A stretch of DNA of 64,000 nt, from positions 144,623-208,622 of the forward strand of contig JAABSA010000001.1 of NCBI GenBank assembly GCA_011390635.1, written 5' to 3'. Made by a program: the position numbers and the translations under genes. The notes beneath the pieces are model-generated. The model had not been told where the DNA came from and did no database searches. It worked only from the letters and a program-made list of their open reading frames with translations. Of the stretch, positions 1 to 64,000 are shown one piece after another (within the stretch, counting starts at the first letter, position 1; every line of letters starts with the position of its first letter). The stretch comes from Desulfotignum sp. GTDB lineage: Bacteria > Desulfobacterota > Desulfobacteria > Desulfobacterales > Desulfobacteraceae.

Positions 1-343
1 CGTCAGGTCCCGCAGGATGGTGGTCATATACATGGATGGCGAGATTGTTTTTGTCCAGCAGGTCTTGTACACCGGTGAGTCGGTTTTTCTGCCGGGTATC
101 CACCAGAACCAGGGTATGGGTATCTGAAAAATCAATGGAGGCAGGGTCTGCCATGTTGAACAGATAGCTCATGGATGAGATAAAAAAATCACGCAGGCTT
201 TTTTCCTGGGAACCGGGAAAAATGATCAACGCATCCGGGTAGAGTTTCTGGGCAGCCAGCATGGCGGCGATGGCATCATAATCTGCATTTACGTGGCTGG
301 TGATAATGCTGCCGGCCCGGATGCCTTTTTTTTTGTCAGGCAC
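1..343 (-). CDS. DHH-family phosphoesterase domain, N-terminal part (runs off left edge)
   Basis: The first 114 codons are visible, from a GTG start at 343 that sits 7 bases after an AGGAG ribosome binding site. The peptide carries the hallmarks of the DHH phosphoesterase fold: a HVNADYDA motif (residues about 17-24) and, near the window edge, DTR and YDHH, the metal-binding motif that names the family. In this bacterial group such an N-terminus often belongs to a long protein with CBS domains and a tRNA nucleotidyltransferase (CCA-adding) domain, but it could equally be a stand-alone nanoRNase or a DHH/DHHA1 protein. The rest lies outside the window, so the function is left open. It is divergent from pilC. 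Confidence 0.75.
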   Translation of the reverse strand, partial: MPDKKKGIRAGSIITSHVNADYDAIAAMLAAQKLYPDALIIFPGSQEKSLRDFFISSMSYLFNMADPASIDFSDTHTLVLVDTRQKNRLTGVQDLLDKNNLAIHVYDHHPAGPD

Positions 344-399
344 GTATCAACTCCTGTTCAGATTGCATAATGGATGTTATATAGACTATCTGATTCAAT

Positions 400-427
400 T
401 TTACAAATCCTGCTGTTCTGTTATAAT
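400..427 (+). promoter_or_regulatory. Sigma-70 type promoter for pilC
   Basis: TTTACA at 400-405 and a perfect TATAAT at 422-427 are separated by 16 bases. Transcription would start near 434, about 39 bases before the pilC start codon. It lies in the gap between the divergent DHH gene and pilC. Confidence 0.6.
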
Positions 428-472
428 CAGTGGCCATTGGATTTTTGGACCATCTAATCAAAAGGAAATCAT

Positions 473-1681
473 ATGCCTGTTATTTATCAATGGAAAGGTA
501 AAAACCCCAGAGGCAGAACCGTAAAAGGCGAAATGGAGGCGGAAACTGTCGAACAGGTCCGCCAGAATCTTGTAAGAAGGAAAATAATTCCCGGGAGAAT
601 CAAGAAAAAGCCCAAAGACCTTTTTGAAAATGTTTCCTTTCTGCAGCCCGGTGTAAAAGAAAGTGATGTGATTATTTTTGCCAGGCAGTTTTCCACCATG
701 ATTGATGCTGGTCTGCCGTTGCTGCAATGTCTGGAAATTCTCCAGGCCCAGCAGGAAAACCCCACCTTTAAAAAACACCTGAAAAAAATCAAGGAATCTG
801 TGGAATCCGGGGAAACCTTTGCCGATGCCTTACAAAAATTTCCCAATGATTTTAATGAATTGTTTGTGAACATGGTGGCTGCTGGGGAAGCCGGCGGTAT
901 TCTGGATGTTATTTTAGGGCGGTTGTCTGCCTATATGGAAAAAATGGCAAAACTAAAAAAACAGGTCAAGGGTGCCATGACCTACCCCATTATCACCATT
1001 ATCGTGGCCATCATCGTAGTGGCCATTATTCTGGTATTTGTCATTCCGGTATTTGAGGAAATGTTTGCCAGTATGGAGTCTGCCCTGCCGACTCCCACCC
1101 TGATAGTGGTGGCCTTAAGTGACTTTGTGGTGGCAAATATCCTGTGGATAATCATCGGGTTTGCGGCTACGGCGTTTATCATCCGCCGTATTTACAAGAC
1201 AAAAAAAGGCAGGATACTCATGGATGACATGTTTTTACGTCTGCCGGTAGTGGGAATGCTGATCCGGAAAGTGGCGGTGGCCAAGTTCACCAGAACCACC
1301 AGTACCATGATCTCTTCGGGGGTATCTATTTTGGATGCACTGGACATTGTGGGCAAAACTTCAGGCAACAAAATTGTGGAGTTTGCCATAAGAGATGTGA
1401 AATCCGGTATTGCTGAAGGCCGTTCCATGGCAGACCCACTGCTGGAGAGCGGGGTGTTCCCCTCCATGGTCTGTTCCATGATTTCCGTAGGGGAATCCAC
1501 CGGTGCCCTGGATACCATGATGGAAAAAATTGCGGATTTTTATGATGATGAGGTGGACCAGTCTGTTAAAAACCTTACGGACATGATCGAACCGTTCATG
1601 CTGGTTTTTCTGGGTGTGGTGGTGGGGGGACTTGTCATTGCCATGTATCTGCCCATATTCACCATGGCGGGAAATCTCTAG
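473..1681 (+). CDS. pilC: Type IV pilus / type II secretion inner-membrane platform protein (PilC/GspF family)
   Basis: PilC forms the inner-membrane platform on which pilin subunits are extracted and assembled by the PilB ATPase. The 402-residue protein has the family layout: a basic N-terminal region, then two homologous cytoplasmic T2SSF domains (about residues 66-170 and 270-375), membrane segments near 172-193 and 222-240, and a last hydrophobic helix at the C-terminus (about 378-397). The start is supported by AAAGGAAA just upstream. A PilS-like kinase follows directly, which favours a pilus rather than a type II secretion role, although pilB, pilT and pilin genes are not in view. Confidence 0.92.
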   Translation: MPVIYQWKGKNPRGRTVKGEMEAETVEQVRQNLVRRKIIPGRIKKKPKDLFENVSFLQPGVKESDVIIFARQFSTMIDAGLPLLQCLEILQAQQENPTFKKHLKKIKESVESGETFADALQKFPNDFNELFVNMVAAGEAGGILDVILGRLSAYMEKMAKLKKQVKGAMTYPIITIIVAIIVVAIILVFVIPVFEEMFASMESALPTPTLIVVALSDFVVANILWIIIGFAATAFIIRRIYKTKKGRILMDDMFLRLPVVGMLIRKVAVAKFTRTTSTMISSGVSILDALDIVGKTSGNKIVEFAIRDVKSGIAEGRSMADPLLESGVFPSMVCSMISVGESTGALDTMMEKIADFYDDEVDQSVKNLTDMIEPFMLVFLGVVVGGLVIAMYLPIFTMAGNL

Positions 1682-1728
1682 CCTTGCATAACCAGGTATC
1701 ATCTGAACCTTTCCAGGGACAGTATGAC

Positions 1729-3009
1729 ATGATTCAACAGCTCAAGTGGATCATTCTGGCCCGGGTGATGTTCTGCATTGTACTGATTTTTTCCAGCCTG
1801 GTGTTTTCCACCGGTGAAAACCTGTCTTTTTTTTCCCAGCCCTTTGTCACCCTGTATTATCTGTCTGCAATCATATTGGTTTTGTCGGTAGGATACGGGA
1901 TCTGGCTCAAGCAGGGCAGGCAGCTTCAGGTACTTTCCTATATCCAGATCCTGGTAGACACCTTTGTGGTGACAGTGATCATTTATGTCACAGGCAGTTT
2001 TGATTCCATGTTCACCTTTTTGTATCTGCTGATCATTATCTATTGCGCCATGCTGGTATTGCAAAAAGGCAGCCTGATTATTGCCGGGGTATCTGCCCTG
2101 CAATACGGGCTGCTCATCTTTATGGAATATCACAGGATCATCCCTTCATTTCTGGGCACCAATCCTGTTCCCTTGAACATAGACCCCAGTCATATTCTGT
2201 ACCGGATCATCATCATCATGGCTGCCTGTTTTGCTGTGGCCTTTTTGAGCGGGCAGCTTGCCATGCAGCTGAAACGGGCCCGTCAGGATTTAAAAATCAC
2301 CCAGGCCCACTTCAGGCGGGTGGAAAAAATGGAGGCAGTGGATGAAATGATTTCAGGCATTGCCCATGAAATCAAAAATCCGCTGGCATCTCTGGCAGGA
2401 TCCATTCAACTGCTCCAGGAGGAAGCAATGCCCGGAAGCCATGAAGACCGGCTCATGAAAATTATTTTGCGGGAAACCGAACGGCTCAAATGTATTGTCA
2501 ATGAAATCAGGTTGTTTGCCAAACCAAGCCGGGCAAATGCAAAACCGGTTATGATCCATGAGGCTGTCACTGATGTGGTTTCTTTGTTTTTGAACACAGA
2601 GGAGTTCAAGGACCGGGTTCAGATTTTCACCCATGTTGATGAGTCTTTGTGTGTTGTCATCGACCCTGTGCATCTCCAGCAGATCCTGTGGAACCTCATT
2701 AAAAATGCAGCCCAATCTATTTACGGAAAGGGAAAAATTATCATCACCCTTACCTCTCCCAGAAGCAACCGCATTTATCTGACCGTCCAGGATAACGGCC
2801 AGGGCATTGACCGGCAGAAAGCCAGACACATATTTGATCCTTTTTTTACCACCAAACCAGAGGGAACGGGACTGGGTCTGTCCATCATTCACCGCCTCAT
2901 TGACACCTATGACGGAATGATTGATTTTGATTCCATTCCCGGTAAAGGATCCCTTTTTACCATTGTTTTTCCAAACGCCGCCCCGGGACAAACCGCAACA
3001 AAATCTTGA
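1729..3009 (+). CDS. pilS: PilS-like membrane sensor histidine kinase
   Basis: This is a two-component sensor kinase. About six hydrophobic segments fill the first 190 residues. They are followed by a phosphoacceptor H-box (IAHEIKNPLASL, His near residue 213), an N-box (LIKNAA, near 326), and ATP-binding G-boxes DNGQGID and GTGLGLS. There is no PAS domain that I can identify with confidence. The order pilC-pilS is typical of type IV pilus loci, where PilS partners the sigma-54 activator PilR, but no pilR follows here. I chose ATG 1729 because AGGGA lies 9 bases upstream; a TTG at 1684, two bases after the pilC stop, would add 15 residues. Confidence 0.85.
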   Translation: MIQQLKWIILARVMFCIVLIFSSLVFSTGENLSFFSQPFVTLYYLSAIILVLSVGYGIWLKQGRQLQVLSYIQILVDTFVVTVIIYVTGSFDSMFTFLYLLIIIYCAMLVLQKGSLIIAGVSALQYGLLIFMEYHRIIPSFLGTNPVPLNIDPSHILYRIIIIMAACFAVAFLSGQLAMQLKRARQDLKITQAHFRRVEKMEAVDEMISGIAHEIKNPLASLAGSIQLLQEEAMPGSHEDRLMKIILRETERLKCIVNEIRLFAKPSRANAKPVMIHEAVTDVVSLFLNTEEFKDRVQIFTHVDESLCVVIDPVHLQQILWNLIKNAAQSIYGKGKIIITLTSPRSNRIYLTVQDNGQGIDRQKARHIFDPFFTTKPEGTGLGLSIIHRLIDTYDGMIDFDSIPGKGSLFTIVFPNAAPGQTATKS

Positions 3010-3035
3010 CAACCACCCGGCAATCGGGCTATTTA
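3006..3035 (+). promoter_or_regulatory. Candidate sigma-70 promoter for lysS and the downstream envelope operon
   Basis: TTGACA at 3006-3011 overlaps the pilS stop codon and is followed 18 bases later by TATTTA (3030-3035). A weak CCCG/CGGG hairpin lies in the spacer. It would give a leader of about 100 bases ahead of lysS. Confidence 0.4.
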
Positions 3036-3139
3036 TTTATGTTTTATCATGTGAAAAATATAAAACACAACCTGACAACCCGGGTGGGCAAAAGATGCCA
3101 GATATTCTGCAAGCACCCTCAATGAAAGCAATATAACCC

Positions 3140-4618
3140 ATGGACAAAGACAGCCAGATCATTCAGCTTCGAAAAGAAAAAATTAACACCATCAAAGAAA
3201 TGGGAATTTCTTTGTATCCCAACGATTTTAAAATTTCCTGCACCCTGTTCGAGCTCAAGGAAACCATTGCCAAAGATCCCGATTCCTTGGGGGAGAAGGG
3301 CCAAACCTTTCAAGTGGCCGGCAGGATTATGGCCGTCAACCGGATGGGCAAGTCCTCTTTTGTGCGATTCAAGGACGGTTCTGATCACATGCAGATGTAT
3401 ATTCAAAAATCCACGGTGGGAGATGATACCTATGATTTGTTCAAAAAGCTGGACATAGGTGATTTTATCGGTGTGACCGGCCCTGTCTTCCAGACCCGGA
3501 CAGGTGAATGGACAATACTGGCAAAACAGTTTCGGCTTTTATCCAAGGCGGTCCGGCCTTTGCCCGAAAAATTTCACGGCATCAAAGACCCGGAAAAACG
3601 GTATCGCCAGCGCTACCTGGATCTGATCATGAATGATACCTCCAAAAACATATTTGTGACAAGAAGCAAGATTGTGGCGGCCATGCGGCGGTTTTTTGAG
3701 GACCATGGATTCATGGAGGTGGAAACCCCCATGATGCAGCCCCTGGCAGGCGGTGCTGAAGCCACCCCCTTTAAAACCTGGCACAATGCCCTGGGCATGG
3801 AACTGTTTTTGAGAATCGCTCCGGAGTTGTATTTGAAACGGTTGGTGGTGGGCGGGTTTGAAAAGGTATTTGAAATCAACCGTAATTTTCGCAACGAAGG
3901 GGTTTCCACCCGGCACAATCCGGAATTTACCATGGTGGAATTTTATCAGGCCTATGCTGACTACCAGGATTTAATGGATCTGACGGAAAAGATGTTTGCA
4001 TCCATTGTCATGCAGATTGCCAGCCAGACCATTGTCACCTACCAGGGCCATTCCATCGATTTTAAACAGGGATGGAAACGGATCCCCATGATGGAATCTT
4101 TGTGCACCATCGGTGGCCTTGAACCTGCCTTTTTGCATGATACCGGAGCATTGCTTGCCTTTGCTCAGAAGAATAATATCCAGATCACCAAAAAAGAGAG
4201 CCATGGCAAAATATTGACCAAACTCTTTGATATCCTGGTGGAACCCAAACTGATTCAGCCCACCTTTATCACAGGCTATCCTGTGGAAGTTTCTCCTTTG
4301 TCCCGAAAAAGCGATGCAGATCCCGATCTCACCGACCGTTTTGAACTGTTCATCGGCGGCCGGGAGATTGCCAATGGATTTTCTGAAATCAATGATCCTG
4401 AAGACCAGTACAACCGGTTTCTCATGCAGGTCCGCCAGCGGGATGAAGGCAATGCAGAAGCCCATATCATGGATGCAGACTACGTGGAGGCACTTGAATA
4501 CGGTATGCCCCCCACCGCCGGAGAAGGCATTGGCATTGACCGCCTGGTGATGCTGCTCACAGATGCCGCCTCCATCAGAGAAGTCATCCTTTTTCCTCAT
4601 ATGAAGCATAGCAATTAA
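3140..4618 (+). CDS. lysS: Lysyl-tRNA synthetase, class II
   Basis: LysS charges tRNA(Lys) with lysine using ATP. The 492-residue length is normal. An N-terminal OB-fold anticodon-binding domain (about 55-150) precedes the class II catalytic core. Motif 1 is around VETPMMQP, motif 2 includes FRNEGVSTRHNPEF, and motif 3 is GEGIGIDRLVMLL near the C-terminus. The conserved GGAEATPF stretch is also present. The stop codon is 6 bases from the lolC/E start, and every gene to lpxB is on the same strand with short gaps or overlaps, so lysS probably leads the transcript for outer-membrane biogenesis. Confidence 0.97.
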   Translation: MDKDSQIIQLRKEKINTIKEMGISLYPNDFKISCTLFELKETIAKDPDSLGEKGQTFQVAGRIMAVNRMGKSSFVRFKDGSDHMQMYIQKSTVGDDTYDLFKKLDIGDFIGVTGPVFQTRTGEWTILAKQFRLLSKAVRPLPEKFHGIKDPEKRYRQRYLDLIMNDTSKNIFVTRSKIVAAMRRFFEDHGFMEVETPMMQPLAGGAEATPFKTWHNALGMELFLRIAPELYLKRLVVGGFEKVFEINRNFRNEGVSTRHNPEFTMVEFYQAYADYQDLMDLTEKMFASIVMQIASQTIVTYQGHSIDFKQGWKRIPMMESLCTIGGLEPAFLHDTGALLAFAQKNNIQITKKESHGKILTKLFDILVEPKLIQPTFITGYPVEVSPLSRKSDADPDLTDRFELFIGGREIANGFSEINDPEDQYNRFLMQVRQRDEGNAEAHIMDADYVEALEYGMPPTAGEGIGIDRLVMLLTDAASIREVILFPHMKHSN

Positions 4619-4624
4619 TACCAG

Positions 4625-5848
4625 ATGGGGGTTGAATTTTTCATAGCCAGGCGTTACCTCAAGGCAAAACGCAAAGAAGGGTTTATCTCCCTGATCTCGT
4701 TTTTGTCCGTGGCCGGGGTCATGGTGGGGGTCATGGCACTTGTGGTAGTGATTGCGGTCATGAGCGGTGCTGAGAGCGAATTTCGCCGGCGCATCCTGGG
4801 ACTGGAACCCCATATACTGCTCATGAATTACAATGGCACCTATGATGGTTTTGAAACCATGTTGCAGGATTTGCAGAATCACCCCCGGATTCGGGATGCA
4901 TCCCCCATTTTGTTCGGCCAGGCCATGATCCGGACCCGTCATGCGTTTTCAGGGGTCATGGTCAGGGGCATCATCCCCGCCAGCAGCGCATCTCTGATCA
5001 AAGGATTTGATGCAGATGCCCTGGAGACAGCCCTGTCTGTCCATGAAAAGGATGACAATCTGCCCGGCATCATTCTGGGAAAAGAACTTGCCAATTCCGT
5101 AGGGGTGATGCCGGGTGACAACATCATTCTCATGTCCACCCGCTCCTTTGTGTCCCCCGTAGGTCAGATACCTTCCATGAAACGCTTTGTGGTAAAAGGA
5201 ACCTTCAGTTCCGGTATGTCTGAATATGACGGCATGCTGGCCTATGTCAATCTGGCACAGGCCCAGATGCTCACCGGTGATACCAAAAAAATTTCCGCCA
5301 TTGGCATCTGGGTGGATGATATTTTCACCGTAAAAGAGATCCGCAAACAGGTTCTGGCGGACCTGGAATATCCCTTTTACGCCAGAGACTGGATGGAAAT
5401 CAACCAGAGCCTGTTTTCTGCTTTAAAGCTTGAAAAAACTGCCATGTTTATTATTCTCACCCTGATCATCCTTGTGGCTGCATTTAATATCGCCTCTGCT
5501 TTGATTATGATGGTCATGGAAAAAACCAAAGATATTGCGGTTCTCAAGGCCATGGGCGCCACCCATGGGGTTATTGGAAAAATATTTATCATCAAAGGCC
5601 TGGTCATAGGTGTTCTGGGCACCTTTCTGGGAACCGTTTCCGGAATTGTGGTGTGCTGGCTGCTCAAGCACTATGATTTCATCCAGCTGCCCGAAGCCTA
5701 TCCCTTTTCAACCCTGCCGGTGCTGCTGGAGCCTCTGGACGTACTGCTGATTTCGGGGAGTGCGGTTTTCATCTGTTTTGTGTCTACGTTATACCCGTCA
5801 TACAAAGCATCCAAAATGGACCCGCTTGAGGCTATACGATATGGATGA
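4625..5848 (+). CDS. lolC: Lipoprotein-releasing ABC transporter permease (LolC/LolE family)
   Basis: With LolD this inner-membrane permease extracts mature lipoproteins and passes them to the periplasmic carrier LolA. The 407-residue protein begins with the family motif FIARRYLKAKRKEGFISLIS. It has one membrane helix (about 22-47), a large periplasmic MacB-PCD-like domain (about 50-240) and three C-terminal FtsX-type helices (about 270-295, 320-345 and 370-393). Only one permease gene is present, so the transporter probably uses a homodimer (LolF-like) or has its partner elsewhere. The last 8 bases overlap lolD, indicating translational coupling. Confidence 0.9.
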   Translation: MGVEFFIARRYLKAKRKEGFISLISFLSVAGVMVGVMALVVVIAVMSGAESEFRRRILGLEPHILLMNYNGTYDGFETMLQDLQNHPRIRDASPILFGQAMIRTRHAFSGVMVRGIIPASSASLIKGFDADALETALSVHEKDDNLPGIILGKELANSVGVMPGDNIILMSTRSFVSPVGQIPSMKRFVVKGTFSSGMSEYDGMLAYVNLAQAQMLTGDTKKISAIGIWVDDIFTVKEIRKQVLADLEYPFYARDWMEINQSLFSALKLEKTAMFIILTLIILVAAFNIASALIMMVMEKTKDIAVLKAMGATHGVIGKIFIIKGLVIGVLGTFLGTVSGIVVCWLLKHYDFIQLPEAYPFSTLPVLLEPLDVLLISGSAVFICFVSTLYPSYKASKMDPLEAIRYG

Positions 5849-6545
5849 ATACCGGTCGGTTCTCATACGTCTGGAGCGGGTCAGTAAAACATTTGCCAGC
5901 CCTACTGCGTCCATTGAAATCCTCAAGGAAACAGACTTCATTATCACCCAGGGAGAAACCCTGGCCGTGGTAGGGGCATCGGGCATCGGCAAATCCACAC
6001 TTTTAAATATCATCGGTACCCTGGACAGACCTGATCATGGCCGGGTCATATTCAAGGATCGGAACCTGTTTTCCCTTGGTGATAAACAACTTGCGGCCTT
6101 TCGCAATGAACGGATCGGTTTTGTTTTTCAGTTTCATTATCTGCTCCAGGGCTTTACTGCCCTGGAAAATGTCATGATTCCGGGACTCATTGCCCGGAAA
6201 AACAAAAAAACTGTTGAAAGACAGGCCGCAAATATGCTTGAAAGGGTAGGACTTGCAGACAGGCCTTTTCACCGGGTGGAAGATCTTTCCGGCGGAGAAC
6301 AGCAGCGTGTGGCCATTGCCAGAGCGCTGGTAATGAAACCGGATCTGCTGCTGGCGGACGAACCCACCGGCAATCTGGATGAAAAAAACTCTGACAGTAT
6401 CCATGCATTGCTGGACCAATTGAACAAAGAACTGGGCATGACAGTCATTGTGGTCACCCATAATATGAAACTGGCTCATATGATGGAAAAAATGGTAACT
6501 ATCCACCGGGGCAGTATTGTCGTACCGGCATTTACAAAGGAATAA
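5841..6545 (+). CDS. lolD: Lipoprotein-releasing ABC transporter ATPase LolD
   Basis: LolD powers lipoprotein release from the inner membrane. The 234-residue protein shows Walker A GASGIGKST (45-53), the ABC signature LSGGEQQRVAIARAL, Walker B LLLADEPTGNLD and the switch histidine in VVTHN. The ATG at 5841 lies inside the end of lolC, overlapping its stop. An in-frame codon 81 bases further upstream would add a basic, non-conserved tail and is not preferred. bamA begins one base after the stop. Confidence 0.94.
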   Translation: MDEYRSVLIRLERVSKTFASPTASIEILKETDFIITQGETLAVVGASGIGKSTLLNIIGTLDRPDHGRVIFKDRNLFSLGDKQLAAFRNERIGFVFQFHYLLQGFTALENVMIPGLIARKNKKTVERQAANMLERVGLADRPFHRVEDLSGGEQQRVAIARALVMKPDLLLADEPTGNLDEKNSDSIHALLDQLNKELGMTVIVVTHNMKLAHMMEKMVTIHRGSIVVPAFTKE

Positions 6546-6546
6546 T

Positions 6547-9183
6547 ATGAAAAAAGCACTGAATATAACCGGTTTGTTGTTGATTGTATTTTTCTGCCTG
6601 ACTTCCCGGCTTTACGCGGACCAGCAGGTCAGTGTAGCCATTTTCCCTTTTTCTGTTCTGGCACCCCGGGCCAGTGAAAAACTTGGGGATGATCTGCCGC
6701 TGATGCTCAAAAAAAGCCTGGAAAAAGAAGGTGCCAGGGTTGTTTTTGTCACAGATTATTCAGACAAGGATGCCTGGGATGCGGCCAGATTCAGGCAGGA
6801 AGGTATCCGACTGGGTGTGGACCAAATCATCACCGGTTCTATTTTCATGGCTGGTCAAGGGATAAGCATAGATACTGAAATGTACAATATCTATGAAAAA
6901 ACGCCGCCCTTGACTTTTTATTCCCAGGCAGAACAGATGGAAGGCTTATTTTCAGCGGTGACTGACCTGACCCGGAGCATCATTGGTGAATTATATGAAA
7001 AACGTATCATTGCCAATATTTCCATTACCGGCAACCGCCGGGTTGATTCTGATGCTATTTTACGGGCTGTTACCTCACAACCCGGTGACATCATGGATCC
7101 GGAACAATTATCCACAGACCTGGCACAGGTGTATAAAATGGGGTATTTTGATGACGTGGTGATTACGAAAAAAGAGCTGGACCAGGGGGTTGAAATTATT
7201 TTCAGCATAAAAGAAAAACCCAGTGTCAGAAATATCAAATTTTCACAAAACAGGGTGTATAAGGACGATGAATTGTTCGGGGCGGTGGATACCAGCACCG
7301 GTTCCATTCTCAATTTATATAAAATAAATGAGGATGTGGAAAAAATCAAGCGCCTGTATACGGAAAAAAATTACCATAACTGCACCGTTCATTATGAAAT
7401 TAAATCCCTTGAGAATAACCAGGCTGACATCGTGTTTGTTGTGGATGAAGGTGATAAAATAAAGATTGAGTCCATCACGTTTGAAGGAAACACCTATTTT
7501 AATGATAAAAAGATCAAAAAAACCATACAGAGCCGGGAAAAGGGATTCTGGTCTTTCATCACCACTTCCGGAGAACTGGATCAGACAGAGCTGGACAATG
7601 ATGTCATACGCATTGAATCGCTTTACAAAAATAACGGATTCATTGATGTCAAAGTGTCGGATCCCAAAGTGGAAATGGGAGAAGAAAGTATTTCCATTGC
7701 TTTCAGGATCGCCGAAGGAAACCAGTATAAAACCGGGGAAGTGGATATCACCGGTGACATTTTGACCACCAGAGAAGAGCTGCTTGAAAAAATGCAGTCA
7801 AAAAAGACGGATCTTTACAACCGGGAACTGATCCGAAAGGACCTTCTGGCCCTCAGTGATTTTTATGCCAACCAGGGATATGCCAATGTCAATGTATCCC
7901 CTTTGATTCAAAAGGATGAGACAACCAATCAGGTGAATATCACTTTTAAAATTGAGCAGGGCGAGTTGGTGTATTTCAACCGGATCATTATCACGGGCAA
8001 TACCAAAACCCGGGACAAGGTTATCCGGCGTGAATTGGCGGTAAAAGAGCAGGGCAGGTATTCCATGTCCGGTATCCAGCGGTCCTACCGTAATCTTGGG
8101 GTAATAGATTATTTCCAGAATATTGATATAAACCCGGTTAGAACTGACATTCCGGACCAGCGGGATCTTGAGGTGAAGGTAACGGAAAAAGCCACGGGAA
8201 ATTTTGCGTTTGGCGGGGGTTTTTCCACGGCTGACGGCCCCTTCGGCCAGGTATCTTTGGAAGAAAGAAACCTGTTTGGACGGGGACAGAACCTGAAAAT
8301 GCTGGCCAGGATGTCAGGAGAAACCGCTTTGTACGACCTGGGTTTTACCGAACCATGGATTTTTGACAAACCCATTTCCGCAGGGATTAATATCTATAAG
8401 TTTGAAAAAGAATACGAGTATTATGAACGGAATTCCATCGGTATGACGCTGCGGTCCTCTTACAGGCAATTGTGGGATTACACCGCCATAGGCATTGAAT
8501 ACAATATTGAAGACTTTGAAGTGGAACAGGTGCAGACCGCCTTTACCAATGTAACAGAAGGTGATTTTTTTACTTCCAGTATCAAACCCTATATCAGCTA
8601 TGATTCCCGAAATCATTATTTTCTGCCCACGAAAGGGGTTTTCAGTAAACTTTCCGTGCAGTATGCCGGAGAGTTTCTGGGCGGTGATATTGATTACACA
8701 AGATACATTGCCGAGTCAGGATTCTGGATCCCTTTGTTCTGGAAATTCACCGGTGGTTTCCATGTGGAAGGCGGATACCTGGATGACCGGACCAAGGGTG
8801 ATATTGATTTGGACTGGGAACGGTTTTACCTGGGGGGTATCAATTCGGTCAGGGGATTTGATAAATATGACATCAGTACCCAGGATAAAGGTGATCCTAT
8901 TCTGCGGGGCGGCGAAAAATATCTTCAATTCAATCTGGAGCTGATTTTTCCCATCCAGGAAGACATGGGGGTCGCCGGTGTCCTGTTTTATGACCGGGGT
9001 GATGTGTACCGGCTCAGTGAAGATATTGATCTGACAGATCAGTTTTCGACTGTGGGGTTTGAACTGCGGTGGAATTCTCCCATGGGCCCCATCCGGCTTG
9101 CCTATGGCATTGTTGTGGAAGGTAAGGATGTCATGGATACCGGTGACGGCCAGTTTGATTTTTCCATCGGTGCATTTTTTTAA
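6547..9183 (+). CDS. bamA: Outer-membrane beta-barrel assembly protein BamA with extra N-terminal TolB-like domain
   Basis: BamA inserts beta-barrel proteins into the outer membrane. A signal peptide (residues 1-24, cleaved near LYA-DQ) is followed by an extra alpha/beta domain (about 27-150; VAIFPFS near the start, LGVDQIITGSIF near 89-100) that resembles TolB/LpoB-type amino-terminal domains. Five POTRA repeats follow, starting near 155, 230, 310, 405 and 482. The 16-strand barrel runs from about 556 and contains the loop-6 motif VRGF. The protein ends in the beta-signal FDFSIGAFF. The 878 residues exceed the usual roughly 800, and the surplus is the extra domain. The start has AAGGAAT upstream. 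It lies between lolD and ompH, a conserved envelope context. Confidence 0.95.
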   Translation: MKKALNITGLLLIVFFCLTSRLYADQQVSVAIFPFSVLAPRASEKLGDDLPLMLKKSLEKEGARVVFVTDYSDKDAWDAARFRQEGIRLGVDQIITGSIFMAGQGISIDTEMYNIYEKTPPLTFYSQAEQMEGLFSAVTDLTRSIIGELYEKRIIANISITGNRRVDSDAILRAVTSQPGDIMDPEQLSTDLAQVYKMGYFDDVVITKKELDQGVEIIFSIKEKPSVRNIKFSQNRVYKDDELFGAVDTSTGSILNLYKINEDVEKIKRLYTEKNYHNCTVHYEIKSLENNQADIVFVVDEGDKIKIESITFEGNTYFNDKKIKKTIQSREKGFWSFITTSGELDQTELDNDVIRIESLYKNNGFIDVKVSDPKVEMGEESISIAFRIAEGNQYKTGEVDITGDILTTREELLEKMQSKKTDLYNRELIRKDLLALSDFYANQGYANVNVSPLIQKDETTNQVNITFKIEQGELVYFNRIIITGNTKTRDKVIRRELAVKEQGRYSMSGIQRSYRNLGVIDYFQNIDINPVRTDIPDQRDLEVKVTEKATGNFAFGGGFSTADGPFGQVSLEERNLFGRGQNLKMLARMSGETALYDLGFTEPWIFDKPISAGINIYKFEKEYEYYERNSIGMTLRSSYRQLWDYTAIGIEYNIEDFEVEQVQTAFTNVTEGDFFTSSIKPYISYDSRNHYFLPTKGVFSKLSVQYAGEFLGGDIDYTRYIAESGFWIPLFWKFTGGFHVEGGYLDDRTKGDIDLDWERFYLGGINSVRGFDKYDISTQDKGDPILRGGEKYLQFNLELIFPIQEDMGVAGVLFYDRGDVYRLSEDIDLTDQFSTVGFELRWNSPMGPIRLAYGIVVEGKDVMDTGDGQFDFSIGAFF

Positions 9184-9210
9184 AATATTTATTTTTTTGT
9201 GGAGGAAATT

Positions 9211-9747
9211 ATGAAGCGTATATGGCTTGTAAGTATTATATGGATAGTGTTTATGGGATTTATACCAGCAGCCTTTGCTGCGGATGCGGCAAAGATTGGT
9301 GTGATTGACTTTGAAAAAATCATGAAGGAATCCAGTGCCGGCAAAATAAACCAGAAAGTTCTCAACACCAGGGGACAGGAACTCAAAGGCCGGTTGGAAA
9401 AAGAAAAACAGGATTTGGATGAAATCAACCGGTCCTTTGAGAGGGAAGCTCTGGTTCTCAGTGATGAAAAAAAGCGGGAAAAAGAACGGGATTTCAGAGA
9501 CCAGATCAATGATTTCAAAAAAATGCAGGAAGATTTTGCCAATGAATTGAAAAGTCTTGAAATCAAACTGATCAATGAAATGCAAAAAGCGGTATTTGAC
9601 ATTGCCAATGAACTGGGAAAAAAGGAAAAATATATACTGATAATAGAAAGAAAAAATGCCGGTGTGATTTATATTCCTGACCAGGTGGATATTACCAACT
9701 TGGTTATTGAAAAATATAATGCCATGACCGCGGCCCAGGGCAGTTAA
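9211..9747 (+). CDS. OmpH/Skp-family periplasmic chaperone
   Basis: Skp-type chaperones hold unfolded outer-membrane proteins in the periplasm on the way to BamA. The 178-residue protein has a signal peptide ending near AAFAADA and a short beta segment (KIGVIDFEKIM). A long charged coiled-coil region (about 45-125, rich in Lys and Glu) follows, then a C-terminal beta part around VIYIPDQVDIT. The start is ATG 9211 with GGAGG close upstream; the GTG four codons earlier overlaps that ribosome binding site. The position directly after bamA and before lpxD is the conserved arrangement for skp. Confidence 0.9.
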   Translation: MKRIWLVSIIWIVFMGFIPAAFAADAAKIGVIDFEKIMKESSAGKINQKVLNTRGQELKGRLEKEKQDLDEINRSFEREALVLSDEKKREKERDFRDQINDFKKMQEDFANELKSLEIKLINEMQKAVFDIANELGKKEKYILIIERKNAGVIYIPDQVDITNLVIEKYNAMTAAQGS

Positions 9748-9759
9748 GCGCTGTGATCC

Positions 9760-10812
9760 ATGAAACTTTTTGTTAAAGATATTGCCCCCATGATTGATGC
9801 CAAGGTGGCAGGGGATCCATTACAGGTTATAACAGGTGTATCTGCCTTTGATAATGCTGCAGCAGCAGATATCACCTTTGCCGGTGATGCCTCCTATCTG
9901 TCCCGCCTGGACCAGACACGTGCCGGTGCTGTGATTGTCCCGCTGGACTGTGATACGACATCGGTTACACATCCCTGTCTTTTGCTGACCCAAAATCCCA
10001 GACTGGCGTTTTTTGAACTGGTAAACCGCTTTCACCCGGTTTCCATACCTGTACCCGGTATCAGTCCTTTGGCGGTTATCGGCAGTAACTGCACCCTTGG
10101 GTCCCACGTGACCGTGGACCCCCATGTGGTGATCAAAGACCATGTGGTAATCAAAGACCATGTGCATATCATGCCCCATGTATATATCGGAGAAGGCTGT
10201 GTTGTGGGAGATCATGCCATTATCAACCCCAATGTGACCCTCATGGACCATACAATCCTTGGGCGCCACGTCATTGTCCATTCCGGTTCTGTTATCGGAT
10301 CTGACGGGTTTGGGTTTGTGCACAATGCCGGGACCCATTATAAATTGTCCCACACCGGCCATGTTGAGATCGGAGATCATGTGGAAATAGGTGCCTGCAA
10401 TACCATAGACCGGGGAACTCTTGGCATCACCCGCATCGGGTCCGGTGTAAAAACCGACAACCAGGTACATATTGCCCACAATGTGTCCATCGGGGACAAT
10501 ACCCTGGTGGTGGCACAGGTAGGTATCGCAGGCAGTACCAGGGTGGGAAAAAATGTCATCATTGCAGGAAAAGCCGGTATATCCGGACATCTGACCATTG
10601 GTGACAATGTCATTGTAGGTCCTTATGCCGGTGTTTCCGCGTCTGTCAGTGAAAACCAGATTGTTTCGGGCATTCCCCATATGCCCCACAACACCTGGCG
10701 CAAGGTCGTTACTATCATCAGCCGGCTGCCGGGTATGAGAAAAACACTCATTTCCCTTGAAAAACGGCTGAATTCACTTGAAAGCATCATACTTAAATCG
10801 GAGTCCAAATGA
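9760..10812 (+). CDS. lpxD: UDP-3-O-acylglucosamine N-acyltransferase LpxD
   Basis: LpxD adds the N-linked acyl chain from acyl-ACP to UDP-3-O-acylglucosamine, the third step of lipid A synthesis. The 350-residue protein has an N-terminal uridine-binding domain (about 1-100, with the typical ITFAGDASYL stretch) and a left-handed beta-helix of hexapeptide repeats (about 105-300). The catalytic histidine lies in QVHIAHN. A C-terminal helix ends the protein. One hexapeptide coil is an almost exact tandem copy of its neighbour (see the repeat at 10123-10158). The stop overlaps the lpxA start as ATGA. Confidence 0.95.
   Translation: MKLFVKDIAPMIDAKVAGDPLQVITGVSAFDNAAAADITFAGDASYLSRLDQTRAGAVIVPLDCDTTSVTHPCLLLTQNPRLAFFELVNRFHPVSIPVPGISPLAVIGSNCTLGSHVTVDPHVVIKDHVVIKDHVHIMPHVYIGEGCVVGDHAIINPNVTLMDHTILGRHVIVHSGSVIGSDGFGFVHNAGTHYKLSHTGHVEIGDHVEIGACNTIDRGTLGITRIGSGVKTDNQVHIAHNVSIGDNTLVVAQVGIAGSTRVGKNVIIAGKAGISGHLTIGDNVIVGPYAGVSASVSENQIVSGIPHMPHNTWRKVVTIISRLPGMRKTLISLEKRLNSLESIILKSESK
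10123..10158 (+). repeat. 18-bp tandem duplication inside lpxD
   Basis: Two adjacent 18-base units (10123-10140 and 10141-10158) differ at one base. Each encodes the hexapeptide HVVIKD, so the repeat adds exactly one coil to the beta-helix and keeps the frame. Confidence 0.9.
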
Positions 10813-11579
10813 TTCACCCCACAGCCATTGTCGACGGGTCGGCTGAAATTGGTACCAATGTTACCATCGGTCCCTATACCATTGTCAAATCAGATGTACG
10901 TATCGGGTCCGGCACCACCATCGGTCCCTACACCACCATTGAAAGTTATGTTTCCATCGGAGAAGACTGCCAGATATTCCAGTATGCCGCCATCGGCGGT
11001 GCCCCCCAGGACTTGAAGTACCATGGCGAAAAAAGTTATCTTTCCATCGGCCGGGGTTCCATCATCAGAGAATTTGTCACCATCAACCGGGGAACCGAGT
11101 CCGGCGGTGGTATCACTGAGGTGGGGGAAGAAAACTATCTTATGGCCTATACCCATATTGCCCATGACTGCAAAACCGGCAGACAGGTGATCCTTGCCAA
11201 CAATTCCACGCTGGCCGGGCATATTGAAATAGGAGATCATGCCACCATCGGGGGGCTTGTGGCCATTCACCAGTTTGTCAAAATCGGTGATTTTGCCTAT
11301 ATCGGCGGCAAATCCGCTGTTGTCAAAGATATACCGCCCTATGTCATTGCAGCTGGAGACCGGGCCGCCCTCCACGGCCTCAATAATGTGGGCCTCAAGC
11401 GGTATCAATTTTCCGCTTTTACCCTTGGGGAACTTAAAAAAGCCTACCGGATTTTTTTCAGAATCGGACTGACCGTCAAACAGGCATCCGAAAGAGTAAA
11501 GGCGGAAGTGGAACAGATTCCGGAAGTAAAAAATTTCACAGAATTCATTGTTAATTCCAGCCGGGGTATTACCAGATAA
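10809..11579 (+). CDS. lpxA: UDP-N-acetylglucosamine O-acyltransferase LpxA
   Basis: LpxA catalyses the first committed acylation of lipid A synthesis, from 3-hydroxyacyl-ACP to UDP-GlcNAc. The 256-residue length is normal. Hexapeptide repeats of the left-handed beta-helix fill about residues 1-185. The family signatures DLKYHGEKSYL, REFVTINRGT and the catalytic histidine in AYTHIAHDC are all present. A C-terminal helical domain carries GLNNVGLKRY. It overlaps the lpxD stop by four bases. The fabZ gene that often sits between lpxD and lpxA is absent here. Confidence 0.96.
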   Translation: MIHPTAIVDGSAEIGTNVTIGPYTIVKSDVRIGSGTTIGPYTTIESYVSIGEDCQIFQYAAIGGAPQDLKYHGEKSYLSIGRGSIIREFVTINRGTESGGGITEVGEENYLMAYTHIAHDCKTGRQVILANNSTLAGHIEIGDHATIGGLVAIHQFVKIGDFAYIGGKSAVVKDIPPYVIAAGDRAALHGLNNVGLKRYQFSAFTLGELKKAYRIFFRIGLTVKQASERVKAEVEQIPEVKNFTEFIVNSSRGITR

Positions 11580-11583
11580 ACCC

Positions 11584-12402
11584 ATGAGAATAGGACTTAT
11601 CGCAGGCGGTGGACAATTTCCACTGCTGTTTGCAAAAAAAGCAGCACAAAAAGGGATTACCGTTGTTGGTGCCGGTTTTTTTTCAGAAACAGATCCGGAT
11701 CTGGCTGAGGAGGTGGATCCGTTTCAATGGCTGTATCTGGGCCAGGTTTCCAAGCTGGTGAAATTTTTCAAACACCATGATGTTCACCAGGCAGTGATGC
11801 TGGGAACGATCTGTAAAACAAATATATTTACGGATATACGCCCGGATCTCAAAGCCCTGGCCTTTATCGCAAAAACCGGTTACAGCCATGACAACACCAT
11901 ATTAAGTGCGTTTGCCGATTTGATGCAGGAACTGGGTATTGAGATCAAACCTTCCACTTTTTTGCTGCCGGAACTGGTCAGCCCGGCCGGCTGCTGGACC
12001 CGAAGGTCTTTGGACAGGGCGGAAAAAAAAGATGCATACCAGGGATGGAAGGTGGCCAAAGCCATTGGCCGACTGGATATCGGTCAGTGTATCGTGATCA
12101 GCAACGGCACGGTTCTGGCGGTGGAAGCCATTGAAGGAACCGATGCCGCCATCGCCAGGGGCGGGCTTCTTGCCAAAGGGATTGGGGCCGTGGTGGTAAA
12201 ATTATCCAAACCGCAGCAGGACTTGCGGTTTGATCTGCCGTCTTCCGGGTGTGATACCATCCGGACCATGGTGAAAGCCGGTGCCACGGTGCTTATTCTG
12301 GAAGCGGGAAAATCTTTGGCATTTGACCGGCAGCAGATGATAGACCTGGCTGATCGCCACAACATTGCCATTGCGGCGTTGACCGATGATGATATCCCAT
12401 GA
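11584..12402 (+). CDS. lpxI: UDP-2,3-diacylglucosamine pyrophosphatase LpxI
   Basis: LpxI hydrolyses UDP-2,3-diacylglucosamine to lipid X plus UMP and replaces LpxH in many bacteria. The 272-residue protein (formerly DUF1009) starts with MRIGLIAGGGQFP and contains the conserved MLGTICK and PSTFLLPEL stretches. Its C-terminal half has EGTDAAIARGG, GCDTIRTMVKAGATVLILEAG and a conserved Asp in SLAFD. It sits 4 bases after lpxA and its stop overlaps lpxB as ATGA, so it is tightly coupled to the lipid A genes. That context supports the assignment. Confidence 0.93.
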   Translation: MRIGLIAGGGQFPLLFAKKAAQKGITVVGAGFFSETDPDLAEEVDPFQWLYLGQVSKLVKFFKHHDVHQAVMLGTICKTNIFTDIRPDLKALAFIAKTGYSHDNTILSAFADLMQELGIEIKPSTFLLPELVSPAGCWTRRSLDRAEKKDAYQGWKVAKAIGRLDIGQCIVISNGTVLAVEAIEGTDAAIARGGLLAKGIGAVVVKLSKPQQDLRFDLPSSGCDTIRTMVKAGATVLILEAGKSLAFDRQQMIDLADRHNIAIAALTDDDIP

Positions 12403-13598
12403 GGTGCAGCAACGGCCATATCATGGTATTGACCGGAGAACCATCCGGTGACGTTCACGGGGCATACCTGGTGACGGCCATGCAGCGCCTTGATCCGACA
12501 CTGACCTTTTCGGGCATCGGCGGTTCCTGTATGGCAGATGCCGGAGTTGATCTGTTTTTTTCCATTGAAAACCTGTCTGCCATGGGGCTGACGGAAGTCA
12601 TTTTTCAGTTCAGGTCTATCAAAAAGGCTTTTGATTGTTTCACATCACAGCTGAGAACAACCCGGCCTGACCTGCTTGTTCTCATAGACTATCCAGGATT
12701 CAATCTCAAGGCTGCCCGGTTTGCCAAACACAACAGTGGTGCCAAGGTGTTTTATTATATCACCCCCAAAATATGGGCATGGAACCGCTCCCGAATCCGG
12801 CAGATAAAGCAGTTTGTGGACCATGCAGGACTGATTTTTCCTTTTGAAGAAAAATTGTATAAAAAAGCCAAGATACCTGCCACCTATGTAGGAAATCCGT
12901 TGGTGGACCAATATCCTTATCCTTTGCAGCGTACCGGCAAAAAAAATGCAACAGGTTCAGATCCCTGGATCATAGGTCTTTTACCGGGATCAAGAAAAAC
13001 TGAAATACACAATCTTCTGCATCTGATGGTGACAGCGGCAAAAATGATCCATACCGTTGTGCCACATACCCGGTTTCTGGTGTCAGGGGCATCGTCCATA
13101 CCGAAAAAAGAGATTGAAACCATTCTGGCCTCCCATGAAAAAACCGGTTTGTTTGATATAATCTATGGAAATCCCGGGCAGATTTTTGAACAGGCTGACA
13201 TGCTCATAGCCGCATCCGGCACCATCACCCTGGAAGCAGCCCTGTGTGAAATTCCCACGGTCATTATTTATAAAATGTCTCCCTTCAGTTTCAGGATTGC
13301 TAAAACCGTGGTAAAGGTAAAATATGCCGGCCTGGCAAACATCATTGTCGGCAGTCAGGTGATGCCGGAACTGCTCCAGACAGATGCCAGTCCGCAAAAA
13401 ATTTGTAAAACCGCTCTGGACATGCTGAACAACCTGCCTGCATATACCCAAAAACTTGGTGTGGTCAGGCGGCTGCTGGGAGGTACCGGTGCCACAGGGC
13501 GTGCCGCAAAAATTGCTGTAGGCTTGTTGCCCGGGGCCGGGCAAGGGCGGCTGTCTAAATTGCTATTTGACAAAGGCCGCCAAACCTTATTAAAGTAA
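12399..13598 (+). CDS. lpxB: Lipid-A-disaccharide synthase LpxB
   Basis: LpxB condenses lipid X with UDP-2,3-diacylglucosamine to form the lipid A disaccharide. It is a GT-B fold glycosyltransferase (family 19) at the inner-membrane surface. The 399-residue protein has GEPSGDVHGA near the N-terminus, PKIWAWNRSRI in the middle, LLPGSRKTEI, and the donor-binding ASGTITLEAAL followed by IYKMSPFSF. The start codon overlaps the lpxI stop. It is the last gene of the envelope block; a 43-base gap precedes the next gene on the same strand. Confidence 0.95.
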   Translation: MRCSNGHIMVLTGEPSGDVHGAYLVTAMQRLDPTLTFSGIGGSCMADAGVDLFFSIENLSAMGLTEVIFQFRSIKKAFDCFTSQLRTTRPDLLVLIDYPGFNLKAARFAKHNSGAKVFYYITPKIWAWNRSRIRQIKQFVDHAGLIFPFEEKLYKKAKIPATYVGNPLVDQYPYPLQRTGKKNATGSDPWIIGLLPGSRKTEIHNLLHLMVTAAKMIHTVVPHTRFLVSGASSIPKKEIETILASHEKTGLFDIIYGNPGQIFEQADMLIAASGTITLEAALCEIPTVIIYKMSPFSFRIAKTVVKVKYAGLANIIVGSQVMPELLQTDASPQKICKTALDMLNNLPAYTQKLGVVRRLLGGTGATGRAAKIAVGLLPGAGQGRLSKLLFDKGRQTLLK

Positions 13599-13641
13599 TT
13601 GTAAAAACTATTTACACCCGTTTAAGGAAAATGCGATTTTG

Positions 13642-14871
13642 ATGACGTTTGAGGTAAGTCTGCTGATTATTTGCCTTGTATTATCCGGTTTTTTTTCATC
13701 TTCTGAAACCGCTCTTTTTACCATTTCAAAAATCAAAGCCCTGCATATCGCAAAAGATGGATCGAAAACCGGGCATTTGATTGTAAAAATGAAAGAAGAT
13801 ACCCACACGCTTTTAACCACCATTCTCATCGGCAATAACCTGGCCAATATCGGTGCATCCGCCCTGGCCACATCCATTGCCATTTCCCACTTCACCTCTT
13901 ATGCCGTGGCCATTGTCACCGGAAGCATGACGTTGACCATCCTGGTGTTTGGAGAAATTTTCCCCAAATCCTTAGCAACACAAAACAATATACTCGTGGC
14001 CAGGGGTGTAATTTATCCGCTGTACTGGCTTTCCAAAGTTTTCTGGCCCCTGATCATGGTGCTCAATATTGTGCCAAAACTTCATGGCTCATTTGGCCAG
14101 GAATACCATACAGTTACGGAAGATGAACTCATGACCATGGTGGAGGAAGAAGGGGAAATCAAGGAAGCGGAAAAAGAATATATCACCAATATTTTTGAAT
14201 TTGATGATACCTCCTGTTGTGAGATCATGACCCCCAGGGCGGACATGTATGTGGTGGATGTGGCGGAAAACCTGGATATTCAGGCAATATTAAAAACCGG
14301 ATATTCCCGGATTCCGGTAATTGAAAACAGCATTGACAATGTTATCGGCATTCTGCATGTGAAAGATCTGTTTGCCAGCTTTCAGCAATTGATCAGTGAT
14401 GAAAAAAAAACCGAATCCCTGGATATAAAAACCATCATGAAAAAACCCTATTTTATTCCTGAATCCAAAAAACTGGATTCACTTCTCCAGGAATTCAAAG
14501 CCAAAAAAAGCCATATGGCCATTGTGGTGGATGAACACGGCGGTGTAGCGGGCCTGGTGACGTTAGAGGATGTGGTAGAAGAGATCATAGGCGAAATTAT
14601 TGATGAAACCGACCGGCTGGTACCGGATATTGTCCGCCTCAAAGGCAATAAATGGCTTGTGGCAGGCAGGATAGACGTGGATGACCTTAACAAGGAAATA
14701 TCCATCAATATTCCCGAATCCGTCAATTATGACACTTTTTCCGGATTTTTTCTTGAACAGATTGACCGGATTCCCCAGCCCGGTGAATCCATTATCATCG
14801 ACAGTTGGACGGCAACGGTCAAGGATATGGATGGGAACCGTATCCAGTCCTTTATCGTTAAAAAAGAGTAG
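13642..14871 (+). CDS. CNNM/CorC-type membrane protein with CBS domains (hemolysin-related family)
   Basis: The protein combines an N-terminal DUF21/CNNM membrane domain (about 1-185, several hydrophobic helices, early motif SGFFSSSETALF), a pair of CBS domains (about 195-330) and a C-terminal CorC_HlyC domain (about 340-405, with YDTFSGFFLEQ). Members of this family are linked to magnesium or cobalt efflux and are often mis-named hemolysins; the substrate is not established here. The start is ATG 13642, with AAGGAAA 11 bases upstream. It lies between lpxB and aroE on the same strand and may be cotranscribed with either. Confidence 0.88.
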   Translation: MTFEVSLLIICLVLSGFFSSSETALFTISKIKALHIAKDGSKTGHLIVKMKEDTHTLLTTILIGNNLANIGASALATSIAISHFTSYAVAIVTGSMTLTILVFGEIFPKSLATQNNILVARGVIYPLYWLSKVFWPLIMVLNIVPKLHGSFGQEYHTVTEDELMTMVEEEGEIKEAEKEYITNIFEFDDTSCCEIMTPRADMYVVDVAENLDIQAILKTGYSRIPVIENSIDNVIGILHVKDLFASFQQLISDEKKTESLDIKTIMKKPYFIPESKKLDSLLQEFKAKKSHMAIVVDEHGGVAGLVTLEDVVEEIIGEIIDETDRLVPDIVRLKGNKWLVAGRIDVDDLNKEISINIPESVNYDTFSGFFLEQIDRIPQPGESIIIDSWTATVKDMDGNRIQSFIVKKE

Positions 14872-14940
14872 AAGGGTCCAGGTATTATCCCTAAAAATCC
14901 CGGGGTCTTATCTGTTTTTTGTCACAGAAGAGATATAACC

Positions 14941-15792
14941 ATGGAAAATATTTCAGCAGAAACACAGCTTTTCTGTGTGCTCGGCAACCCGGTGTCCCAC
15001 TCCAAAAGTCCGCTGGTCCATAACCGGGCATTTGCAGACAACGGGATTAATGCCGTGTACCTGGCGTTTGCTCCGCAGGATATCGGGCAGGCCATTGAAG
15101 CCATAAGACAATTGCATATCCAGGGGGCATCCATAACGATCCCGTTCAAACAAACCGTCATGCACCATCTGGACTGGGTAGATGACCAGGCCCGGGCTAT
15201 TGGTGCGGTCAATACAATTGTCAATCAGGATGGCCGGCTGCTGGGATACAATACCGACAGCCAGGCAGTCATTTTTCCTTTGATACCCTTTGGTATTGCC
15301 GAAAAAAATGTACTGATCATCGGTGCCGGCGGGGCGGCCAGGGCTGCAGCCTTTGGCATCCATGGGCATAAGGGCCGCCTGACCATCACCAACCGATCCC
15401 AAAAAAAGGGCAGGAGGCTGGCAATGGACTATGATGCCCGATTTGTCCCCTTGGATACAATCAAAGGTCTTTGTTTTGACATCATCATCAACACCACATC
15501 CATGGGCATGGATCCACACGCTGATGTGCTTTCTTGTCCTGCAGAATGCCTTACCCCGGACACGGTGGTCATGGATGTGGTCTATTCTCCGCTGGAAACC
15601 CGGCTCATCCGCCTTGCCCGGAAAAAAGGATGCACGGTTATTGATGGACTGGCCATGTTCGTGGCCCAGGCCGCCGCACAGTTTGAACTGTGGACAAAAA
15701 TTTATCCGGCTGTGGAAAAAATGCGGCAAACAGTTCTGGATCACCAGGTCTGCCAACCCCCATACCATGCCAAACCCTATACCATAAGGTAG
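14941..15792 (+). CDS. aroE: Shikimate dehydrogenase
   Basis: AroE reduces 3-dehydroshikimate to shikimate with NADPH. The 283-residue protein has the substrate motif GNPVSHSKSPLVHN at the N-terminus, the catalytic lysine in TIPFKQTV and the conserved Asp in GYNTDSQA. The dinucleotide-binding GAGGAARAA is near 128, and the C-terminal domain follows the conserved DGLAMFVAQAA. It opens a four-gene shikimate cluster, aroE-aroA-aroK-aroC, in tight succession. Confidence 0.96.
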   Translation: MENISAETQLFCVLGNPVSHSKSPLVHNRAFADNGINAVYLAFAPQDIGQAIEAIRQLHIQGASITIPFKQTVMHHLDWVDDQARAIGAVNTIVNQDGRLLGYNTDSQAVIFPLIPFGIAEKNVLIIGAGGAARAAAFGIHGHKGRLTITNRSQKKGRRLAMDYDARFVPLDTIKGLCFDIIINTTSMGMDPHADVLSCPAECLTPDTVVMDVVYSPLETRLIRLARKKGCTVIDGLAMFVAQAAAQFELWTKIYPAVEKMRQTVLDHQVCQPPYHAKPYTIR

Positions 15793-15800
15793 TATTTTTC

Positions 15801-17057
15801 ATGAAACTTATATCTTTCAGGCAGATTTCACAACAGACGGTCATTGTGCCCGGCTCCAAAAGTATTTCCCACCGGATGCTCATTTGTGCGGCATTATCTG
15901 AAGACACCTGCCGGATACACAATCTGCTGGATTCCCAGGACATCAGGTTGACTGCCCATGCCCTCTCCTGCATGGGGGCCAAAATTGCCAAAATTTCCCC
16001 GGATACGTTTGATATCACAGGGTTTTCCGGATATCCCGCCCCATGTGACGACCCCATTTTTCTGGACAATTCCGGGACATCCATGCGGCTTTTGGCCGGC
16101 ATTGCCGCCCTGGGAAAAACTCCCTACACACTCACGGGAAATGCACGCATGTGCACCCGTCCCATGGGAGAACTGCTGGATGCCCTGAGCCGGATCGGCA
16201 TTGATACTTGTTCCGACACTCCCCAGGGGTTTCCACCGGTGACCATTCAGGGGAAAAGCAGACAAGGGGGAGAAACCCTGCTGGACTGTTCCAAAAGCAG
16301 CCAGTACCTGTCCGCCCTGCTCTTGATAGGACCGTTCATGCAAGACGGTTTGACCATAAAACTTACCGGGCCGCCGGTATCTTCTCCCTATATTGGTCTG
16401 ACCCTGGATGTGATGAAACAATTTGGGGTAACCGCATCATGTATTACACCCACAATCTATGTGGTACCCGGCAATCAGGGCTATGTGGCCGACACGGTTG
16501 TGGTGGAACCTGATATGTCCAATGCCGGCTATTTCTGGGCAGCCGGCGCTATTACAGGGCAGAAGATCGGGGTGGCAAATATCAGTTCCCGGTCTTTGCA
16601 GGGAGATTTTAAACAGATTCATATTCTTGAAAGAATGGGGTGCTCTCTGTTTTTTGAGGACAACAGCGTGGCGGTAAAAGGTGGTTTTCTCACTGCAGTG
16701 GACGTGGACATGTCTGATACCCCGGATGCGGTTCCGGCCATTGCCGTGGTGGCAGCCTTTGCCAAAGGAACCACAAAAATCACCAATATCGGGCATTTGC
16801 GGGAAAAAGAATGCGACCGGATTCATGCCGTGGCTTCCCAGCTAAAAAAAATGGGGGTTCAGGTGTCCCAGGGAGAAGACTGGCTTGAGATCACAGGGGG
16901 ATCGCCAACAGGCGCTTTCATCAACACCTTTAACGACCACCGCATTGCCATGGCGTTTGCCGTTGCAGGGCTTGTTGTGCCGGGCATGCAGATTGAAAAT
17001 CAAGCCTGTGTGGCCAAATCCTTTCCCGGATTCTGGGATGTGTTTGATGCCCTGTAA
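15801..17057 (+). CDS. aroA: 3-phosphoshikimate 1-carboxyvinyltransferase (EPSP synthase)
   Basis: AroA transfers enolpyruvate from PEP to shikimate 3-phosphate. The 418-residue protein shows GSKSISHRML for substrate binding, LDNSGTSMRLL (the LxNxGTxxR signature, class I/II distinction not attempted), RPMGELLDAL, and LREKECDRIHA. It also has DHRIAMAFAVAG near the C-terminus. ATG 15801, 8 bases after aroE, is chosen because the conserved N-terminus begins there; longer in-frame extensions read through the end of aroE. Confidence 0.96.
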   Translation: MKLISFRQISQQTVIVPGSKSISHRMLICAALSEDTCRIHNLLDSQDIRLTAHALSCMGAKIAKISPDTFDITGFSGYPAPCDDPIFLDNSGTSMRLLAGIAALGKTPYTLTGNARMCTRPMGELLDALSRIGIDTCSDTPQGFPPVTIQGKSRQGGETLLDCSKSSQYLSALLLIGPFMQDGLTIKLTGPPVSSPYIGLTLDVMKQFGVTASCITPTIYVVPGNQGYVADTVVVEPDMSNAGYFWAAGAITGQKIGVANISSRSLQGDFKQIHILERMGCSLFFEDNSVAVKGGFLTAVDVDMSDTPDAVPAIAVVAAFAKGTTKITNIGHLREKECDRIHAVASQLKKMGVQVSQGEDWLEITGGSPTGAFINTFNDHRIAMAFAVAGLVVPGMQIENQACVAKSFPGFWDVFDAL

Positions 17058-17610
17058 TACGATGCCAAAAAAAAGTGAAACACCCGTGAACACGATCCTC
17101 ATCGGGTATCGGTGCTGCGGCAAAACCAGCGTGGGAAATCTTCTGGCAGATAGGATGTCCTGTAATTTCGCAGATACGGACAAAATTATCGAAACCCGGT
17201 GTAAGGCAGTCATTGAAAAAATAGTGGCAGAGAAGGGATGGGATTTTTTCAGACAGATGGAAACCCGGGTATTAAAAGAACTGGTACACCAAAAAAACCA
17301 GGTAATCGCCACGGGCGGCGGCATGGTGATGGCTCCTGAGAACCAGGCCGTTATGAAACGTTACGGGTTTGTGGTCTGGCTGACAGCTGACGTACGCACC
17401 ATTGTGCGGCGCCTGGGCGCGGATTTACAGAACCAGGCATCCCGGCCCAGGTTCACCACCCGGTCCCTGTACAATGAAACCCGTGATATTCTGGCCCGGC
17501 GGATACCCATCTATGAAAAACTGGCATGCATGACAGTGGATACCACTGCCTATTCACCCAAAGACATTGCCGAAATGATAAAAAGGAGACGTGACCATGT
17601 CCGGATCTAG
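17047..17610 (+). CDS. aroK: Shikimate kinase
   Basis: AroK phosphorylates shikimate at the 3-hydroxyl using ATP. The 187-residue protein has a P-loop (GYRCCGKTSVG) near the start, a DTD-type substrate motif (FADTDKIIE), the FRQMETRVL segment that binds shikimate, the GGG motif in ATGGGMV, and a lid arginine in SRPRF. Two starts are possible. ATG 17047 lies inside the end of aroA (11-base overlap). ATG 17062 would give 182 residues. Neither has a strong ribosome binding site, so coupling to aroA is likely. Confidence 0.92.
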   Translation: MPCNTMPKKSETPVNTILIGYRCCGKTSVGNLLADRMSCNFADTDKIIETRCKAVIEKIVAEKGWDFFRQMETRVLKELVHQKNQVIATGGGMVMAPENQAVMKRYGFVVWLTADVRTIVRRLGADLQNQASRPRFTTRSLYNETRDILARRIPIYEKLACMTVDTTAYSPKDIAEMIKRRRDHVRI

Positions 17611-18649
17611 TTTTGGCAAGGCATTTCACATCACGACCTTTGGAGAATCCCATGGCCCTGCAGTGGGCGTTGTCATCCAGGGATGCCCGCCAGGGCTTTT
17701 CCTTGACGAGGACGTGCTTCAGAGAGCACTGAACAAAAGAAAGCCGGGGCAGGGCATTGCCTCCACCAGGCGAAAAGAACCGGATACACCCGTTATCCTG
17801 TCCGGTATTTTCCAGGGCAGGACCACCGGTACGCCCATTACCATTGTCATCCACAATACCGATGCCCATTCCAAATCTTATACTGATATTGCGAATCTGT
17901 TCCGGCCGGGTCACGGAGATTTTACGTATCACAAAAAATACGGAATCAGAGATTTCCGGGGCGGGGGCAGGGCATCAGCAAGGGAAACCGCTGCCCGGGT
18001 GGCAGCCGGGGCCGTTGCCCAGCTGGTTCTTGACCGGTACAAAATTCAGATCCACAGTTTTACACTGGCCCTGGGGGGAATCGCTGTACAAAATTTTGAT
18101 GCCAAGGCAGCAGCACAAAATGATCTGCAATGTCCGGATATGGCAGCGGCCCGCACCATGGAAGAACGGATTAAAACCATGAAGCATAAGGGGGATTCTT
18201 TAGGCGGAACGGTCCAGATCACAGCGCTTCAGGTTCCGGCCGGAATCGGAGAGCCGGTGTTTGACAAGCTGGATGCTGAGATTGCCAGGGCGATGATGGG
18301 CATCGGTGCGGTCAAGGCGGTGGAGATCGGTGCCGGTATCCAGGCGGCAACCATGACCGGGTTTGAAAACAATGACCAGATGGATGAAACCGGCTTTTTG
18401 TCCAACCACAGCGGTGGCATTCTGGCCGGTATATCTACCGGCGGGCCCATTGTTGTCCGGGTCCATGTCAAGCCGATTCCCTCCATCCAACTGGATCAGA
18501 AAACCCTGGATCAGCAAGGGCGGCCCGCCGTCATTTCCACAAGAGGACGGCATGATATCTGTGCCATCCCCAGAATCAACAAGGTCTGTGAATCCATGCT
18601 GGCACTGGTAATCACAGACCATCTGCTGCGGCAGAAAATGGTGGCATAG
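17597..18649 (+). CDS. aroC: Chorismate synthase
   Basis: AroC converts EPSP to chorismate with reduced FMN as cofactor. All three family signatures are visible in the 350-residue protein: GESHGPAVGVVIQGCPPG, FRPGHGDFTYHKKYG with RDFRGGGRASARETAARVA, and RHDICAIPR. ATG 17597 has AGGAG 9 bases upstream; the GTG two codons earlier is too close to it. The gene overlaps the end of aroK by 14 bases and completes the shikimate cluster. Confidence 0.97.
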   Translation: MSGSSFGKAFHITTFGESHGPAVGVVIQGCPPGLFLDEDVLQRALNKRKPGQGIASTRRKEPDTPVILSGIFQGRTTGTPITIVIHNTDAHSKSYTDIANLFRPGHGDFTYHKKYGIRDFRGGGRASARETAARVAAGAVAQLVLDRYKIQIHSFTLALGGIAVQNFDAKAAAQNDLQCPDMAAARTMEERIKTMKHKGDSLGGTVQITALQVPAGIGEPVFDKLDAEIARAMMGIGAVKAVEIGAGIQAATMTGFENNDQMDETGFLSNHSGGILAGISTGGPIVVRVHVKPIPSIQLDQKTLDQQGRPAVISTRGRHDICAIPRINKVCESMLALVITDHLLRQKMVA

Positions 18650-18659
18650 CAGATATATG

Positions 18660-18974
18660 TTATTTTTGGATGATGTCGGACTCCAGTTTGTCAGCAATGT
18701 CCAATGCGGAATTCAATGCATCATTAATGGCAAATAATTGAATTTTAAGTGTTTTCAATGATGCAGGTGTAGCAGATATCTTTTCATCCGATTGGAGCAG
18801 CCGGGCCAGTTCTCCTGATTTTTTGGCAAATTCCGTCAATTTTTCACTGAAATTAACAATTTCACCTGCCCATTTGTTGCGCTCTTGTTTGGTCAATTCT
18901 ATGTTGGCATCATCGGTGCCGTTTATCAAGCGGTCAATCTGATAGTCTTCGGGATTTGCAATGATTTCATACAT
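18660..18974 (-). CDS. Small hypothetical helical protein (104 aa)
   Basis: I do not recognise this gene. It is a 104-residue, mostly helical, charged soluble protein with no signal peptide or membrane segment. Heptad-like stretches around IVNFSEKLTEFAKKSGELAR and DALNSALDIADKLESD suggest a helical bundle or coiled coil. The start at 18974 is well supported by AAAGGAG 9 bases upstream. It lies between aroC (convergent, 10-base gap) and the TolC-like gene (same strand, upstream), and could be cotranscribed with the latter. No function is proposed. Confidence 0.7.
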   Translation of the reverse strand: MYEIIANPEDYQIDRLINGTDDANIELTKQERNKWAGEIVNFSEKLTEFAKKSGELARLLQSDEKISATPASLKTLKIQLFAINDALNSALDIADKLESDIIQK

Positions 18975-19040
18975 AATCCTACTCCTTTGCAACAGGTTTG
19001 GTGTTTATATTTTTATTAAAAGAGCAAAAACGCTTCAGGC

Positions 19041-20354
19041 TTATTCCAGCAGATAAGCCAGTAATTCTCCCCGGGTGTGCAATATTTTACAAATTGTTTG
19101 CAGCAGGGCATACCGGGCATTGGATATGCTGCGTTCAGCCCGCACCAGCAATGTATTGGCATCCATCATATCAATGATATCAGCCATGCCGTATCGGTAC
19201 TGCATCTCGACTGCCTTATGGTTTTCCTGTGCAGACGTGAGCTCATCTGCAAGATTTATCAACACTTTGCTGGCGGTTTCATATTCAGAAAAAGCCACTT
19301 TGGATTCCAGGATAATTTCTTTCTGGCTTTGTGAAAGGGCCTGCTCTGCCTGCCGTTTTCTGGCCACAGCCTGTTGGATCTGTGCTTTACGCAACCCTCC
19401 GTCATACAACGTAAAGACCAGTTCCGCCTGGACATAGGCATCTTCTGAATCGGTTTCAGCAATCCCCCCCAGGCCACCGGGCAGACTGCTGGAGCCGTAT
19501 GATATATCCGATTCCCTGTATCCTGTTTCCAGGTTCAGTTTCGGCCAGTAATCACCTTTTTCATAAGAAATAGTCTGATCTGCGATTTCCAGGTTCTTTT
19601 CCGCTGCTTTTATTTCCCACCGGTTTTCCAAAGCAGTTCCCTGGATTTCTGCAAGGGTCGGGTTGAACCCGTCCAGGGGCGTGATATCTTCATCAGAAAC
19701 GACAAAATTATCACCAATGCCTGTCAGTTCTACAATGCGGGCCTTGTTCCGGGTCAAGGTGTCCAGAGCCATCACCCGGTCGCTCATGGCTCTGGACAAT
19801 TCAGCCTCCGCCCGGAACAGATCGGTCCTGGTGACACTGCCCACCCGCAGTTTTTCTTTAACCGCATTTCTATGGGCTTCAAGGCGCTGGACATCCGCAT
19901 GGGCAATTTCCAGAAGCCGTTTGGCACTCAGGGTTTCAAAATAGGACAGTGCCACCTGGAGAAGGTAATCAGAACGGATGCTTTCCAGAGAGAACCGGCT
20001 TTTGTCCATGCCTTTTTTGGTCACTTCATAGGCAATGAGTTCCTTGCCGTTGATGGTGAAAGACTGGGTGAGTCTCACACCCACCGTCGTGGTGTCCGGT
20101 GATGTGAAACTTGTATCTTTGTAGTTGGTGTGGCTGCCATAGGCTGTTGCCCGCGGGGTCAGAACCGATAAAGCACGGTTTTTTTCCTGTTCGGCAATAA
20201 AAACATCATCTTCGGCAATCCGTATGGTCTGGGCATTTTCATTGGCTGTCCGGGATAATTCCTGCAGGGAATAGCGGACACTGTCCCCGGCAGACACTGC
20301 CGGACACCAGGCAGCTGCCAGGCAAAAAAACAGAATCAAACAACATCTTTGCAT
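19041..20354 (-). CDS. TolC-family outer-membrane efflux protein
   Basis: TolC-type proteins form trimeric outer-membrane channels with long periplasmic helical barrels, serving RND, ABC or type I export pumps. This 437-residue protein starts with a signal peptide (MQRCCLILFF..., cleaved near AVSA-GD) and has two outer-membrane efflux protein repeats with long helical, Glu/Ala/Arg-rich segments and the repeated pattern ALSYFETLSAKRLLEIA / FSEYETASKVLINLA. ATG 20354 is chosen because AGAGG lies upstream and the signal peptide begins there. No inner-membrane pump or adaptor gene adjoins it, so its partners are unknown. Confidence 0.88.
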   Translation of the reverse strand: MQRCCLILFFCLAAAWCPAVSAGDSVRYSLQELSRTANENAQTIRIAEDDVFIAEQEKNRALSVLTPRATAYGSHTNYKDTSFTSPDTTTVGVRLTQSFTINGKELIAYEVTKKGMDKSRFSLESIRSDYLLQVALSYFETLSAKRLLEIAHADVQRLEAHRNAVKEKLRVGSVTRTDLFRAEAELSRAMSDRVMALDTLTRNKARIVELTGIGDNFVVSDEDITPLDGFNPTLAEIQGTALENRWEIKAAEKNLEIADQTISYEKGDYWPKLNLETGYRESDISYGSSSLPGGLGGIAETDSEDAYVQAELVFTLYDGGLRKAQIQQAVARKRQAEQALSQSQKEIILESKVAFSEYETASKVLINLADELTSAQENHKAVEMQYRYGMADIIDMMDANTLLVRAERSISNARYALLQTICKILHTRGELLAYLLE

Positions 20355-20407
20355 AAAGAACCTCTTTGCACGAATAAACCAGTACATCCAAAATGTATTT
20401 TTACCCA

Positions 20408-20436
20408 ACAATATTATGATCGCCTGCATACGTCAA
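20408..20436 (-). promoter_or_regulatory. Weak candidate promoter for the TolC-family gene
   Basis: Read on the minus strand, TTGACG (20436-20431) and TATTGT (20413-20408) are 17 bases apart, about 55 bases before the start codon. The -10 match is poor. Confidence 0.3.
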
Positions 20437-20523
20437 GCCTCAATGCCGGTATGAAAAAAATGTAACTATTTTATTGAAAAAACTTGCACATTCATACTTT
20501 GAAAAAATACCGTGTCAGTTTTC

Positions 20524-20552
20524 TGGAAAAAAAAACAGTTCCATGGTATAAA
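20524..20552 (+). promoter_or_regulatory. Weak candidate promoter for purC
   Basis: TGGAAA (20524-20529) and TATAAA (20547-20552) are 17 bases apart, about 50 bases before the purC start codon. The -35 match is poor. No purine riboswitch fold was recognised in this leader. Confidence 0.3.
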
Positions 20553-20602
20553 TGCCACTCGTAATTGTAACCCGTGATGATAAAAAAACAAGGAGATACA
20601 AC

Positions 20603-21490
20603 ATGAATGCCATTCCCCAAACCCGGTTTAAGGACCTGCCGTTGAAACGCCAGGGCAAGGTCAGAGATATTTTTGACTTTGAAGACACGCTGCTTTTGGT
20701 TACCACGGACCGGTTGTCCGCCTTTGATGTAGTGCTGCCGGATCCTATTCCGGACAAGGGCAAAGTGCTGAACCAGATCAGTGTTTTCTGGTTTGAAAAG
20801 ATGGCGGACATTGTGGGCAACCATCTTGTGACAACTGATGTGGATGCTTACCCTGAAGTATGCCGGCCCCACAGGGATGCCCTGGCAAAACGCAGTATGC
20901 TGGTCAAAAAAGCGGATCCTCTGCCCGTGGAATGCATTGTGAGAGGGTATATTTCAGGATCCGGGTGGAAATCCTATCAAAAAGACGGCCAGGTGTGCGG
21001 CATCCAGCTGCCCCGGGGCCTCAAAGAATCGGATAAACTGGATGCGCCTTTGTACACCCCGTCTACCAAGGCCGAAGTGGGGGACCATGACATCAATATT
21101 TCCTTTGAACATACCGTTGACATTCTGGGCAGAGAAACCGCTGAAAAAATCCGGAACCTGAGCCTGGAAATATATAATAAAGGCGCTGCCCTGGCCCTGG
21201 AAAAAGGGATCATCATTGCCGACACAAAGTTTGAATTTGGTGTGCTGGATGGTGAAATCATTCTTATTGATGAGGTACTCACACCGGATTCCTCAAGGTT
21301 CTGGCCCCTGGACGACTATGCACCCGGGCGGGGACAGAAAAGTTTTGACAAGCAGGCCGTCCGGGACTGGCTGGTGAACTCCGGGTGGGGCAAAACCCCG
21401 CCGGCCCCTGAACTGCCCCAAGAGGTCATTGACAATACGGCCCGCACCTACAAGGAAATCTTTACAAGACTCACCGGTGAATCCCTATAG
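20603..21490 (+). CDS. purC: Phosphoribosylaminoimidazole-succinocarboxamide synthase
   Basis: PurC joins CAIR and aspartate with ATP to make SAICAR in purine synthesis. The 295-residue protein is the longer, SAICAR-synthetase-only form. It has the conserved GKVRDIF and TDRLSAFDVVLPDPIPDKG near the N-terminus, VRGYISGSGW in the centre, GIIIADTKFEFG, and DEVLTPDSSRFWP near the C-terminus. ATG 20603 has AAGGAGAT just upstream. It stands alone: the neighbours on both sides are on the other strand. Confidence 0.96.
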   Translation: MNAIPQTRFKDLPLKRQGKVRDIFDFEDTLLLVTTDRLSAFDVVLPDPIPDKGKVLNQISVFWFEKMADIVGNHLVTTDVDAYPEVCRPHRDALAKRSMLVKKADPLPVECIVRGYISGSGWKSYQKDGQVCGIQLPRGLKESDKLDAPLYTPSTKAEVGDHDINISFEHTVDILGRETAEKIRNLSLEIYNKGAALALEKGIIIADTKFEFGVLDGEIILIDEVLTPDSSRFWPLDDYAPGRGQKSFDKQAVRDWLVNSGWGKTPPAPELPQEVIDNTARTYKEIFTRLTGESL

Positions 21491-21658
21491 CGGATTTTTA
21501 CACATTTTCTTTGGCAGACATATCCGTCTGGAAGACAAAAAAAGCGACCCTGGGCCATCTTCTGGTTCAGGCCGAAGTATCTTCCTTCCGGCTGATCCGG
21601 GACCTGCTTTGAACTATATCAGCTGACAAGGATATGAGAAGGGTGTTTGAAAATATGC

Positions 21659-21691
21659 AGGGGGAGGCACTTGTGTCAGGTGCCTCCCCCT
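21659..21691. terminator. Strong hairpin between convergent purC and the EF-G paralogue
   Basis: A perfect 12-bp stem (AGGGGGAGGCAC at 21659-21670 with its complement at 21680-21691) closes a 9-base loop. It lies in the 292-base gap between convergent genes and would block transcription from either side. No T-run follows on either strand, so a classical Rho-independent terminator is not certain. The rest of the gap holds no gene I can support. Confidence 0.6.
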
Positions 21692-21782
21692 GGTCTGTCT
21701 ACATGCATACCCCGGAACTCAGGGGCGTATCAATTTACTGCAGCGCAGCAGTATTGCATCAACGCAGCAGCGCATTGTTGTT

Positions 21783-23855
21783 CTAATTGTTCTCTTTTTC
21801 CGCATTGGCCTGGTCGATGATTTTCTGGGAAAGATCCGGCGGCACCTCGTCATACTGGGCAAACTCCATGGTGAATGTGCCCCTGCCACCGGTCATGGAG
21901 CTTAGATCCGGAGCATAGCGAAGCATTTCCGACATGGGCACCAGGGCATTGATGATCTGTTTGTCATCCTCGGAATCCATGCCCAGAACCCTGCCGCGTC
22001 TGGAGTTGAGATCCCCCATGATATCCCCGGTGTTGGCATCCGGCACCTTCACTGACACCTTCATAATAGGTTCGAGAAGCACGGGCCTGGCATCCTTGGC
22101 TGCTGCCTTGAATGCAATGGAACCGGCGGTCTTGAAAGCCATTTCAGAAGAGTCAACGGAATGGTAGGACCCGAAATCCAGGGTCGTTCTGAAATCCACA
22201 CAGGGGAAACCTGCCAGAATACCATACCGGGAGCTTTCCCGGATCCCGGCTTCAACCGCCGGGATATAGTTTTTGGGAATCACGCCTCCAACAATCTTGT
22301 CCACAAATTCAAATCCTTTCCCTCTGGGCAGCGGTTCCAGAACAATCCAGCAATCCCCGAACTGGCCGTGGCCCCCGGATTGTTTTTTGTGCTTTCCCTG
22401 GACCCGGATTTTTTTCTTAAAGGTTTCTCTGTATGCCACCTTGGGCGTATTGATATCCATGGCTACATTGAATTTGCGCTGGATCTTGTCTGCGGTGACC
22501 TCGATATGCACCAGGCCACGACCGGACAGGATGGTCTGTCTGGTTTCTTCTTCGCGTTTGAGCGCAAGGCCTGTATCTTCCTGCAAAATTTTGCGTAATG
22601 CCTCATGGATCTTGTCCTCATCATTTTTGGACCTGGGCGAGATGGCAAAAGAAATAACCGGGGGCATGGGAGCAGGGGCTGGAATCTGAATTTCTCTGCC
22701 CCCTGTGAGGGTATCACCGGTTAAAGTGGATTTGAGTTTGGCCACTGCCACTATGGCACCAGGCCCTGCAGCGGTGATGGTTTTTTGTTCTTTTCCTGCG
22801 ATCTCAAGCAATTGGGAATATCTTTCCCTGGTATCTTTGGTGACATTAAGAAAATTGCCCTCTTTTCCAAGAGACCCTGCAATAACCCGGAACAAAGACA
22901 ATCGGCCGGCATAGGGATCCACAATGGTGCTGAATACAAAGCCGCAGAACTCGGCATCCGGATCAGGAGACACCACCACATCCTCTCCATTGCTGTCTTT
23001 TGCGATCCAGTCCCCACGGTCCAGAGGAGAGGGCATATAGGTATTGATAAAATCAAGCACCATATCAATACCGATCATTTTGGTGGCAGATGCGCAGATG
23101 GCCGGATAAAACTGTGCCTCTGAAATGCCTTTACGAAAAGTTGTTTTGATTTCTTCTTCAGACAGCTCCTCGCCTTCCAGGTATTTTTCAAGCAGGTCAT
23201 CATTGAGTTCTGCAATATTTTCAATGAATTCTTCTTTTGCCAGGGCCATTTCATCGGCCATGTCACCTGGGATATCCACCTGGGTGGCTTTGCCCTCGCT
23301 ATTATATTCAAATGCCTTGTTGGTGACTATGTTTACAATTCCTTTGAATTCCGCTTCATTGCCGATGGGATAACATATGGGGATGATTTTCTTTTTAAGA
23401 GAAATATTGCAGGCATCCACGCAGGTGGAGAAATTGGATCTTTCCCTGTCCAGTTTGTTGACAATGACAAATCCGGGCAGGTTATATTCCAAAGCAGATG
23501 CAGCGGCCTCTTCGGTCATGGCGGAAGGCCCGCCCACCCCATCTACGACAAATGCCATGCCGTCTGCAACCGGAAAACAGGTTTTTGCAGCTGAGAAGAA
23601 GTTCTGATCACCAGGCGTATCCATCAATGTAATGGTATGCTTACTATGGGTGTATTTAATAAATGAGGTGTTGATACTCTGCTGTTTTTTGATTTCTTCG
23701 GGCTGAAAATCCATCACAGTATTGCCTTCTTCAACCTTTCCCAGACGGTTGGTCACCCCCACCTTAAAAAGCATAGCTTCAGCAAGAGTTGTCTTGCCCG
23801 CACCTCCATGGCCTGCAAATGCCACATTTCTCATGGTTTTGATGTCTTCGCTCAT
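21783..23855 (-). CDS. Elongation factor G paralogue (EF-G II type) with altered switch II
   Basis: The 690-residue protein has the five-domain EF-G layout: a GTPase domain with P-loop GHGGAGKTT (15-23) and NKLD, then domains II to V with VAYRETFKKK and HGQFGDCWI in domain IV. Two features separate it from canonical EF-G: the P-loop lacks AHIDAGKTT, and the switch II motif reads DTPGDQNF (79-86) instead of DTPGHVDF, so the GTPase-activating histidine is Asp83. A canonical EF-G is at 59892. The start is ATG 23855 with AGGAGCAG upstream. It is the last gene of the xseA-to-tlyA group, after an 89-base gap. Its role (recycling, stress translation or other) cannot be read from sequence. Confidence 0.9.
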   Translation of the reverse strand: MSEDIKTMRNVAFAGHGGAGKTTLAEAMLFKVGVTNRLGKVEEGNTVMDFQPEEIKKQQSINTSFIKYTHSKHTITLMDTPGDQNFFSAAKTCFPVADGMAFVVDGVGGPSAMTEEAAASALEYNLPGFVIVNKLDRERSNFSTCVDACNISLKKKIIPICYPIGNEAEFKGIVNIVTNKAFEYNSEGKATQVDIPGDMADEMALAKEEFIENIAELNDDLLEKYLEGEELSEEEIKTTFRKGISEAQFYPAICASATKMIGIDMVLDFINTYMPSPLDRGDWIAKDSNGEDVVVSPDPDAEFCGFVFSTIVDPYAGRLSLFRVIAGSLGKEGNFLNVTKDTRERYSQLLEIAGKEQKTITAAGPGAIVAVAKLKSTLTGDTLTGGREIQIPAPAPMPPVISFAISPRSKNDEDKIHEALRKILQEDTGLALKREEETRQTILSGRGLVHIEVTADKIQRKFNVAMDINTPKVAYRETFKKKIRVQGKHKKQSGGHGQFGDCWIVLEPLPRGKGFEFVDKIVGGVIPKNYIPAVEAGIRESSRYGILAGFPCVDFRTTLDFGSYHSVDSSEMAFKTAGSIAFKAAAKDARPVLLEPIMKVSVKVPDANTGDIMGDLNSRRGRVLGMDSEDDKQIINALVPMSEMLRYAPDLSSMTGGRGTFTMEFAQYDEVPPDLSQKIIDQANAEKENN

Positions 23856-23944
23856 TACTGCTCCTTTAAACAATTAATAAAAACGTCCTGTTTAAATAAT
23901 AAACGTGTAATAATAAAAATTGCATAAAATTCATAGTGTTTTTT

Positions 23945-24709
23945 TTAATGGCCATTGAAAATAAGGGAAATCAGATATTCTGTATTTCCCTTTGGACCCA
24001 GAACAGGGGAGGGGAGCACACCTTCCACGTCATAGCCGCTGTCTGTGAAAAACTGTGAAATGTCTGTTACCACTTTTTGTCTTATATCAGGGTCCCTTAC
24101 CACACCGCCCTTGCCGATATATTGCTTTCCCGCCTCAAACTGGGGTTTGATCAGAGCGATCACCCGGGATCCGTTTCCCATGAATTTTTGCGCCGCAGGT
24201 ATCACTGTTTTCAAGGAGATAAAAGAGGTGTCAGCCACCACCAGGTCCATTGTCCGGCCGATGGCTTCCCAGGGCATGTAACGGATATTGGTGCGTTCTA
24301 TAACCACAACCCGCAAATCATTGCGCAATGACCAGGCCAGCTGCCCGTATCCCACATCCACGGCATAGACTTTTTTGGCCCCGAATTGGAGCAGACAATC
24401 TGTGAACCCGCCGGTGGAGGCCCCGATGTCAAGGCAGATTTTATCTTGGGCACTGACGGCAAAGGCTGTCAATGCCTTTTCAAGCTTGAGTCCCCCCCGG
24501 CTCACATAGGGGTGATCCGCCTCTTTGACAATGATTGATGCATCTGCAGCTATCCGGGTTCCGGGTTTGTCACAAGGCGTGTCATCCACCCGAACCTTGC
24601 CTGCCATGATCATGGCCCGGGCACGGTTTCGGGAACGAATCAACCCTTTATCCACCAGCAGCTGGTCCAGCCGGCATCGGGATCCAAAAAGGTGTCTATC
24701 CCCGGCCAT
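23945..24709 (-). CDS. tlyA: TlyA-family rRNA 2'-O-methyltransferase (S4 plus FtsJ domains)
   Basis: TlyA-type enzymes methylate the 2'-hydroxyl of cytidines in 16S and 23S rRNA. The 254-residue protein has an N-terminal S4 RNA-binding domain (about 8-65: RLDQLLVDKGLIRSRNRARA) and an FtsJ-like Rossmann domain with the SAM motif CLDIGASTGGFTDCLL, followed by VYAVDVGYGQLAW and a catalytic-region KPQFEAG. ATG 24709 lies within the 3' end of dxs (14-base overlap) and has AGGGA upstream. The dxs-tlyA pairing is common. Hemolysin names for this family are historical. Confidence 0.93.
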   Translation of the reverse strand: MAGDRHLFGSRCRLDQLLVDKGLIRSRNRARAMIMAGKVRVDDTPCDKPGTRIAADASIIVKEADHPYVSRGGLKLEKALTAFAVSAQDKICLDIGASTGGFTDCLLQFGAKKVYAVDVGYGQLAWSLRNDLRVVVIERTNIRYMPWEAIGRTMDLVVADTSFISLKTVIPAAQKFMGNGSRVIALIKPQFEAGKQYIGKGGVVRDPDIRQKVVTDISQFFTDSGYDVEGVLPSPVLGPKGNTEYLISLIFNGH

Positions 24710-26681
24710 GCAGTTCCCTGGCGGCCTTTGCCACTGCATCTGCATCAATGCCGTATGCTTTTCGCAACACTTTCTGGGGGCCATGTTCCACAAAGCGATC
24801 GTCAATGCCGATACGTTTGACAGACAGATCGGTTACCCCCTTGTCCATGAACAACTCAAGCACAGCTGATCCAAATCCCCCTGCCAGAACATGCTCTTCC
24901 ACGGTAATGATTTTTTTCAGCACCCTGGCTTTTGCCAGCAGAAGTGTTTCATCCAGAGGCTTGACAAACCGTGCATTGATGACCGTTGCGGCTATTCCTT
25001 CAGATGCCAGGATATCACAGGCTTTCAAAGCCTCCACCACGCCTCTGCCGATGGCAATGATCAGCAGGTCATCACCATCACACAATACCTTGGCTTTCCC
25101 GATTTCCAGGGGCAGGGCAGGGTCAGTCACCGGCGCGCCCGAAGCCTTGCCCCTGGGATAGCGCAGGGCAATGGGACCGTCATGCCCTACAGCGGTTGTC
25201 AGCATACGGGCCAGTTCATTTTCATCCATGGGGGCCATCACCGTCATATTGGGCATGGATCTTAGATAGGCAAAATCAAACAGGCCGTGGTGGGTGGGGC
25301 CGTCTTCTCCCACAATACCGCCACGGTCCAGGGCAAAGACCACAGGATGACCATCAATGCAGACATCATGGAGAATCTGGTCATAGGCCCGCTGGAGAAA
25401 TGTCGAATAAATGGTCACCACCGGCCGGATGCCTTTGGTGGCAAGGCCGGCAGAAAAGGTCACTGCATGTTGTTCAGCAATACCCACATCAAAAAACCGA
25501 TCCGGAAATTGTTGGGAAAATTCCATGAGACCCGTGCCTTCAGGCATGGCAGCGGTCACTGCCACCAGGTTGGGATGGGATTTGCCCAGTTTGACCATCT
25601 GATTCCCGAACACCTCGGTATAGGAGGGTATTGCCTGGGGGGATGCATTGGTTTTGCCGGTATCCACGGCAAATGACCCTACGCCGTGAAAATACACCGG
25701 GTTTTTTTCAGCCGGCTCATACCCTTTGCCCTTTACCGTGGTGACATGGAGCAGTACCGGCGAATCGGTGTTTTTGATATTGTCCAGAATATCAATGAGG
25801 TGGTCCAGATTATGGCCATTGATGGGACCGAAATAATCAAAATCAAAGGCCTCAAAAAGCATGCCGGGAGTGACAAAGGTTTTAAAGGATTCTTCGGATC
25901 GCTTGGCAATCTGGTACATGTCTTCCCCGATTTTGGGCAAAGATTTTAAAAATGCTCCGAACTGATTGCGCATGGTCTGGAGATATTTGGCGGAAAAGGT
26001 CCGGCTCAGGTAGGATGACAATGCCCCCACATTCCGGGAAATGGACATGTCGTTGTCATTGAGGATCACAATAAGCTTGCGTTTTAAATCCCCGGCCTGA
26101 TTCAGGCCTTCATAGGCCAGCCCCGCAGTCATGGACCCATCCCCGATAACCGAAATCACATGGGAGTCATCCTGGTTCAGGTATTTGGCACAGCATACAC
26201 CCAGCCCAGCAGAAATAGAGGTGGATGAATGCCCCACCGTAAAACCGTCACAAAGGTTTTCTTTAATTTTCGAAAACCCGGATATACCTTTGTACTGGCG
26301 CAGGGTATCAAACTGCTGGTTTCTGCCGGTGATAAGCTTATGGGCATAGGACTGGTGACCCACATCCCAGATCAGGGTGTCTGTGGGCAGATCAAATACA
26401 TAGTGGATGGCCAGGGTCAGTTCCACAGCCCCCAAACTGGAGGCCAGATGGCCGCCGTTTTTAGAGACCACCTGGATAATGCGTTCCCGAATCTGCTTGG
26501 CCAGATCCGGCAGATGGTGGCGGGAAAGGTGCTTGAAATCGGCGGGTGTTTTGATATCTCTCAGCAGTGCCACTGTTTTATTGACCTTTTTATAATCTGC
26601 AATACCATCATTGATAGTATTTACATTATCATGATTAATATCATCAATTGTTCTGTGAAGCATATCAGTTCTGTGCAGCAT
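24696..26681 (-). CDS. dxs: 1-deoxy-D-xylulose-5-phosphate synthase
   Basis: Dxs condenses pyruvate and glyceraldehyde 3-phosphate using thiamine diphosphate, the entry step of the MEP isoprenoid pathway. The 661-residue protein has the catalytic histidine region WDVGHQSYAHK, the TPP motif GDGSMTAG followed by the conserved NDNDMSIS, the pyrimidine-domain segment EQHAVTFSAGLA, and RGGIVGEDGPTHHG. The first codons look like a small tandem duplication (MLHRTDMLHRT), so the true start could be ATG 26681 or 26663. It follows ispA with a one-base gap, so precursor and prenyl-chain synthesis are coupled. Confidence 0.96.
   Translation of the reverse strand: MLHRTDMLHRTIDDINHDNVNTINDGIADYKKVNKTVALLRDIKTPADFKHLSRHHLPDLAKQIRERIIQVVSKNGGHLASSLGAVELTLAIHYVFDLPTDTLIWDVGHQSYAHKLITGRNQQFDTLRQYKGISGFSKIKENLCDGFTVGHSSTSISAGLGVCCAKYLNQDDSHVISVIGDGSMTAGLAYEGLNQAGDLKRKLIVILNDNDMSISRNVGALSSYLSRTFSAKYLQTMRNQFGAFLKSLPKIGEDMYQIAKRSEESFKTFVTPGMLFEAFDFDYFGPINGHNLDHLIDILDNIKNTDSPVLLHVTTVKGKGYEPAEKNPVYFHGVGSFAVDTGKTNASPQAIPSYTEVFGNQMVKLGKSHPNLVAVTAAMPEGTGLMEFSQQFPDRFFDVGIAEQHAVTFSAGLATKGIRPVVTIYSTFLQRAYDQILHDVCIDGHPVVFALDRGGIVGEDGPTHHGLFDFAYLRSMPNMTVMAPMDENELARMLTTAVGHDGPIALRYPRGKASGAPVTDPALPLEIGKAKVLCDGDDLLIIAIGRGVVEALKACDILASEGIAATVINARFVKPLDETLLLAKARVLKKIITVEEHVLAGGFGSAVLELFMDKGVTDLSVKRIGIDDRFVEHGPQKVLRKAYGIDADAVAKAARELHGRG
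26646..26681 (-). repeat. Imperfect 18-bp tandem duplication at the dxs start
   Basis: Two adjacent 18-base units on the minus strand (26681-26664 and 26663-26646) match at 14 of 18 positions and both begin with ATG, encoding MLHRTD and MLHRTI. Confidence 0.65.
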
Positions 26682-26682
26682 G

Positions 26683-27612
26683 TCATCGGTCCCTGTTAAT
26701 CACATATCCGGCAATGGCCCGAAGGGAGTCTGCATTGCCGTCAAATATTTCAAGGGCCTTCAAGGCCTCGTTTGTCAGTTTTTTTGCATAGGCAATAGAC
26801 CCTTTGACCCCCATAATCGCAGGAAAGGTCAGTTTGTTTTTCACTGCATCTGATCCTGCGGCTTTCCCCATTTTTTTTGGATCTCCCTGCACATTTAAGA
26901 TATCATCCATGACCTGAAACGCCAGCCCCACATTGGCGGCATATCCTGCCAGATGCTGTTTGAAATCGTCGGGGGCATCGACGCTCACAGCACCGGCTGC
27001 CACACTGGCACAAATCATCCGGCCGGTTTTCAAGGCATGGATATGTATGAGATGATCCAATAGAAAAGATTTATTCCCTTGTTCCGTATTTTTGCAGTCA
27101 GACTGCATGTCCAGTACCTGACCTTCGACCATGCCGTTAACACCCGCAGCTTCAGAAATTATGGCAATCAGTTCCAGTAGATTTTCCGGTTTGGGAACAT
27201 GATCAAACAGGGTATGGGGGCAGGACAATATATAAAACGCATGGGTGAGAAGGGCATCCCCAGCCAGCACTGCCGTGGCTTCACCAAACTTTTTGTGGCA
27301 GGTGGGAAAACCCCGCCTGAGATCATCATCATCCATTGCCGGCAGATCATCATGAATCAGAGAATAGGTGTGGATCATTTCCAGGGCGCAGGCAGCGGGC
27401 ACGGCAAACAAAAAATTGCCTCCGCAGGCACGGGCTGAGGCTATTGCCAGGACAGGACGCAATCGCTTTCCTCCGGCCATGAGGGAATGGGTCATGGCCT
27501 GCACAAGTTCCCGGTCAGAATCAAATTGCCCCAGAATTTTTTCCAGCCCGGTATTTACGAGAGCCTTTTGTTCCTGTAAAAAGGCAGACAAGTTAAAGCT
27601 ATGATCATTCAT
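26683..27612 (-). CDS. ispA: Polyprenyl (farnesyl/geranylgeranyl) diphosphate synthase
   Basis: This short-chain prenyltransferase elongates DMAPP with IPP to C15 or C20. The 309-residue protein has the first aspartate-rich motif in HDDLPAMDDDDLRRG. The second reads DDILN rather than DDxxD, so the third Asp is Asn. Also present are GGKRLRP (substrate binding), QVLDMQ and KTGRMICASV. ATG 27612 overlaps the xseB stop by 8 bases. The product length cannot be set from sequence alone. The order xseA-xseB-ispA-dxs is widespread. Confidence 0.93.
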   Translation of the reverse strand: MNDHSFNLSAFLQEQKALVNTGLEKILGQFDSDRELVQAMTHSLMAGGKRLRPVLAIASARACGGNFLFAVPAACALEMIHTYSLIHDDLPAMDDDDLRRGFPTCHKKFGEATAVLAGDALLTHAFYILSCPHTLFDHVPKPENLLELIAIISEAAGVNGMVEGQVLDMQSDCKNTEQGNKSFLLDHLIHIHALKTGRMICASVAAGAVSVDAPDDFKQHLAGYAANVGLAFQVMDDILNVQGDPKKMGKAAGSDAVKNKLTFPAIMGVKGSIAYAKKLTNEALKALEIFDGNADSLRAIAGYVINRDR

Positions 27613-27829
27613 GATCAAACGGGGCTTCCACAAGTGACCCGTCCAGATCCCGGGTCAACTGGGTGATCCTTTTTTCTGTGCTGTCAAGGATTTGCATACA
27701 GTATCGGACCTTTTCAATGCCGGTTTCATATTTTTTCAGGGCCTGTTCCAGGGGCAGATCCCCGGATTCCATTTCCTTTACAATGATCTCAAGCTGTTTT
27801 AAAGCAGTTTCAAATGTTGTCTTTGCCAT
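27605..27829 (-). CDS. xseB: Exodeoxyribonuclease VII small subunit
   Basis: XseB is the small helical-hairpin subunit that binds several-fold to XseA in exonuclease VII, which degrades single-stranded DNA in both directions. The 74-residue protein has the signature FETALKQLEIIVKEMESGDL followed by LEQALKKYETGI. ATG 27829 has GGAGAAG upstream and lies inside the end of xseA (20-base overlap), a typical coupling for these subunits. Confidence 0.95.
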   Translation of the reverse strand: MAKTTFETALKQLEIIVKEMESGDLPLEQALKKYETGIEKVRYCMQILDSTEKRITQLTRDLDGSLVEAPFDHE

Positions 27830-29159
27830 GTATTTTCTTCTCCACCCGTGTCTGAATACGTCCTTTGGATAAAATAATTTCAACCCTATCCTGAACTGCC
27901 ACCGTGTCGGCATCCAGGATTACTTTTTTGTCCGGCAAGGTTCGGGCAATGCTGAAGCCTCTTTTTAAAACTGATGCGGGATCCAGTGCTGCAAGTGTTG
28001 CTGCAGCCTGTCTGACCTGATGTTTGTTTTCAAAAATACAGGTTTTTATGGCAATTGCCAAATGGTTGCACAAATCAGCCACCTGCCGGGTCCGGGTTTG
28101 AAGCTGGGGTGCTGCGCCGGAAAGTGCCTGGGATATCCAGGACAGTTTTTCTGTACCATGAAATATCTGCCGGTCCAGGGCATGCTGCATGCGCAGAAAA
28201 TGGGTTTCTATTGTCTGTTTGACATTGGCCACAACCTGGACCGGGCTTTTCAAGCGGCTGTGCAGATCATCCACTTTCTGATGAAAAAAGGCAAGTTTCT
28301 GGGTTATGGCAGTGGACAAAGAAAAGTGCAGGTCCGTGATATGCCTGGCCAGCTGTTTTTTTTCAGGCAATACCAGTTCAGCTGCTGCCGAAGGGGTAGG
28401 TGCCCTGACATCAGCTGTAAAATCAGCAATGGTGGAATCTGTTTCATGGCCGATACCCGTTACCACCGGAATTTTGGAAGCAAAGATGGCCCGTGCTACA
28501 ATTTCCGAATTAAAGGCAGCCAGATCTTCCAGGGCACCACCGCCCCGGGCCAGGATGATCACATCAGAGCTGCACTGCTGGTTTACTGCTTCAATTGCAC
28601 ATACAATTTCATTCTGGGCCGGATCTCCCTGGACCATCACAGGAACGATTTGAAGGCAGCAGTTGGGAAATCTGCGCTGTGCTATATGGATGATATCACG
28701 CACTGCAGCACCGGTACCAGAAGTGATGACACTAATTTTTTGAGGCAGATACGGAAGGGGTTGCTTATGAACCGCATCAAAAAGGCCTTCATCTCCCAGT
28801 TTTTTTTTGAGTTGCTCAAATGCTTTTTGAAGGGCACCTGCACCTTCGGGTTCCACATGTTCAAAAATCAGTTGGTAGCTGCCCCGGGGTTCATACAGAG
28901 TTAACCGGGCCAGGCCGAAAATTTTCAACCCGTTTTCAAGGGCGAATTTCAATGACCGCTTCTGATTTTTAAACATGACACAGTTGATGACCGCCTGGGC
29001 ATCCTTTAAGGAAAAATAGGAATGGCCCGATGCCGGTGCTGCATAATTGGAGATTTCGCCTGTAATCCAGACAAAGGAAAACCGATCCTCGAGAATGGTT
29101 TTTATTTCCCGGGTCAGGTGAGAAACCGTATAGATATGACCGCTTTTTGGTTGTTCCAT
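27810..29159 (-). CDS. xseA: Exodeoxyribonuclease VII large subunit
   Basis: XseA is the catalytic subunit of exonuclease VII. The 449-residue protein starts with the family motif YTVSHLTREIKTILE and an OB-fold nucleic-acid-binding domain (about 1-105). The catalytic domain follows, with SGTGAAVRDI, RGGGALEDLAAFN, PVVTGIGHETDSTIADF and the conserved RAPTPSAAAEL. A long coiled coil then runs to the C-terminus. ATG 29159 has AGGAAA upstream; an ATG six codons earlier has no such site. It is the first gene of the minus-strand group ending at the EF-G paralogue. Confidence 0.96.
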   Translation of the reverse strand: MEQPKSGHIYTVSHLTREIKTILEDRFSFVWITGEISNYAAPASGHSYFSLKDAQAVINCVMFKNQKRSLKFALENGLKIFGLARLTLYEPRGSYQLIFEHVEPEGAGALQKAFEQLKKKLGDEGLFDAVHKQPLPYLPQKISVITSGTGAAVRDIIHIAQRRFPNCCLQIVPVMVQGDPAQNEIVCAIEAVNQQCSSDVIILARGGGALEDLAAFNSEIVARAIFASKIPVVTGIGHETDSTIADFTADVRAPTPSAAAELVLPEKKQLARHITDLHFSLSTAITQKLAFFHQKVDDLHSRLKSPVQVVANVKQTIETHFLRMQHALDRQIFHGTEKLSWISQALSGAAPQLQTRTRQVADLCNHLAIAIKTCIFENKHQVRQAAATLAALDPASVLKRGFSIARTLPDKKVILDADTVAVQDRVEIILSKGRIQTRVEKKIHGKDNI

Positions 29160-29441
29160 GTCGTTTCCTGTATGCATCCATCCCTGCAAAATCAAAGATT
29201 ATATTTATAGAATGATTCAGTACCAAAAGTCAACTCCGGGAAGATCCCCAGATATTGACCAAGCCCTGTGCAGGTGTCTGAGTAATACCGAAGCCAGGTA
29301 GCGGGTAGAATTGTAAAAACCCGGCAACGAATAAAGTCCGATAATATATATTATGTAAACTTTTTAGGTTTTGCCTGTTTCAGAATTCATCCGGAACCGT
29401 TGGGATACGCTGCAAAATCGATATATAACCAAATAATAATC

Positions 29442-29469
29442 TTGAAATCCTGGGGGTAGATGTTATATT
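29442..29469 (+). promoter_or_regulatory. Sigma-70 type promoter for the Bax-inhibitor-1 family gene
   Basis: TTGAAA (29442-29447) and TATATT (29464-29469) are 16 bases apart, and the start codon is about 45 bases from the -10. The rest of the 354-base gap (29160-29513) between xseA and this gene holds no coding signal I can support. Confidence 0.6.
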
Positions 29470-29513
29470 GCCTGCAACAGAAGTAAGCCAACCCAAAATT
29501 TTCGGAGGAAAAA

Positions 29514-30215
29514 ATGAACACTGCATCTGCCCAAACCACTACCATGATAAAGGTGAACACCTTTATCAGAAGCGTGTACAACTGGATGACCATCGGTCTG
29601 GTTCTGACCGGGTTTACATCCTATTTCGTTTCCCGCAGTCCGGTTCTGCTCCAGGCATTTCACGGCAATCCGGTCATGCCCATTGTACTTTTCATCGGCC
29701 TGATTATCATGTGCGGTTATCTTTCCGCCAGGGTACAGAAAATGCAGGCCACTACAGCCACGGGTTTATACGTGGCCCTGACAGTGGCCTACGGTCTCAT
29801 TTTGACACCCATTTTTCTCATTTACACAGCCGCATCCATTGTGTCCACATTTTTTGTCTGTGCTGCCACTTTCGGAGCAGCAAGCGTTTACGGCATGGTC
29901 ACCAAAAAAGACCTTACCGGCATGGCACAGTTTCTGATGATGGGACTCATCGGCCTGATCATTGCCATGGTGGTGAATATTTTCATCGGTTCCACCATGA
30001 TGCAGACCATTATATCCATGATCGCCGTGCTCATTTTCACCGGCCTGACCGCCTATGACACCCAAAAACTCAAAAATATGGCCGTCACCATGCCGGACAA
30101 CGCCACCGGGGCCATGGTCCGCAAGGGCGCCATCATGGGTGCATTAAGCCTGTATCTGGATTTCATGGGGCTGTTCATCCACCTGCTGCACCTGCTGGGG
30201 GTTGCGCGCGATTAA
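29514..30215 (+). CDS. Bax inhibitor-1 / YccA-YbhL family membrane protein
   Basis: The 233-residue protein has seven hydrophobic helices spaced through its length and the family pattern near the C-terminus: LIFTGLTAYDTQKLKNM, then GALSLYLDFMGLFIHLLHLLG. Bacterial relatives include YccA, which moderates FtsH proteolysis, and BsYetJ, a pH-sensitive calcium leak channel. Which applies here is unknown. A strong ribosome binding site (GGAGGAAA) precedes the ATG. The gene is a single transcription unit, with its own promoter upstream and a textbook terminator 30 bases downstream. Confidence 0.9.
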   Translation: MNTASAQTTTMIKVNTFIRSVYNWMTIGLVLTGFTSYFVSRSPVLLQAFHGNPVMPIVLFIGLIIMCGYLSARVQKMQATTATGLYVALTVAYGLILTPIFLIYTAASIVSTFFVCAATFGAASVYGMVTKKDLTGMAQFLMMGLIGLIIAMVVNIFIGSTMMQTIISMIAVLIFTGLTAYDTQKLKNMAVTMPDNATGAMVRKGAIMGALSLYLDFMGLFIHLLHLLGVARD

Positions 30216-30244
30216 CAAACAAACTGTAGTATTGTAGAAATAAT

Positions 30245-30288
30245 AAGAGAGGGGCTGGAATGCAAAGGATTCCAGCCCCTCTCTTTTG
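30245..30288 (+). terminator. Rho-independent terminator after the Bax-inhibitor-1 family gene
   Basis: A perfect 17-bp inverted repeat (30245-30261 with 30269-30285, core GAGAGGGGCTGGAAT) closes a 7-base loop and runs into TTTT. Confidence 0.9.
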
Positions 30289-30354
30289 GTAGCGGCCGTA
30301 AAACCCGGATCTCATTTTTTTTCCAGCAAATCTGAAAAACCGGTCTGTTCTATT

Positions 30355-30390
30355 GATAATCGGCCTTCAAATGATAATCGGCCTTCAAAA
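30355..30390. repeat. Intergenic 18-bp tandem repeat downstream of glmM
   Basis: The unit GATAATCGGCCTTCAAAW occurs twice head to tail (30355-30372 and 30373-30390), differing only at the last base. It lies in the gap between the terminator at 30288 and the glmM stop codon. Confidence 0.85.
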
Positions 30391-30434
30391 AAATCTGGCC
30401 GGGTGTATCCATGGGTCAAAACCGCAGGCAGAGC

Positions 30435-31772
30435 TCAGATGTTTTCCCGTATGGCCTGGCAGATCTTTTCACAACAGGCTTCTGTCACCTCTTTTTCCGG
30501 TCCTTCCACCATCACCCGCAGCAGCGGCTGGGTTCCGGAATACCGCACAAGTACCCGCCCTTTTCCCGCCAGCTGCGTTTCTACCTGTTCAATGGTTCGG
30601 GCTATGGGTGCAATCTGCGTAAAATCCGGGCGGGATGCATTCACTGTTATATTTTTCAATACCTGGGGATACACTCGCATTATTTGAGCAAGCGTTGCCA
30701 AAGATTGGCCAGTTTCTGCCATCACCGCCAGCAGCCGCAAAGATGATAATATACCGTCTCCGGTGGTGTGGTCTTCCAGAAAAATCATATGGCCGGAATC
30801 TTCTCCCCCCATGATCGCACCGGACCGCTTCATTTCTTCCAGCACCTTCCGGTCCCCTACCCCGGTTTTGACATGATCGATGCCCAGGGTTTCCAATGCT
30901 TTGCTCAACCCGATATTGCTCATTATTGTGCTTACAACAATGTTGTTTTTCAGCTGGTTTTTTGTTTTTGCATGTATGGCGCAGATAGCCAGTATCCGGT
31001 CACCAGTAATTTCATTGCCCATCTCATCCACGGCAATCATTCTATCGGCATCCCCGTCAAAGGCAATTCCCAGATCAGCTTTTCGGGACAAAACCTGTTC
31101 CTGGAGATCCCGGGTATGCTGGGAGCCACAGTCTTTGTTTATATTGAACCCGTCCGGCCCATCATGGATGAATACCGCATCAAACAACTGGTCATGAAAT
31201 ACAAGGTGACAGATATCACAGGCCGCCCCATTGGATGCATCCACCACCAGCTTTATCCGGGAAGATAGTTTCCTGAAAGGAAACTTGTCCAGTAAGAAAT
31301 GGGCATACATTTCCAAAGCATCTGGAATAATTGATATTTTCCCTACCTTATCCCGTGGAACAATGTGGGGCTCCCGGATATTGGTTTCAATGGCATTTTC
31401 TTGTTCATCTGTGAGTTTGATGCCACCTTTCTGAAAAATTTTAATACCATTGTCATAAAACGGATTGTGGGAAGCTGAAATAACAATTCCGGCACCGACC
31501 CCTTTCAGATGAGCGGTCAGAAATGCCACCCCGGGTGTGGGTATCACCCCTGCCAGACCCACACCCACACCAGCAGATGCTGCACCTGCTGCCAGGGCCG
31601 CTTCCAGCATGTCCCCGGAAATGCGGGTATCTTTTCCGATGACCACCTGCTCCTGTCCGAGTTCTTGGGCCAGAAGTGCGGCTGCCCTGCCCGTTTTGAG
31701 GGCGGTTTCACAGGTCATGGGATGGACATTGGCCCGGCCACGGATACCGTCTGTTCCAAACAATTTTGTCAT
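30435..31772 (-). CDS. glmM: Phosphoglucosamine mutase
   Basis: GlmM interconverts glucosamine 6-phosphate and 1-phosphate on the way to UDP-GlcNAc for peptidoglycan and lipid A. The 445-residue protein begins MTKLFGTDGIRGRAN and has the phosphoserine loop ISASHNPFYDNGIK (Ser near 101), the metal-binding DGDADRM, the sugar-binding GGEDSGH and the phosphate-binding RYSGTQP. The last motif differs from the common RPSGTEP but is in the right place. It lies 26 bases after the beta-helix protein gene on the same strand. Confidence 0.95.
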   Translation of the reverse strand: MTKLFGTDGIRGRANVHPMTCETALKTGRAAALLAQELGQEQVVIGKDTRISGDMLEAALAAGAASAGVGVGLAGVIPTPGVAFLTAHLKGVGAGIVISASHNPFYDNGIKIFQKGGIKLTDEQENAIETNIREPHIVPRDKVGKISIIPDALEMYAHFLLDKFPFRKLSSRIKLVVDASNGAACDICHLVFHDQLFDAVFIHDGPDGFNINKDCGSQHTRDLQEQVLSRKADLGIAFDGDADRMIAVDEMGNEITGDRILAICAIHAKTKNQLKNNIVVSTIMSNIGLSKALETLGIDHVKTGVGDRKVLEEMKRSGAIMGGEDSGHMIFLEDHTTGDGILSSLRLLAVMAETGQSLATLAQIMRVYPQVLKNITVNASRPDFTQIAPIARTIEQVETQLAGKGRVLVRYSGTQPLLRVMVEGPEKEVTEACCEKICQAIRENI

Positions 31773-31798
31773 GAATAATATATCCCTGATGTGATTTT

Positions 31799-32980
31799 TT
31801 AAATCTTCAGCTGTTCTGATAAACTGGTTTCAATATTATGCAGCCATCCGGATCCCAATGATTTGGTTTTGGCATCAAGTTTCCGGATAACCGATATATA
31901 GTCTTTTTTGTTTTCTGCTGCCAGTACCGAGATCTGGGTGACAAAGGTCTGGCCTTGAGATGTCAGACAGTTTTGGTCCATATCTGCATCAAACTGTTTT
32001 CTGACGGCTTCCATTTTAAACAACATTCTTTCACAGGCCTTGGAGGCCCTGAGCGTATCACAAAATTTTTCCAGCTGCCTGATACGTTCCTGTATACACC
32101 CGGCCAGGGTTTTCTGGAGACCTGACACCAGTTTTTTGGACAAATCGTCTTTGACAAAAAGGGGGCGTACATGCATATACCAGGCACCTAAAGCTGTCAG
32201 GGAGGCAATATACCGGATATTGTGATTGAATATCCGTACAGTTCCGGTATGCAGCCCCGGCCGCCTGGGCAGAGAAACCGATTTTGTTCCTGCTGCCAGA
32301 ATCATTCTGTCATAACGTTCCTCATCTTTGCGGACAATGGAGCCCGCCCCTGTCAGGCAGCCGAATCCGATGCGTACCGGCCCCACCAGTCCCCCCTGCC
32401 CGCCAAGAAAAATGGGATGCTGGTCAAGCATCACCCCCTGGTGGACATTGCCCATCATGGAAGCGGTGGCTTTGTCCTGGTTGGGGGTATAGTTAAAATG
32501 CACAAAAGAGGACCCCACCTCTGAATGGTCTTTGCGGCTGGTACCCCCGGCCATGAAGCAGTCACAGAAATTGATCAGACTGCCAAGGGTAACAAAAGGA
32601 AACAAAATGGTCTGTTTGAGCCCCACCGTATGGGCAGCACCAGCCTGCTCTTCGAGAATCGTACCGGACCTGACATGAGCGTTGGATCCAAATACATTAT
32701 CGCCTAAAAACACCGCTTCCTGAAAATACCCGCCATTGAGCCGGACATTTTTCCCGGCCAGGCAGTTTTCCATGGTCACGGGTGCTTCATAGCCAATGGT
32801 TGTACCGGGCAGAATCAGGGTATTTTTCCCCACAATTTTGGATCCGGCGAATATGGTTACTTCATCCCCGGAGATCCTTTCCGGATCCACATCATCGGCA
32901 ATATAAACCGAATCAGGGTTGGGCATGGCCACGCCTTTTGCCAGCAGCTTGTCTTTGATGGTATGGTCGTTTGGATTCAT
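31799..32980 (-). CDS. Stand-alone left-handed beta-helix protein (GlmU acyltransferase-like)
   Basis: The 393-residue protein has an N-terminal hexapeptide-repeat beta-helix (about 35-250) similar to the acetyltransferase half of GlmU. Conserved stretches include HTVGLKQTILFPFVTLGSLI, CFMAGGTSRKDHSEVG, HFNYTPNQDKATASM and GGQGGLVGPVRIG. The C-terminal 140 residues are helical with no recognised domain. It lacks the pyrophosphorylase signature of full GlmU. The glmM gene directly downstream points to amino-sugar activation. Related proteins are often annotated as UDP-N-acetylglucosamine pyrophosphorylase, but I cannot confirm an activity. The start is uncertain: ATG 32980 has no good ribosome binding site; ATG 32926 (MPNPDSV) is the alternative. 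Confidence 0.75.
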   Translation of the reverse strand: MNPNDHTIKDKLLAKGVAMPNPDSVYIADDVDPERISGDEVTIFAGSKIVGKNTLILPGTTIGYEAPVTMENCLAGKNVRLNGGYFQEAVFLGDNVFGSNAHVRSGTILEEQAGAAHTVGLKQTILFPFVTLGSLINFCDCFMAGGTSRKDHSEVGSSFVHFNYTPNQDKATASMMGNVHQGVMLDQHPIFLGGQGGLVGPVRIGFGCLTGAGSIVRKDEERYDRMILAAGTKSVSLPRRPGLHTGTVRIFNHNIRYIASLTALGAWYMHVRPLFVKDDLSKKLVSGLQKTLAGCIQERIRQLEKFCDTLRASKACERMLFKMEAVRKQFDADMDQNCLTSQGQTFVTQISVLAAENKKDYISVIRKLDAKTKSLGSGWLHNIETSLSEQLKI

Positions 32981-32988
32981 AGGACTTA

Positions 32989-33018
32989 GTATTAATCGCC
33001 CCGGCAGTCGGCTGTCAA
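32989..33018 (-). promoter_or_regulatory. Candidate promoter for the beta-helix protein gene and glmM
   Basis: On the minus strand TTGACA (33018-33013) and TAATAC (32994-32989) are 18 bases apart. Transcription would begin around 32982, almost at the ATG. The remainder of the 321-base gap to pgi holds no gene I can support; it contains a short inverted repeat AACGTA/TACGTT upstream of pgi. Confidence 0.45.
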
Positions 33019-33301
33019 CAACTTATTGACCGATGTTGAAAAAAATCGTCCTGATGAAGCGATCCAGGGTATCTATAATGCAGGGCGGCAACCTCCGGGG
33101 CGGCATCCATACCGACCGGTTCAACGCGGCTTCACATGCGAGGGTCCCTCCCTGATGTATAATCTCTTTACTCTCCCTGCAAATACTGGTACAAAACTAT
33201 CAGCCAACCAATGAACGTATGAATAACACCTACGTTTGAAACAGCTATGCAGAAAACTGAAATAGATCAAATCGTCATAGCAAGAAGGATGATATTTACC
33301 C

Positions 33302-34912
33302 ATGTATGATTCAGACAGTTTTATATCGCTGCAAAACCAGGCTTCCCGGTTTGATTCGCCGGAATTTCATTTAAAACAGATGATCAAAGCCCCTGGCCGG
33401 CTGGAACAATTCTCCCTGACTGTGCCGGGTTTGTTTTTTGATTTTTCCCGCCAGCGCCTGGATCAAAAGATAAAAAATAGTCTTGTGACCCTTGCCCGGA
33501 AAAGCGGAGCAAAAAAAATGTTTTCCCGGATGGTCCTGGGAGACAAGGTGAATACAACAGAAAACCGGGCAGCACTGCATACTGCTGCCCGGGCTCTTGT
33601 TGATACCAACCTGGTGCCCGAAGATACGGGTATCATGAACGATATTAAAAAAGTCACCCGGGCCATAGATATTTTTTCTGCAAAAATCCGACAAGGCAGC
33701 CTAACAGGCACACGGAAAAAGCCCTTTACCGATGTTGTGGTGGTGGGTATCGGCGGGTCTTATCTGGGGTGTGAATTTGTGTATGAAGCATTGAAGTCAT
33801 GCCATACACCCAAGATAGCTCTGCATTTTCTGTCCAATGTGGATATTGACAATTTTGCACAGGTCACAGCAGATATCAATCCAGACACCTGTTTATGGAT
33901 CATTGTATCCAAATCCTATACCACCACGGAGACCCTGGCCAATCTGGCCCAGGCCAAGGCCTATCTGGAACGTAACAACCTGCTGCCCCGGGATCATTTG
34001 GTGACCATTACTGCCAAGGGAAGTCCCGGTGATGACCCGTCCAACCCGGTGCTGGAAAGTTTTGACATGTTTGATTTCATCGGGGGCCGGTATTCGGTTT
34101 CATCTGCCGTCGGCGGGGTGCCATTGGCGCTGGCTTTTGGATTTGATGTGTTTGAACGGTTTTTAAAAGGGTGCCACACCATGGACAGCCATGCGCTTTG
34201 TGCGGCCGAATCTGAGAATATTCCTCTCATGGCAGCCCTCATCAGCATATGGAATACCAGGATTCTTGGCTACACTGCACAGGCCATTATCCCCTATTCC
34301 AGCGCCCTTTCAAAGCTGGCACCCCATGTTCAGCAATTGTATATGGAAAGCCTTGGCAAGGGGGTGGACAGCAATGGAATCCCCTTGCTCCGGCCTGCCG
34401 GCAGCATTGTTTTCGGAGAGCCCGGCACCAATGCCCAGCACTCCTTTTTTCAGCTTGCCCACCAGGGGCCTGCCTTTCCTGTGGAATTCATCGGGGTGCT
34501 TGCACCTGGATATGCAGGGGAGCAGGTCACATCCAAAGGGGTTTTCAACCACCAGGAATTGTGGGCGAACCTCATTGCCCAGACCCTGGCCCTGGCGGAA
34601 GGTATGGACCATGAGGTGCCTGCCAGGGCCTTTACTGGAAACCGGCCCTCCTCTTTGCTGGTTGTAAAAGACCTTTCACCGGAAAGCATCGGTATGCTGC
34701 TGTCATTCTATGAGGCCAGGACCGTGTTTGAAGGGTTTATTCTGGGCATCAATCCCTTTGACCAGTTCGGGGTTGAGCTTGGAAAAGTGCTGGCATCCGG
34801 CATCAGAAAGGAAATGGCCGAAAAAAACCAGAATCCTGACCACAGCATAACCCACTTGGATACTACAGCAGCATTCTATATCAGGTCCCTGTTTGCCGGC
34901 AAAATCGGTTAA
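33302..34912 (+). CDS. pgi: Glucose-6-phosphate isomerase
   Basis: Pgi interconverts glucose 6-phosphate and fructose 6-phosphate. The 536-residue protein shows GIGGSYLGCEFVYEAL for phosphate binding, SKSYTTTETLAN, the family signature around GGRYSVSSAVGGVPLALAFG, and GVDSNGIPL. GTNAQHSFFQLAHQG carries the catalytic histidine region. The stop codon overlaps the convergent fabH stop by four bases, so the two genes share their 3' ends. Upstream is an AAGAAGGATG stretch about 12 bases from the ATG. Confidence 0.95.
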   Translation: MYDSDSFISLQNQASRFDSPEFHLKQMIKAPGRLEQFSLTVPGLFFDFSRQRLDQKIKNSLVTLARKSGAKKMFSRMVLGDKVNTTENRAALHTAARALVDTNLVPEDTGIMNDIKKVTRAIDIFSAKIRQGSLTGTRKKPFTDVVVVGIGGSYLGCEFVYEALKSCHTPKIALHFLSNVDIDNFAQVTADINPDTCLWIIVSKSYTTTETLANLAQAKAYLERNNLLPRDHLVTITAKGSPGDDPSNPVLESFDMFDFIGGRYSVSSAVGGVPLALAFGFDVFERFLKGCHTMDSHALCAAESENIPLMAALISIWNTRILGYTAQAIIPYSSALSKLAPHVQQLYMESLGKGVDSNGIPLLRPAGSIVFGEPGTNAQHSFFQLAHQGPAFPVEFIGVLAPGYAGEQVTSKGVFNHQELWANLIAQTLALAEGMDHEVPARAFTGNRPSSLLVVKDLSPESIGMLLSFYEARTVFEGFILGINPFDQFGVELGKVLASGIRKEMAEKNQNPDHSITHLDTTAAFYIRSLFAGKIG

Positions 34913-35916
34913 AAAAACCGAAAAATCGAAGCCCCCCAGGTCAGGCCCGCACCCAGTGCCACAAAAAGCACCGTATCTCCGGGTTTTCCCACCCGTTCCT
35001 GGGCCATGGCTTCGTGCAGGGCCAGAGGAATGCTGGCTGCCGTGGTGTTGCCGTATTTTTCAATGTTATGAAATATTTTGGATTCATCCAGTTTCATGAA
35101 CTGGCCAAATGCCTGGTTGATCCGTTTGTTGGCCTGGTGAGGAACCACCAGATCAATTTCATCCAGGCTGATGTCTGCTTTTTTCAAGGCTTCATTGGTC
35201 ACCCTGGGCAGCATCCGCACCGCTTTTTTGAAGATGGCGGGACCGTCCATCACTGGATAATACCGCGGATCATCTGTTGCAACACCAGAAGGCAGCCGCC
35301 GGGGAAGCCTTGAAGCCGGCAGCTCCGTCATCAGAGAGTCGGCATGGTTACCATCGGCATGCAGGGCGGATGCCAAAAGCCCTACTTTTTCATCGTTCTC
35401 AATGCCTTCAAGACAGACAGCCGCAGCCCCATCCCCGAAAATAACCGTCACATCCCGTCCCCTGGTGGATTTATCCAGCCCTGAAGAATGTACTTCTCCT
35501 CCCACCAGCAGCACCCGGTTGGCAAGGCCGGATTTGATGTAGGCATCTGCTGTGGCAAGGCCATATAAAAAACCGGTGCACTGCTGGCGGATATCGAGTG
35601 CCGGTGTTTTGTCCAGGCCCAGTTTGGCTGCCATCAGGCACCCTGAACCCGGAAACATAATGTCCGGACTTAAGGTAGCAAAGATGATAAAATCAACATC
35701 TTCGGAAGACCATCCAGCATCTGCCAAAGCCATTTTTGCTGCTTCTGCCCCAAGATCGGAAGCACCGCATTCTTCATTTATCCAGTATCGCTGTTTAATG
35801 CCTGTGCGCTGACGGATCCATTCATCAGAGGTGTCCATGATTTTTTCAAGATCATGGTTGGTCACCACATTGGGGGGGACAAACATGCCTGTGCTGCGTA
35901 TGGTTGTTTTCTTCAT
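34909..35916 (-). CDS. fabH: 3-oxoacyl-ACP synthase III (FabH)
   Basis: FabH condenses acetyl-CoA (or another short acyl-CoA) with malonyl-ACP to start fatty acid synthesis. The 335-residue protein has the catalytic triad in sequence context: Cys in DIRQQCTGFLYGL, His in VVPHQANKRI and Asn in YGNTTAASIPLAL. It also has the substrate-pocket segment TSDEWIRQRTGIKQRYW near the N-terminus. A good AAGGA site precedes the ATG. It is alone on this strand, away from other fab genes, and its promoter carries a palindrome. Confidence 0.93.
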   Translation of the reverse strand: MKKTTIRSTGMFVPPNVVTNHDLEKIMDTSDEWIRQRTGIKQRYWINEECGASDLGAEAAKMALADAGWSSEDVDFIIFATLSPDIMFPGSGCLMAAKLGLDKTPALDIRQQCTGFLYGLATADAYIKSGLANRVLLVGGEVHSSGLDKSTRGRDVTVIFGDGAAAVCLEGIENDEKVGLLASALHADGNHADSLMTELPASRLPRRLPSGVATDDPRYYPVMDGPAIFKKAVRMLPRVTNEALKKADISLDEIDLVVPHQANKRINQAFGQFMKLDESKIFHNIEKYGNTTAASIPLALHEAMAQERVGKPGDTVLFVALGAGLTWGASIFRFF

Positions 35917-35948
35917 TGAAAAATCCTTCTTGTTTATCTATAGTGGAT

Positions 35949-35977
35949 ATTATTCCATCCATATTGATTGGTAACAA
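35949..35977 (-). promoter_or_regulatory. Candidate fabH promoter
   Basis: On the minus strand TTGTTA (35977-35972) and AATAAT (35954-35949) are 17 bases apart, about 35 bases before the fabH ATG. The -35 lies inside the palindrome at 35964-35981. Confidence 0.45.
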
Positions 35978-35981
35978 TCAA
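35964..35981. promoter_or_regulatory. Palindrome over the fabH -35 region, possible operator
   Basis: TTGATTG-GTAA-CAATCAA is a perfect inverted repeat with 7-base arms. It covers the proposed fabH -35 box, so a regulator bound there would block polymerase. Confidence 0.45.
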
Positions 35982-36070
35982 ATACAATGATTCACAGGCC
36001 TTATAATATTTATTCATGGGTAAAGCAAGTTGCCGGTGACCAACCTTTTTTTTGTTTTTGTTTTTTTTAC

Positions 36071-36100
36071 TTGCATGTCTGAATCCATATATTATATGGA
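36071..36100 (+). promoter_or_regulatory. Candidate promoter with palindrome for the response-regulator gene
   Basis: TTGCAT (36071-36076) and TATATG (36093-36098) are 16 bases apart. The -10 is embedded in a perfect 17-base palindrome, TCCATATA-T-TATATGGA (36084-36100), which could be an operator for autoregulation. Confidence 0.45.
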
Positions 36101-36147
36101 CTAATTGTTTATATGAACCAATCCTTTTTTTATTAAGGCATACAAAA

Positions 36148-36540
36148 ATGGCAGACCCCAAACGTTTGTTAATTGTAGACGACAATGAAGATATTTTATC
36201 CACCTTTTCTGAATTCTTCAATTCCATGGGATATAACGTCAAAACAGCTGTGGATGGGTTTGCCGCATTGAAACTGCTCAGGGAAAAAACCCACGATTTT
36301 GATTGTTTGATTACAGATCTTGTCATGCCCAACATCAGCGGTGTAGGGTTGATTTCCATCGTGAAAAAAGAATACCCTGATCTCAAAATTATTGCCATGA
36401 CCGGGTACGGTGACCAACCCGGGGCTCTTGCGTCTGAAGCCCGGGCAGATGTGGTGCTTTTCAAACCGGTTGACCTGTTCAAAATTGAAGAAAAAATCAT
36501 CGCGCTTCTGGATGAAAGCAACCTTAAAAAACAAGAGTAA
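36148..36540 (+). CDS. Single-domain response regulator (CheY-like receiver)
   Basis: The 130-residue protein is one receiver domain. The acidic pocket is in LLIVDDNED (Asp11, Asp12), the phosphoacceptor is Asp57 in CLITDLVMP, the conserved Thr lies in IAMTGYG, and the conserved Lys is in LFKPVD. No output domain is fused. It is followed 7 bases later by a sigma-54 activator that lacks a receiver, so the pair looks like a split NtrC-type regulator. ATG 36148 has AAGG upstream. The cognate kinase is not in the neighbourhood. Confidence 0.9.
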   Translation: MADPKRLLIVDDNEDILSTFSEFFNSMGYNVKTAVDGFAALKLLREKTHDFDCLITDLVMPNISGVGLISIVKKEYPDLKIIAMTGYGDQPGALASEARADVVLFKPVDLFKIEEKIIALLDESNLKKQE

Positions 36541-36547
36541 TTGTATT

Positions 36548-37624
36548 ATGACCACTCCTCTTATCGGCGTCAGCAAGTCCTTACTCAAAATAAAGGAATT
36601 AATCAGCCATGTGGCCAATACCTGTTTGAATGTTCTGATAACAGGTGAAACCGGTGTGGGCAAAGAGGTGGTGGCACAAAATCTGTATGGAGAATCCCCC
36701 AGAACCGAACATAATTTTGTCAAAATAAATTGTGCCGCTTTGCCTGAAACCCTTTTGGAAAGTGAGTTGTACGGATATGAAAAAGGGGCATTCACCGGTG
36801 CCCACAAAAAAAGACCAGGGAAATTTCAGTCCGCCCACAAAGGGGTGCTGTTTTTGGATGAGATCGGTGATATGCCCTTGTCCCTTCAGTCCAAGATGCT
36901 CCATGTGCTCCAGAGCGGTGAATTTTCTCCTCTGGGATCGGATCAGGATTTTAAAACTGATGTCTGGGTAATTGCCGCTACAAACCATGATCTGGAAAAA
37001 CGCATCAAACAAAAACAATTCAGAGAAGATCTCTTTTACCGCCTTAATATCATCAAAATTGATATCCCCCCTCTTCGGGAACGTACAGAAGATATACCGC
37101 CTTTGGTTGAATATTATTTCAGGCTTTACAAATCAGAATACCCCAACAATCCGGGCAGCAAGCCTGATGCGGATACCATGGCCCGGCTGTGCAATTATCC
37201 ATGGCCCGGCAATGTGCGCCAATTGCAAAATTGCATTAAAAAACAGATGGTCATCAATTCCTGGGATAAAATATTTGACGAGATGCCGGCAGAGGAATCC
37301 CATGCCGTTGTGCCCGATATTACTGCCCATGATTCAGTCAAAAAGGGCAAAACAAAAAACGTGCACCCGGATTTTGCCAATGACCGGGTCAATCTCATAT
37401 CAGAATTCGTGGACCTGTCCACCAGCTCTGAAAAATTATTTCAAGAGATCTCCTTGAAAAAAATCAAGAAAAAAGCCTCTGACCGGGTGGAAAAAGATGT
37501 GATCGCCTTTGTTCTGGAAAAGGTGGGATGGAACCGGTCCAGGGCTGCCAAAATTCTCAAGGTCAGTTATAAAACCCTTCTGTACAAGATGAGTGAATTT
37601 GACATCAATCCGCCCAGCAAATAA
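36548..37624 (+). CDS. Sigma-54-dependent transcriptional activator without receiver domain
   Basis: This bacterial enhancer-binding protein couples ATP hydrolysis to open-complex formation by sigma-54 polymerase. The 358-residue protein starts almost at the AAA+ domain: Walker A GETGVGKE (33-40), the sigma-54 contact loop GAFTGA (80-85), Walker B VLFLDEIGDM, then the arginine-finger region FREDLFYRLN and WPGNVRQLQN. A linker leads to a Fis-type helix-turn-helix at the C-terminus (about 318-352, GWNRSRAAKILKVSYKTLLYKM). With no N-terminal sensory domain it may depend on the receiver protein encoded just upstream. The next genes are livJHMGF, a possible target. Confidence 0.9.
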   Translation: MTTPLIGVSKSLLKIKELISHVANTCLNVLITGETGVGKEVVAQNLYGESPRTEHNFVKINCAALPETLLESELYGYEKGAFTGAHKKRPGKFQSAHKGVLFLDEIGDMPLSLQSKMLHVLQSGEFSPLGSDQDFKTDVWVIAATNHDLEKRIKQKQFREDLFYRLNIIKIDIPPLRERTEDIPPLVEYYFRLYKSEYPNNPGSKPDADTMARLCNYPWPGNVRQLQNCIKKQMVINSWDKIFDEMPAEESHAVVPDITAHDSVKKGKTKNVHPDFANDRVNLISEFVDLSTSSEKLFQEISLKKIKKKASDRVEKDVIAFVLEKVGWNRSRAAKILKVSYKTLLYKMSEFDINPPSK

Positions 37625-37867
37625 TCATGAAAAACAAAAATTCTTGCATGCCCAGGCATATTATTTCTTTACTTCGTTCCTGATTTTACATATAGAGTTA
37701 TTTTATGTTTCACCCTTTGGTTCATTGTATCCTGGCCTTATTTTTGGCACAATGAGCCGTACCTGTATTTTTTAACGCAAAATCGGGATTAAAAATTTTG
37801 GTTTTCCCCATTTTTTCATATGGGATGATCAAAAAGCATGTTAATCGAATTTTTCAAAGGAGGGAGT

Positions 37868-39043
37868 ATGCGAAAGATTGCTGTACTAACGGTCGTAGCA
37901 ATGGCATTGGCCATGGTATTGTCACCCCTGGCCTTCAGTGCCAGAAAAACCATTATCAAAATCGGTATCAATGCCCCGCTGACAGGAGATATCCCCAAGG
38001 TGGGAGAAGGCACCAAGTATGCTGCCCAAATGTGGCTGGAGGACATTGAAAAAGCCGGAGGCCTGGAAGTGGGCGGCCAGAAATACGAAGTGGAACTGGT
38101 CATTGAAGATAATGAGTCCAAGGCGGAATCCGCAGTTAAAGCCAATACCAAGATGATCACCCAGGATGATGTGCTGGCCATTATCGGTCCCCAGTCTTCC
38201 AAACAGGCAGTGCCTGCAGGAGAAGTGGCCAATAAATACAAAACCGTCATGATCAGTCCCTGGTCCACCAACCCCAACACCACCCTGGACCGGCCCTATG
38301 TTTTCAGGGGCTGTTTTCTGGATCCCTTCCAGGGACCGGTTGTGGCCAACTTTATCACCGATGAATTCGGATTTACCAAAGCCGCTGTTCTCTATGATGT
38401 GGCATCCGACTATCCCAAGGGACTGGCCGAAGTATTCAAACAGGCCTGGGAAGAAAAACACGGAGCCGGCAGTGTGGTAGCCTATGAAAGCTTCACCACC
38501 AAGGACACCGATTTTTCCTCCCAGCTTACAAAAATTGTGAAATCCGGTGCCCAGGTGCTGTTCACCCCCCAGTATTACAATGAAGTGCCTCTGATTGTCA
38601 GCCAGGCCAAAAATCTGGGCTGGGATGGCCCCATTGTAGGATCCGATTCCTGGGGATCGGCTGAAACGGTTGAACTGTGCGGTGAAGCATGCTACGGCCT
38701 GTTTTTTTCCTCCCACTATGCAGCTGCCGGCGCCAAAGGCGCAACCAAAGCCTTTATTGACCGGTATGAAAACACCTATGGGTATATTCCCGATGACGTG
38801 GCTGCTCTTACCTGGGATGCGCTGCGCCTTGCCCAGCAGGCCATCCAGGATGCCGGCAAACTCACCGGCCGCATAGAAAAAGACAGGGAAGCGGTCAGGG
38901 ATGCCCTGGCCCAGATAAAGGATTTTGACGGTATCACCGGTAAAATGACCTTTACCGAAGAAGGGGACCCCATCAAATGTGCGGTCATCGTTAAAATAAA
39001 CAACCAGGGAGAATATGAATTCTACGGCTCCAGCTGCCCCTGA
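37868..39043 (+). CDS. livJ: Branched-chain amino acid ABC transporter substrate-binding protein
   Basis: This periplasmic binding protein (type 1 fold, Leu/Ile/Val family) delivers substrate to the LivHMGF importer. The 391-residue protein has a signal peptide (residues 1 to about 28, cleaved near AFSA) followed by IKIGINAPLTGDIPKVG, IGPQSSKQAVPAGEVANKY and a conserved SPWSTNP ligand-loop region. ATG 37868 has a very strong AAGGAGGGAG site. Real substrates in this family range from leucine to amides or aromatic acids. The 243-base gap upstream holds no gene; no well-spaced sigma-54 site was found there. The gap downstream contains a hairpin before livH. Confidence 0.93.
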   Translation: MRKIAVLTVVAMALAMVLSPLAFSARKTIIKIGINAPLTGDIPKVGEGTKYAAQMWLEDIEKAGGLEVGGQKYEVELVIEDNESKAESAVKANTKMITQDDVLAIIGPQSSKQAVPAGEVANKYKTVMISPWSTNPNTTLDRPYVFRGCFLDPFQGPVVANFITDEFGFTKAAVLYDVASDYPKGLAEVFKQAWEEKHGAGSVVAYESFTTKDTDFSSQLTKIVKSGAQVLFTPQYYNEVPLIVSQAKNLGWDGPIVGSDSWGSAETVELCGEACYGLFFSSHYAAAGAKGATKAFIDRYENTYGYIPDDVAALTWDALRLAQQAIQDAGKLTGRIEKDREAVRDALAQIKDFDGITGKMTFTEEGDPIKCAVIVKINNQGEYEFYGSSCP

Positions 39044-39077
39044 TCCACCAAAGTCCCTGACCATTTAACTGTATCAT

Positions 39078-39111
39078 ACTGCTGCAGGACCTTTTTTGGG
39101 CCTGCAGCAGT
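39078..39111 (+). terminator. Intra-operon hairpin between livJ and livH
   Basis: ACTGCTGCAGG (39078-39088) pairs perfectly with 39101-39111 around a T-rich loop. No T-run follows. This position, after the binding protein and before the permease genes, fits an mRNA-stabilising or partial-termination hairpin that raises livJ expression over livHMGF. Confidence 0.65.
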
Positions 39112-39136
39112 TGTCCAACCCAACAGGAGTCGGTGA

Positions 39137-40072
39137 ATGGAACCCCTGATAGAATCCTTTAATTATATCCTGCAAAACATTATCAATGCCCTGCAGCGGG
39201 GCAGCTTCTACGCCGTAATTTCCATCGGATATTCCATGGTGTACGGGGTGTTGATGCTGTTCAACTTTGCCCATGGCGATATCTTCATGGTGGGCACCTA
39301 TATCGGATTCGGTATTGCCACCGTGTTTCTGGCGGTCTTAACCGGTCTGGTACCCCCGCCGGTGATTTTTCTTGCCACCGTGGTGGTGACCATGTTCCTG
39401 GCATCCTGGATCGGCGTGTTTGTGGAAGTGGCCGGATACCGTCCTTTGCGCCAGGCCCCCCGGGCATCGGCTGCCATCACCGGTCTGATGATCGGCATTA
39501 TTTTTGAAACCGGCATTTTGATCATGCTGGGTGCCAAGCGGTTGAGCTTTCCGCCGTTGATGGAAACAGTGAATTATCATATCGGGGGCATCTATATCAC
39601 CAATGTCAAGGCCATGATCATCATTATCTCTCTGCTGCTCATGCTCGCGCTGCATGCCTTTATCCAGAAAACCAAATGGGGCATGGCCATGCGGGCCATG
39701 TCCTATGATTTTCTGGCGGTGCCCCTCATGGGGGTTTCCATCAATATCATCGCACCCTTGACCTTTGCCGTAGGAGCAGGACTGGCAGCCGTGGCCGGGA
39801 TTCTCTACGGCCAGGCATACCCTATCTTAGATCCCTACATGGGGGTGCTGCTGGGGTGGAAAGCATTTGTGGCAGCGATTTTAGGCGGCCGTGGTTCCAT
39901 CAAGGGGGCTGCTTTGGCCGGTTATCTTCTGGGGTTCATTGAAATCTTTGTGGCCACGGTCTTTCCCTCCACCCTGCGGGACTTCATTGCTTATTCCATT
40001 ATACTGATCATCCTGACCTTCAGGCCCAGGGGATTTTTTGGAATGGAACACAGCACCAAGCTCCGCCTTTAA
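39137..40072 (+). CDS. livH: Branched-chain amino acid ABC transporter permease LivH
   Basis: LivH is one of the two membrane subunits of the importer. The 311-residue protein has about eight hydrophobic helices and the family signatures GSFYAVISIGYSMVYGVL near the N-terminus, LFNFAHGDIFMVG, and a C-terminal segment AFVAAILGGRGSIKGAALAGYLLG, which includes the coupling loop to the ATPases. It starts with AGGAG 8 bases upstream of the ATG and is followed 30 bases later by livM. Confidence 0.94.
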   Translation: MEPLIESFNYILQNIINALQRGSFYAVISIGYSMVYGVLMLFNFAHGDIFMVGTYIGFGIATVFLAVLTGLVPPPVIFLATVVVTMFLASWIGVFVEVAGYRPLRQAPRASAAITGLMIGIIFETGILIMLGAKRLSFPPLMETVNYHIGGIYITNVKAMIIIISLLLMLALHAFIQKTKWGMAMRAMSYDFLAVPLMGVSINIIAPLTFAVGAGLAAVAGILYGQAYPILDPYMGVLLGWKAFVAAILGGRGSIKGAALAGYLLGFIEIFVATVFPSTLRDFIAYSIILIILTFRPRGFFGMEHSTKLRL

Positions 40073-40102
40073 ATTCTTGACCAACACTCACAGGAACGTC
40101 AA

Positions 40103-41383
40103 ATGGGAATTTTACAAAAATTCAAACAAATGTTTTCAACAGTACCCATGCTGGGCTGGTTTCTGGGTATCTTCACGGCGGTGCTGATTGAATATTTCTG
40201 GGGGTATGACTATATCTCCTATTACCTGGGTCTGCCCAAGATACCGGTGCTTTTCGGGGCGTTGATCATGCTCAAGGAACCGGTGATGATACCCGGTGCC
40301 CTTGCCTATGACCTGGTTGTATACGTTATTCCGGTACTGGCGGTGGCAAAGCTTTCCTGTTTTATCACCAATCCCGGGGCCGCACTGCTGGAAAAACTGC
40401 CGTTATGGCTTTCCGCTGTTATCCACCTGGTCTGTTTTTATGGCATTCTCCATTTGTGGGCCGGTATTAACGACTACCGGGTCCTGGTGGTCAAACTCAC
40501 CCTTGTTTCCATCATCCTCACGGTGAGTATCAATGTTATCAACGGGTACCAGGGGGAATTTTCCTGCTCCCATCCCGGGTTCATGGCTTTAGGGGCGTAT
40601 GTGTCTTCCATTCTTACCCTGATACTGTTCACCAATGACAAAATTTTCGGCACCGCCCTGCTGCCGCCGGCCCTGGGTCCCTATCTTTTTCCGCTGGTGC
40701 TGGTGGCAGGGGGAGCTGCTGCAGCCATCGGTTCACTGGCCGTGGCCATTCCCTCTTTTCGCACCAGGGGTGATTACCTGGCCATTATTTCCCTGGCATT
40801 CATGTTTATTGTCAAGTCTGCGGTTGAAAACCTGAACTTCATCGGTGGTGCCAGGGGTATGGGCGGACAGCCGGATCTTGCCCCTCTGCCGGTGATTTTT
40901 ATCTGGACCCTGCTGTGCATCTGGGTCATCCACAACTTTGTCACCTCGATTCTGGGCAAGGCATTGAACACGGTCAGAGATGATGAAGCTGCTGCTGAGT
41001 CCATGACGGTTAAAACCCGTAAAACCAAAATGACCGCTTTCATGTTCGGTGCTTTCTGGGCCGGTATTGCCGGCGGGCTGTTCGCCCATGTCCTCACCTA
41101 TATCAATCCGGGTATGTTCAGCATCAACCGCCTGGCTGAAATTCTGGCCATGGTCTACTTCGGCGGCCTCAATTCCATTGTGGGCTCCATAGTAGGCGCG
41201 GTGAGTATCAATGTACTGGGTGAAGCCCTGCGGCCCCTGGAACTGTTCAAATGGATCATCATTCCATTGATTTTGATCTTTGTCATGATATTTCGGCCCT
41301 ATGGATTGATATCTTTTACGGAGATCAATACAAAAAAACTGCTGCAAGCAAAACACAAACGCCAACAAGGAGTGTCCCCATGA
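40103..41383 (+). CDS. livM: Branched-chain amino acid ABC transporter permease LivM
   Basis: LivM is the second membrane subunit. The 426-residue protein has an N-terminal extension of about 125 residues with three or four extra hydrophobic helices, ahead of the standard core. The core carries YQGEFSCSHPGFMALGAYVSS (commonly GQFSLGHAAFMGIGAY), RTRGDYLAIISLAF, RDDEAAAESMTV, and the coupling region YFGGLNSIVGSIVGA. It has AGGAA upstream of the ATG, and its stop overlaps livG as ATGA. Confidence 0.93.
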   Translation: MGILQKFKQMFSTVPMLGWFLGIFTAVLIEYFWGYDYISYYLGLPKIPVLFGALIMLKEPVMIPGALAYDLVVYVIPVLAVAKLSCFITNPGAALLEKLPLWLSAVIHLVCFYGILHLWAGINDYRVLVVKLTLVSIILTVSINVINGYQGEFSCSHPGFMALGAYVSSILTLILFTNDKIFGTALLPPALGPYLFPLVLVAGGAAAAIGSLAVAIPSFRTRGDYLAIISLAFMFIVKSAVENLNFIGGARGMGGQPDLAPLPVIFIWTLLCIWVIHNFVTSILGKALNTVRDDEAAAESMTVKTRKTKMTAFMFGAFWAGIAGGLFAHVLTYINPGMFSINRLAEILAMVYFGGLNSIVGSIVGAVSINVLGEALRPLELFKWIIIPLILIFVMIFRPYGLISFTEINTKKLLQAKHKRQQGVSP

Positions 41384-42153
41384 CCGCACTGCTGCATGTG
41401 AAAAACATGACCCACTTTTTCGGTGGACTGCGGGCTGTTCATAACTATAACCTGACCATTAAACCCAGGCAGATTTTTGGTCTCATCGGCCCCAACGGTG
41501 CCGGCAAAACCACAGTTTTCAACCTGATTACCGGGGTGTACACCCCTTCTGAAGGGGAAATCCTTCTGGAGAATCAAAATATCAAAGGCCTTGAAACCAA
41601 TGAAATTGCTGCCAGGGGCCTGGGCAGAACATTTCAGAACCTTGCATTGTGGCGCCATATGAATGTGGTGGACCACATCCGCATGGCCCATTACGCACAG
41701 CTGGATTATGGATTGTTCGGTGCGTTTTTCAACACCAGGGCCTGCCGGGACCAGGAAAACCAGGTCAGGGAAAATTCCCATCGTCTCATGCAGCTGTTTG
41801 ATATTGAAAAATATGCCGACGATCTTGTGACAAGCCTCCCCTATGGGGCCCAGCGCCGGGTGGAAATGGCCCGAGCCATGGCCACCAATCCCAAAGTGCT
41901 TTTTTTAGATGAACCCACTGCCGGCATGACACCGGATGAACTGGTGAAAATGATCCGCATTATCCGCCAGGTGCACCAGGATTTCAACGTGGCGATTTTT
42001 CTGATTGAACACCGGATGAAGTTTGTCATGGAACTGTGTGAACAGATCCAGACCCTGGTATTCGGAGAGGTGATCGCCCAAGGCCCTCCTGAAGAGATCC
42101 AGAACAATCCCCAAGTGATAGAAGCCTATCTGGGCAAGGAGGATATGACCTGA
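41380..42153 (+). CDS. livG: Branched-chain amino acid ABC transporter ATPase LivG
   Basis: LivG is one of two ATPases energising the importer. The 257-residue protein has Walker A GPNGAGKTT, the Q-loop in RTFQNLALW, a signature reading LPYGAQRRVEMARAM (the usual LSYGQQR form), Walker B VLFLDEPTAGM and the switch His in IEHRM. ATG 41380 overlaps the livM stop by four bases. The stop overlaps livF by one base. Confidence 0.95.
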   Translation: MTALLHVKNMTHFFGGLRAVHNYNLTIKPRQIFGLIGPNGAGKTTVFNLITGVYTPSEGEILLENQNIKGLETNEIAARGLGRTFQNLALWRHMNVVDHIRMAHYAQLDYGLFGAFFNTRACRDQENQVRENSHRLMQLFDIEKYADDLVTSLPYGAQRRVEMARAMATNPKVLFLDEPTAGMTPDELVKMIRIIRQVHQDFNVAIFLIEHRMKFVMELCEQIQTLVFGEVIAQGPPEEIQNNPQVIEAYLGKEDMT

Positions 42154-42866
42154 TGCAGCTGAACATTCAAAACCTGAACGTATCCTACGGCAATATCAAG
42201 GCCCTTCACGGTATCAGTTTTTCCGTGGCAGCCGGAGAGATTCTCACCATCATAGGTGCCAATGGTGCCGGCAAAAGCACCACCCTGCGGGCCATCTCCC
42301 GAATGATCCCCTGTGAGCCCGGATCTGTGATGGATTTCAACGGTCAGAATATTATGAAATACTCCGCCGACAAGGTGGTCTCTAAACTGGGCATTTCCCA
42401 TGTGCCCGAAGGCCGCAGGATATTCGGCAACCTCACGGTGACTGAAAATCTCATCTTGGCCTGTTTTGCCCGAAAAGACAAAGATCAGATCGACATTGAT
42501 AAAAAATGGGTGTTCGATCTGTTTCCCCGGCTGGAAGAACGCAGGCACCAGCTGGCCGGAACCCTGTCCGGCGGAGAACAGCAGATGCTTGCCGTGGGCA
42601 GAGGATATATGTCCGGCCACCAGATGATGCTTTTGGATGAACCTTCCATGGGGTTGGCACCGATCCTCATGCTGGACATGTTTGACGCCTTAAAGGAAAT
42701 TAACAAACTGGGCACCACCATTCTGCTCGTGGAACAGAATGCAAGGCTGGCCCTGAAATTCGCCCAGCGGGGATATGTCATTGAGAACGGCTCCCTGGTA
42801 CTGGAAGGTCCAACCCATGAACTGCTGGACAACCCGGAAGTGAAAAAAGCCTATCTTGGGGCATGA
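42153..42866 (+). CDS. livF: Branched-chain amino acid ABC transporter ATPase LivF
   Basis: LivF is the partner ATPase of LivG. The 237-residue protein has Walker A GANGAGKST, the family-typical HVPEGRRIFGNLTVTENL, signature LSGGEQQMLAVGR, Walker B MLLDEPSMGLAP and the conserved LLVEQNARLAL. It ends with the standard KKAYLGA. It is the last gene of the liv operon. The 121-base gap to the convergent lpdA gene carries a large inverted-repeat structure. Confidence 0.95.
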   Translation: MQLNIQNLNVSYGNIKALHGISFSVAAGEILTIIGANGAGKSTTLRAISRMIPCEPGSVMDFNGQNIMKYSADKVVSKLGISHVPEGRRIFGNLTVTENLILACFARKDKDQIDIDKKWVFDLFPRLEERRHQLAGTLSGGEQQMLAVGRGYMSGHQMMLLDEPSMGLAPILMLDMFDALKEINKLGTTILLVEQNARLALKFAQRGYVIENGSLVLEGPTHELLDNPEVKKAYLGA

Positions 42867-42871
42867 TTCGT

Positions 42872-42959
42872 CCGTATCTCCGGGGTATCCTGCCATGGTT
42901 CTATGCAGGATGGTTTTATGTCTCTCTGTAAAAAAACAGACACACCCCGGATCATACGG
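42872..42959. terminator. Three-way-junction inverted-repeat structure between livF and lpdA
   Basis: An outer stem pairs 42872-42886 with 42944-42959 (CCGTAT and TCCGGGGT segments, 14 pairs with a small internal bulge). It encloses two hairpins: ATCCTGC/GCAGGAT (42887-42893 with 42905-42911) and a stem around TCTGT/ACAGA with an A-rich loop (42925-42940). The structure fills the gap between convergent genes. There is no T-run, so it may terminate, protect mRNA 3' ends or act otherwise. Confidence 0.6.
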
Positions 42960-42987
42960 TAACAGATGCGGTCGAAAAATTCATTTT

Positions 42988-44421
42988 CTACGCGTGCACC
43001 GGCATGCCAACAGCTTTGGATGACACCTCTCCCATGATTTCTGCAAGGGTGGGATGGGCATGGATGGTATGAGCGATATCTTTTACCGTCAATCCTTTTG
43101 CAATGGCCAGGGTGGCTTCGGCAATCAGATCCGTGGCATGGGGACCGATGATATGCACCCCCAGTACCCGGCCCGTGTTTTTTTCCACGATCATTTTGGC
43201 TTCTCCGGCAATTTCGTCAATGGCGTGGGCCTTGCCCAATACCCGGAAATTCACTGATGCAGTGTCAATGTCCAGGCCTTTTTGCAGGGCCTCCTCTTCG
43301 CTTACTCCCACAGTACCGATTTCCGGCATGGTGAAAATGGCCCCGGGAACGGCATCATAGACCATGGTTTCATCCTGTCCCATGGCATTTGCCGCTGCCA
43401 CCAGGCCTTCATGGGAGGCCACATGGGCCAGCATCACCCTGGCAGGTCCCAGGATATCCCCGATGGCGTACACATGTTCAACAGCGGTTTCCATGCGGTC
43501 ATTGACAGGGATCCATCCCGGTACCGGGGTGTCAAGACCTATGGTTTCCAGGCCCAGGTTGGATGACAGCGGGATACGGCCGATGCACACCGCCATGAGA
43601 TCCGATGACAGGGTATCGGTTTTTGGTTCTTTGGCTTTAGGATTGTCGGTGAACGGACTTTTGGCCAGGGTAATGGTGCACCCTTTGCCGGATGTGTCAC
43701 AGGCTGTGACCACCGTGTCGCAAAGCACGGTAATTTTCTGTTTTTTCATTTCCCGCAGCAGCAGCTTGGATATGGAGGTATCCACCGATGGGAGGGGCAA
43801 CGGTCTGGACAGAGCCTCCACTACGGTCACCTTTGTGCCGAGAGCTGCAAAAATACAGGCGAATTCACAACCGATCACCCCTCCCCCTACAATGGTAAGC
43901 GATTCAGGAATATGGCCCAGCATCAGGATATCATTGGAAGACAGAATTTTTTTGCCGTCAAAGGCAAAATCAGCCACATTCATGGGTGTGGTGCCGGTGG
44001 CGATGATGAGTTTGTCCCAGATCAGAGATTTGGTACTGCCATCCCCGGCTGTGACCTGGACGGATCCATTGCCTGTGACCCGGCCGGTTCCGTTCTCAAC
44101 ACGGACACCCCGGTTTTTGAGCAGTCCTGCAATGCCCGCGCGCTGGGATTCCAGAATTTTTTCTTTTCTGGTCATAAGTGCTGCCATATCCGGCAGCACC
44201 GGCCCATCCACATGAATGCCAAAATCCTTCGCCCTTTGGCATTTATACAGAATATCTGCCGTGTTTTTCATAATTTTGGAAGGAATACACCCCCAGTTCA
44301 GGCAGGTTCCCCCTAAATTTTCTTTTTCAATAACCGTGACATCCGCCCCTAATGATGCGGCCCGCAATGCTGCCACATATCCGCCCGGTCCCCCGCCGAT
44401 AACCATAATTTTTTGCGCCAT
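42988..44421 (-). CDS. lpdA: Dihydrolipoyl dehydrogenase (L protein)
   Basis: Lpd reoxidises dihydrolipoamide with NAD+. Here it is most likely the L protein of the glycine cleavage system encoded divergently. The 477-residue flavoprotein has the FAD motif GGGPGGYVAA, the redox-active disulfide in GGTCLNWGCIPSK, the NAD-binding GGGVIGCEFA, AIGDILG for FAD, and the C-terminal His-Glu pair in HAHPTLAEI. ATG 44421 has GGGAGAG upstream; the GTG one codon earlier is not needed. Confidence 0.96.
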   Translation of the reverse strand: MAQKIMVIGGGPGGYVAALRAASLGADVTVIEKENLGGTCLNWGCIPSKIMKNTADILYKCQRAKDFGIHVDGPVLPDMAALMTRKEKILESQRAGIAGLLKNRGVRVENGTGRVTGNGSVQVTAGDGSTKSLIWDKLIIATGTTPMNVADFAFDGKKILSSNDILMLGHIPESLTIVGGGVIGCEFACIFAALGTKVTVVEALSRPLPLPSVDTSISKLLLREMKKQKITVLCDTVVTACDTSGKGCTITLAKSPFTDNPKAKEPKTDTLSSDLMAVCIGRIPLSSNLGLETIGLDTPVPGWIPVNDRMETAVEHVYAIGDILGPARVMLAHVASHEGLVAAANAMGQDETMVYDAVPGAIFTMPEIGTVGVSEEEALQKGLDIDTASVNFRVLGKAHAIDEIAGEAKMIVEKNTGRVLGVHIIGPHATDLIAEATLAIAKGLTVKDIAHTIHAHPTLAEIMGEVSSKAVGMPVHA

Positions 44422-44496
44422 CACACTCTCCCTGGGATATAGCTATTTTTTTGCGATTTTTTTCCTGTCATATAAGGAAATTATTATTTTTTTACA

Positions 44497-44526
44497 TTTA
44501 TATTACCATTTTCATACATTTTTCAA
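44497..44526 (-). promoter_or_regulatory. Candidate lpdA promoter
   Basis: On the minus strand TTGAAA (44526-44521) and TATAAA (44502-44497) are 18 bases apart, about 75 bases upstream of lpdA. The -35 lies inside the palindrome at 44515-44532. Confidence 0.5.
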
Positions 44527-44532
44527 AATGTA
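44515..44532. promoter_or_regulatory. Palindromic operator between lpdA and the asnC-gcv operon
   Basis: TACATTTT-TC-AAAATGTA is a perfect inverted repeat with 8-base arms. It covers the lpdA -35 and ends two bases before the TTGACA of the divergent regulator promoter, so one bound protein could control both sides. The AsnC-family regulator encoded next to it is the obvious candidate. Confidence 0.6.
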
Positions 44533-44533
44533 A

Positions 44534-44562
44534 TTGACATTATCATTATACTGGTCTAAATA
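44534..44562 (+). promoter_or_regulatory. Promoter for the AsnC-family regulator and gcv operon
   Basis: TTGACA (44534-44539) and TAAATA (44557-44562) are 17 bases apart. The predicted transcript starts near 44569, about 53 bases before the regulator ATG. Confidence 0.6.
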
Positions 44563-44621
44563 TCAAGATAATTAAAATAAATTTATGTTTTCATCATTTC
44601 GTCAGCATAAAAAGAGGCAGA

Positions 44622-45065
44622 ATGAAAATCGACAAGACCAATATTGATATCATCAGAGAGCTCAAAGACGGTAAAAAATCATTTAAAAAAATAGCGGACA
44701 AACTTCAGATAACGGAAAATACCGTTCGATCCCGGGTGAACAAGCTCCAGGAAGAAGGGGTTCTGGAAATTTGCGGTCTGGTGGATCCTGCCACCCTGCC
44801 CGGCCACCGGGTGGTGATCATCGGTATCAAGCTGTCCGAGATGAACCTGGTGGAAAAAGGCGCGGAAATCAGCCGGCTCAAAGGGGTTATTTCCACCAGT
44901 GTGGTCACGGGAAGATTTGACCTGCTGGTTCTGGTCCTGTTCAAAAAAGGATTCGGCCTCCTGGAATTTTACACGGAAGAAATTTCCAAGATTGAAGGGG
45001 TACGATCGGTGGAGACCTTTGTTGTGTATAAATCATACAATTTAAAAGTGCCCTATATTTTTTAA
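44622..45065 (+). CDS. Lrp/AsnC-family transcriptional regulator
   Basis: The 147-residue protein has an N-terminal winged helix-turn-helix (about 5-55; KSFKKIADKLQITENTVRSRVNKLQEEG) and a C-terminal RAM/AsnC effector domain (about 65-140) with GRFDLLVLVLF. Members bind amino acids and often regulate amino acid metabolism. It is immediately upstream of gcvT on the same strand and divergent from lpdA, so it probably senses glycine or a related amino acid and controls the glycine cleavage genes. That ligand is inferred from context only. ATG 44622 has AGAGG upstream. Confidence 0.9.
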   Translation: MKIDKTNIDIIRELKDGKKSFKKIADKLQITENTVRSRVNKLQEEGVLEICGLVDPATLPGHRVVIIGIKLSEMNLVEKGAEISRLKGVISTSVVTGRFDLLVLVLFKKGFGLLEFYTEEISKIEGVRSVETFVVYKSYNLKVPYIF

Positions 45066-45126
45066 TCCATGGGCAATGAGCACCAATAATTTTTTTAACG
45101 CCACAATATATATAAAGGTAGTTGCT

Positions 45127-46377
45127 ATGAATACCAGCTTAAAAACCACACCATTGCATAAGTGGCACCTTGATGCCAATGCCAACATGGCTGATTTCGG
45201 GGGATATGACATGCCGCTGTGGTATGACACCGGGGTCAAAAACGAACACCTGGCTGTATTGCAGTCAGCCGGAATCTTTGACACCAGCCACATGGCCTGT
45301 ATCAGCGTGGAAGGGAAAGATGCTTTTTCTGTCCTCAACTTCTGCTTTACACGGGATTTAACTTCCCTGGTGGAAGGCCGGTGCATTTATGGTGCTTTTT
45401 TAGATGAAAAAGGCCATTGCCTGGATGATGCCATTGTGTACAAATTTGGTGATACCGATTTCATGGTCTGCGTCAATGCCGGCATGGGCGGACCCGTTGC
45501 CCGTCATCTTAACACCCATAAAAAACACTGGGATGCCGTTATTGCAGATCTGTCTGGAAAAATCGCCAAAATGGATATCCAGGGGATCAATGCGGCCCGG
45601 ATCCTGTCCAACGTGATCCAGTCTTCTGACAAGGTTTTTGACCGGATGCCCTATTTTTCCTTTAAAGGCCATTTTGATCCCAAAAATCACGGTGCCAATG
45701 TGGTAAAACTCAATGACAGCACCCCGGTGCTGTTGTCAAGATCCGGATATACAGGAGAGTTTGGATTTGAAATTTTCCTTGCCCCCGATGCCATTGTGTC
45801 ATTGTGGCAGGATGTGCTTGCAGCAGGAGAATCTTATGGCATCAACGCCTGCGGTCTGGGTGCCAGGGATTCTCTGCGGGCCGGTGCCTGCCTGCCTTTG
45901 TCCCACCAGGATATCGGCCATTATAAGTTCATGAACCATCCCTGGGATTTTGCTTTGCCCTATACGCAGGACAAATCCGGCTTTACCAAAGACTTTCTCG
46001 GAGCGGATGCCCTGGTTTCTGAAGATGGTGATGTGTTTGTGTTCCCTTTTGCAGGGGACAGTCTGCGAAAAGTGGCTGCCGGCGAGGACACTGGTGTATT
46101 TGACCAGAACCAGGAACAGATCGGGCATGTGCTTACCTGTGCCACAGATATGGGTATCACCTGGCATGACAATAAAATTGTCAGCATCGCCACCCCTAAC
46201 CTTCCTGACAATATAAAAATCAAAGGCATTGCCTGCGGCTTTGTCATGGTCTCAAAACCGCTGGAACCAGGAACTCCTCTGACCCTCAAAGAAGGCAAGC
46301 GATCCATTCATGTGACCATTGTGCAGGACATCCGGCCGGACAGAACCGCAAGAAAAAAAATGAGTCATTTTATCTAA
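45127..46377 (+). CDS. gcvT: Glycine cleavage system T protein (aminomethyltransferase)
   Basis: GcvT takes the aminomethyl group from the H protein, releases ammonia and forms 5,10-methylene-tetrahydrofolate. The 416-residue protein has the family N-terminus TTPLHKWHLDANANMADFGGYDMPLWY, the folate-site Asp in the conserved LDDAIVYK region, RSGYTGEFGFEI and GLGARDSLRAGACLPL. It is somewhat longer than the roughly 370 residues usual for GcvT. I chose ATG 45127 (AAGGTAG upstream); an in-frame ATG at 45076 is possible. It begins the core gcvT-H-PA-PB run. Confidence 0.94.
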   Translation: MNTSLKTTPLHKWHLDANANMADFGGYDMPLWYDTGVKNEHLAVLQSAGIFDTSHMACISVEGKDAFSVLNFCFTRDLTSLVEGRCIYGAFLDEKGHCLDDAIVYKFGDTDFMVCVNAGMGGPVARHLNTHKKHWDAVIADLSGKIAKMDIQGINAARILSNVIQSSDKVFDRMPYFSFKGHFDPKNHGANVVKLNDSTPVLLSRSGYTGEFGFEIFLAPDAIVSLWQDVLAAGESYGINACGLGARDSLRAGACLPLSHQDIGHYKFMNHPWDFALPYTQDKSGFTKDFLGADALVSEDGDVFVFPFAGDSLRKVAAGEDTGVFDQNQEQIGHVLTCATDMGITWHDNKIVSIATPNLPDNIKIKGIACGFVMVSKPLEPGTPLTLKEGKRSIHVTIVQDIRPDRTARKKMSHFI

Positions 46378-46394
46378 ACCAAAAGGAGGCTGTT

Positions 46395-46793
46395 ATGAAA
46401 GAGATCAATGATCTGAATTTACCTGAAGATGTAAAATACACCAAAGACCATGAATGGGCAAAGTTTGAAAAAGATACCGTCACCATCGGCATCAACGATT
46501 ATGCCCAGGATCAGTTGGGGGAAATCGTGTTTGTGGAACTGCCGGAAGTGGGGGATGCGTTTTCAGCAGAAGATGAATTCGGATCTGTGGAATCGGTAAA
46601 AGCAGTATCTGAAATGTACATGCCCATCTCAGGAGAAGTGGTTGCAGTCAATGAAAACCTGGAAGACGCCCCTGAGCTTGTGAATGAAGACTGCTACCAG
46701 GGCGGATGGATCATCAAGATAAAACCGTCCGATCCGACTGAAATGGACGGTCTGATGGACAAAACAGCATACCTTGAGATGTTGAAAGGATAA
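46395..46793 (+). CDS. gcvH: Glycine cleavage system H protein
   Basis: GcvH is the small lipoylated carrier that shuttles the aminomethyl group between the P, T and L proteins. The 132-residue protein has the family motif KYTKDHEWA at the N-terminus and the lipoylation site in ESVKAVSEMY (Lys69). The hybrid motif LGEIVFVELPEVG is also present. An AAGGAGG site precedes the ATG. The lipB and lipA genes that would attach lipoate lie downstream in the same operon. Confidence 0.97.
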   Translation: MKEINDLNLPEDVKYTKDHEWAKFEKDTVTIGINDYAQDQLGEIVFVELPEVGDAFSAEDEFGSVESVKAVSEMYMPISGEVVAVNENLEDAPELVNEDCYQGGWIIKIKPSDPTEMDGLMDKTAYLEMLKG

Positions 46794-46798
46794 GACCC

Positions 46799-48133
46799 AT
46801 GCGTTATTTGCCACACACACAGGAAGACATCAAAGAGATGCTGGCTGTAACAGGCTGCACCTCTTTGGATGATCTTTTTGACACCATACCCGATGCCGTG
46901 AAAACAAAACACGGTCTGAACCTGCCGGATCCTCTGAGCGAGTGGGATCTCAATGAACACATGGAAAAACTGGCCTCAAAAAATATTGCCTGCAAGGGAT
47001 ATACCTGTTTTATCGGGGCCGGCAGTTATGACCACCACATCCCTTCCATCATCCCCTACCTGGCATCCAGATCGGAGTTTGCCACCGCCTATACCCCGTA
47101 CCAGCCCGAGGTGAGCCAGGGCACGCTCCAGGGTATTTATGAATTTCAGACCATGGTCACAGATTTGCTGGGCATGGACATTGCCACCGCTTCCCATTAT
47201 GACGGCGGCACAGCCCTGGCTGAATGCGCCCTCATAGCTCTGCGCAAAAACAAAAACGCCGACAAAATAGCCGTGTCTGATCTGGTGCACCCCAGCCACC
47301 GGCAGATCATAGACACCTATCTGAAACCCACCGGCTATAAGATGGTATTGATACCCCATACTGCAGAAGGTGTCACCGACATCACCGCATTGGAATCCAT
47401 GGAGGGTATTGCCGGTGTGGCGGTCCAGTCCCCGAATTTTTTCGGGCACATTGAAGACCTGGGCGCTTTCAAAAAAATTGTAGATGCCAAAAAACTATTG
47501 TTCATCACCTCTTTTACCGAAGCGCTGTCCTGGGGAATGTTGAAAAATCCGGGATCTTTCGGGGTCGACCTTGTGGCCGGCGAAGGCCAGAGCCTTGGGA
47601 TTGCCAAGACATTCGGCGGTCCGGGCTTAGGATTGCTGGCAGGCACATCCAAACTCATGCGGGATCTGCCCGGCCGGCTGGTGGGACGGACAAAAGACAC
47701 AAACGGGGAGGACGGGTATGTGCTGACCCTGTCTACCAGAGAACAGCATATCCGCAGAGAAAAAGCCTCATCCAACATCTGCTCCAACAACGGCCTCAAT
47801 GCCATGACAGCCGCCATGTATCTTTCCACCATCGGCAAGATCGGCATCCGGGAGATCGCACAGCTCAACCATGATAAAGCCGTGTACCTGAAATCCGTGC
47901 TGACCGCTGCCGGTTTTAAACCGGTCTTTGACCAGCCGTTTTTCAATGAATTTGTCATGAAAGTGCCCAAAGGGTTCCAGGAAAAACGTGCTGAACTGAT
48001 CAACAACCATTGCGTGTTTGCCGGGCTGGATCTGGAACCGTACTATCCCCAACTCACAGACCATTATCTGTTCTGCGCAACGGAAAAAGTGTCCAGACAG
48101 CAGATGGATCAACTGGCAAAGGAGGTGGCATAA
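46799..48133 (+). CDS. gcvPA: Glycine dehydrogenase (decarboxylating) subunit 1
   Basis: This is the N-terminal half of the split P protein that decarboxylates glycine on pyridoxal phosphate. The 444-residue protein starts RYLPHTQEDIKEMLAVTGC and contains FIGAGSYDHHIPSIIPYLASR, YTPYQPEVSQGTLQ and GGTALAECA, all typical of GcvPA. It carries no PLP lysine, as expected for this subunit. It starts 5 bases after gcvH and its stop overlaps gcvPB by one base. Confidence 0.97.
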   Translation: MRYLPHTQEDIKEMLAVTGCTSLDDLFDTIPDAVKTKHGLNLPDPLSEWDLNEHMEKLASKNIACKGYTCFIGAGSYDHHIPSIIPYLASRSEFATAYTPYQPEVSQGTLQGIYEFQTMVTDLLGMDIATASHYDGGTALAECALIALRKNKNADKIAVSDLVHPSHRQIIDTYLKPTGYKMVLIPHTAEGVTDITALESMEGIAGVAVQSPNFFGHIEDLGAFKKIVDAKKLLFITSFTEALSWGMLKNPGSFGVDLVAGEGQSLGIAKTFGGPGLGLLAGTSKLMRDLPGRLVGRTKDTNGEDGYVLTLSTREQHIRREKASSNICSNNGLNAMTAAMYLSTIGKIGIREIAQLNHDKAVYLKSVLTAAGFKPVFDQPFFNEFVMKVPKGFQEKRAELINNHCVFAGLDLEPYYPQLTDHYLFCATEKVSRQQMDQLAKEVA

Positions 48134-49590
48134 TGACCCGTCAGCCAGGAACCAAAGGACTGATTTTCAATGAACCCAATGTGTGGGACAAAAGCCGGGA
48201 AGGCCGGTGCGCCATTTCCCTGCCCAAAGCAGACGTGGACAGAGTACCCCTTGAACCTGCCCTGACCGGGGATACCCCTGATTTGCCCCAGCTGTCCGAG
48301 CTGGATGTGGTCCGGCATTACACCCGCTTGTCCCAGTGGAATTTCGGAGTGGACTCAGGCATGTATCCGTTGGGATCATGCACCATGAAATACAACCCCA
48401 AAACCAATGAGGTACAGGCGGCCCGCCAGGGATTTGCCGGGGCCCATCCCCTGGCAGGTGAAGCTTTCTCCCAGGGGGCTTTGCAGCTCATGTACGACCT
48501 GGAAAAATACCTGGCCGAGATCACCGGCTTTGCCGGGATGACCCTGCAGCCGGCAGCCGGGGCACACGGAGAGCTGGCAGGCATGCTCATCATCCATGCC
48601 TATCATGCAAAACAGGGCAGACAGCGCTCCAAGATCATTATTCCGGATACGGCCCACGGCACCAACCCCGCATCCGCCACCCTGTGCGGATACAAGAGCG
48701 TGAATCTTGCATCCGGAAAAAAAGGTGTTCTGGAGCCCGAGGCTGTGGCAGCGGTCATGGATGAAGACACTGCCGGCATCATGATCACCAACCCCAACAC
48801 CCTGGGGCTGTTCGAGCGGAACATCAAAGAGATCTGTGACATTGTCCATGCCAAAGGCGGCCTGGTCTATGGGGACGGGGCCAACATGAATGCCATCATG
48901 GGAATTGTCAAACCCGGCAAAGTGGGCATTGATGTGCTCCATCTCAACCTGCACAAGACCTTTTCCACCCCCCATGGCGGCGGCGGTCCCGGATCAGGGC
49001 CTGTCGGGGTGGTTGAAAAACTCATCCCGTTTCTGCCCATACCCAGGATAGAAAAAGATTTGGATACCTTCAGATTCGTTACAGAATGTCCAGACAGCAT
49101 CGGACGGCTCCACACTTTTTACGGCCATTTTGGGGTGATGATCAAGGCCTATGCCTATATCCTGTCCATGGGGGCCAAAGGGCTGCTGGATGTATCCCGC
49201 CTGGCGGTACTCAATGCCAATTACATCAAAGAAAGCCTCAAAGGCACACTCAATCTGCCCTATGACATGCCCTGCATGCATGAATGTGTGTTCAATGATG
49301 CCCATCAGAAAAAACACCATATCACCACCATGGATATGGCCAAACGGCTTCTGGATTACGGATTCCATCCCCCCACGGTGTATTTTCCCCTGGTGGTGGA
49401 AGGAGCCTTCATGGTGGAACCTACGGAAACCGAATCCAAAGAAGACATTGACCAGTTCATCCAAGCGGTGAAAGCCATTGCCAAAGAAGCCGAAACCACG
49501 CCTGAAAAACTCACACAGGCACCAGTGCTTCCCAAGGTGGGCCGTCTAGACGAGGTGGCAGCTGCCAGAAAGCCATGCCTGAGAGGATAG
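48133..49590 (+). CDS. gcvPB: Glycine dehydrogenase (decarboxylating) subunit 2
   Basis: This is the PLP-binding half of the split P protein. The 485-residue protein has the PLP lysine in HLNLHKTFSTPHGGGGPG (Lys275), GSCTMKYNPK, QPAAGAHGEL and IPDTAHGTNPASA. ATG 48133 overlaps the gcvPA stop; longer in-frame readings extend back through gcvPA and are not genuine. The last 16 bases overlap lipB. Confidence 0.97.
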   Translation: MTRQPGTKGLIFNEPNVWDKSREGRCAISLPKADVDRVPLEPALTGDTPDLPQLSELDVVRHYTRLSQWNFGVDSGMYPLGSCTMKYNPKTNEVQAARQGFAGAHPLAGEAFSQGALQLMYDLEKYLAEITGFAGMTLQPAAGAHGELAGMLIIHAYHAKQGRQRSKIIIPDTAHGTNPASATLCGYKSVNLASGKKGVLEPEAVAAVMDEDTAGIMITNPNTLGLFERNIKEICDIVHAKGGLVYGDGANMNAIMGIVKPGKVGIDVLHLNLHKTFSTPHGGGGPGSGPVGVVEKLIPFLPIPRIEKDLDTFRFVTECPDSIGRLHTFYGHFGVMIKAYAYILSMGAKGLLDVSRLAVLNANYIKESLKGTLNLPYDMPCMHECVFNDAHQKKHHITTMDMAKRLLDYGFHPPTVYFPLVVEGAFMVEPTETESKEDIDQFIQAVKAIAKEAETTPEKLTQAPVLPKVGRLDEVAAARKPCLRG

Positions 49591-50282
49591 CAAAAGACAA
49601 ACGCGTTTGTGTATTCCAGGACTTGAACGTCCTGGAATACCGGCGTGCTTTGGCGCTTCAGGTTGACGCGCGCAATGCCAAGATCCGGGACCGCTCTTTG
49701 CCGGATCATTTGTTTTTTGTGCAGCATCCGTCTGTGTTCACCTTCGGCAAAAACGGGGGCCAAGAAAACCTGATCGTTTCTGAAACGTTTTTGAACACCC
49801 GGGGGGTTGAAACGGTTGCGACAGACAGAGGCGGCAACATCACCTATCATGGGTTGGGCCAGGCAGTGCTGTATCCTGTGATCGATCTGGAGCAGGCATG
49901 CATCGGGGTGGCGGATTTCGTGTTCGGCCTGGAGGAAATCATGGGTCGGACAGCCGGGGATTTCGGGGTACAGATCATTCGGGATCCTAAAAACCACGGC
50001 ATGTGGAAAGGGGTAAAAAAAATCGGATCCGTGGGCTTGTCCATCCGCCGCGGAATCACCACCCACGGACTGGCTCTGAATGTTTCATTGGATTTGACCC
50101 CGTTTTCCTGGATCAATCCCTGCGGCATGTCGGGCATATCCATGACCTCTTTGGAACAGGCATTGGAGGAAGCCGGAGAAAAAAATACCAGTATTTCAAT
50201 GGATGCGGTGCAAGACAAACTGGTCACATATTTTTGTGCCTGGTTCAATTTCGATATACAAAAGGAAGCGATTCATGTGTAA
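49575..50282 (+). CDS. lipB: Octanoyltransferase LipB
   Basis: LipB transfers octanoate from ACP to lipoyl domains such as GcvH. The 235-residue protein has the substrate motif DRGGNITYHGLGQAVLYPVI, the catalytic lysine in KKIGSVGLSIRRG and the catalytic cysteine in INPCGMSGISMTSL. Its start lies in the end of gcvPB and its end overlaps lipA by 8 bases, so lipoylation is tied to glycine cleavage expression. Confidence 0.95.
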   Translation: MPERIAKDKRVCVFQDLNVLEYRRALALQVDARNAKIRDRSLPDHLFFVQHPSVFTFGKNGGQENLIVSETFLNTRGVETVATDRGGNITYHGLGQAVLYPVIDLEQACIGVADFVFGLEEIMGRTAGDFGVQIIRDPKNHGMWKGVKKIGSVGLSIRRGITTHGLALNVSLDLTPFSWINPCGMSGISMTSLEQALEEAGEKNTSISMDAVQDKLVTYFCAWFNFDIQKEAIHV

Positions 50283-51150
50283 GACCAAATCCAGGCAAGG
50301 CAAACCTGCCTGGCTGAAAAAACATCTGCCCCGGGGCGGAGAATATACAAAGGTGACCCGGCTGCTGGCCGGTGCAAAGCTGCATACCGTCTGCCAGGAA
50401 GCCAACTGCCCCAATATGTTTGAATGTTTTTCCAAAGATACCGCCACCTTCATGATACTGGGGGACCAGTGCACCCGGCACTGCCGGTTCTGCAATATCA
50501 CATCCCGCCCTCCTTTGGCAGTGGATCCGCAGGAGCCTGCCCGGGTAGCTCAGGCTGTCCTGGAATTAGGGCTGCAATACGTGGTGGTGACCTCTGTGAC
50601 CAGAGATGATCTGCCTGACGGCGGGTCCGCCCATTTTGCCACAGTTATCAAGGCCCTCCGGGAAATGGGAAATCGCACCAGACAGACCATCCGGGTGGAA
50701 GTGCTGATACCGGATTTCAAAGGGGATATGGCTGCTTTGAAATCCGTGGTGGATGCACAGCCGGATGTCATCAACCACAATATAGAAACCGCGGCAGCCC
50801 TGTATCCCCGGGTCCGGCCCGAAGCCGTTTACCAGCGGTCTTTGGATCTTATTAAACAGGTAAAGCAACTGGATCCGTGTATGCCGGCCAAATCAGGCAT
50901 CATGGTGGGACTGGGAGAAACCGGCGATCAGCTGGAACAGACCATGCAGGACCTCTTTGATCATGGCTGCGATATGTTGACCATCGGTCAGTATCTGCAA
51001 CCGACACGGGAACATTTGCAGGTACAAACATATTATCCGCCCCAAGCCTTTGATGCATTAAAGCAGCATGCCCAAAAAATCGGATTTAAAAAAGTGGCTG
51101 CCGGCCCGTTTGTGAGAAGTTCCTACAAGGCGGAAGAATTGTTCCAATAA
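50275..51150 (+). CDS. lipA: Lipoyl synthase LipA
   Basis: LipA is a radical SAM enzyme that inserts two sulfurs into protein-bound octanoate. The 291-residue protein has the auxiliary iron-sulfur cluster cysteines in CQEANCPNMFEC, the radical SAM CX3CX2C motif in CTRHCRFCNI and a C-terminal serine ligand region RSSYKAEEL. ATG 50275 has AAGGAAG upstream. It ends the asnC-gcv-lip operon. pyk is convergent 68 bases later, with a CATAAATGA/TCATTTATG inverted repeat (51176-51184 with 51214-51222) in between. Confidence 0.96.
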   Translation: MCKTKSRQGKPAWLKKHLPRGGEYTKVTRLLAGAKLHTVCQEANCPNMFECFSKDTATFMILGDQCTRHCRFCNITSRPPLAVDPQEPARVAQAVLELGLQYVVVTSVTRDDLPDGGSAHFATVIKALREMGNRTRQTIRVEVLIPDFKGDMAALKSVVDAQPDVINHNIETAAALYPRVRPEAVYQRSLDLIKQVKQLDPCMPAKSGIMVGLGETGDQLEQTMQDLFDHGCDMLTIGQYLQPTREHLQVQTYYPPQAFDALKQHAQKIGFKKVAAGPFVRSSYKAEELFQ

Positions 51151-51217
51151 GCAGCCATCTCGACAGAATCAACCTCATAAATGAATACACCACCACGTCC
51201 ATGCGATTGCCTGTCAT

Positions 51218-52639
51218 TTATGCGATCACACATTTTTCCTTCATGGTCCCGGCTGTGGCGATTTCAATGAATGACGCTCCGTGGCTGGGTCCGAAACTAC
51301 CGGCCAGTACAATGATCAAAGAATCATCCGCCAGTTTTTTTTCATCCAGTAACCGGCAGATGGATATTTTCAAGGTTTCCATGGAACCGGCATTCATGGG
51401 AATATAATCAGCAGACACCCCAAAGGATAACGAAAGCTGCCGCATCACCTTTTTGTCATATACCTGTGCATAAATGGGGTTGTCTCCCCGGTAGGCAGCC
51501 AGGGCCAGGATGGTGTCCCCTGTCAGAGAATCCGCCACAATGGCTTTGGTGTTCAACCGCAGGGCCGCCTTGACTGCCGCTTTGGCCAGATAGGCGGTGA
51601 TCTTTTTTTCCGATGTATAGGGAATGTTGATGAAACTGCTCAGGTTTGTTTCCACTTCCCTGGCAATTTTGGCCATGGTTCTCACCGCCACCTCGGGGTA
51701 TTTACCGCTGGCTGTTTCACCCGACAGCATCAGGGCATCGGTGTGGTCCAGGCAGGCATTGGCCACATCAGATACCTCGGCCCGGGTGGGTCTTGGGGAC
51801 TCAATCATGGAATGGAGCATCTGGGTGGCCACGATCACGGGCCGCCGTCTTTCAATGCAGGTTTTGATGATTTTTTTCTGGATCAAAGGAATTTTTTCAG
51901 TGGGGATTTCCACCGCCAGATCTCCTCTGGCGATCATCACCCCATAGACGTGATCCAGTATTTCATTGATATTATCAACCCCCTGGCTGTTTTCAATTTT
52001 GGCAATAATCTTGGTGGAAGATTTTTTCTGGTCCAAAATTGCCTGTACCGCCATGACATCTTCTTTGTTGCGTACAAAGGAATGGGCAATGAAATCCAGG
52101 TTATGGTCAGCGGCAAATTCAATGAACCCCTTGTCTTTTTGGGTCAGGGCCGGCAACTTTACATGGACGGACGGAATATTGACACTTTTTCTGGCATGGA
52201 TCACCCCGTCATTTTCCACATGACAGGTCAAAAAATCCGTGTCTTTTTCCATGACCGCGAGGGCCACGGTGCCGTCATCAATGAGTACGGAACTGCCCAT
52301 GGGCACATCCCGGACAAATTCTTTGTGGGAAACATAAATAATATCACCATGGGATATGCCGTCCGGGTCCCCTTTCATCCGGATATAGTCACCATGTTGC
52401 ACGGTCAGGGGGGCCCGGGCATCACAGGTACGAATTTCAGGTCCCTTGGTATCCACCAGGATGCCGATTTTTTCAGACACAGCCCGGGTATTTTGTATCA
52501 CAGTTAGGGCATCATCATGGGTCATGTGGGCTGTGTTGAGGCGGACCACATTCATGCCGGCCTGGTACAGCCTTTTTATGAACTCAATTGAGCAGTTCAG
52601 GTTAGAAATGGTGGCAATTATTTTGGTTTTTCGCTGCAT
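51218..52639 (-). CDS. pyk: Pyruvate kinase (divergent type)
   Basis: Pyk converts PEP and ADP to pyruvate and ATP. The 473-residue protein has the barrel-domain core: DTKGPEIRTC, IAKIENSQGVDNINEIL, the signature MIARGDLAVEIP and QMLHSMI, with C-terminal AAVKAALRLNTKAIVADS. The N-terminus is unusual: the common RLNFSHG segment reads RLNTAHM (residues 33-39), and the TIGPAS motif is ISNLNC. The start is ATG 52639 with GGAGGGTGGAG upstream, inside the end of holA. Confidence 0.9.
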   Translation of the reverse strand: MQRKTKIIATISNLNCSIEFIKRLYQAGMNVVRLNTAHMTHDDALTVIQNTRAVSEKIGILVDTKGPEIRTCDARAPLTVQHGDYIRMKGDPDGISHGDIIYVSHKEFVRDVPMGSSVLIDDGTVALAVMEKDTDFLTCHVENDGVIHARKSVNIPSVHVKLPALTQKDKGFIEFAADHNLDFIAHSFVRNKEDVMAVQAILDQKKSSTKIIAKIENSQGVDNINEILDHVYGVMIARGDLAVEIPTEKIPLIQKKIIKTCIERRRPVIVATQMLHSMIESPRPTRAEVSDVANACLDHTDALMLSGETASGKYPEVAVRTMAKIAREVETNLSSFINIPYTSEKKITAYLAKAAVKAALRLNTKAIVADSLTGDTILALAAYRGDNPIYAQVYDKKVMRQLSLSFGVSADYIPMNAGSMETLKISICRLLDEKKLADDSLIIVLAGSFGPSHGASFIEIATAGTMKEKCVIA

Positions 52640-53897
52640 TACTCCACCCTCCTTTCTGGCAGAAAACAATGACAAAATTTTCAAGCCCCCCCACCGCCTC
52701 CATGGAAGAAGATTTCAAGGCAAAATCCAGATCCCCTAATGCAATGAGTGCATGGCATAATTCATGTAAGGAAAACTTTGTTGATTTATCAAATATCTGG
52801 AACACAGGATACGGGCTTTGGGGATTGGGGGCAAGCAAAAGATCCGAAGAAACCGGTGTTTTTTTTGCCTGTTTTTTTGGGGGGGTATCATCACAGCCCG
52901 CAAGGATTGCCTGCCGGCTTTCAATCTGTTTTTTCACCTGGGTGTCGTGGGCTGTTACAGCCGGCAGTATCTGCTGCGTAAACATGTTGAAATTCATCCG
53001 GGCAAACGGGATGTCAGGGTGGCTCCTGCTATAATTCTCCAAAAATGCCTTTACCAGAAGCATTTTGCGCACCTGGTTTTCAAAAGATTTGAGGATCTGT
53101 AATGGATGAAATCCATCTGCAAAGAGTGAGGACAGGTAAAATAATGCCTGGCCCGCATCTTTGTCCAGCAGGGCATTGGTCAGACTAAAAACAGGATCTT
53201 TTTTATCCCGGCGAATAATGGCCTGCACATCTGTCGCAGCAATTTGCCGGCGATGTGCGCAATAGGCAATGAGTTTTTCCAGATTCTGGGCAAACAGGTC
53301 CAAATCAAACCCGGTGCGGTCCACAAGACTTGAAAATGCGTTGTGGTCAATGGTCTTGCCGGACCGGCCCAATATTTTTTTGGCAATATCCTGGAGCACG
53401 GACCGCTGGTCATCTAAGTCTGCTTTTCTGGCACCCCGGGAAACCGTGCAGTCAATGATCACCCCTGATGTGTCCAGGGCTTTGAAAATTTTTCTGCGGC
53501 GGTCCAGAGAAGAAGCCGTTATCACCAGGATATGATCATCTGGCATACCGTTTTCCACAAGATTTGACAGCCGGGAAAAATCGTTTTGTGAATACACGAT
53601 TTCACCGGTTTTGGCAGTGGTTGCAAAAACAGGGGCGTGCCTGACTGCAATAATTTTTTTACCTGCCAGCAATGAGAAAGTGGTGACCTGTTCAATAATA
53701 TCCACCATGGGGGTGGACCGGCCATCCATAACCTCCAGATTAAAACTGGAGCTGTTTTTGATCAGGAGAGTTTTGAGTTTATCAAAGGTTTGCTGTACCA
53801 GAAAATCTTCACCACCCACCAATATGCATCCGGGCAGACCGGTTTCGGATGTTTTTCCCATCCATTCTTCCAGATGTCTGTGGCTAACTATTGCCAT
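52602..53897 (-). CDS. holA: DNA polymerase III delta subunit (HolA family)
   Basis: HolA is the clamp-opening delta subunit of the replicative clamp loader. The 431-residue protein has the typical N-terminus (GCILVGGEDFLVQQTFDKLK), the SLLAGKKIIAVR stretch and a central DRTGFDLDLFAQNLEKLIAY region, then a C-terminal helical collar. It is longer than the usual 330-350 residues: about 60 extra residues near 330-385 include a Lys/Pro-rich linker (PPKKQAKKTP). It overlaps lgt by 14 bases upstream and pyk by 38 bases downstream. Confidence 0.88.
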   Translation of the reverse strand: MAIVSHRHLEEWMGKTSETGLPGCILVGGEDFLVQQTFDKLKTLLIKNSSSFNLEVMDGRSTPMVDIIEQVTTFSLLAGKKIIAVRHAPVFATTAKTGEIVYSQNDFSRLSNLVENGMPDDHILVITASSLDRRRKIFKALDTSGVIIDCTVSRGARKADLDDQRSVLQDIAKKILGRSGKTIDHNAFSSLVDRTGFDLDLFAQNLEKLIAYCAHRRQIAATDVQAIIRRDKKDPVFSLTNALLDKDAGQALFYLSSLFADGFHPLQILKSFENQVRKMLLVKAFLENYSRSHPDIPFARMNFNMFTQQILPAVTAHDTQVKKQIESRQAILAGCDDTPPKKQAKKTPVSSDLLLAPNPQSPYPVFQIFDKSTKFSLHELCHALIALGDLDFALKSSSMEAVGGLENFVIVFCQKGGWSNAAKNQNNCHHF

Positions 53898-54654
53898 TGG
53901 CAGACCTGGCCAGTTTCACCATCAGGATCAGGGCGATGATGGTAACCAAAGCCCCGATTCCCTGGGATAAAGACAAGAAGTCAAAGAAAAAATCCCCTCT
54001 GAAATCTCCCCGGAAAAATTCAATGATAAACCGGAAAACAGAATATATAATGATATAGCTTAAAAAAACCATCCCGTTGAAGCGCTTGTGTTTTTGTATC
54101 CATACCAGGATAAAAAACAAAGACAGGTTGGCCACAACCATGTATATCTGGGTGGGATGCAGAGCAGCATGCAAGGGAGCCAGGCTTTCCGGATGGGTGA
54201 ATGTAACGGCAAAGGGCAGTGTGCATTCCCGGCCATAACAGCACCCGGCAAAAAAACATCCCAGCCTGCCGATGGCATGGCCCAGGGCAACACCGGGAGA
54301 GATGGTATCCGCACTTTTGAAAACCGGCAGTTTCTTGATCTTGAGCATGACAATGGACCCTGTCACCCCCCCGATGAATCCCCCGAAAAAGACCAGACCC
54401 CCTTTCCAAATTTTATATATCTCCAGCAGATTGGACTGAAAATAGGCAAAATTGATAAGTACATACAACAGTCGGGCACCCAGGATACCACACACCAGGA
54501 TTACAAAAAACAGATCGGAAATATCATCTGGTTTCAGGTCATAAAACCGGGCATTGCGCTTGGAAAACCAGACCGCAGTTATGAAACCCAGTGCCAGAAA
54601 CAACCCATAGGTATAGAGGGTGAAACCGCTGAAATGAAAAAGAATGGGATGCAT
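53884..54654 (-). CDS. lgt: Prolipoprotein diacylglyceryl transferase
   Basis: Lgt transfers diacylglycerol from phosphatidylglycerol to the lipobox cysteine of prolipoproteins, the first step of lipoprotein maturation. The 256-residue protein has about seven membrane helices. The family signature is in GHAIGRLGCFFAGCCYGREC, which contains the essential Arg. Other conserved points are GLVFFGGFIGG and the C-terminal FRFIIEFFRGD. lspA, the next maturation enzyme, lies 12 bases upstream in the same operon, and the lol genes at 4625-6545 serve the same pathway. Confidence 0.94.
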   Translation of the reverse strand: MHPILFHFSGFTLYTYGLFLALGFITAVWFSKRNARFYDLKPDDISDLFFVILVCGILGARLLYVLINFAYFQSNLLEIYKIWKGGLVFFGGFIGGVTGSIVMLKIKKLPVFKSADTISPGVALGHAIGRLGCFFAGCCYGRECTLPFAVTFTHPESLAPLHAALHPTQIYMVVANLSLFFILVWIQKHKRFNGMVFLSYIIIYSVFRFIIEFFRGDFRGDFFFDFLSLSQGIGALVTIIALILMVKLARSANGNS

Positions 54655-54666
54655 ATCACCTCTATT

Positions 54667-55173
54667 TTAAAAATCGGGTATTTTGTTGAATACCACATGA
54701 TAGATCAAAACAGCCATGCCGATGCTGATGGCGGAATCAGCCACATTAAATGCAGGCCAGTGGGCGGTGCCCACATAAAAATCCAGAAAATCCACCACAT
54801 GTCCATACTGGAACCGGTCCACAAGGTTTCCCACAGCCCCTGCAAAAATCAGGGCCAGGCCATAGGATAAAAACACATGGGTTCTGGCAACACGGGTATA
54901 AAACCAGCAGATAAAAAGGGCCACCGCAGATGACAAAAACAAAAAGATAATCTTGCGCATCATCTGCGGCTGGGTGGCAAAAAACCCAAATGCCCCGCCT
55001 GGATTCAACACATGGGTAATATTAAAAAAATTTTCAACCACCACAATGTATTCGTGCAGGGCCAGGTGCATCACAATCAACTTTTTGGTAACCTGGTCAA
55101 CAAAAATGATGGTTCCGCTCACCAGAATCAGGCGTATCAGTTCTTTTTTTCCCACAACAGTCTTTTTTGTCAC
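54667..55173 (-). CDS. lspA: Lipoprotein signal peptidase (signal peptidase II)
   Basis: LspA cleaves the signal peptide of diacylglyceryl-modified prolipoproteins. The 168-residue protein has four membrane helices and the two catalytic aspartates in [13 protein letters not shown] and [12 protein letters not shown], plus the VLNPGGAFG segment. GTG 55173 overlaps the ileS stop as GTGA and gives a normal length; a GTG at 55200 would add nine residues. No Shine-Dalgarno site is clear, consistent with coupling to ileS. Confidence 0.93.
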
Positions 55174-57968
55174 AGAATTTTTTGCAGGGCAGCAGTACAC
55201 CGGTCACAGGCAGTGGGGTGACTGCTGTCCTGTCCGATGACGTTGCTGAACCGCCAGCAACGCTCACATTTTTCACCGGTTGCTTTTTTCACTGCAATTT
55301 CAAGCCCCAGTATCTCTTTTCCCTGGAAAGCTCCAGGCTCCAGGCTGTCCACAAGCACTGCAGATGATACAATGAAAATGTCAGACAGCTCCTGATCAAG
55401 GGTTTGCAGCATATTTCTAAAAGTGGTGTCCGGCAGTTTGATTTCCAGGGCCGCATCAAGGGGGTGGCCGATGAGCTTGACTTTCCTTGCATCTTCAAGG
55501 GCTTTGGTCACTTCAGAACGCAGGGCCAGGATCTGCTGCCATTTTCCGGCCAGTTCAGGGTTCTGCCAGGCCGGGTCAGGCACTGCCATAGGTTCCATGT
55601 GGATGCTTTCTTTCCTGGCCCTTCCCTCAGGCATATGGGCATAGATTTCTTCTGCAGTAAAGGGCAGAATCGGCGCCATGATCTTGACAAGGGCATCCAG
55701 GATTAATGCCATGACCGTCTGGGCATCTTTTCTTTGTGGACTGGCAGGCGGGGAGGTATAAAGCCTGTCTTTGATGATATCCAGATAAAACGCAGACAGG
55801 TCAATCACACAAAAATTATGCAACGCATGGTAAATGGTATGAAATTCATAATTTTCATAGGCCTGGATCGATTTTTGTGTTACCTGATACAGCCGGTGCA
55901 GAATGAACCGGTCCATTTCACACATGCTTTCCAGGGGTCTGGCATCTGTTTTCAGGTCAAAATTGCTGAAATTGCCCAGCATGAACCTGCAGGTGTTGCG
56001 GATCCTGCGGTAGGCATCGGATAACTGCCTGATGATATTATCGGAGATGCTCACATCCCCCCGGTAATCGGCAGAGGCTGCCCACAACCGCAGGACATCA
56101 GCCCCATACTGTTTTATCACCTTTTCCGGTGCCACTACATTACCCACGGATTTGGACATTTTATGCCCTGCTTCATCCACCACAAACCCATGGGTCAAAA
56201 CAGCCTTGTAAGGGGCACTACCGGTGCGGCCCACCGCCGTAAGCAAAGAGGAATGAAACCATCCCCTGTGCTGGTCGGACCCTTCCAGGTACATGTCAGC
56301 CGGCCGCTGCAAACCTGGACGTTCGTTAAGAACAGCCGCATGGCTGACCCCGGAGTCAAACCATACATCCAGGATGTTACGGTCTTTTGTAAATGCCGTG
56401 CTGCCGCATTTTTCACACACGGCCTTGTCCGGCATCAGATAGGCTGCATCCTTGTCAAACCAGATATCGGAAGAATATTTTGAAAACAGGTCATGTATCT
56501 TGTCCACCGATGCGCGGGTCACATAGATTCCCTTGCATTCGCTGCAATGAAAAACCGGGATGGGAACTCCCCAGGAGCGCTGACGCGACAGGCACCAGTC
56601 CGGTCTGTTCTCGATCATGGAATAGATCCTTTCTTTTCCCCAGGAGGGTATCCATTTTACATGATTGATCTGCTCAAGGGTTTTTTCCCGCAGACCCAGC
56701 TTGTCCATGGAAATGAACCACTGGGGGGTGGCCCTAAAGATCACCGGGTTCTTGCACCGCCAGCAGTGGGGATAAGAATGGGATAAATTTTCATTTTTTA
56801 AGAGCGCTTTTTTTTCTTGCAGCACCGCATTGATATGTTTGTTGGCCTTGAAGATGAATTCTCCGGCAAACAATGCCACATCTTTTGAAAAAACACCGGT
56901 GTCCTCCACCGGGGAATAGCAGTCCAGGTTATATTTTTTGCCCACCGCATGGTCATCAGCCCCGTGACCGGGGGCGGTATGCACACATCCTGTCCCTGCT
57001 TCCAGGGTGACATGGTCTCCCAGGATGATCACAGAATCCCGGTCATAAATGGGATGGCTGCATTTTTTATTTTCCAGATCCAGGGGATTGAGCTCTGCAG
57101 CAATGGTATAATTTTCAATGCCAAGGGTCTTCATGACCGTTTTCACAAGTTCTTTGGCCAGAATCAGTACCCCGTGGGAATCGGTTTTCACTGCAGCATA
57201 AACAAACTGCGGGTGCAGGCACACTCCAAGGTTGGCTGGAATGGTCCAGGGGGTGGTGGTCCATATCACCATGGAAACCGCATCGTCAGCGATATCGGGG
57301 ATCAGGGAAGAAAGGTCATCCTTGAGGGGGAATGCCACATATATGGATGGCGAGGTATGGTCATGGTATTCGATTTCCGCTTCTGCCAGTGCGGTCTGGC
57401 AGGAACAGCACCAGTGGATGGGTTTTTTACCCAGAAACATATCTCCTGCCAGGGCAAATTCCCCGCATTCTCTGGCAATGGTGGCTTCGTAAGCATAGTT
57501 CATGGTCAGATACGGATCATTCCACTGGCCTGTCACACCAAACCGCTTGAATTCATCCCGCTGGATATCCACGAATCTGGCGGCATAGTCCCGGCATTCT
57601 TGGCGGATCTGCACCGGGGTCATCTCCTTTTTTTTAGCGCCCAGTTTTTTGTCCACATTGTGTTCAATGGGCAGGCCATGGCAGTCCCATCCCGGGACAT
57701 AGGGGGCGTTAAAACCGCCCATCTGCCTTGATCTGACAATAATATCCTTTAAAATCTTGTTGATGGCATGGCCCATGTGAAGATGGCCGTTGGCATAGGG
57801 AGGACCGTCATGGAGAATAAAAACCGGGTGGTCTTTGGATTGTTCCCGCAGTTTTTCATATATTTTTTTTTCATCCCACAGTGTAAGCTGTTCAGGCTCC
57901 CGCTGGGGCAGATTGGCCTTCATGGCAAACTGTGTTGAAGGCAGGTTCAGTGTTTTTTTATAATCCAT
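55170..57968 (-). CDS. ileS: Isoleucyl-tRNA synthetase
   Basis: IleS charges tRNA(Ile), with editing of mischarged valine. The 932-residue length is normal for the bacterial type. Class I motifs are GHLHMGH (HIGH-like) and HKMSKSVGN (KMSKS). The CP1 editing domain lies between them, with [11 protein letters not shown]. The C-terminal zinc site is in CERCWRF and CDRC. GGAGGACG precedes the ATG. It leads the operon ileS-lspA-lgt-holA-pyk. No T-box fold was seen upstream. Confidence 0.97.
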
Positions 57969-58034
57969 TCGTCCTCCGAATCAGGATACATATTGATGTC
58001 ACGCCATAAAAATTTTTTAAGTATTAAACTTGTC

Positions 58035-58063
58035 TTTTTAGTGCCAAACGGGTGAAAAGTCAA
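58035..58063 (-). promoter_or_regulatory. Candidate ileS promoter
   Basis: On the minus strand TTGACT (58063-58058) and TAAAAA (58040-58035) are 17 bases apart, about 65 bases before the ileS ATG. Confidence 0.5.
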
Positions 58064-58110
58064 GCTCCAGCCCCATTTATCTGGATATTTACCATAAGTA
58101 TCCCAGGTTA

Positions 58111-58162
58111 TCGACCTTTCGCTGCAGTACTCGATCCCCGGACCCGCCCCTGGTGGTGTCCT
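58111..58162. repeat. Dispersed GC-rich repeat, copy A (upstream of the cold-shock gene)
   Basis: This 52-base segment, read in reverse complement, matches 59623-59674 at 43 of 52 positions without gaps, including blocks such as GGGGCGGGTCCGG and GTACTGCAGCGAA. It lies between the divergent ileS and cold-shock genes. It is a single arm; the long palindrome of copy B is not present here. Confidence 0.75.
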
Positions 58163-58212
58163 CATAGAGTGTACCCTAGTTATAGCAAATTTTTAATTTT
58201 GCATAACAGTGC

Positions 58213-58240
58213 TTGACATTTGCAAACTAAAAGATATAAT
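58213..58240 (+). promoter_or_regulatory. Strong promoter for the cold-shock gene
   Basis: TTGACA (58213-58218) and TATAAT (58235-58240) are both perfect consensus, 16 bases apart. The element TTATAGCAAAT at 58180-58190 lies 22 bases upstream of the -35. Transcription would start near 58247. Confidence 0.75.
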
Positions 58241-58246
58241 TTGTCT

Positions 58247-58367
58247 ATCGCGCTTGGAGAAAGGCGCGCAATTATTTCCGCCGTAAGGTGTATATCCAGA
58301 TTTTTAATGTGGTTTACCCCCAAAGCAAGAAGATTTTTTTTATTTTTTATTACAGGAGAGTGCCGAC
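58247..58367 (+). promoter_or_regulatory. Long 5' leader of the cold-shock mRNA
   Basis: The predicted leader is about 120 bases, typical of cold-shock mRNAs that change fold with temperature. A CGCGC/GCGCG hairpin (58249-58253 with 58264-58268) stands at its 5' end, and a T-rich stretch precedes the ribosome binding site CAGGAG. Confidence 0.45.
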
Positions 58368-58571
58368 ATGGCAAATGGTATTGTAAAATGGTTTAACGAC
58401 TCAAAAGGTTTTGGATTCATCGAAGTAGAAGACGGTGGAAAAGATGTGTTTGTGCATCACTCAGGTATTAATTCAAGCGGTTTTAAATCCCTCAATGAAG
58501 GGGACCGGGTTTCATTCGATATTGAAGAAGGTCAAAAAGGACCTTCTGCTAAAAATGTAACCGTACTTTAA
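58368..58571 (+). CDS. Cold-shock domain protein (CspA family)
   Basis: The 67-residue protein is a single cold-shock domain, a five-stranded OB fold that binds single-stranded RNA or DNA and melts RNA structure. It opens with the standard [15 protein letters not shown] (containing RNP1) and has RNP2 in DVFVHHSGI, followed by [27 protein letters not shown] lies 9 bases before the ATG. A consensus promoter, a long leader and a strong terminator make this a self-contained, probably highly expressed unit. Confidence 0.96.
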
Positions 58572-58607
58572 AACAGTATCGTTACCGTCAAAACACAGTA
58601 AAGACCT

Positions 58608-58650
58608 AAAAAAAAGTTCCTGTATCCCAATGATTCAGGAACTTTTTTTT
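58608..58650. terminator. Bidirectional Rho-independent terminator (cold-shock gene and rsmG)
   Basis: A GTTCCTG/CAGGAAC stem is extended by A8 on the left and T8 on the right, with a 13-base loop. It serves the cold-shock gene on the plus strand. It also overlaps the last codons of rsmG, so it can stop minus-strand transcripts too. Confidence 0.9.
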
Positions 58651-59354
58651 ATTGGGTTCAGTCTTACCAGGCATCGGTGCGCCCCTTCAAAAGGAAGGGT
58701 ATAGTAATCACATTGTATGGTAAATTGCTTTTTCAGGTCAAAAGAGATCTCCGCTGCTGCTTTGGTACCTTTCAAGGCATAGATGGTGCCGTCTGGTTGC
58801 AGCAGGGGGCCTGCCAGACCGGCAAGTATGTCGAGAGCGGCAAAGCCCCTGGCCATAACAGCATCGAAACGAGCGCAAAAATCCGGGTTCTGGTGAAAAT
58901 TTTCCAACCGGGTATGGATGACATCAATTCCCCCTATTCCCAACGTCCGGATGACATGTTTGAGAAAATGTACTTTTTTTCTGGATGCATCCACCAGCAG
59001 CATCTGCATATCCGGGTTAAGCAGTTTCAGGGGGAGTCCTGGAAAACCGCCGCCAGATCCCATATCAAGCACTGTTTTTTTCTGATGCACAAACGGCTGG
59101 ATTGCAATGGCATCAAGAAAATGCTTTTGGGCCATGGCCACAGGATCTGTGATGGCTGTGAGATTGATTTTTTTGTTCCATTTTTCCAGTTGTTCAGCAT
59201 GGCAGGCCATCTGGTTCTTCTGGTCCCGGGTAAGAGGTATCCCCATCTGTTTACTTCCCTGGCAAAGGGTTTGACAGAATATTTCATGATCCTGATGTTT
59301 CAATAGATTGCTTTTTTTTACGTAAAAAGATTTATATTCAGTTATGGATCTCAT
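58635..59354 (-). CDS. rsmG: 16S rRNA (guanine527-N7)-methyltransferase RsmG
   Basis: RsmG (GidB) makes m7G527 in 16S rRNA using SAM. The 239-residue protein has KWNKKINLTAI at the start of the catalytic domain, the SAM motif VLDMGSGGGFPGLPL, LLVDASRKKVHFL, and the conserved VMARGFAAL. The first 30 or so residues are not conserved and the ATG at 59354 has no clear ribosome binding site, so the true start may be somewhat later. It is not next to mnmG or parA, where rsmG often sits. Confidence 0.92.
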   Translation of the reverse strand: MRSITEYKSFYVKKSNLLKHQDHEIFCQTLCQGSKQMGIPLTRDQKNQMACHAEQLEKWNKKINLTAITDPVAMAQKHFLDAIAIQPFVHQKKTVLDMGSGGGFPGLPLKLLNPDMQMLLVDASRKKVHFLKHVIRTLGIGGIDVIHTRLENFHQNPDFCARFDAVMARGFAALDILAGLAGPLLQPDGTIYALKGTKAAAEISFDLKKQFTIQCDYYTLPFEGAHRCLVRLNPIKKSS

Positions 59355-59435
59355 TTGTCGAATTGAAAATTTATTAAATCTCGGTCCTGATTACAAGAAA
59401 ATTTTATGGAAAATTTTCAAATGTACACAAAATAT

Positions 59436-59674
59436 CTGCTGTACCCGGATTGTGCACCAGGAGGACCCTGGCGCAAGCCCCCGGCGGTGTGCTGTGACTT
59501 TACCGTCAGAGCCGGAGGGAGCCTGGTTGGATATGCTGGAATGTCACATTTTCACCCGAAGCGGGTTGCTGTAAGTCATTCTTCTCATGGAAACAGGCCA
59601 AGCAGGATCTCGGGCCGGGCGCAGCACACCGCCGGGGGCGGGTCCGGAGACAGGGTACTGCAGCGAACAGTCGA
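59436..59674. repeat. Dispersed GC-rich repeat, copy B: inverted-repeat element upstream of fusA
   Basis: An 18-bp perfect inverted repeat (59477-59494 with 59622-59639, core CCCCCGGCGGTGTGCTG) is flanked by a second pairing of 59436-59446 with 59653-59663 (10 of 11). Inside are a TGTGAC/GTCACA stem and a perfect ACCCG-AAG-CGGGT hairpin. The right arm matches copy A. No open reading frame of note lies within. It occupies much of the 537-base gap between rsmG and fusA. Confidence 0.75.
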
Positions 59675-59713
59675 AAACCCTTCAGGCTTATAGCAAATGG
59701 CTGCAATAAACCA

Positions 59714-59742
59714 TTGACAAAACTAAACAAATAAGATATAGA
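59714..59742 (+). promoter_or_regulatory. Promoter for fusA
   Basis: TTGACA (59714-59719) and TATAGA (59737-59742) are 17 bases apart. TTATAGCAAAT (59688-59698) lies 15 bases upstream of the -35, as in the cold-shock promoter. The predicted leader is about 140 bases and holds a CCTTTGG/CCAAAGG stem. Confidence 0.6.
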
Positions 59743-59891
59743 ACCGTCTTTCATATGCTGAATTTTACCTAAGATTCATTTTTGATAAAATCGTAACAAT
59801 TATTTAACAGAATTCAGGACATGGCAAACCCTTTGGCAAAAATTGCGTTCTTTTTTCCAAAGGCAAATTTTATTCATAAGGATGATGTAAC

Positions 59892-61970
59892 ATGATCAGA
59901 GACTTAAAGCGGGTAAGAAATATCGGCATCAGTGCCCATATTGATTCCGGCAAAACAACGCTTACAGAAAGGGTTTTGTTTTACACGGACAGGATTCACA
60001 AAATCAATGAGGTCAGGGGAAAAGATGGTACCGGTGCGGTCATGGACTCCATGGACCTTGAAAGAGAGCGGGGAATAACGATCGCCTCTGCCGCCACCTA
60101 TTGTGAGTGGAAAAAACACAATATCAATATTATCGACACCCCCGGGCATGTGGATTTTACTGTGGAAGTGGAACGATCCCTTCGGGTACTTGACGGCGTG
60201 GTATTGATCCTGTGTTCCGTATCCGGGGTTCAGTCCCAGTCGATCACCGTGGACCAGCAGATGAAACGGTATGAGGTCCCCTGCATTGCATTTGTCAACA
60301 AATGTGACCGGTCCGGTGCAAATCCCGCCAAAGTCACCCGGCAGCTCAAGGACAAACTGGGGCACAATTCTGTTTTAATGCAGCTGCCCATCGGGCTGGA
60401 AGACAAACATAAAGGGGTGATAGACCTGGTGGCCATGAAAGCCTATTATTTTGAAGGAGATCATGGTGAAAAAGTAGCAGTCAAAGAGATTCCTGAAAAC
60501 ATGGTCGAGGAGGCCCGTGCTGCCAGGGAAGAAATGATTGATGCCGCCTCTCTTTTTTCAGAAGAACTTACCGATGCCATTCTCGAAGAAGCCGATATCA
60601 CAGATGATATGATTAAAACAGCTGTCAGAACAGGTGTTATCGCCCGGCAGATCACTCCGGTGTTTTTGGGATCTGCTTATAAAAACAAGGCGGTCCAGCC
60701 TTTACTGGATGCTGTGATTGATTACCTGCCCTCCCCCCTGGATATTAACAATGAAGCCATTGATCTGGACAACAATGAAGAAAGTGTTGTTCTGGAAAGC
60801 AGTTTTGACAAACCGACGGTGGCCCTGGCGTTTAAACTGGAAGATGGGCAATACGGACAGCTTACCTATCTGCGGGTCTACCAGGGCTGTATTGCCAAAG
60901 GTGATACCCTGGTCAACTCCCGGGATGGGAAAAAAGTCAAAGCAGGAAGGCTCATCCGGATGCATGCCTCCCAGATGGAAGAAGTGGAGGAAATCCCGGC
61001 GGGCCATATCGGTGCAATGTTCGGCATTGATTGTGCTTCAGGAGATACATTTGTGTCTCCCAGTATTAATTATTCCATGCTGGCCATGCACGTAATGGAG
61101 CCGGTTATTTCTCTTTCCATCGTACCCAAGGACAACAAGGCCCAGATCAATATGTCCAAAGCATTAAACCGGTTTACCAAAGAAGATCCCACGTTTAAAA
61201 CCTATGTGGACCATGAAACAGGAGACACCATCATCCAGGGAATGGGTGAGCTTCACCTGGAGGTCTATGTGGAGCGTATGAAGCGTGAATACCAGGCAGA
61301 GGTCACCACAGGAAAGCCCAGGGTCGCCTACAGAGAAACCATTACACAGAAAGCGGTTTTCAATTACACCCACAAAAAACAAACCGGCGGTGCCGGTCAG
61401 TTCGGCCGTGTGGCCGGTTTTGTTGAGCCGTGTGATGAGGATTTTGAATTTGTCAACAAGATCACCGGCGGCCGGATTCCCACCCAGTATATCCCGGCCT
61501 GTGAAAAAGGATTTTTGGCCTGCATGCACAAAGGGCCCAAGCTGGAGTTTCCGGTCACAGGCATCAGGGTGACCATTGATGACGGGGCCTACCATGCAGT
61601 GGATTCATCGGAAATGGCATTTCAGGCTGCAGCCAGGGGCGCTTTTCTGGAAGCCTATGGTAAAGCAAAACCAGTCATCAAGGAACCCATCATGAAAGTG
61701 GTTATTGAAACCCCGAATGAATTTCAGGGGTCATGTATGGGGTTGATCAACCAGAGACGGGGAATCATCCAGGGCTCCCAGGAAGAAGGGGTCATGTCTG
61801 TCATTGAAAGCCAGGTGCCGTTGTCTGAAATGTTCGGGTTTTCCACAATTTTGCGATCCGCCACCCAGGGAAAGGCACAGTTTACCATGGAATTTTCTTC
61901 CTACAAACAGGTTCCCCAGTCCATTGCCGAAGAGATCATCAAACAAAAACAAGAAGAAAAAAAAGCCTAA
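59892..61970 (+). CDS. fusA: Elongation factor G (spd/mitochondrial EF-G1-like)
   Basis: EF-G drives ribosomal translocation using GTP. The 692-residue protein has the P-loop AHIDSGKTT, switch [10 protein letters not shown] with the catalytic histidine, NKCD for guanine specificity, and domains II to V including [11 protein letters not shown] and [15 protein letters not shown]. The segments [22 protein letters not shown] and AHIDSGKTT resemble mitochondrial EF-G1 and the spd class reported from spirochaetes, planctomycetes and deltaproteobacteria, more than the str-operon EF-G. Consistent with that, no rps or tuf genes adjoin it. AAGGATGAT precedes the ATG. Confidence 0.95.
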
Positions 61971-61994
61971 GATCGCAATATAAAGAGAGGGAAT

Positions 61995-62696
61995 ATGCTA
62001 AAAAAAGATCTCAATCTCAGAAGCCCGATTGAAAAAATTATCGGCATTGAAAATATCACCAACAGCAATTTTGGTGCGGTGCTTTCCAGGGCAGGTGTGG
62101 GCAAAACCAGATTTCTGGTGCAAATAGCATTAACCCAGCTGCTCAACGATAAAAAGATTGTCCATGTCAGTCTGGAAGATTCCATGGGAAAAATAAATTT
62201 GCGGTACAATGAGGGATATACCAACCTCGTTGACAGCATCGGTTATGTGGATCCCCAGAAAGCTGTCCGTCTGTGGGATGATATAAATCTAAACAAAGTG
62301 GGTATCAGTTATAATGAGGCCAGTTTTGATACCACCAAGATTAAAGACTACCTGAAAAGCTTTAAAAAAGCCCAGCTGCCCATGCCCGGTATCATGATCA
62401 TTGACGGTCTCAATTTTGATGGAGAGATCACCGATATTCTGGAAGATTTAAAGTCCTTACATCAGGAGTTTTCTATTTCCATCTGGTTTGCCATGCGCAG
62501 CCACCGGGATGAAGCGTTGAGCAAAGAGGGATATCCGGTTCAGCTGGAAACCAGAAAAGAATTGTTTGACAAGGCTTTGTTTTTACAGCCTGTGGACAAT
62601 AAAATCCAGGCCATTGTGCTCAAGGACGGCAACAAAACCAACCAGAAATTTCTTTTGGAACCTGCCACCATGATGCTGGCAGACCAGGATATCTGA
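61995..62696 (+). CDS. P-loop ATPase of unknown function (RecA/KaiC-like)
   Basis: The 233-residue protein has a Walker A motif in SRAGVGKT (31-38), a HVSLEDS strand near 59-65, and a probable Walker B in GIMIIDGLNFDG (about 132-143), then an FAMRSHRDEA segment. The order and spacing suggest a RecA/DnaB/KaiC-type ATPase domain with no extra domains, signal peptide or membrane helix. It begins 24 bases after fusA with its own GAGGGAAT site, so it is probably cotranscribed with EF-G. I do not recognise a named family and propose no function beyond nucleotide binding. Confidence 0.8.
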   Translation: MLKKDLNLRSPIEKIIGIENITNSNFGAVLSRAGVGKTRFLVQIALTQLLNDKKIVHVSLEDSMGKINLRYNEGYTNLVDSIGYVDPQKAVRLWDDINLNKVGISYNEASFDTTKIKDYLKSFKKAQLPMPGIMIIDGLNFDGEITDILEDLKSLHQEFSISIWFAMRSHRDEALSKEGYPVQLETRKELFDKALFLQPVDNKIQAIVLKDGNKTNQKFLLEPATMMLADQDI

Positions 62697-62718
62697 GTTT
62701 GTAAAATGTGTTATGATG

Positions 62719-62746
62719 TGGTCAGGACTGCATGCGGTCCTGACCA
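62719..62746. terminator. Hairpin between the convergent ATPase and hydrolase genes
   Basis: TGGTCAGGAC (62719-62728) pairs perfectly with 62737-62746 around an 8-base loop. No T-run follows on either strand, so termination is plausible but not proven. Confidence 0.55.
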
Positions 62747-62790
62747 GTCACTTGACAGATCAAAAAAATATGACCATCAGCGGGGAAATC

Positions 62791-64000
62791 TCATATCCAT
62801 TGCAATAAAAAATTTTCAATGGCCTGATAAACCCGTTCCACTTTTTTTCCAATCAAAATACCGTGACGTTCATAATCAAACAGATAATACTCTTTGACCT
62901 GTGATCCCAATTGTTTGAACAACTTTTCGGTTCCCCGGGGATTGACCACTGGATCTTTTCTGGACTGGACCACCAGTACAGGCTTTTCAATATATTTTAG
63001 TTTTGGTTCCAGCTGCACCATGAGTTTTTCCAGCTGGTGTATCCCGAAAAGGGGATTACGCAGATAATTGATATGGGGATTTTCCGGATGGTTTTCAATA
63101 AACTCCCTGGTCATGCCCTTCAGGTTGATCCTTTTAATCATGGCATTCCAGGTATTAATAGCCGGCACAAAATAGGATCCCATATCATTGAGACGCATGG
63201 GAGGAGCAACCGCGAAGACAGCGTCAAAATCTGATACCCGTGTGGCCATTTCAAGGGCCAGGCCCGCGCCGGTGGAAAAACCGCCGATGGCCATGCGTTC
63301 ACAGGAATGCCGCAGACCCACATAGGCCTCTTCAACCGATTCCATCCACTGGTCATACCTGGTTCGGGCAAGGTCTTCAGGGGAGGTGCCATGGCCTTTC
63401 AACCGGGGCACATGAACCGTAAATCCCCGTGAATACAGATACCGTGCAAAAAATCTCATTTCTTCAGGCGCTGCCATATACCCATGGATGAGAAGAATAC
63501 CTGATGCACCGGGAGGCTGGTTCAAAAACAAGGGTTTGCCGATCCGTCTTTTTTTGGATTCACCTTCTATGTAGTGGGAAGTATAATCAGCGGTAAAATC
63601 CATATTCATTTTTTCAATAATCCGGGTTTTCACCAGGTGCAGAATCTGCTGGCGTGATTTCTGGGCTATTTTTTTCAAACAGACCTGGGCCTGCTCCACC
63701 GGCTCTACTTCATTGGCCATGACCAGGATGGGGTTTTCCATGCGTATGGCATGGAAATCTGATAGTTTGTAAAACTTTGTCTGGTCCTTGAAAAAACGAT
63801 TCCCATTCATGCGGATGACACCGGTTTTTTCTGCCAGAGTCAGAAAATCCGATACCCGTTTGAACCGGTCATCCACCATCAGATGTATCTGATTTTGCAA
63901 AAGCGCGTCCGCCACATAGCAGATCCGGTTCAATACCAGACAGGTGATGGCATAATACACCTTGCAGGTAAATTCATACCGGTCAATTCCGTTGCGTTTA
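62791..64000 (-). CDS. Alpha/beta hydrolase fused to a probable acyltransferase C-terminus (runs off right edge)
   Basis: At least 403 codons are open to the window edge with no clear start, so the gene continues beyond 64000. The C-terminal 255 residues are an alpha/beta hydrolase of the serine-aminopeptidase/lipase type: LLIHGYMAAPEEM (oxyanion region), nucleophile in GGFSTGAG, acid in SRKDPVV and histidine in YERHGI. The preceding 150 residues, with VRFKRVSDFL-like helices and RMENPILVMANEVEP, resemble the C-terminal part of PlsB/PlsC-type glycerolipid acyltransferases. That would make the whole an acyltransferase-hydrolase fusion acting on lipids. The hydrolase call is firm; the acyltransferase part is inference. 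Confidence 0.78.
   Translation of the reverse strand, partial: KRNGIDRYEFTCKVYYAITCLVLNRICYVADALLQNQIHLMVDDRFKRVSDFLTLAEKTGVIRMNGNRFFKDQTKFYKLSDFHAIRMENPILVMANEVEPVEQAQVCLKKIAQKSRQQILHLVKTRIIEKMNMDFTADYTSHYIEGESKKRRIGKPLFLNQPPGASGILLIHGYMAAPEEMRFFARYLYSRGFTVHVPRLKGHGTSPEDLARTRYDQWMESVEEAYVGLRHSCERMAIGGFSTGAGLALEMATRVSDFDAVFAVAPPMRLNDMGSYFVPAINTWNAMIKRINLKGMTREFIENHPENPHINYLRNPLFGIHQLEKLMVQLEPKLKYIEKPVLVVQSRKDPVVNPRGTEKLFKQLGSQVKEYYLFDYERHGILIGKKVERVYQAIENFLLQWI

Follow-up and report, generated by a model that had tools for sequence, protein, structure and literature searches.

Results

Upstream regions of csp and fusA

The window analysed here is a stretch of 64,000 nucleotides within contig C17 of the Desulfotignum sp. 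genome G000 (4.09 Mb in 98 contigs). It contains a cold-shock protein gene (csp) and the elongation factor gene fusA, each preceded by a copy of the same MITE. The features of both upstream regions are listed below; here and throughout, promoters are consensus matches of the sigma70 type.

58035..58063, minus strand: ileS promoter (consensus match), -35 TTGACT at 58058-58063, weak -10 TAAAAA at about 58035-58040 (position read off the sequence)
58081..58196, plus strand: MITE copy with an internal deletion, located between ileS and csp, with end motifs on both sides
58081..58098, minus strand: terminal inverted repeat toward the ileS promoter, CTTATGGTAAATATCCAG read outward
58179..58196, plus strand: terminal inverted repeat toward the csp promoter, containing an 11-mer at 58180-58190
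58213..58240, plus strand: csp promoter (consensus match), -35 TTGACA at 58213-58218, -10 TATAAT at 58235-58240, spacer 16 nt
58368..58571, plus strand: cold-shock protein gene, 67 aa, PF00313
59428..59704, minus strand: MITE copy between rsmG and fusA in opposite orientation, genome match C17:204098-204320 on the minus strand
59477..59639, minus strand: hairpin core of the fusA copy, whose 18-nt arms (59477-59494 and 59622-59639) can pair at every position
59687..59704, plus strand: eroded terminal repeat toward fusA, CTTATAGCAAATGGCTGC, containing the 11-mer at 59688-59698
59714..59742, plus strand: fusA promoter (consensus match), -35 TTGACA at 59714-59719, -10 TATAGA at 59737-59742
59892..61970, plus strand: fusA, elongation factor G, PF00009 and PF03764

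An earlier note on this DNA had described a shared module of three elements in front of csp and fusA, and all three are present. A 52-base repeat at 58111-58162 matches the reverse complement of 59623-59674 in 43 of 52 positions, the 11-mer TTATAGCAAAT lies the same way round at both loci, and the two TTGACA boxes are accompanied by GATATA within both -10 regions (58233-58238 and 59735-59740). No other occurrence of the 11-mer with up to one mismatch was found in the window, where base composition predicts approximately 0.04 exact matches. The elements are not independent, however, as repeat and 11-mer are parts of one mobile element. The repeat search of the window revealed an inverted match longer than 52 bases, extending over 76 nt (76%; 58087-58162 with 59623-59698). 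It covers the 11-mer on the fusA side, whose counterpart lies at 58087-58097, in the left end of the csp copy. Because the 11-mer resides in a terminal repeat that faces outward at both ends, it reads the same way beside repeats of opposite orientation. The csp copy presents its right end to the downstream gene and the inverted fusA copy its left end.

What is left of the csp copy comprises its two terminal repeats, the left arm and, of the core stem, the 5′ half; the end motif has one mismatch at 58081-58098 and four at 58179-58196. It sits between two promoters: the csp -35 box starts 16 nt past one end and the ileS -35 box is 17 nt from the other. In the fusA copy, the far end is degenerate (59428-59445, by eye) and the fusA-near end is eroded. 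The distance from the 11-mer to the -35 box is 15 nt here, where an intact end would give about 21-23 nt; as a few bases have been lost beside the promoter, this end was left out of the spacing counts. A target duplication was not readable in either window copy. Within the window, the csp leader and gene (58247-58646) weakly resemble the Rfam cspA thermoregulator, at 42.7 bits against a cut-off of 78. A cold-responsive 5′ UTR of csp is plausible, and the leader looks well conserved among congeners.

The MITE family

The csp and fusA repeats are two old copies of one MITE family. Its members carry 18-bp terminal inverted repeats (left CTGGATATTTGCCATAAG, right A/CTTATAGCAAATATTCAG), so that an element reads CTGGATATTTGCCATAAG...CTTATGGCAAATATCCAG. 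With up to two mismatches, the end motif has 60 matches in G000 compared with none for a reversed control. In genome-wide searches, an 81-bp repeat query returned 43 matches at E ≤ 10 in G000, a full element copy returned 75 pieces at E ≤ 1, and the 11-mer occurs 14 times against once for the reversed pattern.

From G000, its congeners and G016, a representative of another genus, we assembled 68 non-redundant two-ended copies. They are 45-389 bp long without a transposase gene; 45 of the 68 measure 261-282 bp and the shortest 45-48 bp. Perfect target duplications of 7-9 bp flank 30 of the 68, namely 14 of 8 bp, 9 of 7 bp and 7 of 9 bp. Seven of the 31 genomes searched have 16-57 end matches each, the other 24 have 0-4. 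Over public genome contigs, a 20-base core pattern retrieved 39 stretches, all from Desulfotignum sp. or Desulfobacteraceae bacterium MAG35 MAGs. Plasmids yielded no match to the element, and viral contigs yielded 12 core-motif and 18 end-motif matches; wherever ends were paired there, one of the two had 4-5 mismatches.

The interior forms a long core stem with paired changes in 78 of 80 cores found (two overlong cores excluded). Both sides have changed in 17 of 34 pairs, 94.1% of cells are paired and none of 500 shuffles scored as high. The core also has conserved internal positions and persists in copies without recognisable ends. A structured RNA was considered and set aside: Rfam 15 gave no match at gathering score in six loci, five of them with full-core copies, and none of 21 weak Rfam matches in 57900-59950 attained its own gathering score. 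Moreover, paired changes are no proof of an RNA role because template switching can keep the arms of a DNA palindrome matched.

Several individual copies deserve mention. A 48-bp palindrome in G000 (L094:633-680, contig C39) is flanked by a perfect 8-bp duplication and contains hardly anything besides two abutting end repeats; it appears to be close to the smallest mobile form. A 1,098-bp element in G016 (L300:584-1681, contig C73) has the terminal repeats of the family, matching 8-bp flanks ATAAATAA (by eye) and a hemerythrin-domain gene, and represents a passenger-gene version of the family. At one site shared by two species (L187 of G003 and L238 of G006), the element differs at 1 of 264 bases and the flanks at 38 of 281, which suggests recent parallel insertion or gene conversion. 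Different core copies with an identical downstream flank at L111 (C20:60286) and L118 (C52:22178) point tentatively to a repeated segment of larger size or to overlap within the assembly. In G005 (L206/L314, contig C54), a transposase-bearing element seems to lie within the left arm of a MITE copy as a nested insertion.

An insertion sequence with the same ends

Contig C73 of G000 harbors an intact frame for a 550-aa DDE transposase (PF01609, 60.4 bits; gathering score 23) with a perfect right end of the family about 265 bp downstream of the gene. On the left, the contig starts 139 bp before the gene and the sole left-end candidate has four mismatches. No good promoter lies 15-17 nt from the right end (6/12). 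Across seven genomes, a PF01609 search found 11 matches in six, with a good end nearby only at this locus, and IS256-type transposases were detected in none of the seven. Three other candidates for an autonomous partner were rejected: the 1,098-bp G016 element, whose hemerythrin gene is not accompanied by a transposase; the transposase beside an end in G005:C54, which looks like a different element inserted in a MITE arm; and a 2.7-kb end pair in G006:C17, where no ORF could be taken for a transposase by eye.

Matches to the transposase at E ≤ 1e-10 occur in six of 116 genomes including G000, two of them as fragments only. Twelve copies with near-equal scores, 79% identical to the G000 transposase and one of them with an internal stop, were found in G053, which belongs to a different genus of the family. 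The insertion sequence of G053 is 2,543-2,545 bp long, has the ends CTGGATATTTGCTATAAG...CTTATAGCAAATATCCAG and is flanked by perfect 7-9 bp duplications in nine of ten two-ended cases. When one two-ended insertion sequence each from G031 and G104 is added to these ten, 10 of 12 have a promoter (at least 8/12) at 15-17 nt on one side; the other two, L402 and L398, score 7 and 5. One G053 copy precedes fusA with an rsmG-like ORF on its other side, the same gene neighbourhood as that of the window copy, and the adjacent EF-G is 84% identical to the window EF-G over 315 aa. The promoter near this copy is weak (8/12), and a second TTGACA is 60 nt away. Another G053 copy precedes a hisI-like gene whose G000 counterpart (71% identical proteins) carries a MITE end. 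Beyond the ends, no likeness between the MITE interior and the insertion sequence was seen. Judged by these shared ends, the insertion sequence is the likely parent of the MITE, which is probably moved by the 550-aa PF01609 transposase.

Distant relatives of the transposase (31-38% identical) exist in nine other genomes of 395. An end pair with a duplication was found at one of 11 such loci (L404), with a perfect 9-bp duplication and a best promoter of 7/12 at 17 nt; L404 was excluded from the counts. The transposase scored below the cut-offs of all eight NCBIfam insertion sequence families matched at E ≤ 0.01, the best being IS4_1 with 33.2 bits against a cut-off of 115, too low for membership in IS4. 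A comparison with PDB sequences gave nothing at E ≤ 1.

Promoters in relatives without the element

The promoters of csp and fusA are older than the element and form no part of it. In 10 congeners that lack a recognisable element, all 11 loci have a csp promoter (TTGAC-A/T, spacer, TATAAT). The two remaining loci examined, in G000 and in its closest relative by identity, G007, carry the element; the G007 copy occupies the same place and is longer, having kept more of the middle. The fusA locus was compared in nine genomes. Five have the promoter without a recognisable element (G006, G003, G001, G009 and G012), three have it with an element copy or remnant (G000, G007 and G002), and in G005 the locus is broken by a contig edge. 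G007 shows an end remnant only, 15 nt from the -35 box, and G002 a partial copy at 17 nt. A role as promoter donor, as in Correia elements, was not borne out, since both promoters lie outside the element ends and exist without the element.

Fixed spacing between element ends and the -35 box

Scanning 229 non-redundant ends (up to three mismatches) for -35 boxes (at least 5/6) at offsets 0-69 revealed a sharp peak. Offsets 15, 16 and 17 account for 20, 40 and 9 ends, respectively, against 1.35 expected per position. Combined, this amounts to 69 of 229 ends compared with about 4 expected, a count that includes the data in which the spacing was first noticed. Each of the other offsets has 0-6 ends, and among the 229 ends a second peak one helical turn away is absent. 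When ends were aligned on the -35 box, a -10 box appeared after a 17-nt spacer. A combined -35/-10 score of at least 9/12, applied to 176 ends with up to two mismatches, gave 21, 35 and 8 ends at offsets 15-17 and 0-4 at each of the other 41 offsets. Of 66 ends with a weak -35 box (3-4/6), 18 have a -10 box (at least 4/6) at the 17-nt spacer compared with 1-8 at 15 other spacers. Hence, whole promoters rather than bare TTGAC motifs are enriched.

By the -35 box alone (at least 5/6 at offsets 14-18), 25 of 48 two-ended MITEs are positive on at least one side, against 3% per side in shuffles, and 23 of the 48 have no such box on either side. No promoter of at least 8/12 at 15-17 nt was found for 22 of 68 MITEs, including 6 of 30 with a perfect duplication. 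In a held-out test, for which the criterion was fixed before retrieval, a promoter lay at 15-17 nt in 11 of the 35 ends newly retrieved from G007 and G005; random windows gave a mean of 0.3 and never more than 2 in 5000 draws. In G016, 5 of 17 ends were positive (random 0.56, maximum 4), with flanks that had already been inspected earlier, so that G007 and G005 are the sole held-out part. In G000 itself, 36 ends (up to four mismatches) score at least 8/12 at 14-18 nt, at least one of which (L040, minus) looks spurious. Judged by their translations, the genes that follow these ends look like those for two cold-shock proteins, IleS, HtpG, HisI, IlvE and others.

The distance to the promoter follows the length of the target duplication. 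Among 41 elements with a perfect duplication (30 MITEs and 11 insertion sequences, drawn from the elements already counted above), 34 have a promoter of at least 8/12 at offsets 12-21. In 29 of these 34, the offset equals the duplication length plus exactly 8, compared with a permutation mean of 10.7 and a maximum of 21 (p 5e-5). Accordingly, 7-bp duplications go mostly with an offset of 15, 8-bp duplications with 16 and 9-bp duplications with 17. The rule is broken in five cases, two of which (L216 and L400) also have a promoter at the expected place. The constant 8 measures how far the inner cut lies from the -35 box in a target still free of the element and therefore points to promoter targeting rather than later selection. 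Reusing the same MITEs, we found a promoter of at least 8/12 at 15-17 nt in 24 of 30 with a perfect duplication and in 22 of the remaining 38 (Fisher p 0.07); control windows with both sides counted reached 6.5% and 11.6%. Copies with perfect duplications are linked to promoters no less than the others, so the linkage does not rise with age.

Discussion

A MITE family and an insertion sequence with the same ends, both inserting at a set position relative to promoters, very probably explain the two copies in the window, the targeting being deduced from the spacing. The transposition machinery would select its insertion site by reference to a promoter of the sigma70 type. The cut nearer the promoter would fall at about -44, 8 bp before the -35 hexamer, and the cut in the opposite strand 7-9 bp further out, placing the insert 15-17 nt before the -35 box and leaving promoter and gene intact at what would be a safe landing site. 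The machinery may be anchored by recognising the -35 box directly or by RNA polymerase that occupies it. It is somewhat more likely than not that the transposase docks on RNA polymerase-sigma70 at the promoter, or reads the -35 hexamer through one of its own domains, and so makes the inner cut 8 bp before that hexamer.

Among the explanations offered in the earlier note, a repeat family that inserts next to promoters fits best, as the -35 spacing is fixed and common to the MITE and the insertion sequence with the same ends. The note had also proposed that repeat, 11-mer and promoter form a duplicated cassette copied between csp and fusA. The order of the parts is indeed alike at both genes, but the promoters are found in congeners without a recognisable element, their spacers differ between csp and fusA, and opposite repeats with outward-facing ends are transposon-like, which makes this reading scarcely credible. 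Common regulation of growth- or cold-responsive genes, with TTATAGCAAAT as the binding site of a regulator, would suit the presence of the end motif before promoters of two cold-shock genes, ileS, htpG and other housekeeping genes, with an eroded one at fusA. However, the motif terminates a mobile element that is flanked by target duplications, it faces promoters of many unrelated genes in G000, and the csp and fusA promoters exist without it in congeners. We therefore regard it as very improbable that regulation caused the similarity. The note had reasoned that the module idea would fail if repeat and 11-mer occurred across the genome unlinked to promoters; we found the opposite, as the ends are promoter-linked.

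Two other readings were considered. Insertion might be random, with selection retaining those copies that end 15-17 nt before a -35 box because at this distance the terminal repeat serves as an insulator or an upstream activating element. Resident copies may in fact be constrained: in 15 pairs at shared loci, terminal repeats (0.05-0.07) and conserved internal stretches of the core (0.07-0.09) differ less than arms and central region (0.17-0.20) or flanks (0.14), although some pairs are of doubtful orthology and the comparison is confounded by apparent separate insertions or gene conversion, so that we do not rest conclusions on it. Selection should hold the distance between end and -35 box constant; instead, the distance tracks the duplication length. 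The strong linkage of copies with perfect duplications and the single spacing peak also speak against selection, and we consider it improbable. A transposase preferring a TTGAC motif at a set distance would account for the base-pair precision even if promoters were irrelevant, provided that survivors mark promoters because intergenic TTGAC is mostly promoter. By sequence alone, such a preference is inseparable from a -35-reading transposase. Yet ends with a poor -35 box still have the -10 box at the 17-nt spacer, and a TTGAC preference detached from promoters appears unlikely, if less so than selection. Promoter-relative targeting by the MITE family and its insertion sequence is thus our preferred explanation.

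Target preferences of bacterial insertion sequences are commonly regarded as loose. Among the literature matches listed, which lie mostly outside subscription journals, no title or opening of an abstract described a bacterial insertion sequence or MITE that keeps a fixed distance from a -35 box of its host. Known systems resemble the present one in parts. The eukaryotic retroelements Tf1, Ty1 and Ty3 integrate upstream of polymerase II or III promoters and likewise spare genes by inserting just upstream of transcription starts; they differ in element class and host machinery from the bacterial DDE transposase and sigma70-type promoters described here. Tn7, which targets one gene end (attTn7), and group IIC introns, which target terminators, are bacterial examples of safe-site targeting, whereas here the targets are promoters at many loci. 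With the IS4-like superfamily, the transposase shares the DDE_Tnp_1 domain (PF01609) and 7-9 bp duplications, but in the profile comparison it scores far below the cut-offs of the matched NCBIfam families. According to excerpts of one review, the bacterial MITEs Chunjie of Geobacter uraniireducens, Correia elements and MITEAba12 have in common with the present family that they are short, non-coding and intergenic, with terminal inverted repeats, target duplications and a stem-loop interior, and that they are thought to derive from insertion sequences (PMC10969869). The promoter effects of MITEs covered in these excerpts originate from promoters or IHF sites inside the element (PMC10969869). 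Here, in contrast, the promoter is that of the host and the element stands at a set distance from it.

For genomes such as these, a note of caution is that "conserved upstream modules" can be transposon ends. If promoter-relative targeting is true, a cut site indexed to the -35 box with base-pair precision would be a new route to harmless sites for a bacterial transposon, and it would link transposition to the transcription machinery. It might also be developed into a tool for marking active promoters or for inserting sequences just upstream of them. Should the transposase dock on RNA polymerase or read the -35 box itself, the insertions of the insertion sequence and its MITEs would constitute a natural record of occupied promoters.
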